Shown: positions 1-37,652 of the stretch, piece by piece
How positions within the stretch are numbered: position 1 is the stretch's first letter
Layout: each line of letters starts with the position of its first letter
Source: a virus
DNA length: 37,652 nucleotides
Virus record (IMG/VR): IMGVR_UViG_3300009012_000007
Location: 1-37,652 of that record
Strand: one strand, 5' to 3'
Translations under genes and position numbers: made by a program
Notes under the pieces: model-generated
Told to the model about the DNA's origin: nothing
The model's input: only the letters and a program-made list of their open reading frames with translations
Databases searched by the model: none

Positions 1-123
1 CGGCTCAGTGGGGAATGGCCTCGACTGGCGGCTGCATCGGCGACCACGGTCGGGGCCGTTTCTTTTCGCTAGGCAGGCTCCTGGGGGTGTTGGGCCTTCC
101 ACTTCCGGTCGGCCTCGAGGAAC
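1..123. repeat. Left inverted terminal repeat (123 bp)
   Basis: Bases 1-123 are the exact reverse complement of 37530-37652, and identity ends abruptly at 124. The outer 68 bp are non-coding. The inner part encodes the last residues of the leftward HNH-type gene. It contains a small hairpin, CGACC-AC-GGTCG, near 42-53. Inverted terminal repeats are typical of protein-primed linear replicons and unusual for terminase-packaged phages, so this is either a real genome end or a fold-back or repeat-limited assembly end. Confidence 0.93.
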
Positions 124-494
124 AGGCGGATCGCCTCCTCGACGCCGTAGGCGTGGACGGAGAAGAAGGTGCGCCGGTTGTCAATCTGCTGCTGGCGTGT
201 CGCCCAGCGACAGTTCCCCGGCTCGTAGTTCCCATCGTTGTTGATCCGATCGATCTCATGCTCCTTTGTCGGCGGCACGCCCATGTCCTCAAGCCAACGA
301 TCAAACGATTTCTTCCACCGCTCGCAGACCTGGATCCCGCGCTTGCCGTAATACCGGTAGGTGCGATCCTTCGGATCCTCGCAGCGCCGCTTCATGTTGT
401 ACCAGACGTGCTTCAGACGTTTCAGCTCAAAGTCGATCCCGACCAGCTCCCCGCGCTCATTCGTGATGCCTTGGGCGTACCCCTTCCCGTTCAC
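69..494 (-). CDS. HNH/AP2-type phage endonuclease-like protein
   Basis: The 141-residue protein carries the pattern W-x-x-M-K-x-R-C, a Y-Y-G-x-R-G-I-x-V-C-x-x-W segment, and then H-E-I-D-R-I-N-N-D-G-N-Y-E-P-G-N-C-R-W-A-T. This is the signature of small HNH/AP2-type genes that occur as free-standing mobile endonucleases or DNA-binding proteins in many phages. An upstream GTG at 518 is in frame, but a near-consensus promoter overlaps that region and places the GTG at 494 about 7 nt after the -10 box, so I prefer 494 and a leaderless mRNA. It is the only convincing leftward gene. Its last 17 codons lie in or at the edge of the inverted repeat and are duplicated at the right end. Cutting activity is inferred from the family. 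Confidence 0.75.
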   Translation of the reverse strand: MNGKGYAQGITNERGELVGIDFELKRLKHVWYNMKRRCEDPKDRTYRYYGKRGIQVCERWKKSFDRWLEDMGVPPTKEHEIDRINNDGNYEPGNCRWATRQQQIDNRRTFFSVHAYGVEEAIRLFLEADRKWKAQHPQEPA

Positions 495-501
495 GCCCGC
501 T

Positions 502-531
502 ACCCTACGCCAATCCACCCAGCCATGTCAA
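502..531 (-). promoter_or_regulatory. Sigma70-type promoter for the leftward HNH-type gene
   Basis: On the minus strand there is a consensus -35 TTGACA (531-526), an 18-bp spacer and a -10 TAGGGT (507-502). The GTG at 494 follows after 7 nt (AGCGGGC), which places the start codon at about +1. No Shine-Dalgarno sequence is needed or seen. Confidence 0.7.
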
Positions 532-536
532 TTTGG

Positions 537-545
537 TGCTATACT
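537..545 (+). promoter_or_regulatory. Extended -10 promoter, divergent from the leftward promoter
   Basis: The sequence TG-C-TATACT is an extended -10 element. Seven nt later is GTG at 553, the start of the zinc-ribbon gene. The promoter lies back-to-back with the leftward HNH-gene promoter. No good -35 is visible, as expected for an extended -10 type. Confidence 0.55.
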
Positions 546-552
546 TGCCGCC

Positions 553-726
553 GTGGCCAACCTCCTCCGAGATCGCCGCGTCACCAAGGCCCGGATCGTC
601 CTCGACGGCCTCCGGTGCCCCCATTGTTTTCACCGCTGGCTCCCTCGTGAAAGAAAGCGCAAGAGCAAGCGGCCCCGCTGCCCGTCCTGCCTGACCGACC
701 TGGCCCTCAATGGAAATAACTCTTGA
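553..726 (+). CDS. Small zinc-ribbon protein
   Basis: This 57-residue basic protein has two knuckles, C-P-H-C and C-P-S-C, separated by an Arg/Lys-rich loop, which is a classical four-Cys zinc ribbon. I choose the GTG at 553 because it sits 7 nt after a TATACT box; the upstream in-frame region overlaps the leftward gene. DNA or RNA binding is likely from fold and charge, but the function is unknown. Its stop codon lies inside the -35 box of the next promoter. Confidence 0.6.
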   Translation: MANLLRDRRVTKARIVLDGLRCPHCFHRWLPRERKRKSKRPRCPSCLTDLALNGNNS

Positions 727-751
727 CATAGTCTCGCGCCTCCGCTAGCAT
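723..751 (+). promoter_or_regulatory. Consensus sigma70 promoter of the early operon
   Basis: TTGACA (723-728), 17-bp spacer, TAGCAT (746-751), then 6 nt to ATG at 758. It is the best -35/-10 pair in the window, and its predicted +1 is at or next to the start codon, so the first early gene is probably leaderless. The tightly coupled chain of small genes to about 4.5 kb lies behind it. Confidence 0.75.
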
Positions 752-757
752 CACGAC

Positions 758-916
758 ATGGAGGACGCCATGACGAACCAAGGGCGGGACGAACTAGAGA
801 CTGAGTTCAACGCGCGATACGACGACATCGCCGAGCGATTCTCCGGTGAGTTCCGCCAGTGTGTGATCTGCGGGATGCCGACCATCGACCCATACGAGCA
901 CTGCGATCTGCCATGA
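758..916 (+). CDS. Small C2HC protein, first gene of the early operon
   Basis: This 52-residue acidic protein ends in a Cys cluster (C-V-I-C, then H-C about 10 residues later) that could bind zinc. The ATG at 758 lies 6 nt after the -10 box; a second ATG at 770 is possible. It overlaps the next gene by 4 bp (ATGA). Function unknown. Confidence 0.6.
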   Translation: MEDAMTNQGRDELETEFNARYDDIAERFSGEFRQCVICGMPTIDPYEHCDLP

Positions 917-1218
917 CCCCCCACACGCCGGGACCGTGGGGTATCGTGACGGCAGCAAAGTACGGCGCAGACCATGACCATCCTGCCGTCATCAAAGATG
1001 AGGGCGACGGTATCCCCTGGTGCGTCATCGCCGCTCGCGTTACCGGCCCGGACCTACATCAGGCGCGAGCCAACGCCCGCCTGATCGCCGCCGCGCCGGA
1101 GATGCTGGCACTAATTCAGTACGTCGCCACTTCCAAATGCAAGCACCCGGACGATCCTCAAGCATGTCATTTCTGTGCAGCCCGCGCCCTCCTCGCGCGG
1201 ATCGAGGGGAAGGAGTAG
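913..1218 (+). CDS. Conserved phage protein of the HTPGPW / ANARLIAAAPE type
   Basis: This 101-residue protein begins with H-T-P-G-P-W and has A-N-A-R-L-I-A-A-A-P-E-M-L in its second half, two hallmarks of a very common phage family of unknown function. A Cys/His cluster (C-K-H ... C-H-F-C) follows. The ATG at 913 overlaps the upstream stop (ATGA) and is preferred over the longer in-frame extension. It is probably an early accessory protein. Confidence 0.75.
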   Translation: MTPHTPGPWGIVTAAKYGADHDHPAVIKDEGDGIPWCVIAARVTGPDLHQARANARLIAAAPEMLALIQYVATSKCKHPDDPQACHFCAARALLARIEGKE

Positions 1219-1220
1219 TC

Positions 1221-1472
1221 ATGGCTTGGTACATCGTGTCGGTCAAAGACGAGGCGGGACGAGACGAGGGGTGCGCGATCTTCGATTCCGTGTGCGGGGC
1301 GGTCGTGCGACCACTAGAGAACCATCCGCAGTCGGTGTTTTCTGAACCCGTCGCCCATGCGATCGCCAACTACCTAGCGGACAAGTACGGCGATCCGCGC
1401 AAGGCCGAGCATCGGCTCACCGACGAGGAATTTAATATCCTCGTGGCCGGGGCGACCCAAGGGAAGGAGTAG
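1221..1472 (+). CDS. Hypothetical protein
   Basis: This 83-residue protein has the ATG at 1221 preceded by an AAGGAG ribosome binding site that also spans the previous stop. It shows an alternating hydrophobic N-terminus (W-Y-I-V-S-V-K-D-E) that looks like a small alpha/beta domain. No family is recognised. The same AAGGAGTAG context recurs before the next gene. Confidence 0.6.
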   Translation: MAWYIVSVKDEAGRDEGCAIFDSVCGAVVRPLENHPQSVFSEPVAHAIANYLADKYGDPRKAEHRLTDEEFNILVAGATQGKE

Positions 1473-1474
1473 CC

Positions 1475-1627
1475 ATGCCCACCGACGTCGACATTCTCCG
1501 CCGCTGGCAGGAAGCGATGGATCAGATGAACGAGGCGATGGACACCGCCGTCCGCGAGGTCATGCGGGCCGCCCAGCGCCTCGAGCAGCTCGCCGAGGAT
1601 CTCCGGAAGGATGGGCGCGGTGTCTGA
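1475..1627 (+). CDS. Small coiled-coil protein
   Basis: This 50-residue, almost entirely helical protein has heptad-like spacing of M, A, V and L (residues 5-45) and many Glu/Arg. An AAGGAG site spans the upstream stop. It overlaps the next gene by 17 bp in another frame. Function unknown. Confidence 0.55.
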   Translation: MPTDVDILRRWQEAMDQMNEAMDTAVREVMRAAQRLEQLAEDLRKDGRGV

Positions 1628-1925
1628 GGTCCTTCCCCCGGAACGCGCGAAGGCGCTGCAAGCCAGTGGTCATCCCGCTGGCGCTTGGTTCAAGGCCGAC
1701 GGCACGCCCAGAAACAGCATCACCTGCGTCATCTGCGCAGAGCAGGTTGACTGCGATGATTTCGCCGTGGACGACCATCTGCGAATGCACATGGCGACGC
1801 TTGCGGGGCCGGGACCAGAACCGATGGGATCATTCCGGCGCGGCATCACCGTCGGTGTCGGAATCGCCACCTTCTTCTGGGGCCTTCTGGTCGCCGTGAC
1901 GTCCGCTCTCATGGTTATCCGATGA
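1611..1925 (+). CDS. Zinc-finger protein with C-terminal membrane segment
   Basis: This 104-residue protein has a C-V-I-C ... H-L-R-M-H arrangement (about residues 39-60), a C2H2-like zinc site. A C-terminal hydrophobic helix (G-I-A-T-F-F-W-G-L-L-V-A-V and flanks, about 80-102) could anchor it in the membrane. It overlaps the next gene by ATGA. The combination suggests a small membrane-tethered protein of unknown role. Confidence 0.6.
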   Translation: MGAVSEVLPPERAKALQASGHPAGAWFKADGTPRNSITCVICAEQVDCDDFAVDDHLRMHMATLAGPGPEPMGSFRRGITVGVGIATFFWGLLVAVTSALMVIR

Positions 1926-2113
1926 CCGACGAACTCCTCGGCGACTACACGCGCCCGCCGGACTTCTGGCGCTACGCCGTGCGCTGCATGGAGCCGGGGT
2001 GCGCGCTCAACAAGTCGATCAAGACGCACTACAGCGAGTCGGCGCAAAGCGTCGGCGAGCATCACACCGTGGCGACGGGGCATAAAACCGTCATCGAGAG
2101 GCTGGAGACGTGA
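1922..2113 (+). CDS. Small Cys/His protein
   Basis: This 63-residue protein has C-x-x-x-x-C-A (M-E-P-G between the two Cys) and then H-Y ... E-H-H-T ... T-G-H, consistent with a C2H2-like metal site. It is translationally coupled on both sides (ATGA and GTGA). Function unknown. Confidence 0.55.
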   Translation: MTDELLGDYTRPPDFWRYAVRCMEPGCALNKSIKTHYSESAQSVGEHHTVATGHKTVIERLET

Positions 2114-2343
2114 CGCCGGAGGAGCGGGCCTATTTTGCCCTCGCGCAGCATATTGGATTGGAGGGCAATCTCATCGGTGGTCTGACGAAAGAAATGGAGA
2201 GGCGTGTTGCGGAACAGATCCGCGCCGCCATCGCCGAGGAACGCGAGGCGTGCGCGAGTCTCGCTACAGAGTTCTGCGTCGGCGTTCATGACGGCGGATG
2301 CCCAGCCTGCGATGCCGCCACCGCGATCCGGGCGCGGGCATGA
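2110..2343 (+). CDS. Hypothetical helical protein with Cys cluster
   Basis: This 77-residue protein starts at a GTG overlapping the upstream stop. It contains R-A-A-I-A-E-E-R-E-A-C-A, a helix common in small phage proteins, followed by C-V-G-V-H-D-G-G-C-P-A-C. Possible zinc binding. Function unknown. Confidence 0.6.
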   Translation: MTPEERAYFALAQHIGLEGNLIGGLTKEMERRVAEQIRAAIAEEREACASLATEFCVGVHDGGCPACDAATAIRARA

Positions 2344-2516
2344 CCACGCAGAACGGCCCCGAGCCCGTGATCGTCATCCCGGAGTACGAGAAGCCGGGGA
2401 AGGACCACTCGGTCGGGGTCCGGCCAAAGACCTACGAGAAGCTCCGCGAGATCAAGCGGCGCACGGGGCAGTCCTACGCAGCGATCATCGAGATCCTGGT
2501 GGAGCGGGCGAAGTGA
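2340..2516 (+). CDS. Ribbon-helix-helix DNA-binding protein (Arc/MetJ-like)
   Basis: This 58-residue protein has a beta-strand V-G-V-R-P followed by two predicted helices (T-Y-E-K-L-R-E-I-K-R-R-T-G and S-Y-A-A-I-I-E-I-L-V-E-R-A), which is the ribbon-helix-helix pattern of small dimeric repressors. The ATG at 2340 overlaps the upstream stop. It is the only clear transcription-factor candidate in the early region and could act on the promoters at 500-750 (inference). Confidence 0.65.
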   Translation: MTTQNGPEPVIVIPEYEKPGKDHSVGVRPKTYEKLREIKRRTGQSYAAIIEILVERAK

Positions 2517-2725
2517 CTGCAGACGGCTGGCTCGCGGGAGTGCTCGTATTCCTTGTCGCCACGCTACTGTGTGTGCTGGCGATTGCGGGTTACGCCGCCG
2601 TTGTTGAGTCCCGCTGTCTCCGTGCGGGATGGCCTCATGGGCAGATCACGTGGAATCTCGAGCCATTTTGCGTCAAGCGGATCAATCAGACCGATGTCGT
2701 CACCCCGCTAGGTGAACTGCGGTGA
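2513..2725 (+). CDS. Small single-pass membrane protein
   Basis: This 70-residue protein has a GTG start overlapping the previous stop. Residues about 6-28 form one hydrophobic helix (V-L-V-F-L-V-A-T-L-L-C-V-L-A-I-A). The C-terminal 40 residues are polar. Unknown function. Confidence 0.6.
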   Translation: MTADGWLAGVLVFLVATLLCVLAIAGYAAVVESRCLRAGWPHGQITWNLEPFCVKRINQTDVVTPLGELR

Positions 2726-2931
2726 GCAAGGCGAGTGAGTGGGCGAAAACGGCGCGGACGTGCGAATGGCGGCGAAAGGACGAGTCATTCCCGTGGGCTA
2801 GGGTGAATACGAACGGCGACCTGGAGGTCGACGGCACCGGAACGGCCGCTCACTATAAGCCCCTCGGCCCCGCAGAGGCGTTAGCTCTCGCCCGCTGGAT
2901 TCTCGACACGTTCGGGGAGGAGAAGACATGA
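2722..2931 (+). CDS. Hypothetical protein
   Basis: This 69-residue soluble protein has a GTG start overlapping the previous stop. It shows a beta-rich middle with W-A-R-V-N-T-N-G-D-L-E-V and a C-terminal helix (E-A-L-A-L-A-R-W-I-L-D). This layout is common among small phage proteins of unknown function. It overlaps the RecT-like gene by ATGA. Confidence 0.6.
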   Translation: MSKASEWAKTARTCEWRRKDESFPWARVNTNGDLEVDGTGTAAHYKPLGPAEALALARWILDTFGEEKT

Positions 2932-3680
2932 CGACGGACATGGCGACCAAGCAAGACACCGCGCTCCTCATGGAGCGCGTCGTGGTCGGCGGCGATCTCT
3001 CGAAGCTCACCGCGACGGAGCGGATGCAGTACTACGCGGAGGTTTGCAAGTCGGTCGGGCTGAACCCCCTGACGCAGCCCTTCGCGTATCTCTACCTCTC
3101 GAACAAGATGGTCCTCTACGCGAGGAAGGAAGCGACCGAGCAGCTCCGCGAGCTGAAGGGCGTGTCGATCACCAAACTTGAGAGCGCCCTCGCCGACGGC
3201 ATCCTCACCGTCACCGCCTACGGCCACAACAAGCATGGGCGCACGGATGCTGCCACGGGGGCCGTCTCCCTCGACGGCAAGCGCGGCCAGGAGAGGGCGG
3301 ACCTCTGCATGAAGGCGGAGACCAAGGCCAAGCGCCGCCTGACGCTCTCGCTGTGTGGCCTCGGGATGTTGGACGAGAGCGAGGTCGAGGTGCCGCCCAC
3401 GGCGGTGACCATGACTGAGGTCGTCAAGATTGAGCCGCGACCCGAGCAGCCCGTCGGGACGCCTGCGGTGTTGAGCGAGACGCCCGTGCTGTTCCCAACC
3501 CCCGAATCCGACCGCGCCGGTCTCATCCAGCGCGCGCGGATCGCGATGGCGCGGTCGAATAAGGCGCGCGTGGCGAAGCTCCGGGAGACGTGGTGCGGGG
3601 ACCCGAACGCGGAGCTTGAGCGCGTGGATCTCGCGGCCCTCGTGAGCCTCGTCAGGGAGCTGGAGGAGGAGAAGCTGTGA
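2928..3680 (+). CDS. RecT-like single-strand annealing protein (putative)
   Basis: This 250-residue protein has a core around residues 25-160 with L-N-P-L-T-Q-P-F-A-Y, L-Y-A-R-K-E-A-T-E-Q-L-R, G-R-T-D-A-A-T-G-A-V-S and M-K-A-E-T-K-A-K-R-R-L-T-L-S, ending in C-G-L-G-M-L-D-E-S-E. This combination is seen in phage recombinases of the RecT/Red-beta group and relatives, which anneal single strands during replication and recombination. The C-terminal part (170-250) is a Pro-rich linker plus a helical tail. It is the only candidate replication or recombination gene in the window. The assignment rests on motif layout, so a phage protein of unknown function with the same core remains possible. Confidence 0.6.
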   Translation: MTTDMATKQDTALLMERVVVGGDLSKLTATERMQYYAEVCKSVGLNPLTQPFAYLYLSNKMVLYARKEATEQLRELKGVSITKLESALADGILTVTAYGHNKHGRTDAATGAVSLDGKRGQERADLCMKAETKAKRRLTLSLCGLGMLDESEVEVPPTAVTMTEVVKIEPRPEQPVGTPAVLSETPVLFPTPESDRAGLIQRARIAMARSNKARVAKLRETWCGDPNAELERVDLAALVSLVRELEEEKL

Positions 3681-3739
3681 TCGGGCGTCTTCAGGACTGG
3701 CTCCGGCGTTTCATCCGCGACTACTCTCGTCATGAGTGA
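3677..3739 (+). CDS. Possible 20-residue micro-ORF
   Basis: A GTG overlapping the RecT-like stop (GTGA) opens a 20-residue frame reading V-I-G-R-L-Q-D-W-L-R-R-F-I-R-D-Y-S-R-H-E, a plausible amphipathic basic helix. It bridges to the next gene, whose ATG at 3732 overlaps its end. It may be a real micropeptide or just a coupling leader. Confidence 0.35.
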   Translation: MIGRLQDWLRRFIRDYSRHE

Positions 3740-3971
3740 CGGCCTCCAGCCCTACACGGCTCGGCCCTCGGCCTACCGCCTCCCCGGCGAGCGCGCCCCC
3801 GAGTGGCGCTGTCTCTGCCCGGTGCCGAACTACCGTCGCCACGCCCAACCGTGGCTTTGCATCGGGGACCTGGAGCTCGCGGTCTGGCGCGTCGCGCATC
3901 CGGAGGTCACGACGTCGGATCGGAGCGCCCGCTGTCTTCTCTGGATGGAGCGCACGTTTGGCAAAGCGTAG
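3732..3971 (+). CDS. Hypothetical protein
   Basis: This 79-residue protein has three Cys (C-L-C-P and later W-L-C) and several Trp, with no family recognised. The start overlaps the micro-ORF. A second start in another frame at 3736 gives a shadow that only becomes plausible after 3958. Confidence 0.5.
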   Translation: MSDGLQPYTARPSAYRLPGERAPEWRCLCPVPNYRRHAQPWLCIGDLELAVWRVAHPEVTTSDRSARCLLWMERTFGKA

Positions 3972-4149
3972 CGTCGTCTACCTCCAGAACGGCACCGCCG
4001 AGCGTCCCTCGGTCCGCATCTCCCGCACCACCGAGGGCATCACCTTCAGCGTGAACGCCACCGGCCGGAGCCTGAACCTCGCGCGGTTGAGGGCGGAGAA
4101 ATGCTACCTGGATCTCGCGCGCTTCGTGAGGGAGCAGGAGAAGGCGTGA
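3958..4149 (+). CDS. Small hypothetical protein
   Basis: This 63-residue protein with strands R-S-V-V-Y-L-Q-N-G and R-I-S-R-T-T-E-G-I-T-F-S and a C-terminal helix is followed by a GTGA overlap. The TTG at 3958 is the only near start that does not force a long overlap with the preceding gene, so the start is uncertain. Function unknown. Confidence 0.5.
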   Translation: MAKRSVVYLQNGTAERPSVRISRTTEGITFSVNATGRSLNLARLRAEKCYLDLARFVREQEKA

Positions 4150-4355
4150 ATCTCTCCCACCTCGAGCGCGCTCGGTTCAGGACCGCGCCGCCGTTCGACA
4201 TCACATTCACGATCCTGCGGGTCCGACCAAGGACCGTGCTGATCTACGACGAGCAGCAGCAGCGGGAGCGGGTACTGCCACGCGCGGTCGTGGAGCGGGC
4301 GCTCCAGGAGAAGCAGCTCGTGTATCTTGGCCAGGCGAGGAGGCGGAGCGCGTGA
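4146..4355 (+). CDS. Small hypothetical protein
   Basis: This 69-residue basic protein has a GTG start overlapping the previous stop. It shows beta strands (D-I-T-F-T-I-L-R-V and T-V-L-I-Y-D) and a Gln/Arg-rich helix. It is coupled by GTGA to the next gene. No family recognised. Confidence 0.5.
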   Translation: MNLSHLERARFRTAPPFDITFTILRVRPRTVLIYDEQQQRERVLPRAVVERALQEKQLVYLGQARRRSA

Positions 4356-4525
4356 CCTTCTGCCTCACCTGCGACCACCACTGTGACCGCGTCCACGGCT
4401 TCGAGGCGCGCTACTATGACGTGTGCCTCTTTCACGAGGTCGAGCTGAACCTCTGCGGGCCGGGCATTCACGTCTGGACCGATGGGCGGGAACGGTGTGA
4501 TTGTGGCGCGAGGCCGGAGTGGTGA
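4352..4525 (+). CDS. Small Cys/His-rich protein
   Basis: This 57-residue protein with C-L-T-C-D-H-H-C-D, V-C-L-F-H, L-C-G and C-D-C has about seven Cys and several His, enough for one or two zinc sites. It starts at GTG 4352 and ends at 4525. It is the last intact gene before the invaded methyltransferase locus. Function unknown. Confidence 0.55.
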   Translation: MTFCLTCDHHCDRVHGFEARYYDVCLFHEVELNLCGPGIHVWTDGRERCDCGARPEW

Positions 4526-4532
4526 CCCCCCC

Positions 4533-4547
4533 GGCGCTGGGGGCGCG
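4533..4547. repeat. 15-bp direct repeat, left copy
   Basis: GGCGCTGGGGGCGCG occurs here and again at 5802-5816, flanking the endonuclease/methyltransferase module. In both places one frame reads A-L-G-A-R close to a stop. It may be a recombination footprint of module insertion or a chance GC-rich match. Confidence 0.5.
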
Positions 4548-4568
4548 ATGAGACTCCTCGATCTCTTC
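4548..4568 (+). pseudogene. Orphaned 5' end of the cytosine methyltransferase gene (M-R-L-L-D-L-F)
   Basis: ATG-AGA-CTC-CTC-GAT-CTC-TTC encodes M-R-L-L-D-L-F, the usual first residues (motif I entry) of small C5-cytosine methyltransferases. The frame then runs into endonuclease sequence. At 5149 the methyltransferase resumes with L-L-D-L-F-A-G-G-G-G, so the L-L-D-L-F codons are present twice, with synonymous differences, on either side of the endonuclease gene. This reads as an old start left behind when the endonuclease gene entered. Confidence 0.6.
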
Positions 4569-4576
4569 CCATGCGC

Positions 4577-4582
4577 TAAAAT
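4577..4582 (+). promoter_or_regulatory. -10 element upstream of the HNH homing endonuclease
   Basis: TAAAAT followed by ATGCGC and then GTG at 4589 (6 nt). The block TAWAATATGCGC is shared with the other homing endonuclease gene at 18185. No convincing -35 is seen. Confidence 0.45.
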
Positions 4583-4588
4583 ATGCGC

Positions 4589-5224
4589 GTGGCGACAGTC
4601 GCCTGTGGGCATTGCGGTCTTGTATTCACGTCTCGTCGGCGCTCTCGACGTTACTGCTCCACGGCGTGCTCGAATCGATCTGCGTGGGCCAAGGAGAAAC
4701 GCCGACACTGTCGGCAGTGCGGCAAGGTCTTTGCCCTTCGGAATGCGGGTGACGCAAACCGTCAGCATTGCTCAACGGCATGTGCAAAGCGATCCGTTCA
4801 GAAGAGTACGCTCTCGTTTTGTCAGCGGAATCCTGGGTATTCGGTGCATGTCAACGAGCGACGTATTGCAAAGAATCCAGGTATGTGGCGCGAGAAACAG
4901 CGAAACGAACGACGCCAAGCAATTGAGTTGCTCGGCGGAGCATGTGTCGTATGCGGCGTGACCAATCCTTATTGGCTGCACGTGGACTACGTTCCGACGA
5001 CCAACGGGAAGCCCTATCGGCATCCCCGACATCTCAAGTTCATCCGCGACCACGCTACCGACTTCCGTCTGCTCTGTGCAAACCATCATTACGAACTTAC
5101 TTTGACTGGGATGATTCAGGGAACGACGATTACGCAAATCGGCCGGTATTGCTCGACCTCTTCGCAGGAGGTGGTGGGGCCGCGCTCGGATACTATCTCT
5201 CTGGCTTCAGGATTGTTGGTGTAG
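4589..5224 (+). CDS. HNH homing endonuclease with two N-terminal zinc knuckles
   Basis: The 211-residue protein begins with two treble-clef-like units, each C-x-x-C ... C-S-T-A-C (about residues 5-30 and 40-70). A linker follows, then an HNH domain at about 110-180: C-V-V-C, L-H-V-D-Y-V, and L-L-C-A-N-H-H-Y-E. Such proteins cut an unoccupied target and are copied into it. The GTG at 4589 fits the TAAAAT box; the ATG at 4583 is the alternative. The last 25 or so codons overlap the methyltransferase reading frame, and its base composition is less GC-rich than its neighbours, supporting recent entry. There is no room for a group I intron core, so it looks free-standing. Confidence 0.75.
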   Translation: MATVACGHCGLVFTSRRRSRRYCSTACSNRSAWAKEKRRHCRQCGKVFALRNAGDANRQHCSTACAKRSVQKSTLSFCQRNPGYSVHVNERRIAKNPGMWREKQRNERRQAIELLGGACVVCGVTNPYWLHVDYVPTTNGKPYRHPRHLKFIRDHATDFRLLCANHHYELTLTGMIQGTTITQIGRYCSTSSQEVVGPRSDTISLASGLLV

Positions 5225-5832
5225 ACCATCGCCCGCAGCCGCGTTATCCCTTCGAGTTTCATCAAGCCGACGCGCTAGAGTACGTCCGCGAGCACGGCCA
5301 GGAGTTCGACGCGATCCACGCGAGCCCGCCGTGTCAATTCGCGTCGACGATCACGCCGGACCAGACGATTCACGAGAACCTGATCCCGGCGACGCGCAGG
5401 GCAATCGCTGATCGCCCCTATGTCATCGAAAACGTGATGCCGGCTCGGCAGCACCTCCGCCATCCCGTGAAACTGTGCGGCATCGACTTCGGGCTCGGCG
5501 TCATCCGGCACCGCCTATTCGAGACGAACTGGCTTTGCTTGGTGCCGGTGTGCTCCGGACGATGTAAGGCGGCCGTGACGGAAGGTCGGGCGATCAATGT
5601 GGTCGGAGGCGGGGTGCCGAAGTGGTGGTGGGATCGTCCGCAATGGCGAGCGATGCGCAGAGCCACCGCGCCAGATCACCCACTGTGCTACACCACGGAG
5701 GAGCGACAGGCGGCGCTAGGCATCGACTGGATGACGCGCCCCGAACTGAGCCAGGCGATTCCGCCCGCGTACACGGAGTTCATCGGGAGGCAGTTGCTCC
5801 AGGCGCTGGGGGCGCGGGAGGCGGGAGGGTGA
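5149..5832 (+). CDS. C5-cytosine DNA methyltransferase, 5' end displaced
   Basis: The 227-residue protein transfers a methyl group from SAM to cytosine C5 in DNA. Motif I is D-L-F-A-G-G-G-G-A-A-L-G-Y (residues 3-15), motif IV has the catalytic Cys in A-S-P-P-C-Q-F, motif VI is V-I-E-N-V, and R-H-R-L-F-E resembles motif VIII. It is short for the family but typical of phage versions; the target-recognition region is reduced to about 100 residues. The TTG at 5149 is the last start that keeps motif I. The frame is open further upstream through the endonuclease gene, so the start is inferred and has no clear ribosome binding site. Likely role: protection of phage DNA from restriction. Confidence 0.7.
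   Translation: MLDLFAGGGGAALGYYLSGFRIVGVDHRPQPRYPFEFHQADALEYVREHGQEFDAIHASPPCQFASTITPDQTIHENLIPATRRAIADRPYVIENVMPARQHLRHPVKLCGIDFGLGVIRHRLFETNWLCLVPVCSGRCKAAVTEGRAINVVGGGVPKWWWDRPQWRAMRRATAPDHPLCYTTEERQAALGIDWMTRPELSQAIPPAYTEFIGRQLLQALGAREAGG
5802..5816. repeat. 15-bp direct repeat, right copy
   Basis: Second copy of the 15-bp repeat, inside the C-terminal codons of the cytosine methyltransferase gene (Q-A-L-G-A-R-E-A-G-G). See the left copy at 4533. Confidence 0.5.
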
Positions 5833-5987
5833 GCCACACATGCCACGCGACAGACTGTGATAGCGCCTGCTCCTTCCCCGGTGCCGACACGGGAGGAGAT
5901 CGCCGAGATCGTCCATGGCGACAGTCATGGAGTGCCTGGCGTGTGCGGGACGATTGGTGTACTGATGAAACCCTGTTCTGTCTGTGA
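5829..5987 (+). CDS. Possible small Cys-rich protein
   Basis: A GTG overlapping the methyltransferase stop opens a 52-residue frame beginning S-H-T-C-H-A-T-D-C, which resembles the start of common small phage zinc proteins. The second half is Trp/Arg-rich and less convincing, and it overlaps the next gene by up to 23 bp or more. A frameshift or truncation of a longer protein is possible. Confidence 0.35.
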   Translation: MSHTCHATDCDSACSFPGADTGGDRRDRPWRQSWSAWRVRDDWCTDETLFCL

Positions 5988-6417
5988 GCGACTGATGGCC
6001 CTCCTCGCGCGCCTGCGGCCGGCGTGGCCCACACATCTGCCCGACGGTGCACTGGAAGCCATCGCGGTCGAGCACGAGCGGGATCACAGCGACGTTGTGC
6101 GAGCCGAGCCACGTGAAGGCTGCAATGGCTGCAAGATGCTCTCGCACGCCTTCGCCCTCCGCGCCGACCTGGAACGTGAAAAGGAGGTGCATCGACTGGA
6201 TGTAGCGTTGGTGTTGAAACTTGACGCCGACCTGCGCGCGTGCGCGGAGGCGCTGAGAGCAATTCTTCCAGCAGTAGAAATGATAGCACGCTGGATTGGA
6301 AGTCACAGACACGAACTGCACAGCCTCACCGAGACTGACTGGAATGGATTTCAAGAGGTCATCAGCGACGCACGCACCGCCCTCGCCCGCCCCGGTTGCC
6401 GAGACGCTCTGAAGTGA
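5965..6417 (+). CDS. Hypothetical helical protein with C-x-x-C motifs
   Basis: This 150-residue protein starts M-K-P-C-S-V-C, has a further C-N-G-C near residue 55, and then long charged helices (about 60-140) suggestive of a coiled coil. A longer version starting at GTG 5857 would add 36 residues including T-R-E-E-I-A-E-I-V, so the start is uncertain. It is coupled by GTGA to the nuclease-like gene. Function unknown. Confidence 0.55.
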   Translation: MKPCSVCERLMALLARLRPAWPTHLPDGALEAIAVEHERDHSDVVRAEPREGCNGCKMLSHAFALRADLEREKEVHRLDVALVLKLDADLRACAEALRAILPAVEMIARWIGSHRHELHSLTETDWNGFQEVISDARTALARPGCRDALK

Positions 6418-6806
6418 TCTCGCCCACCCAGCGCACCCTCCTCGCCCTCCGCAAGCGCGGCTGTCTCGCGGCGGTCGTGGAGAAGTTCAACGCCCATGTC
6501 ACGCGCCCGGACGGCGGGAAGGGCATCAGGCAAGACCTGTTCGGCTTTATTGACGTGATCGCCGTTGAGCCGGATCAGTCGGGGGTGCTCGCTGTCCAAT
6601 GCGCCCGCACCGATGACGCCGCCACGCGCATCGCGAAGATCCACAGTGCGAAGGTCTGGCCGAAAGCCGAGCGGTGGCTCACGGCCGGGAATAGAATCTC
6701 CGTGATGACGTGGGCCGTGCGCGTGCATCCCGACAAGCGCCGACGGTGGACGCTCAAGGTGGAGCCGGTGAGGTTGGAGGAGGAGACCGATGCCAAAGCT
6801 CTATGA
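6414..6806 (+). CDS. PD-(D/E)XK-like phage nuclease (putative)
   Basis: This 130-residue protein has R-Q-D-L-F-G-F-I-D-V-I-A-V (residues 44-56) followed by G-V-L-A-V-Q-C-A-R-T (64-73) and a helix with R-I-A-K-I. The D-L-F-G-F-I-D ... A-V-Q pattern matches the core strands of small restriction-like or VRR-type nucleases, where the usual Lys is replaced around Q-C. Holliday-junction or replication-linked cleavage would be a plausible role. The GTG at 6414 overlaps the upstream stop. Catalytic activity is inferred. Confidence 0.5.
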   Translation: MISPTQRTLLALRKRGCLAAVVEKFNAHVTRPDGGKGIRQDLFGFIDVIAVEPDQSGVLAVQCARTDDAATRIAKIHSAKVWPKAERWLTAGNRISVMTWAVRVHPDKRRRWTLKVEPVRLEEETDAKAL

Positions 6807-7053
6807 GACGATCACGGCGGAGAACTGGGAACATGGGGCCGGTCACAACCATCGCGGCAATCGCATGTGCCTTCATAATCGCGCGCTGCTGCTCTACTGG
6901 GCGACTGGCGCCAAGGACGAGTTCGCGCGCATCCATGAGGCCATAGCCCTCCTCTTTCCCAGTCGTCCGCACCAGAGCATCGCCGCGTTCAACGATCACC
7001 CCGATACCACCGTGGAGGACGTGATCCGCGTGTGCAAGGTCGCGGACGTTTGA
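6790..7053 (+). CDS. Hypothetical protein upstream of the terminase
   Basis: This 87-residue protein contains H-N-H-R-G-N-R-M-C-L-H-N-R-A-L-L-L-Y-W and a C-terminal helix. It overlaps the previous gene by 17 bp, and its stop overlaps a TTG that may start the terminase. Its position is that of a small terminase subunit, but I see no helix-turn-helix, so the function is open. Confidence 0.55.
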   Translation: MPKLYETITAENWEHGAGHNHRGNRMCLHNRALLLYWATGAKDEFARIHEAIALLFPSRPHQSIAAFNDHPDTTVEDVIRVCKVADV

Positions 7054-8852
7054 CCCTCTCCCTCCCCGACTTCCGCCGTTTCTGCGCCCGCCTCTCCATC
7101 CCGAGCCGGGACGAGGGCGTGATCCCGTTCACGCGGATGTACGGGACGCAGGACTATCTGCTCCAGGAGCTCGCGGCGGGACTGGAGGCGGGAGTGCACG
7201 AGTATGTGGTCCTGAAAGGCGGTCGCCAGATCGGGGGCACGACGATCGGCGAATCGCTCTCCATCTACTGGCTCCAGACCTATCCCGGCATGGTCGGGTG
7301 CTACACCTTCGACGACGACGAGAACCGCGACTTCCACCGAGACGTGCTCCTCCAGATGCTCGACTCGCTGCCGCGGGCCTACCGCTGGCCGACCCGGGTC
7401 AACAACCAGGGGCACCTCGCGTGGTCCGCCCCGAACCGCTCGCGTCTGATCTTCGCTGCGGCGGGCAAGCGGTTCAATCTCAAGTCGAACCTCGGCCGGT
7501 CGCGCGGCCTCAACTTCCGCATCGACGACGAGATCGGGGCCTGGAATAACGAGAAGGCGATCTCCTCGCTCAACGCCGCGTTCTCGAAACGCCATCCGCA
7601 TCGCTTCCGCATGTCGATCTCCACAGCGCAGGGGGCCGGGCCGTTCCGGGACATGTGGCGTACCGCGCAGACCGCCGTGAGCCAGCGCGCGATCTTTGTC
7701 GCGTGGTGGCGCAGAGAGGACTTCCGCATCGACCCGAGCGAAACGGCGATGTGGGACCGCTACGGGGAGGAGCCGCCCTCGAGCGAGGAGCGCGAGTGGA
7801 TGGACGCGGTGGCCGAGCGGTACGAGGTGGTCATCACGCAGGAGCAGGTCGCGTGGTATCGCTGGACGCTCGCGGAGGAGTTCTTCGGCGACACCGCGAT
7901 GATGGACCAGGAGTACGGCTCGCTCCCCGAGCAGTGCTTCGTCGCGTTCGGAGATCGGATCATCGGCCGCGAGACGATCAAGCGCCTCCAGCGAGATCTC
8001 GCCAAGGCCCCCAACCCCGCAACGTATCGCTGCGACTTCGGGACATCGCTCGATACGATGCGCCTCGATCTCAACCCGGAGGGCCAGCTTCGGATCTGGG
8101 AGCAGCCCGACCCGCAGGGCGTCTACGTCGTCTCCGCGCACCCGGCGCGCTCCTCCGATCCCGATGCCGCATCCTTCGTCTGCCAAGTCTGGCGCGCCTG
8201 GGCGGATGAACTGATTCAGGTCGCCGAGTATGCGTCGTACGAGGGGTCGATGTACCAGTTCGCGTGGCTCGCGATGAATCTCGCCGCGGCCTACCGCTTC
8301 CGCGTCCCGGCCTTCTTCGCGCTCGAGGTCGGCACGGTCGGCAAGTACGTGCTCGCGGAGATCCAGCGGATTCAGAATTACGGCTACGGGCTCTCGCCGT
8401 CGGCGGTGAATAACAGGGATGTCAGGAACGTGATCGGCAACATCCAGCACTTCCAGTACGTCCGCCCTGACCAGGCCACCGTCCGCTCTGCCCCCCTCGG
8501 CTGGAAGATGTCCGCCGAGATTCGCCCCTGGATCATCCACCAGCTTCGTGATGAAATCGAGCGGGGACACGTCGTCATCCGCTCGCCGGAGCTGATCGAC
8601 GGGCTCGATGGCCTCCGGCGCGGGGAGGAGGGGGACGCGGACGTGATTGAGGCGGGGGGCGTGTCGGATGATAGCCGGGTGGTGACAGCAAGTTACGCCG
8701 TCGAACACTGGCTCAGGAACGCGCTCCCCACGGTCCACGTCCTCGCCGGCCAGAAGCGCCCGGATCGGTGGGCGCCAAAGACGGTGGAGGGGAGGCTTGT
8801 GGGGAACTATCTCCAGGGGGTCATGCAGAAGGGGAGGCCGAGGAGTGCTTGA
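7050..8852 (+). CDS. terL: Terminase large subunit
   Basis: The 600-residue ATP-driven DNA packaging motor contains a Walker A-type loop L-K-G-G-R-Q-I-G-G-T-T (about 55-65), a Walker B-type strand F-R-I-D-D-E-I-G-A (about 155-163), and a C-terminal nuclease-like region starting at Y-V-V-S-A-H-P-A-R-S-S-D-P-D-A-A-S-F (about 357). The usual first catalytic Asp of the V-D-P-A motif appears as His here, while the later D-x-D and a downstream F-A-L-E-V-G-T-V-G motif are kept. The TTG at 7050 overlaps the upstream stop (TTGA); a GTG at 7032 is the alternative. The protein would dock on the portal at the prohead and cut concatemers or genome ends. Confidence 0.85.
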   Translation: MTLSLPDFRRFCARLSIPSRDEGVIPFTRMYGTQDYLLQELAAGLEAGVHEYVVLKGGRQIGGTTIGESLSIYWLQTYPGMVGCYTFDDDENRDFHRDVLLQMLDSLPRAYRWPTRVNNQGHLAWSAPNRSRLIFAAAGKRFNLKSNLGRSRGLNFRIDDEIGAWNNEKAISSLNAAFSKRHPHRFRMSISTAQGAGPFRDMWRTAQTAVSQRAIFVAWWRREDFRIDPSETAMWDRYGEEPPSSEEREWMDAVAERYEVVITQEQVAWYRWTLAEEFFGDTAMMDQEYGSLPEQCFVAFGDRIIGRETIKRLQRDLAKAPNPATYRCDFGTSLDTMRLDLNPEGQLRIWEQPDPQGVYVVSAHPARSSDPDAASFVCQVWRAWADELIQVAEYASYEGSMYQFAWLAMNLAAAYRFRVPAFFALEVGTVGKYVLAEIQRIQNYGYGLSPSAVNNRDVRNVIGNIQHFQYVRPDQATVRSAPLGWKMSAEIRPWIIHQLRDEIERGHVVIRSPELIDGLDGLRRGEEGDADVIEAGGVSDDSRVVTASYAVEHWLRNALPTVHVLAGQKRPDRWAPKTVEGRLVGNYLQGVMQKGRPRSA

Positions 8853-9168
8853 TTGCATGGGCGGAAATCACGTCTTCACCGTTGAGCACCCCCTGCCAGG
8901 CATGACGTGTCTCTGCGGTGGCCTTACCGTACCGATTGACGCAGCGAGAAAGATCACGACGCCGAATCTCGGCGAGTCAGTCATGAAGGAGTACACGAAG
9001 GGCAACATCGACTTCTTGCAGCTTCCCGATGACCCCCTGGCGATCCGCATCTCAATCGGACAACCGCACGAGGCCCCGCCCGGCGTGGTGGATGCGTACT
9101 GCGTCTATCGCGGCGACCGCGTGAAGGTCGTGAAGCTGCTTCAGCGCGTGCTCGCCTCGATCACATGA
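8845..9168 (+). CDS. Hypothetical protein with C-terminal alpha/beta part
   Basis: This 107-residue protein has a GTG at 8845 with GGGAGG eight nt upstream; an ATG at 8857 is possible. The N-terminal 40 residues have H-V-F ... C-L-C-G-G-L-T-V-P. The rest (I-D-F-L-Q-L-P-D-D-P-L-A-I-R-I-S-I-G ... Y-C-V-Y-R-G-D) looks like a compact alpha/beta domain. It overlaps the FmdB-like gene by ATGA. Function unknown. Confidence 0.55.
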   Translation: MLDCMGGNHVFTVEHPLPGMTCLCGGLTVPIDAARKITTPNLGESVMKEYTKGNIDFLQLPDDPLAIRISIGQPHEAPPGVVDAYCVYRGDRVKVVKLLQRVLASIT

Positions 9169-9665
9169 CCCCCCGCGCCGATTTCGTCTGCAACGCCAAG
9201 CGCTGCCGCCAAGAGGACGGCTCCGCCCCGGTCTACGAGTTGCCCGTCTCCGCGACCCGCTGTAGCGTCTGCGGCTCGAAGCGGATTGTGAGGCTCTACA
9301 ACTCCGTCCAAATCTCCACCGAAGGCCACAACATCGCCCGCCGCGTGGATGGGATCACCCAGCAAGCCTGGGAGGAGCAGCGCGCGTCTCAGGTCTTGGC
9401 CCGCGACGCCACCGCCCGCTGGGGGCCGCTCAAGGTCGTGCCGACGCGTGCCGTGCCCCAGGCCCTCGCCAACACCTTCGGGGAATTCGGCGCGCCCCAC
9501 ATCGCCAACCAGGTCGCCGCGAGTGCGGGGCAGCAGTACAAGCAGACGGGGTCTCGGCCCGATCCGCAGCGCGTTCCTACTGACGTCCTGCCGGTGAGGC
9601 AGCCGCCGGCGATGAAGGAGGGGTCGAAGGTCGATCGGCGGTATCGGAGGGCGGTGAGGGAGTGA
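9165..9665 (+). CDS. FmdB-like zinc-ribbon protein
   Basis: This 166-residue protein begins with a zinc ribbon, C-N-A-K-R-C ... Y-E-L-P-V ... C-S-V-C-G-S-K (residues 9-40), of the FmdB type often found near terminase and portal genes in phages. The remaining 125 residues are polar and probably disordered. It is coupled on both sides (ATGA, GTGA). A role in packaging or morphogenesis is inferred from position only. Confidence 0.6.
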   Translation: MTPRADFVCNAKRCRQEDGSAPVYELPVSATRCSVCGSKRIVRLYNSVQISTEGHNIARRVDGITQQAWEEQRASQVLARDATARWGPLKVVPTRAVPQALANTFGEFGAPHIANQVAASAGQQYKQTGSRPDPQRVPTDVLPVRQPPAMKEGSKVDRRYRRAVRE

Positions 9666-9877
9666 GCCGAAGAACGCCGATGCCGCGTAAGAGGCTCCCA
9701 CGACCGTGCGACAACGAAGAGTGTCGCGCGATCACGCCCAACGGCTGCTCGGTGAACGTCAGGCTCCATATGTGCCAAGCGTGCGCTCGACGTCTGATGC
9801 TTGAGACCGCCACGCTGCTCGTCATCGTCCGGGACTATGCGCGCCCCGATGAAGTTCGTCGCGAGTCGGTCCCATGA
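9662..9877 (+). CDS. Small basic zinc-binding protein
   Basis: This 71-residue protein has an Arg/Lys-rich start (P-R-K-R-L-P-R-P) and then C-D-N-E-E-C and C-Q-A-C, a four-Cys zinc site, followed by a hydrophobic helix (L-E-T-A-T-L-L-V-I-V). GTG start overlapping the previous stop. Unknown function. Confidence 0.55.
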   Translation: MSRRTPMPRKRLPRPCDNEECRAITPNGCSVNVRLHMCQACARRLMLETATLLVIVRDYARPDEVRRESVP

Positions 9878-10620
9878 GCCTCCGCGACTACCTCTTCTAC
9901 GAGGAGTCCGGGATCACGCTCTACTGCGGAGACTCTCGAAAAATCCTGCCTGATCTCCTCGGTCCATTTCAGTGTACGTCCTACTGCTTTGAGGAATGCT
10001 CGAGCCGTTGCGTTCTCGGCCCTGTCGTGATCCTTGCCGATCCGCCTTATGGCATCAGCATAGTTTCTGGCTCCGCCGTCGGCGGAGCCAAGCCGTTCGG
10101 CACGATCGGCGGTCCTGTCATTGCGCCGACGAATACTTACATGCCGGTCTTCGGGGACGATGGGCCGTTCGATCCGTCGTGGCTCCTCAAACTCTCAGTG
10201 CCTACGATCCTGTGGGGGGCCAACCACTACGCTGATCGGCTCCCGTCCTCGCCAACGTGGCTTGTCTGGGATAAGAGAACGAGGGACTACAGCAACAACT
10301 TCGCCGACTGCGAACTGGCGTGGACGAACCTCGGCGGACCAGCTCGGATGTTCCGGCATGAGTGGAATGGTCTGATGCGTGAGAGTGAGCGCGACCGCCG
10401 AGTGCATCCGACCCAGAAGCCCGTCCAGCTCTACGAGTGGATTCTCAATGAGTTGATCCCGCCTTCGGCATTGGTCGTAGACCCCTATATGGGCTCCGGA
10501 CCGAGTCTCGAGGCCGCCAAACTCCTGGGGCGCCGCGCCATCGGCATCGAGATCGAGCCGAAGTACTGCGAGATCGCGGTGAAGCGGCTCCGGCAGGAAG
10601 TGCTCACCTTCCCCACCTAG
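9874..10620 (+). CDS. DNA amino-methyltransferase (N6-adenine or N4-cytosine type)
   Basis: This 248-residue SAM-dependent methyltransferase has motif IV L-A-D-P-P-Y-G early (about residue 53) and motif I V-V-D-P-Y-M-G-S-G (about 205-213) late, with G-I-E-I-E-P-K-Y-C-E-I-A after it. This order is that of the beta class, with H-P-T-Q-K-P (motif X) just before motif I. It probably modifies phage DNA against host restriction, together with the cytosine methyltransferase at 5149. The start overlaps the upstream stop (ATGA). A strong 9-bp hairpin lies in the coding sequence at 10069-10089. Residues 30-50 contain an unusual Cys cluster (C-T-S-Y-C-F-E-E-C). Confidence 0.8.
   Translation: MSLRDYLFYEESGITLYCGDSRKILPDLLGPFQCTSYCFEECSSRCVLGPVVILADPPYGISIVSGSAVGGAKPFGTIGGPVIAPTNTYMPVFGDDGPFDPSWLLKLSVPTILWGANHYADRLPSSPTWLVWDKRTRDYSNNFADCELAWTNLGGPARMFRHEWNGLMRESERDRRVHPTQKPVQLYEWILNELIPPSALVVDPYMGSGPSLEAAKLLGRRAIGIEIEPKYCEIAVKRLRQEVLTFPT
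10069..10089 (+). other. Perfect 9-bp hairpin inside the amino-methyltransferase gene
   Basis: GGCTCCGCC-GTC-GGCGGAGCC forms an uninterrupted 9-bp stem with a 3-nt loop just downstream of the D-P-P-Y codons. No T-run follows, so it is not a typical intrinsic terminator. It may slow translation or bind a protein, or be incidental. Confidence 0.6.
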
Positions 10621-10647
10621 ACACCGCCCCGCCCGTTCGGGTATCTT
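10618..10647 (+). promoter_or_regulatory. Promoter of the portal/late transcription unit
   Basis: TAGACA (10618-10623), 18-bp spacer, TATCTT (10642-10647), then 7 nt to GTG 10655. The spacing from -10 to start codon again implies a leaderless transcript. It overlaps the stop of the upstream methyltransferase gene and is the only break in coupling between 7 and 12 kb. Confidence 0.55.
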
Positions 10648-10654
10648 CGTCTCC

Positions 10655-12322
10655 GTGCAGATCCCCGAGAACCTCCGCGACCGGCACGCGCTCTACCGCA
10701 ACAAGATCCGCCAGATCGACATGGCCTCCCGCACCTCGCGCCGCTCGAAGTGGAGGCGCATGAGATCCTGGCTCCTCCTCGGCTCCGACTCGGGCTCCCC
10801 CGTCCGCCACAACGCGATCGAGAAGCTCGTCAACATCTCGACCGCGCATCTCTTCGCGCCAGAACGCGTCCGCTTCGGCGTGATCCTGCCGCCCCATTAC
10901 GGGGACGCCTTCATCGAAGAGGAGGACGGCGCACGCCTTGAGCTCCAGCGCCTCTGGAACGACACGGACACCGGACTCGTTGCCCTCTCTGCTGTCCGCT
11001 GGGCCCACGCGATGGACACCCTCACCGCCAAGGTCATCGTGGATCGGAACGTCCCGACGCTCACGATCCTCCCCGATCCCTCGGACATTGGCGTGCTGCA
11101 GGAGGACATCGACGACTTCGACCGGCAGGAGGCGATCTGTCACTTCTACACGATGAGCCTCCCGGCGTATATCCGCATGGTCACCACGCACCCCGACGCG
11201 ACCTATCGGAAGGCCCTTATCGCCGAGGCCGAGGAGCACGCGACGCCGATCGAGGGGAGCGGCGGTGCCGACTTCCTGCCGCCCACCGTCCAGCGTCTCA
11301 TCCTCGCGCAAGCCTCCCCGAACATGATCGGCCAGGTGAACTACGCCTCAGATACCTCGCTCGCCATGCCGCAAGTCAGGGAGCCAGTCGTGCCGCTGGC
11401 CGAGCTCTGGATCTGGGACGATGCCGAGCAGGACTACCGCGTCGTCAAAAACTTCCTGCCGACTGAGCGGATCCTGTGGGACCCGATCAATCCGCTCGTA
11501 CCCGGCGAGCATCCGTTCCACCCCTTGACCTACAACCGCGTCCCCGGCTACGGCTGGGGCGTGCCAGCGATCGAATCGGTGCTGCCGTTGCAGGCGCTCC
11601 TCGCCGAGCGGCTCGACCAGATCGACTACATTCTCAGGATGAACTATCGGCCGCCCTACGTCGGCATCGGATTCACGGGGATCCTCGAAGAAAAAATGGA
11701 AGCCCTCCGCGAGCCGGGCGGCTTCCTCCCGATCCCTCCCGGCCCGGGGAACACGGACATCAAACCCGTCGTCCCCCAGATGCCGCCCGACGCCTTCGCG
11801 GAGGTCCAGGAGATCGAGCGCATGATGGCCGCGCAGTTCGGCCTCCCGCCGATTCTCCACGGGCAGTCGGAGCCGGGCGTGCGATCAGGCGAGCAGGCCG
11901 CGGTCCTCGCGACCCTCTCGTCAGGCCCGACGTTCTCCCGCGCGATGGTCGTCGAGGATTGGGTAGAGAGCATCACCACCCAGATGCTCCGCCTCCAGCG
12001 CCGCGTCATGTCGCAGACGCTCCGCAAGGTCAACGGCGACGAGTGGTGGCTCTCCCAGATGCCGAACGACTTTGTCGTCCGCGTCTCCGCGCACTCGAGC
12101 TCCCCCGTCTACTCCGAGCAGATCGTGCAGAAGGTCGCCCTCGCGAAGCAGTGGGGCGCCATCGACAACGAGGATGCGATCCGGCTGCTGAACTTGCCGC
12201 ACGACGAGTTGCTCGTGGCGAAGGCCCGGAAGCTCGCCGAGGCGGCGGCGAAGCGGGCGGAGAGAATGCTCGAGACGAAAGAGAAAGAAGCCGAGGCCAA
12301 GCGGATCAAGGCCATCCGATGA
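10655..12322 (+). CDS. Portal protein
   Basis: The 555-residue portal forms the dodecameric DNA entry ring at one capsid vertex and docks the terminase and the tail adaptor. Recognisable parts are an N-terminal basic helix region, the clip/stem region around G-W-G-V-P-A-I-E-S-V-L-P-L-Q-A (about 305-320), a helix with M-M-A-A-Q-F-G-L-P-P-I-L-H-G (about 390-403) and R-S-G-E-Q-A-A-V-L-A (about 411-420), typical of podo- and siphovirus portals. The last 40 residues are a Lys/Glu/Ala-rich helix, like the C-terminal barrel or tail of portals. The start is a GTG positioned at +1 of its promoter. The position right after the terminase block supports the call. Confidence 0.8.
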   Translation: MQIPENLRDRHALYRNKIRQIDMASRTSRRSKWRRMRSWLLLGSDSGSPVRHNAIEKLVNISTAHLFAPERVRFGVILPPHYGDAFIEEEDGARLELQRLWNDTDTGLVALSAVRWAHAMDTLTAKVIVDRNVPTLTILPDPSDIGVLQEDIDDFDRQEAICHFYTMSLPAYIRMVTTHPDATYRKALIAEAEEHATPIEGSGGADFLPPTVQRLILAQASPNMIGQVNYASDTSLAMPQVREPVVPLAELWIWDDAEQDYRVVKNFLPTERILWDPINPLVPGEHPFHPLTYNRVPGYGWGVPAIESVLPLQALLAERLDQIDYILRMNYRPPYVGIGFTGILEEKMEALREPGGFLPIPPGPGNTDIKPVVPQMPPDAFAEVQEIERMMAAQFGLPPILHGQSEPGVRSGEQAAVLATLSSGPTFSRAMVVEDWVESITTQMLRLQRRVMSQTLRKVNGDEWWLSQMPNDFVVRVSAHSSSPVYSEQIVQKVALAKQWGAIDNEDAIRLLNLPHDELLVAKARKLAEAAAKRAERMLETKEKEAEAKRIKAIR

Positions 12323-12504
12323 AGGCCCCGCCGCGAACTCCCCGCGATGGTCTCGGCCCGCTCATCAAGTGCGCGTGCGGGTGCGGCGGCGAGTTGCGCC
12401 AGTTCGACGGCAACGGCCGCGAGCGCACGTATCTGCACGGTCACGTCCTGAAACATCTGACCAAGATCACTCAGCACGTGCTCCGCAGGGCCGGGCGACT
12501 CTAA
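12319..12504 (+). CDS. Small zinc-binding protein
   Basis: This 61-residue protein with C-A-C-G-C-G-G-E-L followed by G-R-E-R-T-Y-L-H-G-H is a recurrent small phage zinc-finger signature. The ATG overlaps the portal stop. Function unknown; DNA binding is possible from its basic C-terminus. Confidence 0.6.
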   Translation: MKAPPRTPRDGLGPLIKCACGCGGELRQFDGNGRERTYLHGHVLKHLTKITQHVLRRAGRL

Positions 12505-12645
12505 CACTCCGTTCCGTAGCACTTCGTTCTGTATCTCCCCGCTAGACTTTCTGCTCAGAACCTTGCCACGCTGCCCCCTAGACGCAATTCATCCTGTGCC
12601 CCGCTCCGAAGCAGAGTGGGGGCGCGACCAAGGAGGTCGACGCCA
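12505..12645 (+). other. 141-bp intergenic region with hairpin and strong ribosome binding site
   Basis: This is the longest non-coding gap inside the rightward genes. It holds a possible -10 box TAGACT (12543-12548) without a clear -35, a TTGCCA (12563-12568) without a matching -10, and an 8-bp stem CCCCGCTC/GAGTGGGG (12599-12621, 7-nt loop, one G-T pair) without a T-run. It ends with AAGGAGGT (12630-12637), the strongest Shine-Dalgarno sequence I noticed in the window. It is probably a regulatory leader for the micro-ORFs that follow. Confidence 0.5.
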
Positions 12646-12705
12646 ATGTTCACCGAGCGAGTGATGTATCGACGCGGTCGGCGCGGACGCCGGAAGGGCC
12701 GGTAG
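12646..12705 (+). CDS. Arg-rich micropeptide 1 (19 residues)
   Basis: The ORF reads M-F-T-E-R-V-M-Y-R-R-G-R-R-G-R-R-K-G-R: 8 Arg, 1 Lys, 3 Gly and one acidic residue. AAGGAGGT lies 8 nt before the ATG, an ideal ribosome binding site, which is the main reason to call so short a frame. It begins a run of three basic micro-ORFs between the portal and head-assembly genes. A nucleic-acid-binding or DNA-condensing role (protamine-like) fits the composition but is inference. Confidence 0.55.
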   Translation: MFTERVMYRRGRRGRRKGR

Positions 12706-12782
12706 TGGTTCAGGATCTCGCCCGAGGCAAGGGCGGAGGCGGGCGCGGCGGCAAAGGGCGCGTCCGTCGTCGAGGCCGCTAG
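12705..12782 (+). CDS. Arg/Gly-rich micropeptide 2 (25 residues)
   Basis: The GTG shares its first base with the preceding TAG (TAGTG), so translation would be coupled. The peptide has 7 Arg, 2 Lys and about 9 Gly in R-G-K-G-G-G-G-R-G-G-K-G-R, an RGG-box-like composition. No other frame here has a better start. Confidence is moderate because GC-rich random sequence also yields Arg and Gly. Confidence 0.4.
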   Translation: MVQDLARGKGGGGRGGKGRVRRRGR

Positions 12783-12788
12783 GCGTGC

Positions 12789-12890
12789 ATGGCGCGGTTG
12801 AGTCGGCGGCATTCTCAAGCCGCCCGGCGCAATCTCCGGCGAGCTCGCGCTCGACGGCACCAGGGCCGTTCGGCTCGCCGCGCCAGGTGA
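12789..12890 (+). CDS. Arg-rich micropeptide 3 (33 residues)
   Basis: ATG 6 nt after the previous stop. The peptide has about 14 Arg of 33 residues, with pairs R-R spaced through it (M-A-R-L-S-R-R-H-S-Q-A-A-R-R-N-L-R-R), and no acidic residue. The stop is followed directly by the start of the Pro/Met-rich gene. Likely nucleic-acid binding if expressed. Confidence 0.4.
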   Translation: MARLSRRHSQAARRNLRRARARRHQGRSARRAR

Positions 12891-12891
12891 C

Positions 12892-13332
12892 GTGATGCCT
12901 GACGGTCAGATGACGCCGGGCCCGAGCCCGATGCCGATGGGGGCGCCGATGCCGGGACGTCCGCCGATCCCTCCAGGGACGACGGCGCCGGCAACGGTCC
13001 CTCCGCAGAACGCGGGGATTCGCGCGCGAGGGATGCACCTCGCGGGGATCATTCTCACGCTCGTCAAGAGCGCGGTCCCGATGATGGGGAACGGCACCGA
13101 GGAGGAGCAGGACCTTCTGAAAGTCGCCGGGATTCTCTCGAAGCGCTTCGGCCAGGCCCAGCCCGATCTGACGCGCCAAGAGGTCAAGATCATGGGCGAG
13201 CGTGCGGTCCCGCAATCCCAGCCCTCGCCCGATCAGGCCGCAGCGATCAAGGCCAGGCTCGGTCAGATGGGACTCGGCGGTGGCGGGGGAGCACCCCCGA
13301 TGGCGGCGACCGAGCCAGGAAAGGCGGCGTAG
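12892..13332 (+). CDS. Pro/Met-rich head-region protein
   Basis: This 146-residue protein (GTG 12892, or ATG 12895) has an N-terminal 35 residues rich in Pro, Met and Gly (P-G-P-S-P-M-P-M-G-A-P-M-P-G). Residues 45-110 are helical (H-L-A-G-I-I-L-T-L-V-K-S-A and E-E-E-Q-D-L-L-K-V-A-G-I-L) and the C-terminal tail is Gly-rich. Position suggests a head-assembly accessory role; no family recognised. Confidence 0.55.
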   Translation: MMPDGQMTPGPSPMPMGAPMPGRPPIPPGTTAPATVPPQNAGIRARGMHLAGIILTLVKSAVPMMGNGTEEEQDLLKVAGILSKRFGQAQPDLTRQEVKIMGERAVPQSQPSPDQAAAIKARLGQMGLGGGGGAPPMAATEPGKAA

Positions 13333-13334
13333 AG

Positions 13335-13577
13335 ATGGCAGGCGGAATCATGAAGCCCGACCTCTTCGAGATCAGGCTCCCGGCGGACAAGCGAATGATC
13401 GTCGGGCGGATGGACAATCGCCCGCGCTACATGGAGATCGGCGGCTTGGGGAATCCGGGGCGGTGGAACGAAGACAACCTCCCCCATTCCCAGTCACCCC
13501 AGAAGAACATCGCCCAGGTCGAGAAGGCCACGACGAAGGTCAAGGTCGCGAAGACGGCGCACAACCGAAACGACTGA
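13335..13577 (+). CDS. Tandem paralogue A, small head-region protein
   Basis: This 80-residue protein is about 60% identical by eye to the next gene. The shared core is G-G-L-G-N-x-G-R-W-N-E-D-N-L-P-H-S-Q-S (about 36-54), with a conserved start M-A-G-G-I and a Lys-rich, N-D-ending tail. Between portal and scaffold, a head-completion or decoration role is plausible. No family recognised. Confidence 0.65.
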   Translation: MAGGIMKPDLFEIRLPADKRMIVGRMDNRPRYMEIGGLGNPGRWNEDNLPHSQSPQKNIAQVEKATTKVKVAKTAHNRND

Positions 13578-13587
13578 GGAGGTCCCC

Positions 13588-13833
13588 ATGGCCGGCGGAA
13601 TCGTCGCTCCAGAAATCTACCCGATCCGAGACCCCCGCGACAAGCAGCAGCTCGTGGGACGCATCATGAACCCCCCGCGGTTCATGGAAGTCGGCGGCCT
13701 CGGCAACGCCGGCCGCTGGAATGAGGACAACCTCCCGCATTCCCAGTCCGCGCAGAAGTACATCGGGCAGCTCGAGTCCGGCGGGCCGACCGGGGTGAAG
13801 GTCGCGCGAAAGTCCACGAACGTGAATGACTGA
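13588..13833 (+). CDS. Tandem paralogue B, small head-region protein
   Basis: This 81-residue duplicate of the preceding gene is preceded by a strong GAGGAGGT ribosome binding site, whereas copy A has only a weak one, so copy B may be made in larger amounts. Differences concentrate at residues 6-12 and 60-75. The stop overlaps the next start (TGATG). Confidence 0.65.
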   Translation: MAGGIVAPEIYPIRDPRDKQQLVGRIMNPPRFMEVGGLGNAGRWNEDNLPHSQSAQKYIGQLESGGPTGVKVARKSTNVND

Positions 13834-14036
13834 TGGCGACCGCGCTCCCGCGTCTCCTGGATCTGAAGCCCTGCGGAGCCTGCGGCGGGGCGCACCAGGC
13901 GATTCTCCGGCTTGAGGGATGCCACGTGGTGCAGTGCGAGCACGTGAAGGACAACGGGCTCTATCTCTACTGGTCGCAGGGCCGGCCGTATTTCGTGACG
14001 GGCCCCGAAAGGACGCGCGATGCCAGAAAAGGATGA
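13833..14036 (+). CDS. Small zinc-binding protein
   Basis: This 67-residue protein has C-G-A-C-G-G-A-H and later C-H-V-V-Q-C-E-H, a plausible Cys/His zinc site, followed by Y-L-Y-W. It overlaps the next gene by 17 bp. Function unknown. Confidence 0.55.
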   Translation: MATALPRLLDLKPCGACGGAHQAILRLEGCHVVQCEHVKDNGLYLYWSQGRPYFVTGPERTRDARKG

Positions 14037-14448
14037 CCTCCTCGCACGGATCGGCGAGCTCGAAGCGACGATCAAGGAGATGAAGCGGCGCCCCGCGAAC
14101 CAGTTGGGCGGCGACATCCAGCAGGCGTCCTACTCGAGCGACCACCACGGCACGCCCGTCCCGCTCTCGGTGAAGGGCCTCCTGAAGAAGGGCGTCAAGA
14201 AGCAGACGATCCAGGCGGCGATGAAGTCGGCGGGCCTCGGCGGCACGGTCGGCGATGACGGAACGGTGGCGGGCTTCCAGTGCCCGGACTACCCCGACTG
14301 CCTCGCGACGGGCTCGTCTCCGCACTGCGTCGGGATCACCTACGGGACCTCGGTCCACGTCCCGAACTGCACCGTCTTTCACGACGCGGTCGCCCCGCTC
14401 GAGCCCTCCTCTGAGCGCGTCATCGTGACGCAGGTGCAGGCGCCCTGA
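14020..14448 (+). CDS. Hypothetical head-region protein with coiled-coil N-terminus
   Basis: This 142-residue protein has an N-terminal helix (D-L-L-A-R-I-G-E-L-E-A-T-I-K-E-M-K) and a Cys-containing beta-rich C-terminal half (C-P-D-Y-P-D-C ... H-C-V-G-I ... C-T-V-F-H). It overlaps the scaffold-like gene by 1 bp. A virion or assembly protein by position only. Confidence 0.55.
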   Translation: MPEKDDLLARIGELEATIKEMKRRPANQLGGDIQQASYSSDHHGTPVPLSVKGLLKKGVKKQTIQAAMKSAGLGGTVGDDGTVAGFQCPDYPDCLATGSSPHCVGITYGTSVHVPNCTVFHDAVAPLEPSSERVIVTQVQAP

Positions 14449-15095
14449 TGGCTGAGCCGATCGTCGCCGAACCCGGCAAGCCCGCGCCGACGCCCGAGCA
14501 GCAACAGCAGCGCGTCGAGGCGGAGCGTCGCCTGGCCAACCTCCTCTGGAACGACCCCGAGACCGGCCCCGAGATGCGGAAGCTCGTGGAGAAGGTCGCC
14601 CCGGGCTCCCTCCCGATGGCGGAGATGCGCCAGGCCGCGGAGCGCGAGCGGGCGAAGACCCTCGAGGAAGTCCGAAAAGAGCGCGAGGAGTGGAAGCGAG
14701 AGCGCGAGGCGGAGATGCAGAGCCGCTCGCGCGAGGCCGCCCATCAGAAGCTGAAGGCCCAGGGCTACTCGGACGGGGACATCGAGCGGATCGAGAAACT
14801 CATGATCGAGCGTCTGACGGCGGACTACGAAGTCGCCGCGAACTACTACAAGACGCAGAACCAGGTCGGCACGCCGCGCTCCTCCTCCCTCGTGACCGAA
14901 CTCCCCGGCATCCAGGGGGCGGGCGGCGACTACTTCGTGAAGGCGGCGGGCGGGGGCCCTGGCATCGGCGAGGGCGAGGGCCGCTCGGTCGGGCGCCAGT
15001 GGGCCTTGAAGCGCGCGTACAAGGACCTCGAGGACCTGAAGGCCGGGCGGCCGCTCGACCCGGCCCCGTGGGATGTCCAGCAGGGGAGGCAGTGA
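14448..15095 (+). CDS. Scaffold-like protein
   Basis: This 215-residue protein has an acidic, Pro/Gln-rich start. Residues 60-110 form a long charged coiled coil (E-R-A-K-T-L-E-E-V-R-K-E-R-E-E-W-K-R-E-R), followed by a Gly-rich linker and a basic C-terminal helix near 185-200. This layout (coiled coil plus basic C-terminal helix) and the position before the capsid gene fit a head scaffolding protein that is removed on maturation. The stop overlaps the next ATG. Confidence 0.6.
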   Translation: MAEPIVAEPGKPAPTPEQQQQRVEAERRLANLLWNDPETGPEMRKLVEKVAPGSLPMAEMRQAAERERAKTLEEVRKEREEWKREREAEMQSRSREAAHQKLKAQGYSDGDIERIEKLMIERLTADYEVAANYYKTQNQVGTPRSSSLVTELPGIQGAGGDYFVKAAGGGPGIGEGEGRSVGRQWALKRAYKDLEDLKAGRPLDPAPWDVQQGRQ

Positions 15096-15883
15096 TGGCC
15101 AGAGGAGGACGTATGCGACGCTTCCGACTGATCGCGTGGGTGCTGATCGCAGCGTTGCTCCTCGACTGGTCGCCGCTTCCTGAATTCCTGCCGGACGACG
15201 TGACGCAGGCGGCGGCCCAGACGCCGGCCGTGACCGTCATCGGCCCCGCCGGGACGCTCTACTACTCGACGGCGTCCGTCGTCCTCGCGAACGCCGCGCA
15301 GGGCGGGACGAGCATCTTCGCGATCGTCATCCCGGGCGCGATGTTCGCGACGCAGGCGGCGGCGAACACGACCTCGACCATGGGAGTCGGCACGCCGACC
15401 CTCGGCCCCCTCAATAGCTCGATCCCGCTCCACCTGCAGATCGCGGGGCTGCTCGATACGGGGGCCACGCCCGGGACCCTCAACATCGGCGTGAACTTCG
15501 GTCAGGGCACCACGACCAACCCCTCGGCCGCCAACCCGTTCATCGCGACCATCGCCCTCGCGAACGCGGTCACGCCGACGGTCTCCCTCGTGGGCACGCC
15601 GTTCCGTCTCGATGTGCGGCTCTCCCCGATCGCGACCGGCAACATGACGAACCTCGCCTCGGCGGGGAACGCAACGCCGAATATCGTCAACACCGTGTTC
15701 ATGGAGGGGCGGCTCGAGTACTCCGGCGGCGGGACGCCGGCGTCCATGATGATCCTGAACGCGGCGACGATCGCCCAGGTCAACATCGCCTCCGCCCACA
15801 TCCTGAACGTCCTCTGGGGCTTCGGGTCGGCGGGGCCGAACTACCTCCGCGTGTACAAGATCCTCTTGAAGCAGGGCGAGTAG
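15095..15883 (+). CDS. Putative exported head-region protein
   Basis: This 262-residue protein starts at ATG 15095 (coupled) or ATG 15113 (after GAGGAGG). The N-terminus has R-R-F-R followed by hydrophobic L-I-A-W-V-L-I-A-A-L-L-L and, later, a possible A-A-A-Q cleavage site, like a signal peptide or membrane anchor. The rest is rich in Thr, Ala, Gly and Asn with short beta strands and no other membrane segment, like a beta-sandwich decoration or coat-associated protein. It lies between scaffold and capsid genes. A head protein with an export signal is unexpected. Function unknown. Confidence 0.55.
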   Translation: MARGGRMRRFRLIAWVLIAALLLDWSPLPEFLPDDVTQAAAQTPAVTVIGPAGTLYYSTASVVLANAAQGGTSIFAIVIPGAMFATQAAANTTSTMGVGTPTLGPLNSSIPLHLQIAGLLDTGATPGTLNIGVNFGQGTTTNPSAANPFIATIALANAVTPTVSLVGTPFRLDVRLSPIATGNMTNLASAGNATPNIVNTVFMEGRLEYSGGGTPASMMILNAATIAQVNIASAHILNVLWGFGSAGPNYLRVYKILLKQGE

Positions 15884-15886
15884 CGG

Positions 15887-17074
15887 ATGGCGCGAGCCTG
15901 GCCGCTGATCCTCGCGGGTGCCCTCGTGGCCCCCTTTGTCACGTGGCTCCCGATGCTGGCCCAGCAGGCCCCGAAGCTCGGGCTCCCGCAGTACCCGATC
16001 GTCCAGGGCATCGAGCTCTGGTGGCTCCAGGCGTTCTACCTGGTCGCTCTCGGCGTCCTCGGCACGATGATCTGGCGTGAAGGGGATCGCTGGCTCGGGA
16101 TGGCGGTGGGGCTCGCAGGCGTGACCGTCTTCTACCGCGGGGCGACGCTTGGGGCGACCCTGGATCAATTCGGCAGTGTGACGCTTGGCCCAGCGCACAC
16201 GGCCGTGTTCGCGCTGGGTGCGGTGATGCTCGTGGCCGTTCGCCACACGCCCGAGCACTGGCGCCCTCATCTCGCCAGCCTCCTCGCTGCACTCGGCGCG
16301 TTTCAAGTCGTCTACGTCTTCCACCAGCTCGCGGGCTACGACGTGCTCTGGGGGCGCTTCGACGGGGGCAGGCTAGGGCTTGTGCAGCCGATCGGGACGC
16401 TGGCGGGAGTCGATAGCGTCTCCGCCTACATCGCGATCCTCGCCCCGCTCATGCCGCTCTGGTGCCTTCCGCTCGCGATCTTGGCGGTCTGGATGGGGCA
16501 CTCCCTGTCGGCGCTGCTGGCGCTGGCGGTGGGGCTCTGTGTGCGCTATCGCCCAGCCGTCCCGAGTCTTCAAATCCCCGGTATTCCAGGGCTAGGCTTC
16601 GTATTGACAACCGCTGCGACTAGCGTCGCCGTCCTCGCCTTCCTCTCCATGCTCTACCTCAAGGGCCTCGCGACGCCCGCCGTCGCCTCCCGCTTCGCCG
16701 TCTGGAAGTTCGGGTTGAAGCACGCGGCGGTCTACGACCCTGTCCTTGGCTGGGGCCTGGGCGGCTGGGTGAATCACGTGCCCCTCCTCCAGGTCCACGA
16801 GAAGTTCCTGCCGTTTGGGGCGAATGAACTCTGGCGGGAAGCGCACTCCGAGCCGATCCAGTGGCTCACCGAGTGCGGACTCATCGGCGGGATCCTTCTC
16901 GTCGGCTGGCTCTGGACCCATCGCGCGATGTTCGTTCATCCGGTCTGGGGCGGGAGCGTCAGCGCCTTGGCCGCGAACTCGCTCGGGTTCTTTCCCTTTC
17001 ACGTCGTCCCGATCTCCCTCGTTGGCTTGATCGTGGTCGGACTCGCCACCTCTCGGATGCAGGAGGCCACATGA
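15887..17074 (+). CDS. O-antigen ligase/polymerase-like membrane protein (Wzy_C family-like)
   Basis: This 395-residue polytopic inner-membrane protein has about 10-12 hydrophobic helices. A larger soluble loop (about residues 265-325) contains R-F-A-V-W-K-F-G-L-K, then P-V-L-G-W-G-L-G-G-W, then R-E-A-H-S-E-P-I-Q-W-L-T-E-C-G-L-I-G-G. That arrangement (Arg early in the loop, G-x-G motif, H-x-x-x-x-x-x-x-x-E-x-G-x-x-G at its end) is the signature of WaaL ligases and Wzy polymerases, which join glycans on undecaprenyl or lipid A in the periplasmic leaflet. It is coupled to the capsid gene (TGA inside ATGATG). A role in changing the host surface glycan or decorating virion proteins is inference. 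No start ambiguity is seen. Confidence 0.65.
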   Translation: MARAWPLILAGALVAPFVTWLPMLAQQAPKLGLPQYPIVQGIELWWLQAFYLVALGVLGTMIWREGDRWLGMAVGLAGVTVFYRGATLGATLDQFGSVTLGPAHTAVFALGAVMLVAVRHTPEHWRPHLASLLAALGAFQVVYVFHQLAGYDVLWGRFDGGRLGLVQPIGTLAGVDSVSAYIAILAPLMPLWCLPLAILAVWMGHSLSALLALAVGLCVRYRPAVPSLQIPGIPGLGFVLTTAATSVAVLAFLSMLYLKGLATPAVASRFAVWKFGLKHAAVYDPVLGWGLGGWVNHVPLLQVHEKFLPFGANELWREAHSEPIQWLTECGLIGGILLVGWLWTHRAMFVHPVWGGSVSALAANSLGFFPFHVVPISLVGLIVVGLATSRMQEAT

Positions 17075-18180
17075 TGCGCTGGGAACTGAGACTCGGCTTC
17101 TCGCTCGCGGTCCTCCTCGCCGCCCTGTGGGCGGGTCTCGACTGGCAGACGCTCGGGCTGCTCGCGTTCGGTGTCCTCACGGGGACGGGCATCGTGCCGA
17201 CTGGCGCGGTGGGCACGGAACTTACCGCGGTCACGCGCCGCGCATTCGTCCCGCGAGTCCCCGTGCAGATCTATAAGGCCACGGCGATTCTGAGCGCCGG
17301 CCTCGCCAACGCGCAGACGGCGAGCGGGGGCGTCTCCTCGGTCACCGTCCCCGTGCAGGGCTCGCCCTTCGTCCAGGCCCAGGCGACGGACTACACGGGC
17401 GCCTTCAACCAGCCCGCCGTGCAGACCGGCATCACCGAGGCGGATTTCAACCTGAAGGCCGTCATCGTGCCGATCCCCTTCCTCGGGATGGAGGGCATCC
17501 TCCAGATGAACGCGGCCGTCATCCCGCTGATCGAAGCCAGGATGAACGACGCGGGGAACCAGATCGCCGATTACCTCGCGACCCAGCAGATGTCGAACGG
17601 CACCTACGGGACGATCAACGTGGACGGCTTCCCGCTGATCGCCTCGACCTCCCGGACCTACGGGAACATCTCGAGCGCCTCCCCGAACACTTGGTGGAAC
17701 GCGAACGTGATGGGCTCGGCGGGCACCGTCGCCCCCACGCGGAAGCTCATCAACCAGATGGTCGTGTCGGCGACGAAGGCCGCGGGCGGTGAAGCGCCGA
17801 ACATCGGCGTGTGCGGGCCCGGCACGTGGGCGCTCCTCGCCAACGACTTCATCGGGTCGGAGACCTACTTCATCACGCCGGGGAGTAGCTTCGATCAGAG
17901 TGCGCAGGGGGCGAGGGCGAGCTTTACGGCGCTCATGGTGGCGGGAGTCCCGATCTACCAGGACCTCTACATGCCGGAGGGGCAGTTCATTTTCTTCAAC
18001 ACCCGCTACTACAGCTTCTACATCCACGAGGCGGCGGCGTTCGCGTTCACTGGGTTTGCGAGCACGTTACCCAATTTTGCCCTTGGGTATGTTGGGGCGC
18101 TGATTGTCGTGCTCGAAGGAATATGTGTCAAACCGAGCACGTTCACCTCCCAAAGCGGGTTCACGAATCTCGTGGTCTAG
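17071..18180 (+). CDS. Major capsid protein with hydrophobic N-terminal extension
   Basis: This 369-residue protein has a core from about residue 50 (T-E-L-T-A-V-T-R-R-A-F-V-P-R) with A-Q-T-A-S-G-G-V-S-S-V-T-V-P-V-Q-G, T-Y-G-N-I ... N-T-W-W, and G-T-W-A-L-L-A-N-D-F, as in HK97-fold major capsid proteins of podovirus-like phages. The first 45 residues add two hydrophobic stretches (L-G-F-S-L-A-V-L-L-A-A-L-W-A-G and T-L-G-L-L-A-F-G-V-L), not expected in a capsid protein. The ATG at 17071 is coupled to the upstream membrane protein. A GTG at 17194 would give a conventional 328-residue capsid protein, so the extension could be real or an upstream artefact of start choice. Confidence 0.75.
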   Translation: MMRWELRLGFSLAVLLAALWAGLDWQTLGLLAFGVLTGTGIVPTGAVGTELTAVTRRAFVPRVPVQIYKATAILSAGLANAQTASGGVSSVTVPVQGSPFVQAQATDYTGAFNQPAVQTGITEADFNLKAVIVPIPFLGMEGILQMNAAVIPLIEARMNDAGNQIADYLATQQMSNGTYGTINVDGFPLIASTSRTYGNISSASPNTWWNANVMGSAGTVAPTRKLINQMVVSATKAAGGEAPNIGVCGPGTWALLANDFIGSETYFITPGSSFDQSAQGARASFTALMVAGVPIYQDLYMPEGQFIFFNTRYYSFYIHEAAAFAFTGFASTLPNFALGYVGALIVVLEGICVKPSTFTSQSGFTNLVV

Positions 18181-18184
18181 CTCG

Positions 18185-18190
18185 TATAAT
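18185..18190 (+). promoter_or_regulatory. Perfect -10 element before the LAGLIDADG-type gene
   Basis: TATAAT, then 7 nt (ATGCGCC), then ATG 18198. The block TAWAATATGCGC also precedes the HNH homing endonuclease at 4577. No consensus -35 is seen (TTCACG lies 20 bp upstream). The endonuclease gene probably carries its own promoter and makes a leaderless mRNA. Confidence 0.55.
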
Positions 18191-18197
18191 ATGCGCC

Positions 18198-18755
18198 ATG
18201 GATCAAGAGTTATCGTGGCGCGAGCAGAAAATAGCAGCGGCGTGGTTCTTCAACGGCGAGGGCTGCACCGGACTCTATAGCAGTCGTACCGGAACGCCGA
18301 GGCGGTGGACGCGAGTACCGCGCATCATGATCTCGCAGAAGGATCCGCGCGTCCTCGAACAATTTCGGACATTCGTCGGCGGCCTCGGCCATATCTACCA
18401 TCGTCCCGCACGTCATGGCCACAACGTAATCAGCGACTACACGCTCGGCAATCACGAGAAGGTTCAGGCCGTGATTGCGATGCTCTGGAACTGGCTCAGT
18501 GAGCAGAAGCGCGAACAGGCTAGCCGCGTCCTGACTGACCTCAAGGCTTATCAGCGATCACATCGCAATCGCTCGAAGTATCGAACTCACTGTCCGCGCG
18601 GCCATCCCTACAACGAGACGAACACGAAACTCCGAACCGACAAGCAGGGCGTGACTCGTCGTCACTGTCTCGCCTGTGAACGATTCCATTCTCTGAAAAC
18701 GTGGCCGGGCGGGCGAAAGTTGTTGACTGCCTCCGCCCTCCTCGAGGCCGTCTAG
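18198..18755 (+). CDS. LAGLIDADG-type homing endonuclease with C-terminal zinc finger
   Basis: This 185-residue protein has A-A-W-F-F-N-G-E-G-C-T near residue 14, the single-motif LAGLIDADG signature (helix plus acidic Glu), followed by a beta-sheet half-domain. Residues about 134-164 form a second unit, C-P-R-G-H-P-Y-N-E-T-N ... C-L-A-C, a zinc finger often attached to phage homing endonucleases. With a single motif it would act as a dimer. It lies between capsid and tailspike genes without visibly interrupting either, so it is free-standing; the next gene overlaps its stop (TAGTG). Confidence 0.75.
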   Translation: MDQELSWREQKIAAAWFFNGEGCTGLYSSRTGTPRRWTRVPRIMISQKDPRVLEQFRTFVGGLGHIYHRPARHGHNVISDYTLGNHEKVQAVIAMLWNWLSEQKREQASRVLTDLKAYQRSHRNRSKYRTHCPRGHPYNETNTKLRTDKQGVTRRHCLACERFHSLKTWPGGRKLLTASALLEAV

Positions 18756-21646
18756 TGCGCCGACTAGGTCTGGCGGGCCTAGTCCTTCTGGGTCTAGTCC
18801 TCGCGAGTGCCCCCGCCTCCGCCATGCAGCGCCGCTCCTGGCTCTGCCAGTCGATCACCGGGGCCGCGATCCCCGCCTGCTCCATCACGGTCTACACGGC
18901 CGGCACCACGACGAAGGCGACGATCTACGGCGATCAGGCCGGCTCGTCATCCCTCGGCAACCCGATCACGGCGGGGAGCGACGGCACCTACGCCTACTAC
19001 GCGCCCTCCGGCCGCTACACCGAGGTCCTCTCCGCCCCTGGCTTCACCTTCGGCGCGGCGCAGACGCAGGACTTCATCCTCCACGATCCCTTCGCGATCC
19101 CAGCCGTCGCGCCCAACATCTTCGCCACGACGACCTGGCTCAACGCGACGCCGAACTGCGCCAATATCGCCTCGCCGACGACAGGAAAGACGTGGTGCTT
19201 CGATACCACGCCGACCCTCAAGGTGTGGAATGGGCGGGCCTTTGTGCCGCTCGCCGCGACCATCGCCGCGTGTGACAACGGGGGCGTGGTGGACGTGACG
19301 ACGTGTCTCCAGACGGCGATCAACCGCGCCGGGTTCGTCTCCCTCCCGGCCGGCACCTACAAAGTCTCCGCCACCTTGACCTTCCCGACGACCGCGCCGA
19401 CGATCCTCTCCGGGGCCGGGGTCGGCAACACGCTGATCCAGTGTACTCACAACGACGGGACCGACTGCGTCTCGATCTCGGGGGCGCTCAATAACATCTA
19501 TCACGAGCTCCGCGACCTGCAGATCGACTGCACCGCCGGCAACCTCGCCGCCGGGAACGGGCTCAACATCAACGGCGCGGCCAACGGCATCCCCGTCACC
19601 GTCCGCCACGTCTTCGTCTCCGACTGCCGGACGACCGGCAAAGCGGGGGTGAACCTCACGTCGAGCTTCAACGCCTTGTTTGATTCGCTGATCGTTACCG
19701 ACTCCTACTATGGCGTCCACCTGACGCTCTCGAACGCCAACATTTTCACGGCCGTGAACTTCTCCTCGAACGTCTACGGGGTCTACGTCGAGTCGAACTC
19801 GAACAGCAATATCTTCGCGGGCGGCGAGATCGCCAACGGGCCGACCCTCATCTACTGCAACGGGTTCTTTAACGACTTCAACGTCTACATCGAGAACGGC
19901 GGGCTCACGCAGCAGGGCGTCGCCAACGCCTTCGGGCCGACGGTCCAGTTCGATACGGCGTCCTTCCATAACCGCCTCGGGACCAAGACCTCCGGGGACG
20001 AGAAGATCCAGGACAAGGGGATCGGCAACCTCATCGTCTCGGCGAACAGCCCGAGCTACAACAACCTCCAGGCCCTTCAGTTCGCCTCGCCGTTCGTCTC
20101 CGGGCGCTCCGTCATCGCCAATAGCTTTTTCGACTCCTCCTTCGCCACGGCGGCGAACTTCGGCGGTGGCGGCGGGGGACTCGCGATCACGCAGGACACG
20201 ACGACGGGCGTGGTGGACGGCAACTCCCTAAAGCTCGCCTACGACGGCACGGCGCCGTCGAACGGCCTTGTGGCGACCTCGACCCAGACGTGGCTCGGGC
20301 TCACGGGCGAACTGATGACGGCCACCTTCTGGATCAAAGCCTCCCGCGACATGCTCGACACCGAGACGGCGCGGGCCTATTGGAACAACGACACCGGGGC
20401 GGCCGTGCTGCAGACCGCCTTCATCAAGGGGCTCAAGGCCGGGGTCTGGACGCCGGTCACGCTCGCGACCCGCCCGCTCGGGTCAAACATCACCATGAGC
20501 CTCCGGTTCCAGTTCAACGCCCCGACCGGGGCCTTCACGGCGATCAACCTGAACGTGGATGACGTACACGTAGAGAAGTTCCCCGTGGGGGCGAACGGGA
20601 CGGCCCAGGGCCCCGCGGGCTACGCCTATGTGCTGAATAATTCCACGGGCGCGACACGCACGCTCACGAACGCCGGGCTCTACGCGCCGAAGGCGACGAT
20701 CGACACGGTGACAGGGACTCTCTTAACCTTCACGGGCACGCCGGGCATCTCGACGCCGCTCTACTTCGGTCCATCAGCGGCGGGACCTGAGATCAACTAT
20801 GTGGGCAACATCTTCCAGTTTTCAGCAGGGACCTCGGGGCTCCGATTCGTGAACAGCTCCAACAGCATCGTGCTCGGGCTCTTCACCGATGGCGGCGGAC
20901 TCACGGTCGGGACCCCGACCGGGGGCGATAAGGGCCTCGGGACGATCAACATGGCGGGGAGCCTCTTCCTCCCCGACGGCACGGCGGCGGCGCCGGCATT
21001 TACATTTAGTTCTGACACGCAGACTGGAATATTCCGGCAGGGTGTCAATACTCTAAGCGTTGCTAACGCCGGGGTAGAACGGTTCCGTTTGGGGGGGAAT
21101 ACCCTCAACGTCAACGGCCATGTGGTCGTCGGTGGGGGTGGCTCGCTGCGGTGGGACGCGACCTTCCCCAACACGGGTGATCTCTTCCTTGCCCGCGACG
21201 CCGCCAACACCCTCGCCCTCAAGAACAGCACGAGCGCCAACACTCTCCGCGTCTACGGCACGACGACGGGGCCGAAGTACGTCGCCCTCGGGCATGATGG
21301 CTCGGACGCGAACCTCGCGGTCACTGGAGGCGGGGCGATCAACCTCACGGCGACTGCGGTCAACGTGAACGCCCTCCCGATCGCGACCATGCTCCTCACC
21401 AACGCGAGCGGGACGACGACGAACAACGCCCACATGGTGCAGGATACGGTCACACTGACGGGCGGGACGGCGGGGGTCGCCCTGGCGGGGAACGCGGCCT
21501 ATACCAACGCCACGAGCTACACGTGTGTCTGCGACAACGACACGGCCGTCCTTGCGTGCCGCGTCGTCCAGAACGGCGGCAACGGGTTCACGGTCACTTC
21601 AGGGGCCGGAACGGATGTCATCCGGTTTATTTGCGTGGGCAATTAG
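18755..21646 (+). CDS. Tailspike / pectate-lyase-fold receptor-binding protein with signal peptide
   Basis: This 963-residue protein has residues 1-23 forming a textbook signal peptide: R-R, hydrophobic L-G-L-A-G-L-V-L-L-G-L-V-L-A, then A-P-A-S-A. An N-terminal domain (about 25-110) with I-T-V-Y-T-A-G-T-T-T-K-A-T-I-Y-G-D resembles tail-attachment domains. A right-handed beta-helix region (about 185-390) of the pectate-lyase type follows, then a carbohydrate-binding-like beta-sandwich (about 450-610) and a fibre-like end with F-T-F-S-S-D-T-Q-T-G-I-F-R (about 750-765). Such spikes bind and may degrade host surface glycans. The GTG at 18755 overlaps the upstream stop; an ATG at 18824 right after the signal peptide would remove it, so the start is open, but the signal is too regular to be chance. 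Confidence 0.75.
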   Translation: MRRLGLAGLVLLGLVLASAPASAMQRRSWLCQSITGAAIPACSITVYTAGTTTKATIYGDQAGSSSLGNPITAGSDGTYAYYAPSGRYTEVLSAPGFTFGAAQTQDFILHDPFAIPAVAPNIFATTTWLNATPNCANIASPTTGKTWCFDTTPTLKVWNGRAFVPLAATIAACDNGGVVDVTTCLQTAINRAGFVSLPAGTYKVSATLTFPTTAPTILSGAGVGNTLIQCTHNDGTDCVSISGALNNIYHELRDLQIDCTAGNLAAGNGLNINGAANGIPVTVRHVFVSDCRTTGKAGVNLTSSFNALFDSLIVTDSYYGVHLTLSNANIFTAVNFSSNVYGVYVESNSNSNIFAGGEIANGPTLIYCNGFFNDFNVYIENGGLTQQGVANAFGPTVQFDTASFHNRLGTKTSGDEKIQDKGIGNLIVSANSPSYNNLQALQFASPFVSGRSVIANSFFDSSFATAANFGGGGGGLAITQDTTTGVVDGNSLKLAYDGTAPSNGLVATSTQTWLGLTGELMTATFWIKASRDMLDTETARAYWNNDTGAAVLQTAFIKGLKAGVWTPVTLATRPLGSNITMSLRFQFNAPTGAFTAINLNVDDVHVEKFPVGANGTAQGPAGYAYVLNNSTGATRTLTNAGLYAPKATIDTVTGTLLTFTGTPGISTPLYFGPSAAGPEINYVGNIFQFSAGTSGLRFVNSSNSIVLGLFTDGGGLTVGTPTGGDKGLGTINMAGSLFLPDGTAAAPAFTFSSDTQTGIFRQGVNTLSVANAGVERFRLGGNTLNVNGHVVVGGGGSLRWDATFPNTGDLFLARDAANTLALKNSTSANTLRVYGTTTGPKYVALGHDGSDANLAVTGGGAINLTATAVNVNALPIATMLLTNASGTTTNNAHMVQDTVTLTGGTAGVALAGNAAYTNATSYTCVCDNDTAVLACRVVQNGGNGFTVTSGAGTDVIRFICVGN

Positions 21647-21651
21647 GGGGG

Positions 21652-21957
21652 ATGAAGATGCGATTCCTGATCCTGCTGACGCTCGCCGTCCTGCTTGGCC
21701 TCGGTGGTGCCTCCGCCGCCCCTCTGACGAGTCCGATCACGACGACCGCGACGACCTACCAGCTCGCAGATGTCCAGGTCGATGTGACGAACTGCGTCGT
21801 CTCGTGGAATATCAACCTCGTGGACGCGGGGGGGGCGGTCGTCCGGTCGGTCCACCTCTCCGACACGTGCTCGGCCCTCGGGATCACGCCTGCCCAGCAG
21901 ACGGCGATCCAGAACGCCGTCATCGTCTATTCCAAGACGAAGGCGGCGATCAACTAG
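21652..21957 (+). CDS. Small protein with signal peptide, tail region
   Basis: This 101-residue protein has ATG 21652 or 21658 after a GGGGGG ribosome binding site. A clear signal peptide R-F-L-I-L-L-T-L-A-V-L-L-G-L-G-G-A-S-A (to about residue 23) is followed by a beta-rich mature part of about 78 residues with C-V-V-S-W-N-I-N-L-V-D and a second Cys that could form a disulfide. It lies between tailspike and adaptor. Function unknown; it may act with the exported spike. Confidence 0.65.
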   Translation: MKMRFLILLTLAVLLGLGGASAAPLTSPITTTATTYQLADVQVDVTNCVVSWNINLVDAGGAVVRSVHLSDTCSALGITPAQQTAIQNAVIVYSKTKAAIN

Positions 21958-22617
21958 ATGCCCATCGGCGTCCCGACCACTCCGACCTACGCCTTGAGCG
22001 ACTACCTCGCGGAGCTGCGGCGGTTGGTCCACGATCCCAATGATGTCTTCTGGAGCCAGGCCGACAAGATCGCGAACATCAACAAGGCCCTCCAGCGCCG
22101 GGACCTCGACACCGGGGCGAACCGCCAGCTCGTGACCTTCTCCTTGACGGTCGGCGTCGATACCTACACCTTTCCCCAGATCGGCGTCGCCAACGTCTTC
22201 GACGTGGTCGGCATCAACCTGATCTTCGTGTCGAACCGCGCGATCCTCGCCAACACGTCCTTCCGGCGCCTCAACAAGCTCTACCGGCCGTGGACCCCGT
22301 ACCAGGGCGTCTGTGAGGGCTGGGCGCGCTACGGCCCGAACACGATCGTCTTCGGCCCGACGCCCAGCTTCGCCTACACGACCGAGTGGGATGTGTGCGT
22401 CTACTCCGCGCCGAATCTCCTCGTGAACCAGGCGGACACGGACCCGCTGCCGTATCCGTACACCGAGCCGATCCCGTACTATGCTGCGTACCTCTGTAAA
22501 ATCAACGAGCGCCAAGGGGACGAGGCGGCGGAATTCTTCTCGATGTACCAGGAGAAGATCGGCGTAGGATTAAATTCGCGGACGGGCATGGTGCCCTCCT
22601 TCTATGGCAGTCGATAA
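21958..22617 (+). CDS. Head-tail adaptor protein (P22 gp4-like)
   Basis: This 219-residue protein has an N-terminal helix pair with L-R-R-L-V-H-D-P-N-D-V-F-W-S-Q-A-D (about 20-36) and I-N-K-A-L-Q-R-R-D, typical of phage adaptor proteins that bind under the portal. A beta-rich centre (F-S-L-T-V-G-V-D-T-Y-T-F-P) and a C-terminal helix (D-E-A-A-E-F-F-S-M-Y-Q-E-K-I) follow. It starts directly after the preceding stop. It supports a short-tailed architecture. Confidence 0.65.
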   Translation: MPIGVPTTPTYALSDYLAELRRLVHDPNDVFWSQADKIANINKALQRRDLDTGANRQLVTFSLTVGVDTYTFPQIGVANVFDVVGINLIFVSNRAILANTSFRRLNKLYRPWTPYQGVCEGWARYGPNTIVFGPTPSFAYTTEWDVCVYSAPNLLVNQADTDPLPYPYTEPIPYYAAYLCKINERQGDEAAEFFSMYQEKIGVGLNSRTGMVPSFYGSR

Positions 22618-22822
22618 ATCCCTCGCCCTCCGCTGGGCCGGCGTGAACCAGTCGCGTCCGCGGCTCGACCCGACGATCCGGGAGATTCAGGCCCAAGTGG
22701 ACGACGCGGGGAATTGCGTCATCACCGTCCAGGGGCACGGGACGGTCGTCGTGCGGGCGGACCACTGCGTCTTGCTCGGGCGGTTTCTGCTGGAGACGTG
22801 GAGCGCCGCCGATGGCGGTTAG
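22604..22822 (+). CDS. Small tail-region protein
   Basis: This 72-residue protein overlaps its neighbours by 14 and 11 bp. A beta-hairpin (C-V-I-T-V-Q-G-H-G-T-V-V-V-R-A-D) lies at about 38-53. No family recognised. Confidence 0.5.
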   Translation: MAVDKSLALRWAGVNQSRPRLDPTIREIQAQVDDAGNCVITVQGHGTVVVRADHCVLLGRFLLETWSAADGG

Positions 22823-24374
22823 CCTCCGCGACCTCCAGCAGCGCGGGAACGGACGAGGGCGCCAGCCTCGGACGCAGAAGGCGAAGACGTACCAGTTTCG
22901 CCAATGGAAAACGCTCAACCTGACCGACGCCCGCGCGAGCATCGAGGACTCCGAGCTCTCCTGGTGCGAGAACGCGCTTCCCATCGGGAACGGCGCGATC
23001 CAGATTCTGAACGGCCCTGGGGCGTCCATCGCGACCATCGCGCAGGGGATCGCCTCCCTCTGGGGCGTGCCCTTCTCCTCGGGCGGCGTCTTCGTCTCCA
23101 TCAACTCCGACGGCTCGATCTCCAAGATCACGACCGGGGGCGTCGTGACGGTCGTCGCCGCGGCAGGGACCGTGACCACCGCCGCGCGCCTCAGCATGTG
23201 GCAGGGCTCCACCGCGCTCATCATTGACCCCACGAAAGGCTACTTCTCCTACGACGGGACGACCTTCACGCTGATCTCGGCGGGGCAGACGGGCGACGCG
23301 GTGACCGTCTTCGAGGGGCGCGCCTGGATCTCGAAGCAGCGGACCATCAGCTACACCGCCCCCAACACCTTCAATGACTTCACGGCGGGGAACGGCGCTG
23401 GCTCCACGATCATCACGGATGAGGCGTTCCCGGGGAACGTCGTCGCGCTCGCCTCGACGCTCGAGGCCCTCTGGATCGTCGGCCAGGGCGGGATCGAGCA
23501 GCTCGCCAACGTGACCGCCTCCGGCGTGGCGCCGAACGTCATCACGAGCTTCTCCATCACGAACATCGTCTCGGACCTCGGGAGTAACGCCCCGAACTCC
23601 GTCATCCCCTACTTCCGGGCCCTCGCCCTCTTCGCCCCCTTCGGCCCCTGGGTGCTGTCGGGGGTGACGCCCCAGCCGCTCACGGAGAAGCTCGACGGCC
23701 TGATCCCGCAGTTGACCCTGACGCCCGATGTCCCCGCCGCGGTCGCCGTCGTCCAGAACCTCCTCTGTCTCCTCTTCCTCGTGACCTACACGGGCTCCCA
23801 GGCGCAAGCCGGCGCGGGGCCGATTCCGATCGTGATCGGGTTCACGAAGGGGAAGGTGTTTCTCGCGAGCCAGGGGGTGACGCTCAAGTGGATCACGACG
23901 CTCATCGTCAACGGGGTCGCGCAAGCGTGGGGAGCGGATACGGCGGGGCATATCTTCCAGTTGTTCGGGGCGAGCAACGCGACGCCCGTCGTGTATCGGG
24001 TGCAGAGTAAACTTTTCGACTTTGGCCTGAGCACGACCATGAAGGCCGCGTATAAAGTAGGGTTCGAGTTTCAATCACCCAATGGGGTGGTCAACCCGAC
24101 GGTCACCGTTGATTCTGAGTTCGCGACTCAGACTGTCGCCATCTCAGCCGTCGATACGATCACGTTTCTCAACGCGGCCGGCGCCCAGATTCAGTTTGTG
24201 AACGCGCTCGGGAATCCCGTCACGTTCGTCACGCAGGCAACCGTCCTCGCTCGCGCCAACGCCAATATGTGGGGCCACTATCTCGGAATTACTGTCGCTG
24301 GGACGGACGTGCCATTCAGAATTCAGGCGCTCCAGATGGAAGTGGTGCAGAGTAGGGAGTGGTCCTATCCATGA
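22812..24374 (+). CDS. Beta-propeller tail protein (P22 gp10-like tail nozzle/hub candidate)
   Basis: This 520-residue protein has a basic N-terminus followed by repeated beta blades, including G-V-P-F-S-S-G-G-V-F-V-S-I-N-S-D-G-S and S-T-L-E-A-L-W-I-V-G-Q-G-G-I-E-Q, as in P22 gp10 and related tail proteins that close the tail below the adaptor and stabilise packaged DNA. W-I-S-K-Q-R-T-I-S-Y-T-A-P-N-T-F-N-D-F is a familiar piece of this family. No signal peptide. It is coupled to the tail-fibre gene (ATGA). Confidence 0.65.
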   Translation: MAVSLRDLQQRGNGRGRQPRTQKAKTYQFRQWKTLNLTDARASIEDSELSWCENALPIGNGAIQILNGPGASIATIAQGIASLWGVPFSSGGVFVSINSDGSISKITTGGVVTVVAAAGTVTTAARLSMWQGSTALIIDPTKGYFSYDGTTFTLISAGQTGDAVTVFEGRAWISKQRTISYTAPNTFNDFTAGNGAGSTIITDEAFPGNVVALASTLEALWIVGQGGIEQLANVTASGVAPNVITSFSITNIVSDLGSNAPNSVIPYFRALALFAPFGPWVLSGVTPQPLTEKLDGLIPQLTLTPDVPAAVAVVQNLLCLLFLVTYTGSQAQAGAGPIPIVIGFTKGKVFLASQGVTLKWITTLIVNGVAQAWGADTAGHIFQLFGASNATPVVYRVQSKLFDFGLSTTMKAAYKVGFEFQSPNGVVNPTVTVDSEFATQTVAISAVDTITFLNAAGAQIQFVNALGNPVTFVTQATVLARANANMWGHYLGITVAGTDVPFRIQALQMEVVQSREWSYP

Positions 24375-25456
24375 GGCACGATGGCCGCTGGCTCGCGATC
24401 CTCCTCGCGCTCTTGATCCTCGCGCCGGCCACCTCGCGCGGCGCGGGGACTGCGAGTGTGCCGAACACGCTCGCCGCACAAGCCGGACCGTTCGCGAATC
24501 TCACGCTGATCGACTCCAATTTCACGAGTCTCATCAACTACATCAACGCGCGCGAGATCACCCTCGGTACCCTCGGCGCGCGTCCCGCCGCCAGCACCTC
24601 GGGTCGGCTCTACGTCGCGACCGATGTGAATGGGGGCACGCTCTACGAAGATAGCGGGAGCGCCTGGACCCAGATCGCCCCCGGCGTCACCTCCGGGCTC
24701 GCCGAGACCTTCACGGGCCTCACGCTCTCGAACGGTGGGACGAACCCCTCGACCACGATCGGCATCGCCGTCGGCGCCGCGTCCTCGGACGACACCGCGA
24801 TCACCAGCCGCGTCCTCATCTCGCTGTCCGGCGCCTTCACGAAGACGACGGCCGCGTGGAGTGCCGGCACCGGCAACGGCTGCCTCGACGCGGGGTCGGT
24901 GGCGGCCTCCACGTGGTACTCGGTCTTCGCCATCTACCGCTCGGACACCACGGTCTCCGATGTGCTCTGCTCGACCTCGGCGACGGCCCCGGTGATGCCC
25001 GCCTCCTACACGAACAAGCGGCGGATCGGGAGCGTCTTGACCGACGCCTCGAAGGCCATCAACTTCTTCACGCAAGATGCTGATTATTTCGTCTGGGCGA
25101 CGGCGACGATGACGAGCACCGGCAACCCCGGCACCGCGGCGTCGTCCGTCACGCTCAACGTCCCGACCGGCGTCAACGTCCAGGCGGTCTATAACGTCGT
25201 CCTCTCGAACACGGCCGTCAACTCGACGCTCTATCTCTCCGATCTCGCCAGCTCGGACGCGGCCGCGAGCGAAACGGTGGCACCGACGGGCCAGTTGCAC
25301 CTGAACGGCGCCACGCTCAACATGGCGCTGATGAGTCAGGTGATGACGCGGACGAACACCTCCGCGCAGATTCGGTTCCGGCTGAACGCCTCTGACGGGG
25401 GCACCGGCGTGAAGTTCAGCACCCTGGGCTGGTGGGACAGAAGGGGCCGGGGATGA
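24371..25456 (+). CDS. Tail fibre-like protein with signal peptide
   Basis: This 361-residue protein has residues 1-25 reading R-H-D-G-R-W then L-A-I-L-L-A-L-L-I-L-A-P-A-T, a typical export signal. The mature part has G-R-L-Y-V-A-T-D-V-N-G-G-T-L-Y-E-D (about 80-96), a strand pattern common in fibres, and a Thr/Ser/Ala-rich beta region to a C-terminal W-W-D. The ATG overlaps the upstream stop, leaving no doubt about translation in this frame near the signal. Adhesion to a host or surface polymer is inferred. Confidence 0.65.
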   Translation: MRHDGRWLAILLALLILAPATSRGAGTASVPNTLAAQAGPFANLTLIDSNFTSLINYINAREITLGTLGARPAASTSGRLYVATDVNGGTLYEDSGSAWTQIAPGVTSGLAETFTGLTLSNGGTNPSTTIGIAVGAASSDDTAITSRVLISLSGAFTKTTAAWSAGTGNGCLDAGSVAASTWYSVFAIYRSDTTVSDVLCSTSATAPVMPASYTNKRRIGSVLTDASKAINFFTQDADYFVWATATMTSTGNPGTAASSVTLNVPTGVNVQAVYNVVLSNTAVNSTLYLSDLASSDAAASETVAPTGQLHLNGATLNMALMSQVMTRTNTSAQIRFRLNASDGGTGVKFSTLGWWDRRGRG

Positions 25457-25551
25457 TGGCACTCCTGGTCATCGCCGTCCTGCTCCTGTTCGCGGCGAGC
25501 GCCGCAGCCCTCCGCGCGATGATGTCGTGGGCCGGTCGGAGGGTGCGGTGA
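25453..25551 (+). CDS. 32-residue membrane micropeptide
   Basis: ATGATG overlaps the previous stop. The peptide is a single hydrophobic helix (L-L-V-I-A-V-L-L-L-F-A-A-S-A-A-A-L) with a basic end (R-R-V-R), and it is coupled by GTGA to the methyltransferase. It could be a membrane micropeptide or a secretion-like leader. Confidence 0.5.
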   Translation: MMALLVIAVLLLFAASAAALRAMMSWAGRRVR

Positions 25552-26099
25552 GGGACGCGCGAAGGATCTGGTACTGGCCCCCGCTCCATCACGGCGCGCG
25601 CGTGCTTGAGATCGGGAGCGGGGCCGGGGACTTCGCGCGTGCAGCGCGAGCACGGGGATGGAAGGTGGATACGCTGGAGCCTGCGGTGGGCGACCCGACC
25701 GCTGAAGCCTGGGCGGACACGGCCCCGCGTCAGCACTACGACGCGATCTTCGCGTGGCAGGTGCTCGAGCACCTCGAGCGGCCCGAGGATGTCCTGCGGG
25801 CGATCCGGCGCGCCCTGATCCCAGGCGGGTACTTCGTGCTCTCCGTGCCCTCAGCGCGCTCCGTCGAAGCGTGGGTAATGCGGGACCGCTGGGAGGCCCG
25901 CCATTCGGGACATCATCACGAGTGGACGCCAGGGACGCTCCGGAACTTCCTCCACTCCTTCGGCTTCACGCGCGTCCGAGTCATGCATCAGCGCATCGTC
26001 AAGCACGTCCGGGGGCCGTGGTGGTGGACGCTGGCCCTCGGGTGTCTGGTGGCGGCGCTCCGGATCTCCTCCCGGATTACGGTGGTGGCGCGGCCGTGA
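25548..26099 (+). CDS. SAM-dependent methyltransferase (class I, O-antigen-type)
   Basis: This 183-residue protein has motif I V-L-E-I-G-S-G-A-G-D-F (about 19-29), an acidic end L-E-P, then Y-D-A-I-F-A-W-Q-V-L-E-H-L (about 65-77) and G-G-Y-F-V-L-S-V-P. A hydrophobic C-terminal helix (W-W-W-T-L-A-L-G-C-L-V-A-A-L) may bind it to the membrane, as in methyltransferases of surface polysaccharide clusters. It lies two genes from a glycosyltransferase. Substrate unknown; a sugar or small molecule is more likely than DNA. Confidence 0.7.
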   Translation: MRDARRIWYWPPLHHGARVLEIGSGAGDFARAARARGWKVDTLEPAVGDPTAEAWADTAPRQHYDAIFAWQVLEHLERPEDVLRAIRRALIPGGYFVLSVPSARSVEAWVMRDRWEARHSGHHHEWTPGTLRNFLHSFGFTRVRVMHQRIVKHVRGPWWWTLALGCLVAALRISSRITVVARP

Positions 26100-26224
26100 G
26101 AGTCCTCGACTGGCTCTGGGAGATGAGCCTGCGGTGGCGGCGCTGGCGTGCGCGGTCCTGTCAATTTTGCGGCGCGCCCGCTCTCGATGAGCGCCGACTC
26201 TGCGCCGAGTGCGCGCTCCAATGA
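26096..26224 (+). CDS. Small zinc-finger protein
   Basis: This 42-residue protein with a basic Trp/Arg-rich start (W-R-R-W-R-A-R) and C-Q-F-C ... C-A-E-C is coupled on both sides. Function unknown. Confidence 0.5.
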   Translation: MRVLDWLWEMSLRWRRWRARSCQFCGAPALDERRLCAECALQ

Positions 26225-26868
26225 TCTACATTGCGATCCCGACCGTGACGCTACGCCTAGAGAATTGCGCCCGCTGGGCCATCGCGCGCACGACCCCCGA
26301 GCCCCATCGGGTCATCGTGGCGCGAGGACGAAGCCACGGGGAGAATCTCGACGCGGCGTTCGCCGGGCTGCCCGAGGATGCGGAGTTCATGTTCACGATG
26401 GACGACGACGCGGCGCCGCTCCGACTCGGCTGGCTCTCGTGGCTCGTGAGCATGATGGGCGACGACGTGTCGGCGGTGACCTTCGGGACCAACGCCGTCG
26501 TGGGGGCGCTCTATCGAGTCGGGGACATTCGCGGCAGATCGTTCCGACCGCGTCTGCGGATGAATCCGGGCGATGATCTTCTGTGGGACTTGGTGCGCCG
26601 GGTGATTCCTCGCGCGTCTGATGGCCCCTGGTGGCTCCGCAACTGCGAGGCGTATCGGGATGACGATGGGGAGTTGGTGTTCGGTCATTTGGGCGGCGGC
26701 ACCATCGGCCACACGTGGTATCACCAGGGCCGCCTCTACCCCCGCATCCCAACGTGGCTCTGGCCGGTGATGGTCAAACGGTATCTGCGGAGGCTCGGAC
26801 TCGGGGTGCCGGCGTCACTCGTGCACGGCCGCCCGCATGACGCGCGGATGGTCGGAGACCACCAGTGA
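26221..26868 (+). CDS. Glycosyltransferase (GT-A fold, family 2-like)
   Basis: This 215-residue protein has an N-terminal nucleotide-sugar region beginning I-A-I-P-T-V, a D-x-D-type metal motif in F-T-M-D-D-D-A-A-P (about residues 60-68), and a later H-L-G-G-G-T-I-G-H-T-W-Y-H. It is compact for the family. It probably transfers a sugar in the cytosol or at the inner membrane face. With the methyltransferase upstream and the O-antigen-ligase-like protein at 15887, a role in surface or virion glycan modification is inferred. The ATG at 26221 overlaps the upstream stop. Confidence 0.6.
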   Translation: MIYIAIPTVTLRLENCARWAIARTTPEPHRVIVARGRSHGENLDAAFAGLPEDAEFMFTMDDDAAPLRLGWLSWLVSMMGDDVSAVTFGTNAVVGALYRVGDIRGRSFRPRLRMNPGDDLLWDLVRRVIPRASDGPWWLRNCEAYRDDDGELVFGHLGGGTIGHTWYHQGRLYPRIPTWLWPVMVKRYLRRLGLGVPASLVHGRPHDARMVGDHQ

Positions 26869-27071
26869 CGCGCCAGTTCTGTACGGACTGCAACCGCTGG
26901 GTGCCGGGCGGCAAGTGCTCGGACCGGACGCAGCTCCCGCCCGACTGCTGCCGCTTCTGTGGCCGGCCCAAGACGGAGGTGGCCCTTCATCGCGCTCCCG
27001 TGGCGTATCCGCGCGTCGGCGCGGCCTGCTCGATTCGTCTCACGTCCGTGGCGAGAGCGTATGGGCAATGA
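26865..27071 (+). CDS. Small zinc-ribbon protein
   Basis: This 68-residue protein has C-T-D-C-N-R-W-V-P-G-G-K-C and then C-C-R-F-C-G-R-P, a four-Cys zinc ribbon. GTG start overlapping the upstream stop. Overlaps the next gene by 11 bp. Confidence 0.55.
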   Translation: MTRQFCTDCNRWVPGGKCSDRTQLPPDCCRFCGRPKTEVALHRAPVAYPRVGAACSIRLTSVARAYGQ

Positions 27072-27417
27072 AAAGACTCCGGAAGAGCTGGCGCTCGAGA
27101 ACCGCGTCCTCCGGAGGATGGTGGAGGTAAGCCAGGGGGAGATGTTTAACGGGCTGCCGAAGTGGGTGCGGATCATCGGCGTCGTGGGCTTCCCGGCGTT
27201 CATCGCCGTCTATTTCCTCGCGCGGGACGCGGGGTACGTGCCGTCGGTGTTCACGAGCACGTCCTCCCAGATGACGAGCGTGCAGAAGTCGCTGGACGAG
27301 CACCGCATGAAGCAGGAGATTCTCATCAAGGCGCTGACGACCGGGCTCAAGGTGATCTGCATCAACGACGCGGGCGAGGATCGGAAAAAGGCAAACCGCT
27401 GTCAGGAGATCCCGTGA
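27061..27417 (+). CDS. Membrane protein with coiled coil (holin-like candidate)
   Basis: This 118-residue protein has an N-terminal charged helix, one membrane segment (W-V-R-I-I-G-V-V-G-F-P-A-F-I-A-V-Y-F-L-A, about 35-54), and a C-terminal helix ending in a Cys pair. It sits before a DUF5675-like gene, a place where lysis genes are common, so a holin-like role is possible but unproven. Confidence 0.5.
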   Translation: MGNEKTPEELALENRVLRRMVEVSQGEMFNGLPKWVRIIGVVGFPAFIAVYFLARDAGYVPSVFTSTSSQMTSVQKSLDEHRMKQEILIKALTTGLKVICINDAGEDRKKANRCQEIP

Positions 27418-27803
27418 ACCTCCAGCTCGTCCGCGAGCCGCCGACGCCGGCCGCGACCACGGGGCAACTCTACGTGGACGGGACGTGGTACGCGTTCACC
27501 CTAGAGCCGCCGGACGGGGCTCCGGAGGGCGCGCCGATTCCGGAGGGGCGGTATCCGCTCCTGCGCTATACTTCGCCCCACCTCGGGCACGACGTGCTCC
27601 TCCTAGAGGACGTGCCCGACCGGAGCGAGATTGAGATCCACGAACTCAACGAGGCGTGCCAATCTCACGGGTGCATCGGCGTCGGCTTCCGGCGCGACGG
27701 GCCGCACCTCCTGGACTCGCGCCATGCGCTCGATGGCCTGCTGGCTCGCGTGGAGTTCCCTTGTTATCTCAACGTCCTGTACGGGCCGGTTGCCTATGCC
27801 TAG
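27414..27803 (+). CDS. DUF5675-like protein
   Basis: This 129-residue protein shows T-T-G-Q-L-Y-V-D-G-T-W-Y-A-F-T-L-E-P-P, P-E-G-R-Y-P-L-L, and I-E-I-H-E-L-N-E-A-C-Q-S-H-G-C-I-G-V-G, the conserved pattern of DUF5675, a family found in phages and bacteria. Its activity is not known to me; the H-G-C-I-G motif suggests a catalytic Cys like that of L,D-transpeptidases. GTG start overlapping the upstream stop. Confidence 0.65.
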   Translation: MNLQLVREPPTPAATTGQLYVDGTWYAFTLEPPDGAPEGAPIPEGRYPLLRYTSPHLGHDVLLLEDVPDRSEIEIHELNEACQSHGCIGVGFRRDGPHLLDSRHALDGLLARVEFPCYLNVLYGPVAYA

Positions 27804-28950
27804 CGATCCACTGACCGGACTCTTGAGCGACAGCGACCAAACTCTCGTCACGGAGTACCTTGGCCGCCAGGTTCCAGTTTCAGAACGCGGCCAGGCGTCG
27901 TTACCTGTAGGTGGCGCTCCCGTCACCGGCGGCGCTGGCCCGGTCGCGCCGGGCGGCACCGGCGTCTCCACCGCGCCCGTGGGCGCAACGCCTGGTGGTC
28001 CTCCGAAGGCTCCCGGCAAGCCGAGCGATGTGCCCGGGCTCGCGAAGCTCGGGGTGGGGGTTGCGGAGAAGTTGCAGAAGCTGTTCGGTGGACCGACACC
28101 AGCAACCGTGCCGAGTTCAGAACTTCTCGGCGATGCGCCGCCCGGTCCTCCAGTCTACGACGTCGTCTCGCGCGGCACGGCGCCAGCACCGAATGTTCCG
28201 CCCGACGTGGGCGCATTCGCGGAGACCGGCGCGGAGTCGGGAGCGGCTGGGGCTGAGGCGGCGCCGGCCGAAGCTGCTGCCCCTGCTGCCGAAGGGGCCG
28301 GGTTCTCATTGGGCGGAGCCGTTGGCCCCGCCCTCGCAGCAGTCGGTGCCGGTCTCGACATCTACGGCCGCTCGAAAGGTCGGATGCCCGCAGGCCAGCA
28401 GGCCGGTGAGGCGGCAGTGGAGGCGGCTGGCGTCGCGGCGGCACCCTTCACCCTCGGCCTCTCTGCCATCGCGGCCCCGCTTGTCAACATGGCCATCGAG
28501 GAGATTGCCTCCGCGGGAGCGAACTACGCGCCAACCCGCAGGAAGGCGTACTCGCAGCTCACGCAAGGACTCCAGGGCGGATTCGCGCCGAGCTTACAGG
28601 AGGCGGTCGGCAAGGGACCGGAGGCGGTGCAGAAGCTCTTGACGCCGGAGAATCTCAAGGAGTTTGGTCTGGAAGTCCAGCGCGACCCTCAGACTGGAGA
28701 GTACACCGTCGGCCTCTCCTCGGCGGGGCATCCCTACATCAAGTATACGGACGCGCTCAACGCGCAGACGCAGCTCTCGCAGGCGGTGAATCAGGCGCTC
28801 CAAGTCTCTCGGGCGTTTCAGTTGGCGCAGCCGCCGGCCGAGGCCCCCGCAGCAGCGCCGGCTCCTGCTCCCGCGCCGGCGCCGCCATCGACTCCCGCTG
28901 GCGGCGGCCCACTCGGCCTCGCGGAGATTGGGCTCGAGGTGGGGCAGTGA
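27796..28950 (+). CDS. Internal virion/ejection protein candidate 1
   Basis: This 384-residue protein rich in Ala, Pro and Gly has a hydrophobic segment G-A-V-G-P-A-L-A-A-V-G-A-G-L-D-I-Y-G-R (about 175-193) and helical blocks with S-Q-L-T-Q-G-L-Q-G-G and A-Q-T-Q-L-S-Q-A-V-N-Q-A-L, ending in a Pro/Ala-rich tail. This composition (Ala/Gln-rich, one or two hydrophobic helices, linker tails) is typical of proteins ejected with the DNA in short-tailed phages. Specific family not recognised. Confidence 0.5.
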   Translation: MPSDPLTGLLSDSDQTLVTEYLGRQVPVSERGQASLPVGGAPVTGGAGPVAPGGTGVSTAPVGATPGGPPKAPGKPSDVPGLAKLGVGVAEKLQKLFGGPTPATVPSSELLGDAPPGPPVYDVVSRGTAPAPNVPPDVGAFAETGAESGAAGAEAAPAEAAAPAAEGAGFSLGGAVGPALAAVGAGLDIYGRSKGRMPAGQQAGEAAVEAAGVAAAPFTLGLSAIAAPLVNMAIEEIASAGANYAPTRRKAYSQLTQGLQGGFAPSLQEAVGKGPEAVQKLLTPENLKEFGLEVQRDPQTGEYTVGLSSAGHPYIKYTDALNAQTQLSQAVNQALQVSRAFQLAQPPAEAPAAAPAPAPAPAPPSTPAGGGPLGLAEIGLEVGQ

Positions 28951-29342
28951 GTCTCGATCCACGCCAGGTGGCCTCGACTCCATTTCGAAACATCACTTCG
29001 TTAATGGATTTGTGTGGGTATCTCGAGGGCTACCGCCGCGCGCTGTCGGCGAAGATCTTTTCGCTCACGGGCAAAAACTACCGCGATGCGAATCTTGGGG
29101 ATGGTTCGGGGATCTTCGCCCTCGGCTACTCCCCGACGAAGAAGTGGGCGGAGGCGGTGCCGACGGGGGACTACTTGCAGAGCTTGCAGCAGACGCTCGG
29201 GAATGCGGCGACGGCGTTGGGGATCGCGCAGCCGCAGGACCTCAGCAGTTTCGACTTGCGCGATTCCTCTGAGTGGGCCAGTTTTACCTGGGTGCTCTCG
29301 CAGGAACTGCGGCGAATCAGCACGGCCGCTGGGATAGTATAG
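28947..29342 (+). CDS. Virion-associated hypothetical protein
   Basis: This 131-residue soluble helical protein has a GTG start overlapping the upstream stop. It contains A-S-T-P-F-R-N-I-T and Y-R-D-A-N-L-G-D-G-S-G. It lies inside the ejection-type block, so a virion role is inferred. Confidence 0.5.
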   Translation: MSLDPRQVASTPFRNITSLMDLCGYLEGYRRALSAKIFSLTGKNYRDANLGDGSGIFALGYSPTKKWAEAVPTGDYLQSLQQTLGNAATALGIAQPQDLSSFDLRDSSEWASFTWVLSQELRRISTAAGIV

Positions 29343-29351
29343 GAGTGAGCG

Positions 29352-30065
29352 ATGCCTGACTTCGACTTCGGCGACCTGGCCACCTCGCAGGACTTCGGCG
29401 CCTACTTCCAGCCGCAGTCGATTCCGAGCGCGCCCTCCTTCACGCCCGAGACGACGTGGACGGCACCACCAGGGAGCGTGAAGGACACCGGGATCATGAC
29501 CGACTTCGCGGGTGCGGCGAAATCTGCATTGCCCTGGCTCCAGCTCGGGACGACGGCCCTCGGCGCGGTGAGTGGTGTGCAGGCGGCGCACGCAGCGGGC
29601 CAGCAAGCCAAGACCGCCGAACGCGCGCAGAAGGTCCAGGCGGAGAGTGCGCGGCAGGCGCAACAGGTCGCGCAGCCCGCGGCGGCGTTCGGCCAGCAGG
29701 AGTTGTCGCAGGCCGCGGCGGGGCAGATCCCCGGCCCGATCCAGGCGCAGATCGAGGAGTGGGAGCAGGCAGCTCGCCAGAAAGCTATGGATTATGCCGC
29801 ACGTTCCGGCCAGGGCGACTCCACGATGCTCACGACGTGGCTAGCGTGGATCTCGAAGCAAGCGCAGTCGATGAAGGCCGCGGCGCTTGAGCAAGAGCAG
29901 CAGCTCGGCCTTCAGGGGATTCAGACGGCAGAGCAGGGATTCGCGGGGGCAGCAGGCGCGGCCGGTGGGGCCGAGCGGAGCGCGACGGGCGAGGTCAACG
30001 CGCTGGACTCGTTGATCGCGAGTGCGAATAAGCAGCTCGCGGCGCTCAGTGCGGGGGCGGCGTGA
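29352..30065 (+). CDS. Internal virion protein candidate 2 (Ala/Gln-rich)
   Basis: This 237-residue protein has a long helix with Q-A-A-H-A-A-G-Q-Q-A-K-T-A-E-R-A-Q-K-V-Q (about 76-95) and further Gln/Ala helices up to the C-terminus, as in short-tailed-phage internal core proteins. An AGGAG site precedes the ATG. A conserved family is not recognised. Confidence 0.55.
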   Translation: MPDFDFGDLATSQDFGAYFQPQSIPSAPSFTPETTWTAPPGSVKDTGIMTDFAGAAKSALPWLQLGTTALGAVSGVQAAHAAGQQAKTAERAQKVQAESARQAQQVAQPAAAFGQQELSQAAAGQIPGPIQAQIEEWEQAARQKAMDYAARSGQGDSTMLTTWLAWISKQAQSMKAAALEQEQQLGLQGIQTAEQGFAGAAGAAGGAERSATGEVNALDSLIASANKQLAALSAGAA

Positions 30066-30262
30066 TGGAGTGCCCGGGGTGCGGGAAGGAAATGGACAAG
30101 TCCGACCCGCTGCGATCGCTCGCGAGCATCGAGGCGCACTTCATCTTCTGCCAGCCGCCCGGCGTGCTCGACATTATGCTCGCGATGAAGGGCGAGTATA
30201 CAAAGCCGTTCGCCATGTGGGCAGGCCGCAGCATTGAGAAGATGGTCCGAGCACTCGCATGA
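30062..30262 (+). CDS. Small Cys-containing protein
   Basis: This 66-residue protein (GTG 30062 or ATG 30065) has C-P-G-C-G-K near its N-terminus and a later H-F-I-F-C. Coupled to its neighbours. Possible zinc binding. Confidence 0.55.
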   Translation: MMECPGCGKEMDKSDPLRSLASIEAHFIFCQPPGVLDIMLAMKGEYTKPFAMWAGRSIEKMVRALA

Positions 30263-30465
30263 TGGATTTCTGGTGCTCCATGTGCGACGACCTCCACAAG
30301 ATCCTGCCGTCAGATAACGGAGCGCCGCCAGTTGCGCTCTGTGCCTGTCAGCAGCGCCGCGTCCAGCACATCATCGACACGCGGTATCTCTTGGTCGATG
30401 GCAAGCGGTGGATTAGCACCTACGACGGACTCGTGACCGTCGTCCATCCGGATGACGTGCCTTGA
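30259..30465 (+). CDS. Small Cys-rich protein
   Basis: This 68-residue protein has W-C-S-M-C-D-D-L-H-K-I-L-P and C-A-C-Q-Q-R-R-V near residues 5-35. Probably a zinc protein. ATGA overlap with the previous gene, TTGA with the next. Confidence 0.55.
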   Translation: MMDFWCSMCDDLHKILPSDNGAPPVALCACQQRRVQHIIDTRYLLVDGKRWISTYDGLVTVVHPDDVP

Positions 30466-30578
30466 CCTGGCGCAAGCGCCCCTGTCGCCTCTGCGGCCGG
30501 AAGACGCACCCGGAGGAGTTGACCAACGGCGTGTGTCCGTGGTGCGTTGAAGATCAGCGCGTGAAGAAGACGGCATGA
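30462..30578 (+). CDS. 38-residue zinc-ribbon protein
   Basis: TTG overlapping the upstream stop opens a 38-residue basic protein with C-R-L-C-G-R-K and C-P-W-C, a complete four-Cys ribbon. It is very short but well formed, which is strong evidence that the frame is coding. Confidence 0.6.
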   Translation: MTWRKRPCRLCGRKTHPEELTNGVCPWCVEDQRVKKTA

Positions 30579-30697
30579 CGCCCGACCAGGACCGCGACCG
30601 CATCGACAAAGTCGCGACGTGGATTTTCGGCGTGCTCCTGATCGGGGGGCTCCTCGCGTGGCTCCTGGCCCCGCTGTTCGGATATGGCGAGTGGTAG
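30575..30697 (+). CDS. 40-residue membrane protein
   Basis: ATGA-coupled. A polar N-terminus (D-Q-D-R-D-R-I-D-K) is followed by one hydrophobic helix (W-I-F-G-V-L-L-I-G-G-L-L-A-W-L-L-A-P). Possibly a small holin-like or assembly membrane protein. Confidence 0.55.
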   Translation: MTPDQDRDRIDKVATWIFGVLLIGGLLAWLLAPLFGYGEW

Positions 30698-30698
30698 G

Positions 30699-30833
30699 AT
30701 GGCTGAGGAGCGCAACCCCTACGATAGCCCGTGGGCGTTCGTGGCCATTCTGGTCTGCGTCATAGCTATTATCGTCGGCCTCTTGATGCTACCGGGACCA
30801 AGCTACACGTGGTGTGCGCACGTCAATGGCTGA
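30699..30833 (+). CDS. 44-residue membrane protein
   Basis: This second small membrane protein follows in tandem. A polar start is followed by W-A-F-V-A-I-L-V-C-V-I-A-I-I-V-G-L-L-M-L. It lies directly before a 510-residue virion protein candidate. Function unknown. Confidence 0.55.
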   Translation: MAEERNPYDSPWAFVAILVCVIAIIVGLLMLPGPSYTWCAHVNG

Positions 30834-32358
30834 CGAGCGCCCGCCTTACTTCCTCGAGCGTCCCGACGCACCTTCCCCCTCCTTCGGCGCCGTCGCCCAG
30901 TCCGGCATCCTCCCCGAGGTCCGCCAGGCGCAGAGCGGGTACCAGGAGGCCCAGAAGCGCCGAGCCGAGAATGTCGGCAAGCGCATCGCCGAGGAGAAGC
31001 AGGCGATCACCGCCGTGCCGCATGAGGCGCCGCCAGCCGAACCCACGCCGATCCCGCGTCCGCCCTCCGCCGGTCTCACGCCATTCCTCGCGCCCGTCGA
31101 AGGCGAGCGGCCGGAGAACACCATCGCGAAGCTGATTCAGGGCGTCGGACTCCTCGCAACGGGTGTGGCCGGCCGGAAGGACGCGCGCGCCTCACTCGCC
31201 GCGCTCACCGGGGCCCTCAAGGGCTGGCAGGAAGGGGACAAGGAGCGCGCGGATCGTCACTTCGCCGACTGGCAGGCGCAGTCGGAGACCTTGCTGAAGA
31301 ACTGGCAGACGAAGCGGGCGCGGTGGAAGGACCTCCAGGATGACCGGAGCCTGACGTTTCAGGAACGGGCGAAGATCCTGGAGCTTGACCTCCTGAAAGA
31401 AGGTCTCCCGGTCGATGCTGCGAAGGCGAATCTCGAGGGATGGAAGTATCTCCAGGACCTCGTGGACAAGCAGCAGGCGCATGCGGATTCGATCGGGCTC
31501 CTGCGCGACAAGTTCGCAGACCATCGCCAACAAGTAGACCGGGCCTTCAATGAGAAGGTCCGGGAGTTCAACGAGAAGCAGAAGCAGGTCACCGACCTTG
31601 ACCCGGTGACGCTCGACTACGCCGCGAATCAGATGCTCTCAGGACACCCGCCCCCGCTCGGCATGGGCGGGGCGGCGCTCCGCATCGCCATCTTCAAGCG
31701 CACGGCGCAACTTGCCCAGGAGCGCGGGCTTGACCCGGCGAATATCCCATCGCTCCAGGCGGGCTTCCGCGCGTCCGAGACCGAATTGAAGCGCATTCAG
31801 AGCACGCGCGGCCCCGTCATGGCCTTCGCGAAGACCATCGACAAGCACATGGAGCAGGCGGTCAACCTCTCCGACAAACGCGACGCGACGGGCGTGCCCG
31901 CGTGGAATCGGTGGGTGAACAAGGGGCGGATGTCCATCGCGGGGGATCCGGACATCACGAACTTCAACTTCCTCCTCCGCGAGACGATCAACGAGTACGC
32001 GAAGGCGACGAGTTCGGTCTCTGGCGGGGGGGCGGCGACCTCGGACACGGCGCGGAAAGAAATCGAGGACGTGCTGAACAGCGCCATGACGAAGGAGCAG
32101 ATCATCTCGATCTTCCCGCAGATGAAGCTGGCGCTCCTGAACAAGCAGAAGGGGTTTGAAGAGCAGATCGGCTCGACGGTCGAGGACATGCGTGGGTACT
32201 TCAAGGGCCCAGGAAAGGCACCTGCGGCTACGCCATCGCCAGCGAGTCCAGCGGCGACACCCGGCAAGCCTGCCGTCCTCGTTGGTCCCGACGGGAAGCG
32301 CTACGACGGCGCGGGCGTGGACGCGACGCGCCTTCGCCCCGGCTGGAAGCTGGAATAG
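30826..32358 (+). CDS. Internal virion/ejection protein candidate 3
   Basis: This 510-residue protein has a Pro-rich N-terminus, a hydrophobic segment with I-Q-G-V-G-L-L-A-T-G-V-A-G (about 105-117), and long charged helices (E-K-Q-K-Q-V-T-D-L-D and others, 120-270). A middle region has N-F-L-L-R-E-T-I-N-E-Y-A-K-A-T-S-S and S-D-T-A-R-K-E-I-E-D-V-L, a pattern I associate with large internal proteins of short-tailed phages. The C-terminus ends in a Pro-rich tail. The ATG at 30826 overlaps the upstream gene. Confidence 0.55.
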   Translation: MADERPPYFLERPDAPSPSFGAVAQSGILPEVRQAQSGYQEAQKRRAENVGKRIAEEKQAITAVPHEAPPAEPTPIPRPPSAGLTPFLAPVEGERPENTIAKLIQGVGLLATGVAGRKDARASLAALTGALKGWQEGDKERADRHFADWQAQSETLLKNWQTKRARWKDLQDDRSLTFQERAKILELDLLKEGLPVDAAKANLEGWKYLQDLVDKQQAHADSIGLLRDKFADHRQQVDRAFNEKVREFNEKQKQVTDLDPVTLDYAANQMLSGHPPPLGMGGAALRIAIFKRTAQLAQERGLDPANIPSLQAGFRASETELKRIQSTRGPVMAFAKTIDKHMEQAVNLSDKRDATGVPAWNRWVNKGRMSIAGDPDITNFNFLLRETINEYAKATSSVSGGGAATSDTARKEIEDVLNSAMTKEQIISIFPQMKLALLNKQKGFEEQIGSTVEDMRGYFKGPGKAPAATPSPASPAATPGKPAVLVGPDGKRYDGAGVDATRLRPGWKLE

Positions 32359-33270
32359 ATGGCCGACCTGCCGAAGCCGCCTGACGAGGCGTTTCTGCCG
32401 AAGCCCCCCGCCGAGGCGTTCGCGCCAGCGGAAGGCGTCGGGTCTATCCTCAGCCGGAATGCCCTCAAGGCGACCGGCGAGACGGCCAACCTCCCTGCTC
32501 GGGCCTTCCGGCTGGCGGTCGGGCTGGAGACCCCAAAGACCGTCGAGGACTACGCCATCCTGACCCTGGCGACCGCCCCCGCCATCGCTGGAGGGGGCGC
32601 ATTGGCCGCCAGAGTGGCGCCGGCCGCGTTGGCGAAGGTTGCCCCCATCGCGGGGCGGATCGCGGCTTCTGGGGCCCTTTCCGGCGAGCAAGCGGCCGTC
32701 CAGGGGAAGCCCGTGCTCCCCGCTGCGGCCCTCGGGGCAGCAGGGGCGGCGGTCGGCGAGGGGGCGGCTGGGGTGACCGGGAAGATCGCCTCCAAGCTGA
32801 CCGGTGCGATCGAGGCCCTGGAGACGATCCGAGACCGTGTGAGTAAGGGTCCGGACGCGGCGGTCAACAAGGCGTTCCTTGACAAGCTGATTCAGTACTG
32901 GCAGGCCGCCCCGACGGAGTCGGCCCGAGATGCCGCGGCGCGCTACGTCGCCGCCGAACTCGGGAAGATCGACAAGACCTCCGGCCAGCTCTTCCGGCGC
33001 TACGTGGAGAAGGCGGCCGTCCACCTCCCGGGGTTCCCCGCGATCCGGGGCGGCGTGCCGTTCCCCGTTGCGGAGACTGCCCGGGGGGTTGAGTCGGCTG
33101 CCGGCGATCCTGCAACCCGCGCGATTCTTGACGCCGCCTTCGGCGAGGTCCAGCCAGGCGGGATGCCGCTCGGCGTTGGGGCCGCGACGGGGGCGCTGGA
33201 AGCCGCAACGGGTCATGGCCCATCGTTCGGTGATGTCGCCGGCCACGCCCGTCACCTGATCGGCCGATGA
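32359..33270 (+). CDS. Internal virion protein candidate 4 (Ala/Gly-rich)
   Basis: This 303-residue protein has the repeated N-terminal phrases L-P-K-P-P-D-E-A-F and L-P-K-P-P-A-E-A-F, then Ala/Gly-rich hydrophobic helices (A-P-A-I-A-G-G-G-A-L-A-A-R and V-L-P-A-A-A-L-G-A-A-G-A-A-V-G) which could insert into a membrane, and a soluble C-terminal part. It fits an ejection protein that lines a channel. No family recognised. Confidence 0.5.
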   Translation: MADLPKPPDEAFLPKPPAEAFAPAEGVGSILSRNALKATGETANLPARAFRLAVGLETPKTVEDYAILTLATAPAIAGGGALAARVAPAALAKVAPIAGRIAASGALSGEQAAVQGKPVLPAAALGAAGAAVGEGAAGVTGKIASKLTGAIEALETIRDRVSKGPDAAVNKAFLDKLIQYWQAAPTESARDAAARYVAAELGKIDKTSGQLFRRYVEKAAVHLPGFPAIRGGVPFPVAETARGVESAAGDPATRAILDAAFGEVQPGGMPLGVGAATGALEAATGHGPSFGDVAGHARHLIGR

Positions 33271-33470
33271 CCGACCTCGCCGCCCGCATCGACGCCATGT
33301 ACGAGAAGCTCTTGACCCGCCTGGACGAACCGGGCCAAGATGGGCAGACGCCCGCGCTCAACCATGTCACGCAGGCACTGGTGGCGGCGGGGAACTGGCT
33401 GAAGCTGAAGGCGGAGTTGGAGGGCAAGGAGTGGGGGTCGGAGTTGGGGAAGGCGGACGACGATGACTGA
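33267..33470 (+). CDS. Small acidic hypothetical protein
   Basis: This 67-residue helical protein has a strongly acidic tail (A-D-D-D-D). ATGA-coupled to its neighbour. Unknown. Confidence 0.5.
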   Translation: MTDLAARIDAMYEKLLTRLDEPGQDGQTPALNHVTQALVAAGNWLKLKAELEGKEWGSELGKADDDD

Positions 33471-33774
33471 TGACATCGACCGGGCGCGGGAAGAGGCGGA
33501 GAGCCTGATCCGGAACGGCGTGCCGGGTCCGGGGCCAAAGATCCTCGGCGAGATCACGATCAAGCTCGTGGAGGCGGGGCCTGGCCAGACGCAGACGACG
33601 ATGACCTGCTCGATCCCGGATGAGCTCGTGGCGCGAGGCCTCTACCAGAAGGGGGCCGTGATCCTTGAGATGATCCTGGCCCAGCGCGCGGCGCAGAACT
33701 CGCCGCAGGTGCTCAAAGCCGGCGCGCTACCGCCGGGGCTCATGGAGCGCGCCAGAAAGCACATGCGCGGGTAA
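33463..33774 (+). CDS. Hypothetical protein
   Basis: This 103-residue protein has an N-terminal acidic helix, then strands (I-T-I-K-L-V-E-A and T-M-T-C-S-I-P), and a C-terminal helix with A-V-I-L-E-M-I-L-A-Q. It resembles a small two-part phage protein. No family recognised. Confidence 0.5.
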   Translation: MTDDIDRAREEAESLIRNGVPGPGPKILGEITIKLVEAGPGQTQTTMTCSIPDELVARGLYQKGAVILEMILAQRAAQNSPQVLKAGALPPGLMERARKHMRG

Positions 33775-34002
33775 TTGAACACCGATCTCGTCGACGACCT
33801 CCTCGCCCCGGACCGGCTTCACATCGCCCTCCGCGTGCTGGCGGATCGGGCGGCGCGGTGGGTGTCGCTCTGCATGAGCTTCGCGCTGTTCAGCTACGGG
33901 GCGTGGCGGCTCGAGCCGTGGAGCGTGGCGTCGGCGGTGTTCTTTACGATTCTTTGCACGATCCCGATCTGGTGGCAGAGGAAGGGAGAGCATCATGGCT
34001 GA
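33775..34002 (+). CDS. Small two-helix membrane protein (holin-like candidate)
   Basis: This 75-residue protein starts at a TTG directly after the previous stop. Two hydrophobic helices (W-V-S-L-C-M-S-F-A-L-F-S-Y-G-A-W and V-A-S-A-V-F-F-T-I-L-C-T-I-P-I-W-W) are followed by a basic end, K-G-E-H-H. The topology fits a class II-like holin, but no lytic enzyme is adjacent. Confidence 0.55.
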   Translation: MNTDLVDDLLAPDRLHIALRVLADRAARWVSLCMSFALFSYGAWRLEPWSVASAVFFTILCTIPIWWQRKGEHHG

Positions 34003-34327
34003 GGAAGAGCCGGGAATTAAGGGACTACTTCCGGACAAGGACACCTTCCGTCCGCATCGGCGCGACGTGGGGGCGCAGGCTTCGCAGGAAGCGCTGAAAT
34101 ACGTGGCGGGGATGCATCAGGTCCACAACTACAACGACTCACGTCCAGACGGCGACACGCTCTATCGCACCGACGTGGCGTCTCCAGCCTCCGCCATGTT
34201 CAAGGCGACGCCGCCGACCACGAGCGTGACCCAGCGCGAGGCGACGAAGAAGCCCGCCTACCAGACCGGCATCCCGCGGCAGGGCGGCGATGTCATGCCG
34301 CCGACGAAGGAGCCGAGGCCGCAGTGA
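33995..34327 (+). CDS. Hypothetical polar protein
   Basis: This 110-residue protein with no hydrophobic segment is rich in Pro, Thr and Asp, probably disordered. GTGA-coupled to the next gene. Confidence 0.5.
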   Translation: MAEEEPGIKGLLPDKDTFRPHRRDVGAQASQEALKYVAGMHQVHNYNDSRPDGDTLYRTDVASPASAMFKATPPTTSVTQREATKKPAYQTGIPRQGGDVMPPTKEPRPQ

Positions 34328-34524
34328 GCGTTCCGACTTGTCATGTGTGTCGCGCACCGCAACGATACGTGCGTTTGGCGCATTCGGCATCGTGGACTTT
34401 CTGGGGGCCGACGCAGATCGCCGGAAGCGAAGTCGTGAGCTTCTGTTCGGCTGATCCGGCGCACGACGTTGTTGGCGACATGCTTGAGCGTATCCGCTGC
34501 GAACTCGCTTGGGAGACCGCATGA
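34324..34524 (+). CDS. Small Cys-containing protein
   Basis: This 66-residue protein has C-H-V-C near the N-terminus, F-C-S-A-D in the middle and a later lone Cys. Possible zinc site. Coupled on both sides. Confidence 0.5.
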   Translation: MSVPTCHVCRAPQRYVRLAHSASWTFWGPTQIAGSEVVSFCSADPAHDVVGDMLERIRCELAWETA

Positions 34525-34724
34525 GACCCGGCGTCGAGCACCAGCACCAGCCGATCGTGCCGGGGGCCCTCTGGCAGGTCCACTGTAACGACTGCGGGGC
34601 GGCGTTCGACTCGGCGGCGCCGAGCGAGGAGGCGGCGCTGAGCGAGGTGCGAGCAGATCACGATGCCGCGCACACGCATCTGAGCGTGCAGGCGGTGTCG
34701 TATGCGGAGCACCCGCTCCGGTGA
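34521..34724 (+). CDS. Small Cys/His protein
   Basis: This 67-residue protein has C-N-D-C-G-A-A-F near residue 22 and H-D-A-A-H-T-H-L near residue 47, a C2H2-like metal site. ATGA start, GTGA end. Confidence 0.5.
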   Translation: MRPGVEHQHQPIVPGALWQVHCNDCGAAFDSAAPSEEAALSEVRADHDAAHTHLSVQAVSYAEHPLR

Positions 34725-34948
34725 ACGCGCCGCTCTGGGTCGTCCTCGCGATCTCCGCCACGACGGACTTTCTCATCGCCGGTGGCGGGACGCTCATGGG
34801 AGCGATCGTCGAGAGCGGGAGCAAGGCGATGCCGTCGGGCATCGTGATTCTGGTGGCGTGTCTGGCGGGCCTCGTGGCCGCCGCGAAGGAGGTCCGGATG
34901 AACCTGAAGCTCCCGGAGGTGCCGAAGTCGGAGGTGGGGAAGCCATGA
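34721..34948 (+). CDS. Two-helix membrane protein (holin-like candidate)
   Basis: This 75-residue protein has hydrophobic L-W-V-V-L-A-I-S-A-T-T-D-F-L-I-A-G-G and I-V-I-L-V-A-C-L-A-G-L-V-A-A-A with a charged C-terminus. It overlaps the lipoprotein gene by ATGA, and the pair resembles an inner membrane plus outer membrane arrangement. Confidence 0.55.
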   Translation: MNAPLWVVLAISATTDFLIAGGGTLMGAIVESGSKAMPSGIVILVACLAGLVAAAKEVRMNLKLPEVPKSEVGKP

Positions 34949-35217
34949 GCCGTCTTGCACTCGGTGTCGCCCTGCTGCTCCTGTCCGGCTGCGGCTACGT
35001 CCTGAAGGGTGCCGGCGAATATCCCGGGTACGTCGAATGCCGAGGCAAGGGCAGCGTGACGGGCGTCGGGCAGACGAGCCTGTCGGCGGGGGTTGGTGGA
35101 GCGGGCCAGAATAGTTTTACCCTGACCGTCGACTGCGGCGACGGGCTCATCTACCAGCAGGGAAAGGAACCCCCGGCCTCTGCGGGGAGCGTGGTGCCGC
35201 CATCGCCGCCTAAGTGA
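34945..35217 (+). CDS. Small lipoprotein
   Basis: This 90-residue protein has a signal peptide S-R-L-A-L-G-V-A-L-L-L-L-S-G-C with a lipobox L-L-S-G-C (Cys at residue 16). The mature part has two more Cys, a Gly-rich region and a Pro-rich tail. It would be lipidated and anchored in a membrane on the periplasmic side. It could be an outer-membrane spanin-type protein, but it is unlike the usual Pro-rich Rz1. Confidence 0.7.
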   Translation: MSRLALGVALLLLSGCGYVLKGAGEYPGYVECRGKGSVTGVGQTSLSAGVGGAGQNSFTLTVDCGDGLIYQQGKEPPASAGSVVPPSPPK

Positions 35218-35430
35218 ATGTGGTTTTTCACGATCGTGGTGTACGCATCAATCACGGTGCTCGGAGCGACGGAGACGACGGTGAATCTTCCGATGCGAGC
35301 GGTGACGGTGAAGATACCCGGATTTGAAACGGCGAAGGCATGCGAGTTCATCCGCCAGCAAGTTATCTTTACGCGGAAGAAGGAACTGTACGTGTCCGCG
35401 TGCGAGCAAGTGGAACTCCCGCCGCGATGA
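35218..35430 (+). CDS. Small protein with N-terminal hydrophobic segment
   Basis: This 70-residue protein begins W-F-F-T-I-V-V-Y-A-S-I-T-V-L-G-A, a possible signal peptide or anchor, followed by a beta/helix mature part with two Cys (K-A-C-E-F-I and S-A-C-E-Q), a likely disulfide pair. The ATG directly follows the upstream stop. Confidence 0.55.
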   Translation: MWFFTIVVYASITVLGATETTVNLPMRAVTVKIPGFETAKACEFIRQQVIFTRKKELYVSACEQVELPPR

Positions 35431-35777
35431 GCGTCATCCAGCGCGCGATCCGCTCAGTGGAGCTCGACCGAGCGTATGCGTCGCTCCCGCGGCTCAACTG
35501 CCAGCGGAAGTGTCAAGCGGCGTGCGGGCCGATCGTGTTTAGCGGGGAGGAGCGCGAGCGGATCGAGCGCCGGATGGGGACGGCGTGGCGCGCGTTGAGT
35601 CTCCAGTGTCCCATGCTGACACCGTCCGGTGCCTGCGCGATCTACGACATCCGCCCGATGATCTGCCGGGTGTGGGGCCTGACGAAGTCCATGGCGTGCC
35701 CGTTCGGCTGCGTGCCCGAGCGGTGGCTCACGGACACCGAGGCGCACGCCTTGTTGGCGAAAGCGGAGGAGTGGTGA
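35427..35777 (+). CDS. YkgJ-like Cys-cluster protein
   Basis: This 116-residue protein has C-Q-R-K-C-Q-A-A-C-G (25-34), then C-P-M-L (61-64), G-A-C-A-I-Y-D-I-R-P-M-I-C-R-V-W-G (68-84), and C-P-F-G-C. This is the CxxCxxCC-type (YkgJ family) pattern, thought to bind zinc or an iron-sulfur cluster. The fourth Cys of the first cluster appears to be Gly. Function of the family is unknown. Confidence 0.7.
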   Translation: MSVIQRAIRSVELDRAYASLPRLNCQRKCQAACGPIVFSGEERERIERRMGTAWRALSLQCPMLTPSGACAIYDIRPMICRVWGLTKSMACPFGCVPERWLTDTEAHALLAKAEEW

Positions 35778-36262
35778 TGCGTCTCCAGATTCTCAACGAC
35801 AAGTCCGGCCCGATCGCGTTCTGGCTCTTCTGGGCGTTTTGCGTCATCGCGGCCACAGCGTTCTGGCTCGTGGTGGCCTCGGTCGCGAGCGCCGATCCCT
35901 ACACGGTCTCGCCGACCGGCACCACGCCGCTCATCACGTACACGGAGCCGACGACGTATACGACCGGCGCCGCGATCACCGATCTGAAGGAGACGCATAT
36001 CTACTGGAAGATCGGCACGGGGGCGGAGTCCACGGTCGTCGTGCCGGCGAGCAAGGCGACGGGCGGCGGGGTGATCTCGAATAGCGCGATCCTGATACCG
36101 ATCCTCCCGTGTCAGTCGGCGGTCATCAACGTCACCGTCTCCGCAGTCTCGGTGTTAGGTGGTGAGAGCGCGCGGACGGCCGCGGCACCGCTTCCAGTGG
36201 ATCGCACGAAAGAGGCCGTGTGTGTCACGCCGAATGCGCCGAGCAGCGTGACGGTGCAATGA
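35777..36262 (+). CDS. Exported Fn3/Ig-like protein, first part of a split ORF
   Basis: This 161-residue protein (ATG 35777; GTG 35774 possible) has a hydrophobic N-terminus with F-W-L-F-W-A-F-C-V-I-A-A-T-A-F-W-L-V-V and A-S-A-D, a signal peptide or anchor, then an Ig/Fn3-like domain ending A-P-S-S-V-T-V-Q. The UGA at 36260 is followed in the same frame by a further Fn3-like domain. See the next entry. Confidence 0.6.
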   Translation: MRLQILNDKSGPIAFWLFWAFCVIAATAFWLVVASVASADPYTVSPTGTTPLITYTEPTTYTTGAAITDLKETHIYWKIGTGAESTVVVPASKATGGGVISNSAILIPILPCQSAVINVTVSAVSVLGGESARTAAAPLPVDRTKEAVCVTPNAPSSVTVQ

Positions 36263-36478
36263 ACCACGACGAGCTGCACCCTGGACTGGGTGCCCGTGGA
36301 CGGCGCCACCGAGTATGGTGTCTACCGTCTGAAGGGCCAGACCTGGGTGCTGGTGCAGACGATTGATAGCCCACCGGCGACGATCTTCCCTGGCAACGGG
36401 CGGCAGACGTGGGGCGTCGCGACGATTGGCTCTGGTGGGACCAGTGTCAAGACCCCGATCAGCATCAAGACGCAATGA
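36263..36478 (+). other. In-frame Fn3-like extension after a UGA stop
   Basis: This region stays open for 71 codons in the frame of the preceding gene, starting T-T-T-S-C-T-L-D-W-V-P-V-D-G-A-T-E-Y-G-V-Y-R and ending S-I-K-T-Q. The first strand (C-T-L-D-W) lies before the only nearby in-frame start (GTG 36290), so an independent gene would lack it. UGA readthrough, a nonsense mutation, or a sequence error would explain this equally well. A fresh GTG start is the fourth option. Confidence 0.55.
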
Positions 36479-37350
36479 TCCGCCGCCTGGTCGCGGTGCT
36501 CTTGATCGCGATGCCCGTCGAAGCGGGGGTCCTCTTCGACTCGAGTTGGGACACGGCGACTGGGACCGGGATCTCGGCGTTCACGGATGGAGGGCAATGG
36601 ACCGGGTACGTCCAGTGGGACACGCCGACGCCGACGATGGCGATCGTGACGGGCGGGCCGGGTGGCCACAACGCGCTCCGCGCGCAGCAGAACGGGCCGA
36701 TCTGGGGATCAGACGTCTGGAAGGCGAATGTGATCGGCGTCGGGCGGGACACCTACGTCCGCTTTTACTTCCGCTCGGACGACACCTCGGGCCCGGGCGA
36801 TCATGTCGCGACGGCGGGGACGATCGTCGGCGGTGCGGCGATCGAGAGCCTGACGTATCTCAGGAAGTACGGCAGCGCGTCCGGCTTTTACATGGCGCTC
36901 TCCAACTACGCCTGCGGGAACACGATCTGGCAGACGTGGCACTGGGGGCCGCCCAATCGGCTGGCGCTCGGCCGCTGGTATCGATTTGAGTATTGGGTCG
37001 AATGGGTGGACGCGACCCACGTGCGCGTGCATCCGCGCGTCTACGATGATGGGAACTCGCTGCTGTATGACGAGACGACGTTCGTCAACGGGGAGCCGCA
37101 AGATCGGCCGGCACTCTGGAACGGCCAGGCGTGGACCCTCGCGAAGTTCTACGCGGCCGGGAACACTTTCTGCGTGGATCCGGCGATGATGGTGTCGCTG
37201 GCGATGGGCAACAACGGGCAGGGGCAAGCGAGCGCGACGAAGCAGTTCTGGTACTTCTCATCGGTGCAGGTCCGCGACGACAGGTGGCCGGGGCCGATTG
37301 GAGGAACGACGGCGCCTCCGAGTGTGCCGAGTGGCGTCACGACGCAATGA
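36475..37350 (+). CDS. Secreted beta-sandwich protein (lectin/polysaccharide-lyase-like)
   Basis: This 291-residue protein has a signal peptide R-R-L-V-A-V-L-L-I-A-M-P-V-E-A (cleavage near residue 17). The mature domain is beta-rich with many aromatic residues: V-R-F-Y-F-R-S-D-D-T, W-Y-R-F-E-Y-W-V-E-W and F-W-Y-F-S-S-V-Q-V-R-D-D. This pattern resembles concanavalin/jelly-roll carbohydrate-binding or lyase domains. The C-terminus ends with a Pro-rich Fn3-like linker, P-S-V-P-S-G-V-T-T-Q. The ATG overlaps the upstream stop (ATGA). Substrate unknown; binding or cleaving a surface glycan is inferred. Confidence 0.6.
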   Translation: MIRRLVAVLLIAMPVEAGVLFDSSWDTATGTGISAFTDGGQWTGYVQWDTPTPTMAIVTGGPGGHNALRAQQNGPIWGSDVWKANVIGVGRDTYVRFYFRSDDTSGPGDHVATAGTIVGGAAIESLTYLRKYGSASGFYMALSNYACGNTIWQTWHWGPPNRLALGRWYRFEYWVEWVDATHVRVHPRVYDDGNSLLYDETTFVNGEPQDRPALWNGQAWTLAKFYAAGNTFCVDPAMMVSLAMGNNGQGQASATKQFWYFSSVQVRDDRWPGPIGGTTAPPSVPSGVTTQ

Positions 37351-37388
37351 GCGAGAGCCGCGAGCGACGGAGGAAGAGCTGCGGATGA
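37347..37388 (+). CDS. Possible 13-residue micro-ORF
   Basis: ATGA-coupled, it reads M-S-E-S-R-E-R-R-R-K-S-C-G and then overlaps the next ATG. It probably serves as a coupling leader; coding value unclear. Confidence 0.25.
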   Translation: MSESRERRRKSCG

Positions 37389-37522
37389 TCCGGCGGCGAT
37401 TTCCTGCGGCGAGCGAGCTGTGCCCCGCGGTGCGGCGCGATGCGTTCTGTCTCCGCCCCGCCGGCCATCGTGGGTTCCACAAGTGGAAGCTCCGGCTCGG
37501 TCGGAAGGACCGGATGCCGTGA
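37385..37522 (+). CDS. Small zinc-binding protein
   Basis: This 45-residue protein has C-P-A-V-R-R-D-A-F-C-L-R-P-A-G-H-R-G-F-H-K-W, the common phage motif C ... C-x-x-P-x-G-H-x-G-x-H-x-W. It is truncated relative to family members but complete here. ATGA start, GTGA end. Confidence 0.6.
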   Translation: MIRRRFPAASELCPAVRRDAFCLRPAGHRGFHKWKLRLGRKDRMP

Positions 37523-37584
37523 TCGCGAAGTTCCTCGAGGCCGACCGGAAGTGGAAGGCCCAACACCCCCAGGAGCCTGCCTAG
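37519..37584 (+). CDS. 21-residue ORF sharing the HNH-gene C-terminus
   Basis: GTG overlapping the upstream stop begins V-I-A-K-F-L-E-A-D-R-K-W-K-A-Q-H-P-Q-E-P. All but the first four codons are shared with the C-terminus of the leftward gene because they lie in the inverted repeat. It is either a remnant created by copying the end, or the last codons of a gene lost from the assembly. Confidence 0.4.
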   Translation: MIAKFLEADRKWKAQHPQEPA

Positions 37585-37652
37585 CGAAAAGAAACGGCCC
37601 CGACCGTGGTCGCCGATGCAGCCGCCAGTCGAGGCCATTCCCCACTGAGCCG
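37530..37652. repeat. Right inverted terminal repeat (123 bp)
   Basis: This is the reverse complement of bases 1-123 with no mismatch seen. The inner boundary falls inside a short rightward ORF (37519-37584) whose last 17 residues equal the C-terminus of the leftward HNH-type gene at the other end, so both ends have a gene reading outward into the repeat. The last 68 bp are non-coding. Confidence 0.93.

Follow-up and report, generated by a model that had tools for sequence, protein, structure and literature searches.

A Wzy_C-family membrane protein in the capsid operon of uncultured soil phages and its possible part in the glycosylation of virion proteins with predicted export signals

The DNA analysed here, referred to as the window, is the 37,652-nucleotide stretch that makes up positions 1 to 37,652 of the IMG/VR virus record IMGVR_UViG_3300009012_000007. 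An open reading frame at exactly 15887-17074 on the plus strand encodes a polytopic protein of 395 amino acids, which we call the enzyme (Table 1). It is preceded by the gene for a protein that we call deco and followed directly by the gene for the major capsid protein (MCP). The product of the gene in scaffold position upstream of deco gave no significant family match. Further upstream, between the terminase and portal genes, the window carries an N6/N4-type DNA methylase (PF01555, 9874-10620).

Table 1. Features of the window discussed in the text, with coordinates and the basis for each assignment
Position	Strand	Feature	Basis
14448..15095	+	Acidic coiled-coil-like protein, 215 aa, scaffold position	Two genes upstream of the enzyme in 9/9 lineages
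15113..15883	+	Signal-peptide-bearing beta-sandwich protein (deco), proposed first substrate	N-terminus, model, position
15887..17074	+	Wzy_C-family (O-antigen ligase/polymerase/O-OTase) membrane protein (enzyme)	PF04932, invariant residues, dN/dS
17071..17193	+	N-terminal extension of MCP: two hydrophobic segments (signal-like, then a second TM-like)	Sequence
17071..18180	+	MCP (major head protein), HK97-type, with hydrophobic N-terminal extension	phrog_9953, E 1.9e-23
18755..21646	+	Tail fibre/spike-like protein	phrog_28766 tail fiber, E 1.1e-5
21652..21957	+	Signal-peptide protein of 101 aa	
24371..25456	+	Tail-module protein, signal peptide before conserved GTxxVPN start	
25548..26099	+	Class I SAM methyltransferase	PF13489, E 2.4e-24
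26221..26868	+	Weak candidate for a GT-A-like protein, with DDD motif	Only phrog_2456 glycosyltransferase, E 0.15
36475..37350	+	Late protein with signal peptide	phrog_287 (minor tail), weak match, E 0.22

The original prediction had called the enzyme WaaL/Wzy-like on the strength of a loop signature, and named the lack of any ligase or polymerase match as grounds for giving that assignment up. A filter-free search matches it to the Pfam family PF04932 (Wzy_C, O-antigen ligase) with 35.7 bits against a cut-off of 31.7, so the family assignment stands. With default filters hmmscan returned nothing for the window enzyme, while the homologue from lineage L002, which is 89% identical, scored 33.2 bits in an ordinary hmmscan. 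Homologues were gathered by successive alignment searches of IMG/VR together with one metagenome-assembled genome (MAG) contig, giving nine lineages (the window, L002, L005, L010, L011/G004, L012/G005, L089 (VBID01000050.1), L110/G018 and L111/G019), and all nine enzymes attain the PF04932 cut-off. A profile search of PDB sequences with the enzyme found nothing, and no NCBIfam model matched above its cut-off, the nearest being TfpM, far below. A simple scan finds seven hydrophobic segments, and a low-confidence AlphaFold model (pLDDT 62.5) has approximately 15 helices; a Foldseek search with this model, built from a shallow alignment, gave no fold match.

The residues R269, G288, G290, H320, E322, E329, G331 and G334 are invariant across the nine homologues, and the predicted signature (R269, G288-x-G290, H320, E329-x-G331-x-x-G334) is therefore constant, with R269 and H320 placed between predicted helices. 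To map these positions the enzyme was aligned with Escherichia coli WaaL and remote bacterial members. Three WaaL residues, R215, R288 and H338, are of functional importance (PMC3643930), and two of the three are present in the phage enzyme: R288 corresponds to R269 and H338 to H320, both conserved. In the R215 column no phage homologue has an arginine, the residue being L, V or F instead (L207 in the window); a basic residue occupies position 205 in 9/9 homologues. The PglL_A motif (PF15864) gave no match over cut-off in eight records, and PilO likewise does not have it (PMC3643930).

In all nine lineages the enzyme gene lies between the deco gene and the MCP gene. The original prediction of translational coupling to the capsid gene stands in the window, where the two reading frames overlap in an ATGA (17071-17074) and a GGAGG precedes the ATG (17071/17074), but it does not extend to L002 and L089, where an HNH-type gene separates the two, or to L110, where two genes lie between them. 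The more constant neighbour of the enzyme is therefore the upstream signal-peptide protein (9/9) and not the MCP gene. HNH-type genes recur on both sides of the MCP gene (window 18327-18755; L002 7124-7420 and from 8905; L089 9151-9348).

Pairwise identity of the enzyme across the nine lineages ranges from 38 to 89% and closely follows that of MCP (Mantel r 0.88, with 0 of 5000 permutations as high). Among the three closest lineages the enzyme dN/dS is 0.20-0.27, and on the MCP tree the presence of the enzyme requires one change (support 88/84), which may be either a gain or a loss. The gene is inherited vertically, under purifying selection and at a fixed position. Morons of the lysogenic-conversion type are recognised by a place outside the late operon, patchy occurrence and free loss and gain; the enzyme gene does not show this pattern, and because of the single change on the MCP tree and the correlation with MCP we do not regard it as such a moron.

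The carriers of the capsid-operon enzyme are uncultured tailed phages from soil. Neither the enzyme nor deco was found in isolate phage genomes, so these include no cultured relative with the enzyme gene. In a sample of Chloroflexota the only close match to the enzyme was a phage contig, the remainder being remote Wzy_C proteins at no more than 38 bits. It had been proposed that homologues confined to bacterial chromosomes would make the gene an isolated insertion; its presence at the identical place in nine phage lineages rules out such an insertion from a bacterium. We also considered a Chloroflexi host on the basis of the MAG contig VBID01000050.1 and did not accept it, as the contig resembles a near-complete free phage genome and is possibly mis-binned.

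The N-terminus of deco has the hydrophobic n/h/c arrangement of a signal-like helix. Its model, of low-to-medium confidence (pLDDT 63), consists of beta-strands in a beta-sandwich, and by structure comparison it is similar to phage tail and decoration beta-sandwiches and to lectins. A deco homologue lies immediately upstream of the enzyme in every lineage, each time with a signal-like N-terminus. In L110 signal-peptide beta-sandwich genes are found on both sides of the enzyme (7409-7999 and 9406-10029), which suggests a duplication of the proposed substrate.

Signal peptides were called at all loci with one home-made heuristic, not SignalP, which overlooks clear cases such as deco of the window itself, so that the counts are lower bounds. 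Sec-type signal peptides were called in at least 28 of 78 genes near MCP in enzyme-positive loci, as opposed to none of 849 such genes in 109 loci that lack the enzyme (Fisher 5e-33, the loci being phylogenetically not independent). Composition is a confounder of this comparison, since most enzyme-negative relatives have 39-50% GC and only three negative loci are GC-rich; no signal peptides were called in those three. Within five long genomes, signal peptides occur in 31/111 late genes and in 0/57 genes upstream of deco. Their carriers are late proteins, mostly virion-like, and are richer in Ser/Thr (medians 0.20-0.23 versus 0.11-0.16). A textbook n/h/AxA pattern is seen in numerous genes of G004 (L092-L094), G005, G002 and G018 (L172-L173). 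A signal peptide is absent from some tail proteins in some lineages.

Two tail proteins of the window illustrate how the signal peptides are placed. A GTG start at 18755 gives the tail fibre/spike-like protein a signal peptide ending ASAPASA directly before MQRRSW, and in the L089 homologue the same MQRRSWLCQS follows another signal peptide. In five lineages the tail-module protein has a signal peptide; in two others (L010 and L110) it has a bare start at MPGSxxxPN, and these bare starts at the same conserved residues argue against false start codons. A profile of this protein found no homologues in enzyme-negative phages, and the comparison of forms with and without a signal peptide is therefore confined to members of the clade. 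A search of the papers available on signal peptides of tailed-phage virion proteins returned nothing relevant, which does not prove their absence.

The MCP itself has an N-terminal extension of two hydrophobic segments ahead of its conserved GTGIVP start in the window, L002 (7723-7860) and L089 (about 9730-9850), whereas the MCP of L005, L010, G004, G005, L110 and L111 begins at or near GTGIVP without one. If the first hydrophobic segment acts as a signal and the second as a transmembrane helix, this would leave the capsid domain cytoplasmic but membrane-anchored. An HK97-type capsid protein anchored in this way would, if true, be very unusual.

Genes for sugar synthesis recur in the clade. 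NeuB was found in 3/8 enzyme-positive records and in 0/18 of the negative records searched. G004 has a NeuB-like and cytidylyltransferase pair (L092 2108-4182), and G005 has NeuB (L096/L097, 37.8-40.1 kb) with an adjoining ORF that by eye resembles a cytidylyltransferase. The largest set lies in G019, on the minus strand between phage-like early genes (L174-L175, 10.8-23.6 kb), with genes for a second Wzy_C protein, a Gfo/Idh/MocA protein, NeuA-, NeuB- and NeuC-like (Epimerase_2) proteins, an epimerase/dehydratase, a DegT aminotransferase and a formyltransferase; judged by this gene content it is a nonulosonic-acid-like pathway. We identified no initiating (lipid-carrier) transferase and no flippase in the window. 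The original prediction hinted at two roles, attachment of glycan to virion proteins and remodelling of the host surface; signal peptides on predicted virion proteins, taken with nonulosonic acid (NulO)-type sugar genes, would raise the case for the first.

Our preferred reading, held tentatively, is that the enzyme is a phage membrane oligosaccharyltransferase that glycosylates exported virion proteins, deco first; it is preferred because the deco-enzyme layout is the same as that of an O-oligosaccharyltransferase beside its exported substrate. The phage would encode a glycan transferase of the Wzy_C superfamily whose catalytic loop, from the orientation we infer, faces the periplasm, and several outer virion proteins would be made with Sec signal peptides and sent out of the cytoplasm. 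A lipid-linked glycan, either that of the host or one made with the phage's own NeuA/NeuB-type enzymes if it has them, would then be moved en bloc onto the exported Ser/Thr-rich proteins, the first acceptor being the beta-sandwich product of the adjoining upstream gene. These proteins would still have to join virions. Tailed phages are understood to build their virions in the cytoplasm, and we know of no route by which exported proteins rejoin tailed virions built there. The proposed virion glycosyltransferases of mycobacteriophages are cytoplasmic. A fuller version, in which outer virion proteins (decoration, fibres, tail) are Sec-exported and glycosylated at the membrane by the Wzy_C enzyme, partly with phage-made nonulosonic acids, and the virion is completed extracytoplasmically or at the membrane, with MCP anchored there in one subclade, seems to us unlikely as a whole.

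Modification of a host glycan is possible and ranks close behind glycosylation of virion proteins. The enzyme would in this case ligate or polymerise an Und-PP-linked glycan of the host (O-antigen or similar) late in infection, keeping progeny from sticking to debris or excluding superinfecting phages, and the signal peptides would be a separate trait of the clade. The best known functions of Wzy_C proteins, those of WaaL and Wzy, are of this kind, and among phages the D3-type Wzy-beta changes the host O-antigen (PMC4815439) and VarioGold carries a similar gene (PMC9658991). The NulO sugars and the methyltransferase are as compatible with lipopolysaccharide as with protein, and the second Wzy_C gene, in the G019 sugar cluster, would be the more natural polymerase. 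However, a position in the structural operon implies late expression and scant time to remodel the host, and the 9/9 linkage to a signal-peptide protein, along with the signal peptides on virion proteins, would have to be due to chance.

It is also conceivable, but improbable, that a relative with the Wzy_C fold took on a part in assembly at the membrane, where it would tether or handle the virion proteins that bear signal peptides and hairpins, and does not transfer glycans. This would suit the strong divergence from bacterial members (best bacterial profile matches approximately 38 bits), the absence of one WaaL arginine and the hydrophobic N-terminal hairpin on the MCP of one subclade, but it leaves unexplained why the Arg, the His and E-x-G-x-x-G stay constant over 38-89% identity and why sugar genes recur in the clade. 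That the signal peptides are an artefact of start codons wrongly assigned in GC-rich DNA, with the enzyme an ordinary cargo gene fixed by chance, is very improbable: the GC confounding described above leaves room for it, but the three GC-rich enzyme-negative loci and the 57 upstream genes of enzyme-positive genomes have none, the signal peptides stop at the start points of their homologues, those of the window, L002 and L089 vary in sequence while being of the same type, and a strong GGAGG lies ahead of the long starts.

The enzyme family is a known one, but we found no precedent for its setting in a capsid operon. The enzyme shares with WaaL a Wzy_C domain over the PF04932 cut-off, the equivalents of R288 and H338 and a conserved HNxxL/ExG region; it differs in having no R215 equivalent and in lying in a capsid operon, with no LPS locus around it. 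With the O-oligosaccharyltransferases PglL, PilO and TfpO it shares the superfamily and a gene adjoining that for an exported Ser/Thr-rich protein (here a predicted one), as PglL homologues lie beside pilin-type genes in 21 of 31 cases and PilO is also beside a pilin (PMC3643930). Unlike them it has no PglL_A motif, and the place of the pilin is taken by a phage protein with a beta-sandwich.

A phage-borne Wzy_C protein is common to D3 (Wzy-beta) and VarioGold (VG_p25), and the gene adjoining VG_p25 also codes for a signal-peptide protein. The genes of D3 and VarioGold are morons outside the late operon, whereas the enzyme gene here is inherited vertically between deco and MCP. In VarioGold the moron in question, an O-antigen-ligase gene, is carried on the opposite strand (PMC9658991), in agreement with the original remark that serotype-converting phages normally have genes of this kind away from the structural operon. 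Glycosylation of virion proteins by phage-encoded enzymes has been proposed in mycobacteriophages such as Maravista (PMC11256854), by glycosyltransferases in that case, whereas here a membrane Wzy_C enzyme would act on exported proteins. If true, the preferred reading, glycosylation of exported virion proteins, would mean two-compartment assembly and a new route of virion glycosylation, with a bearing on adsorption, stability and recognition. Even with the host as target, fixation in the capsid operon sets this gene apart from known serotype-conversion genes.
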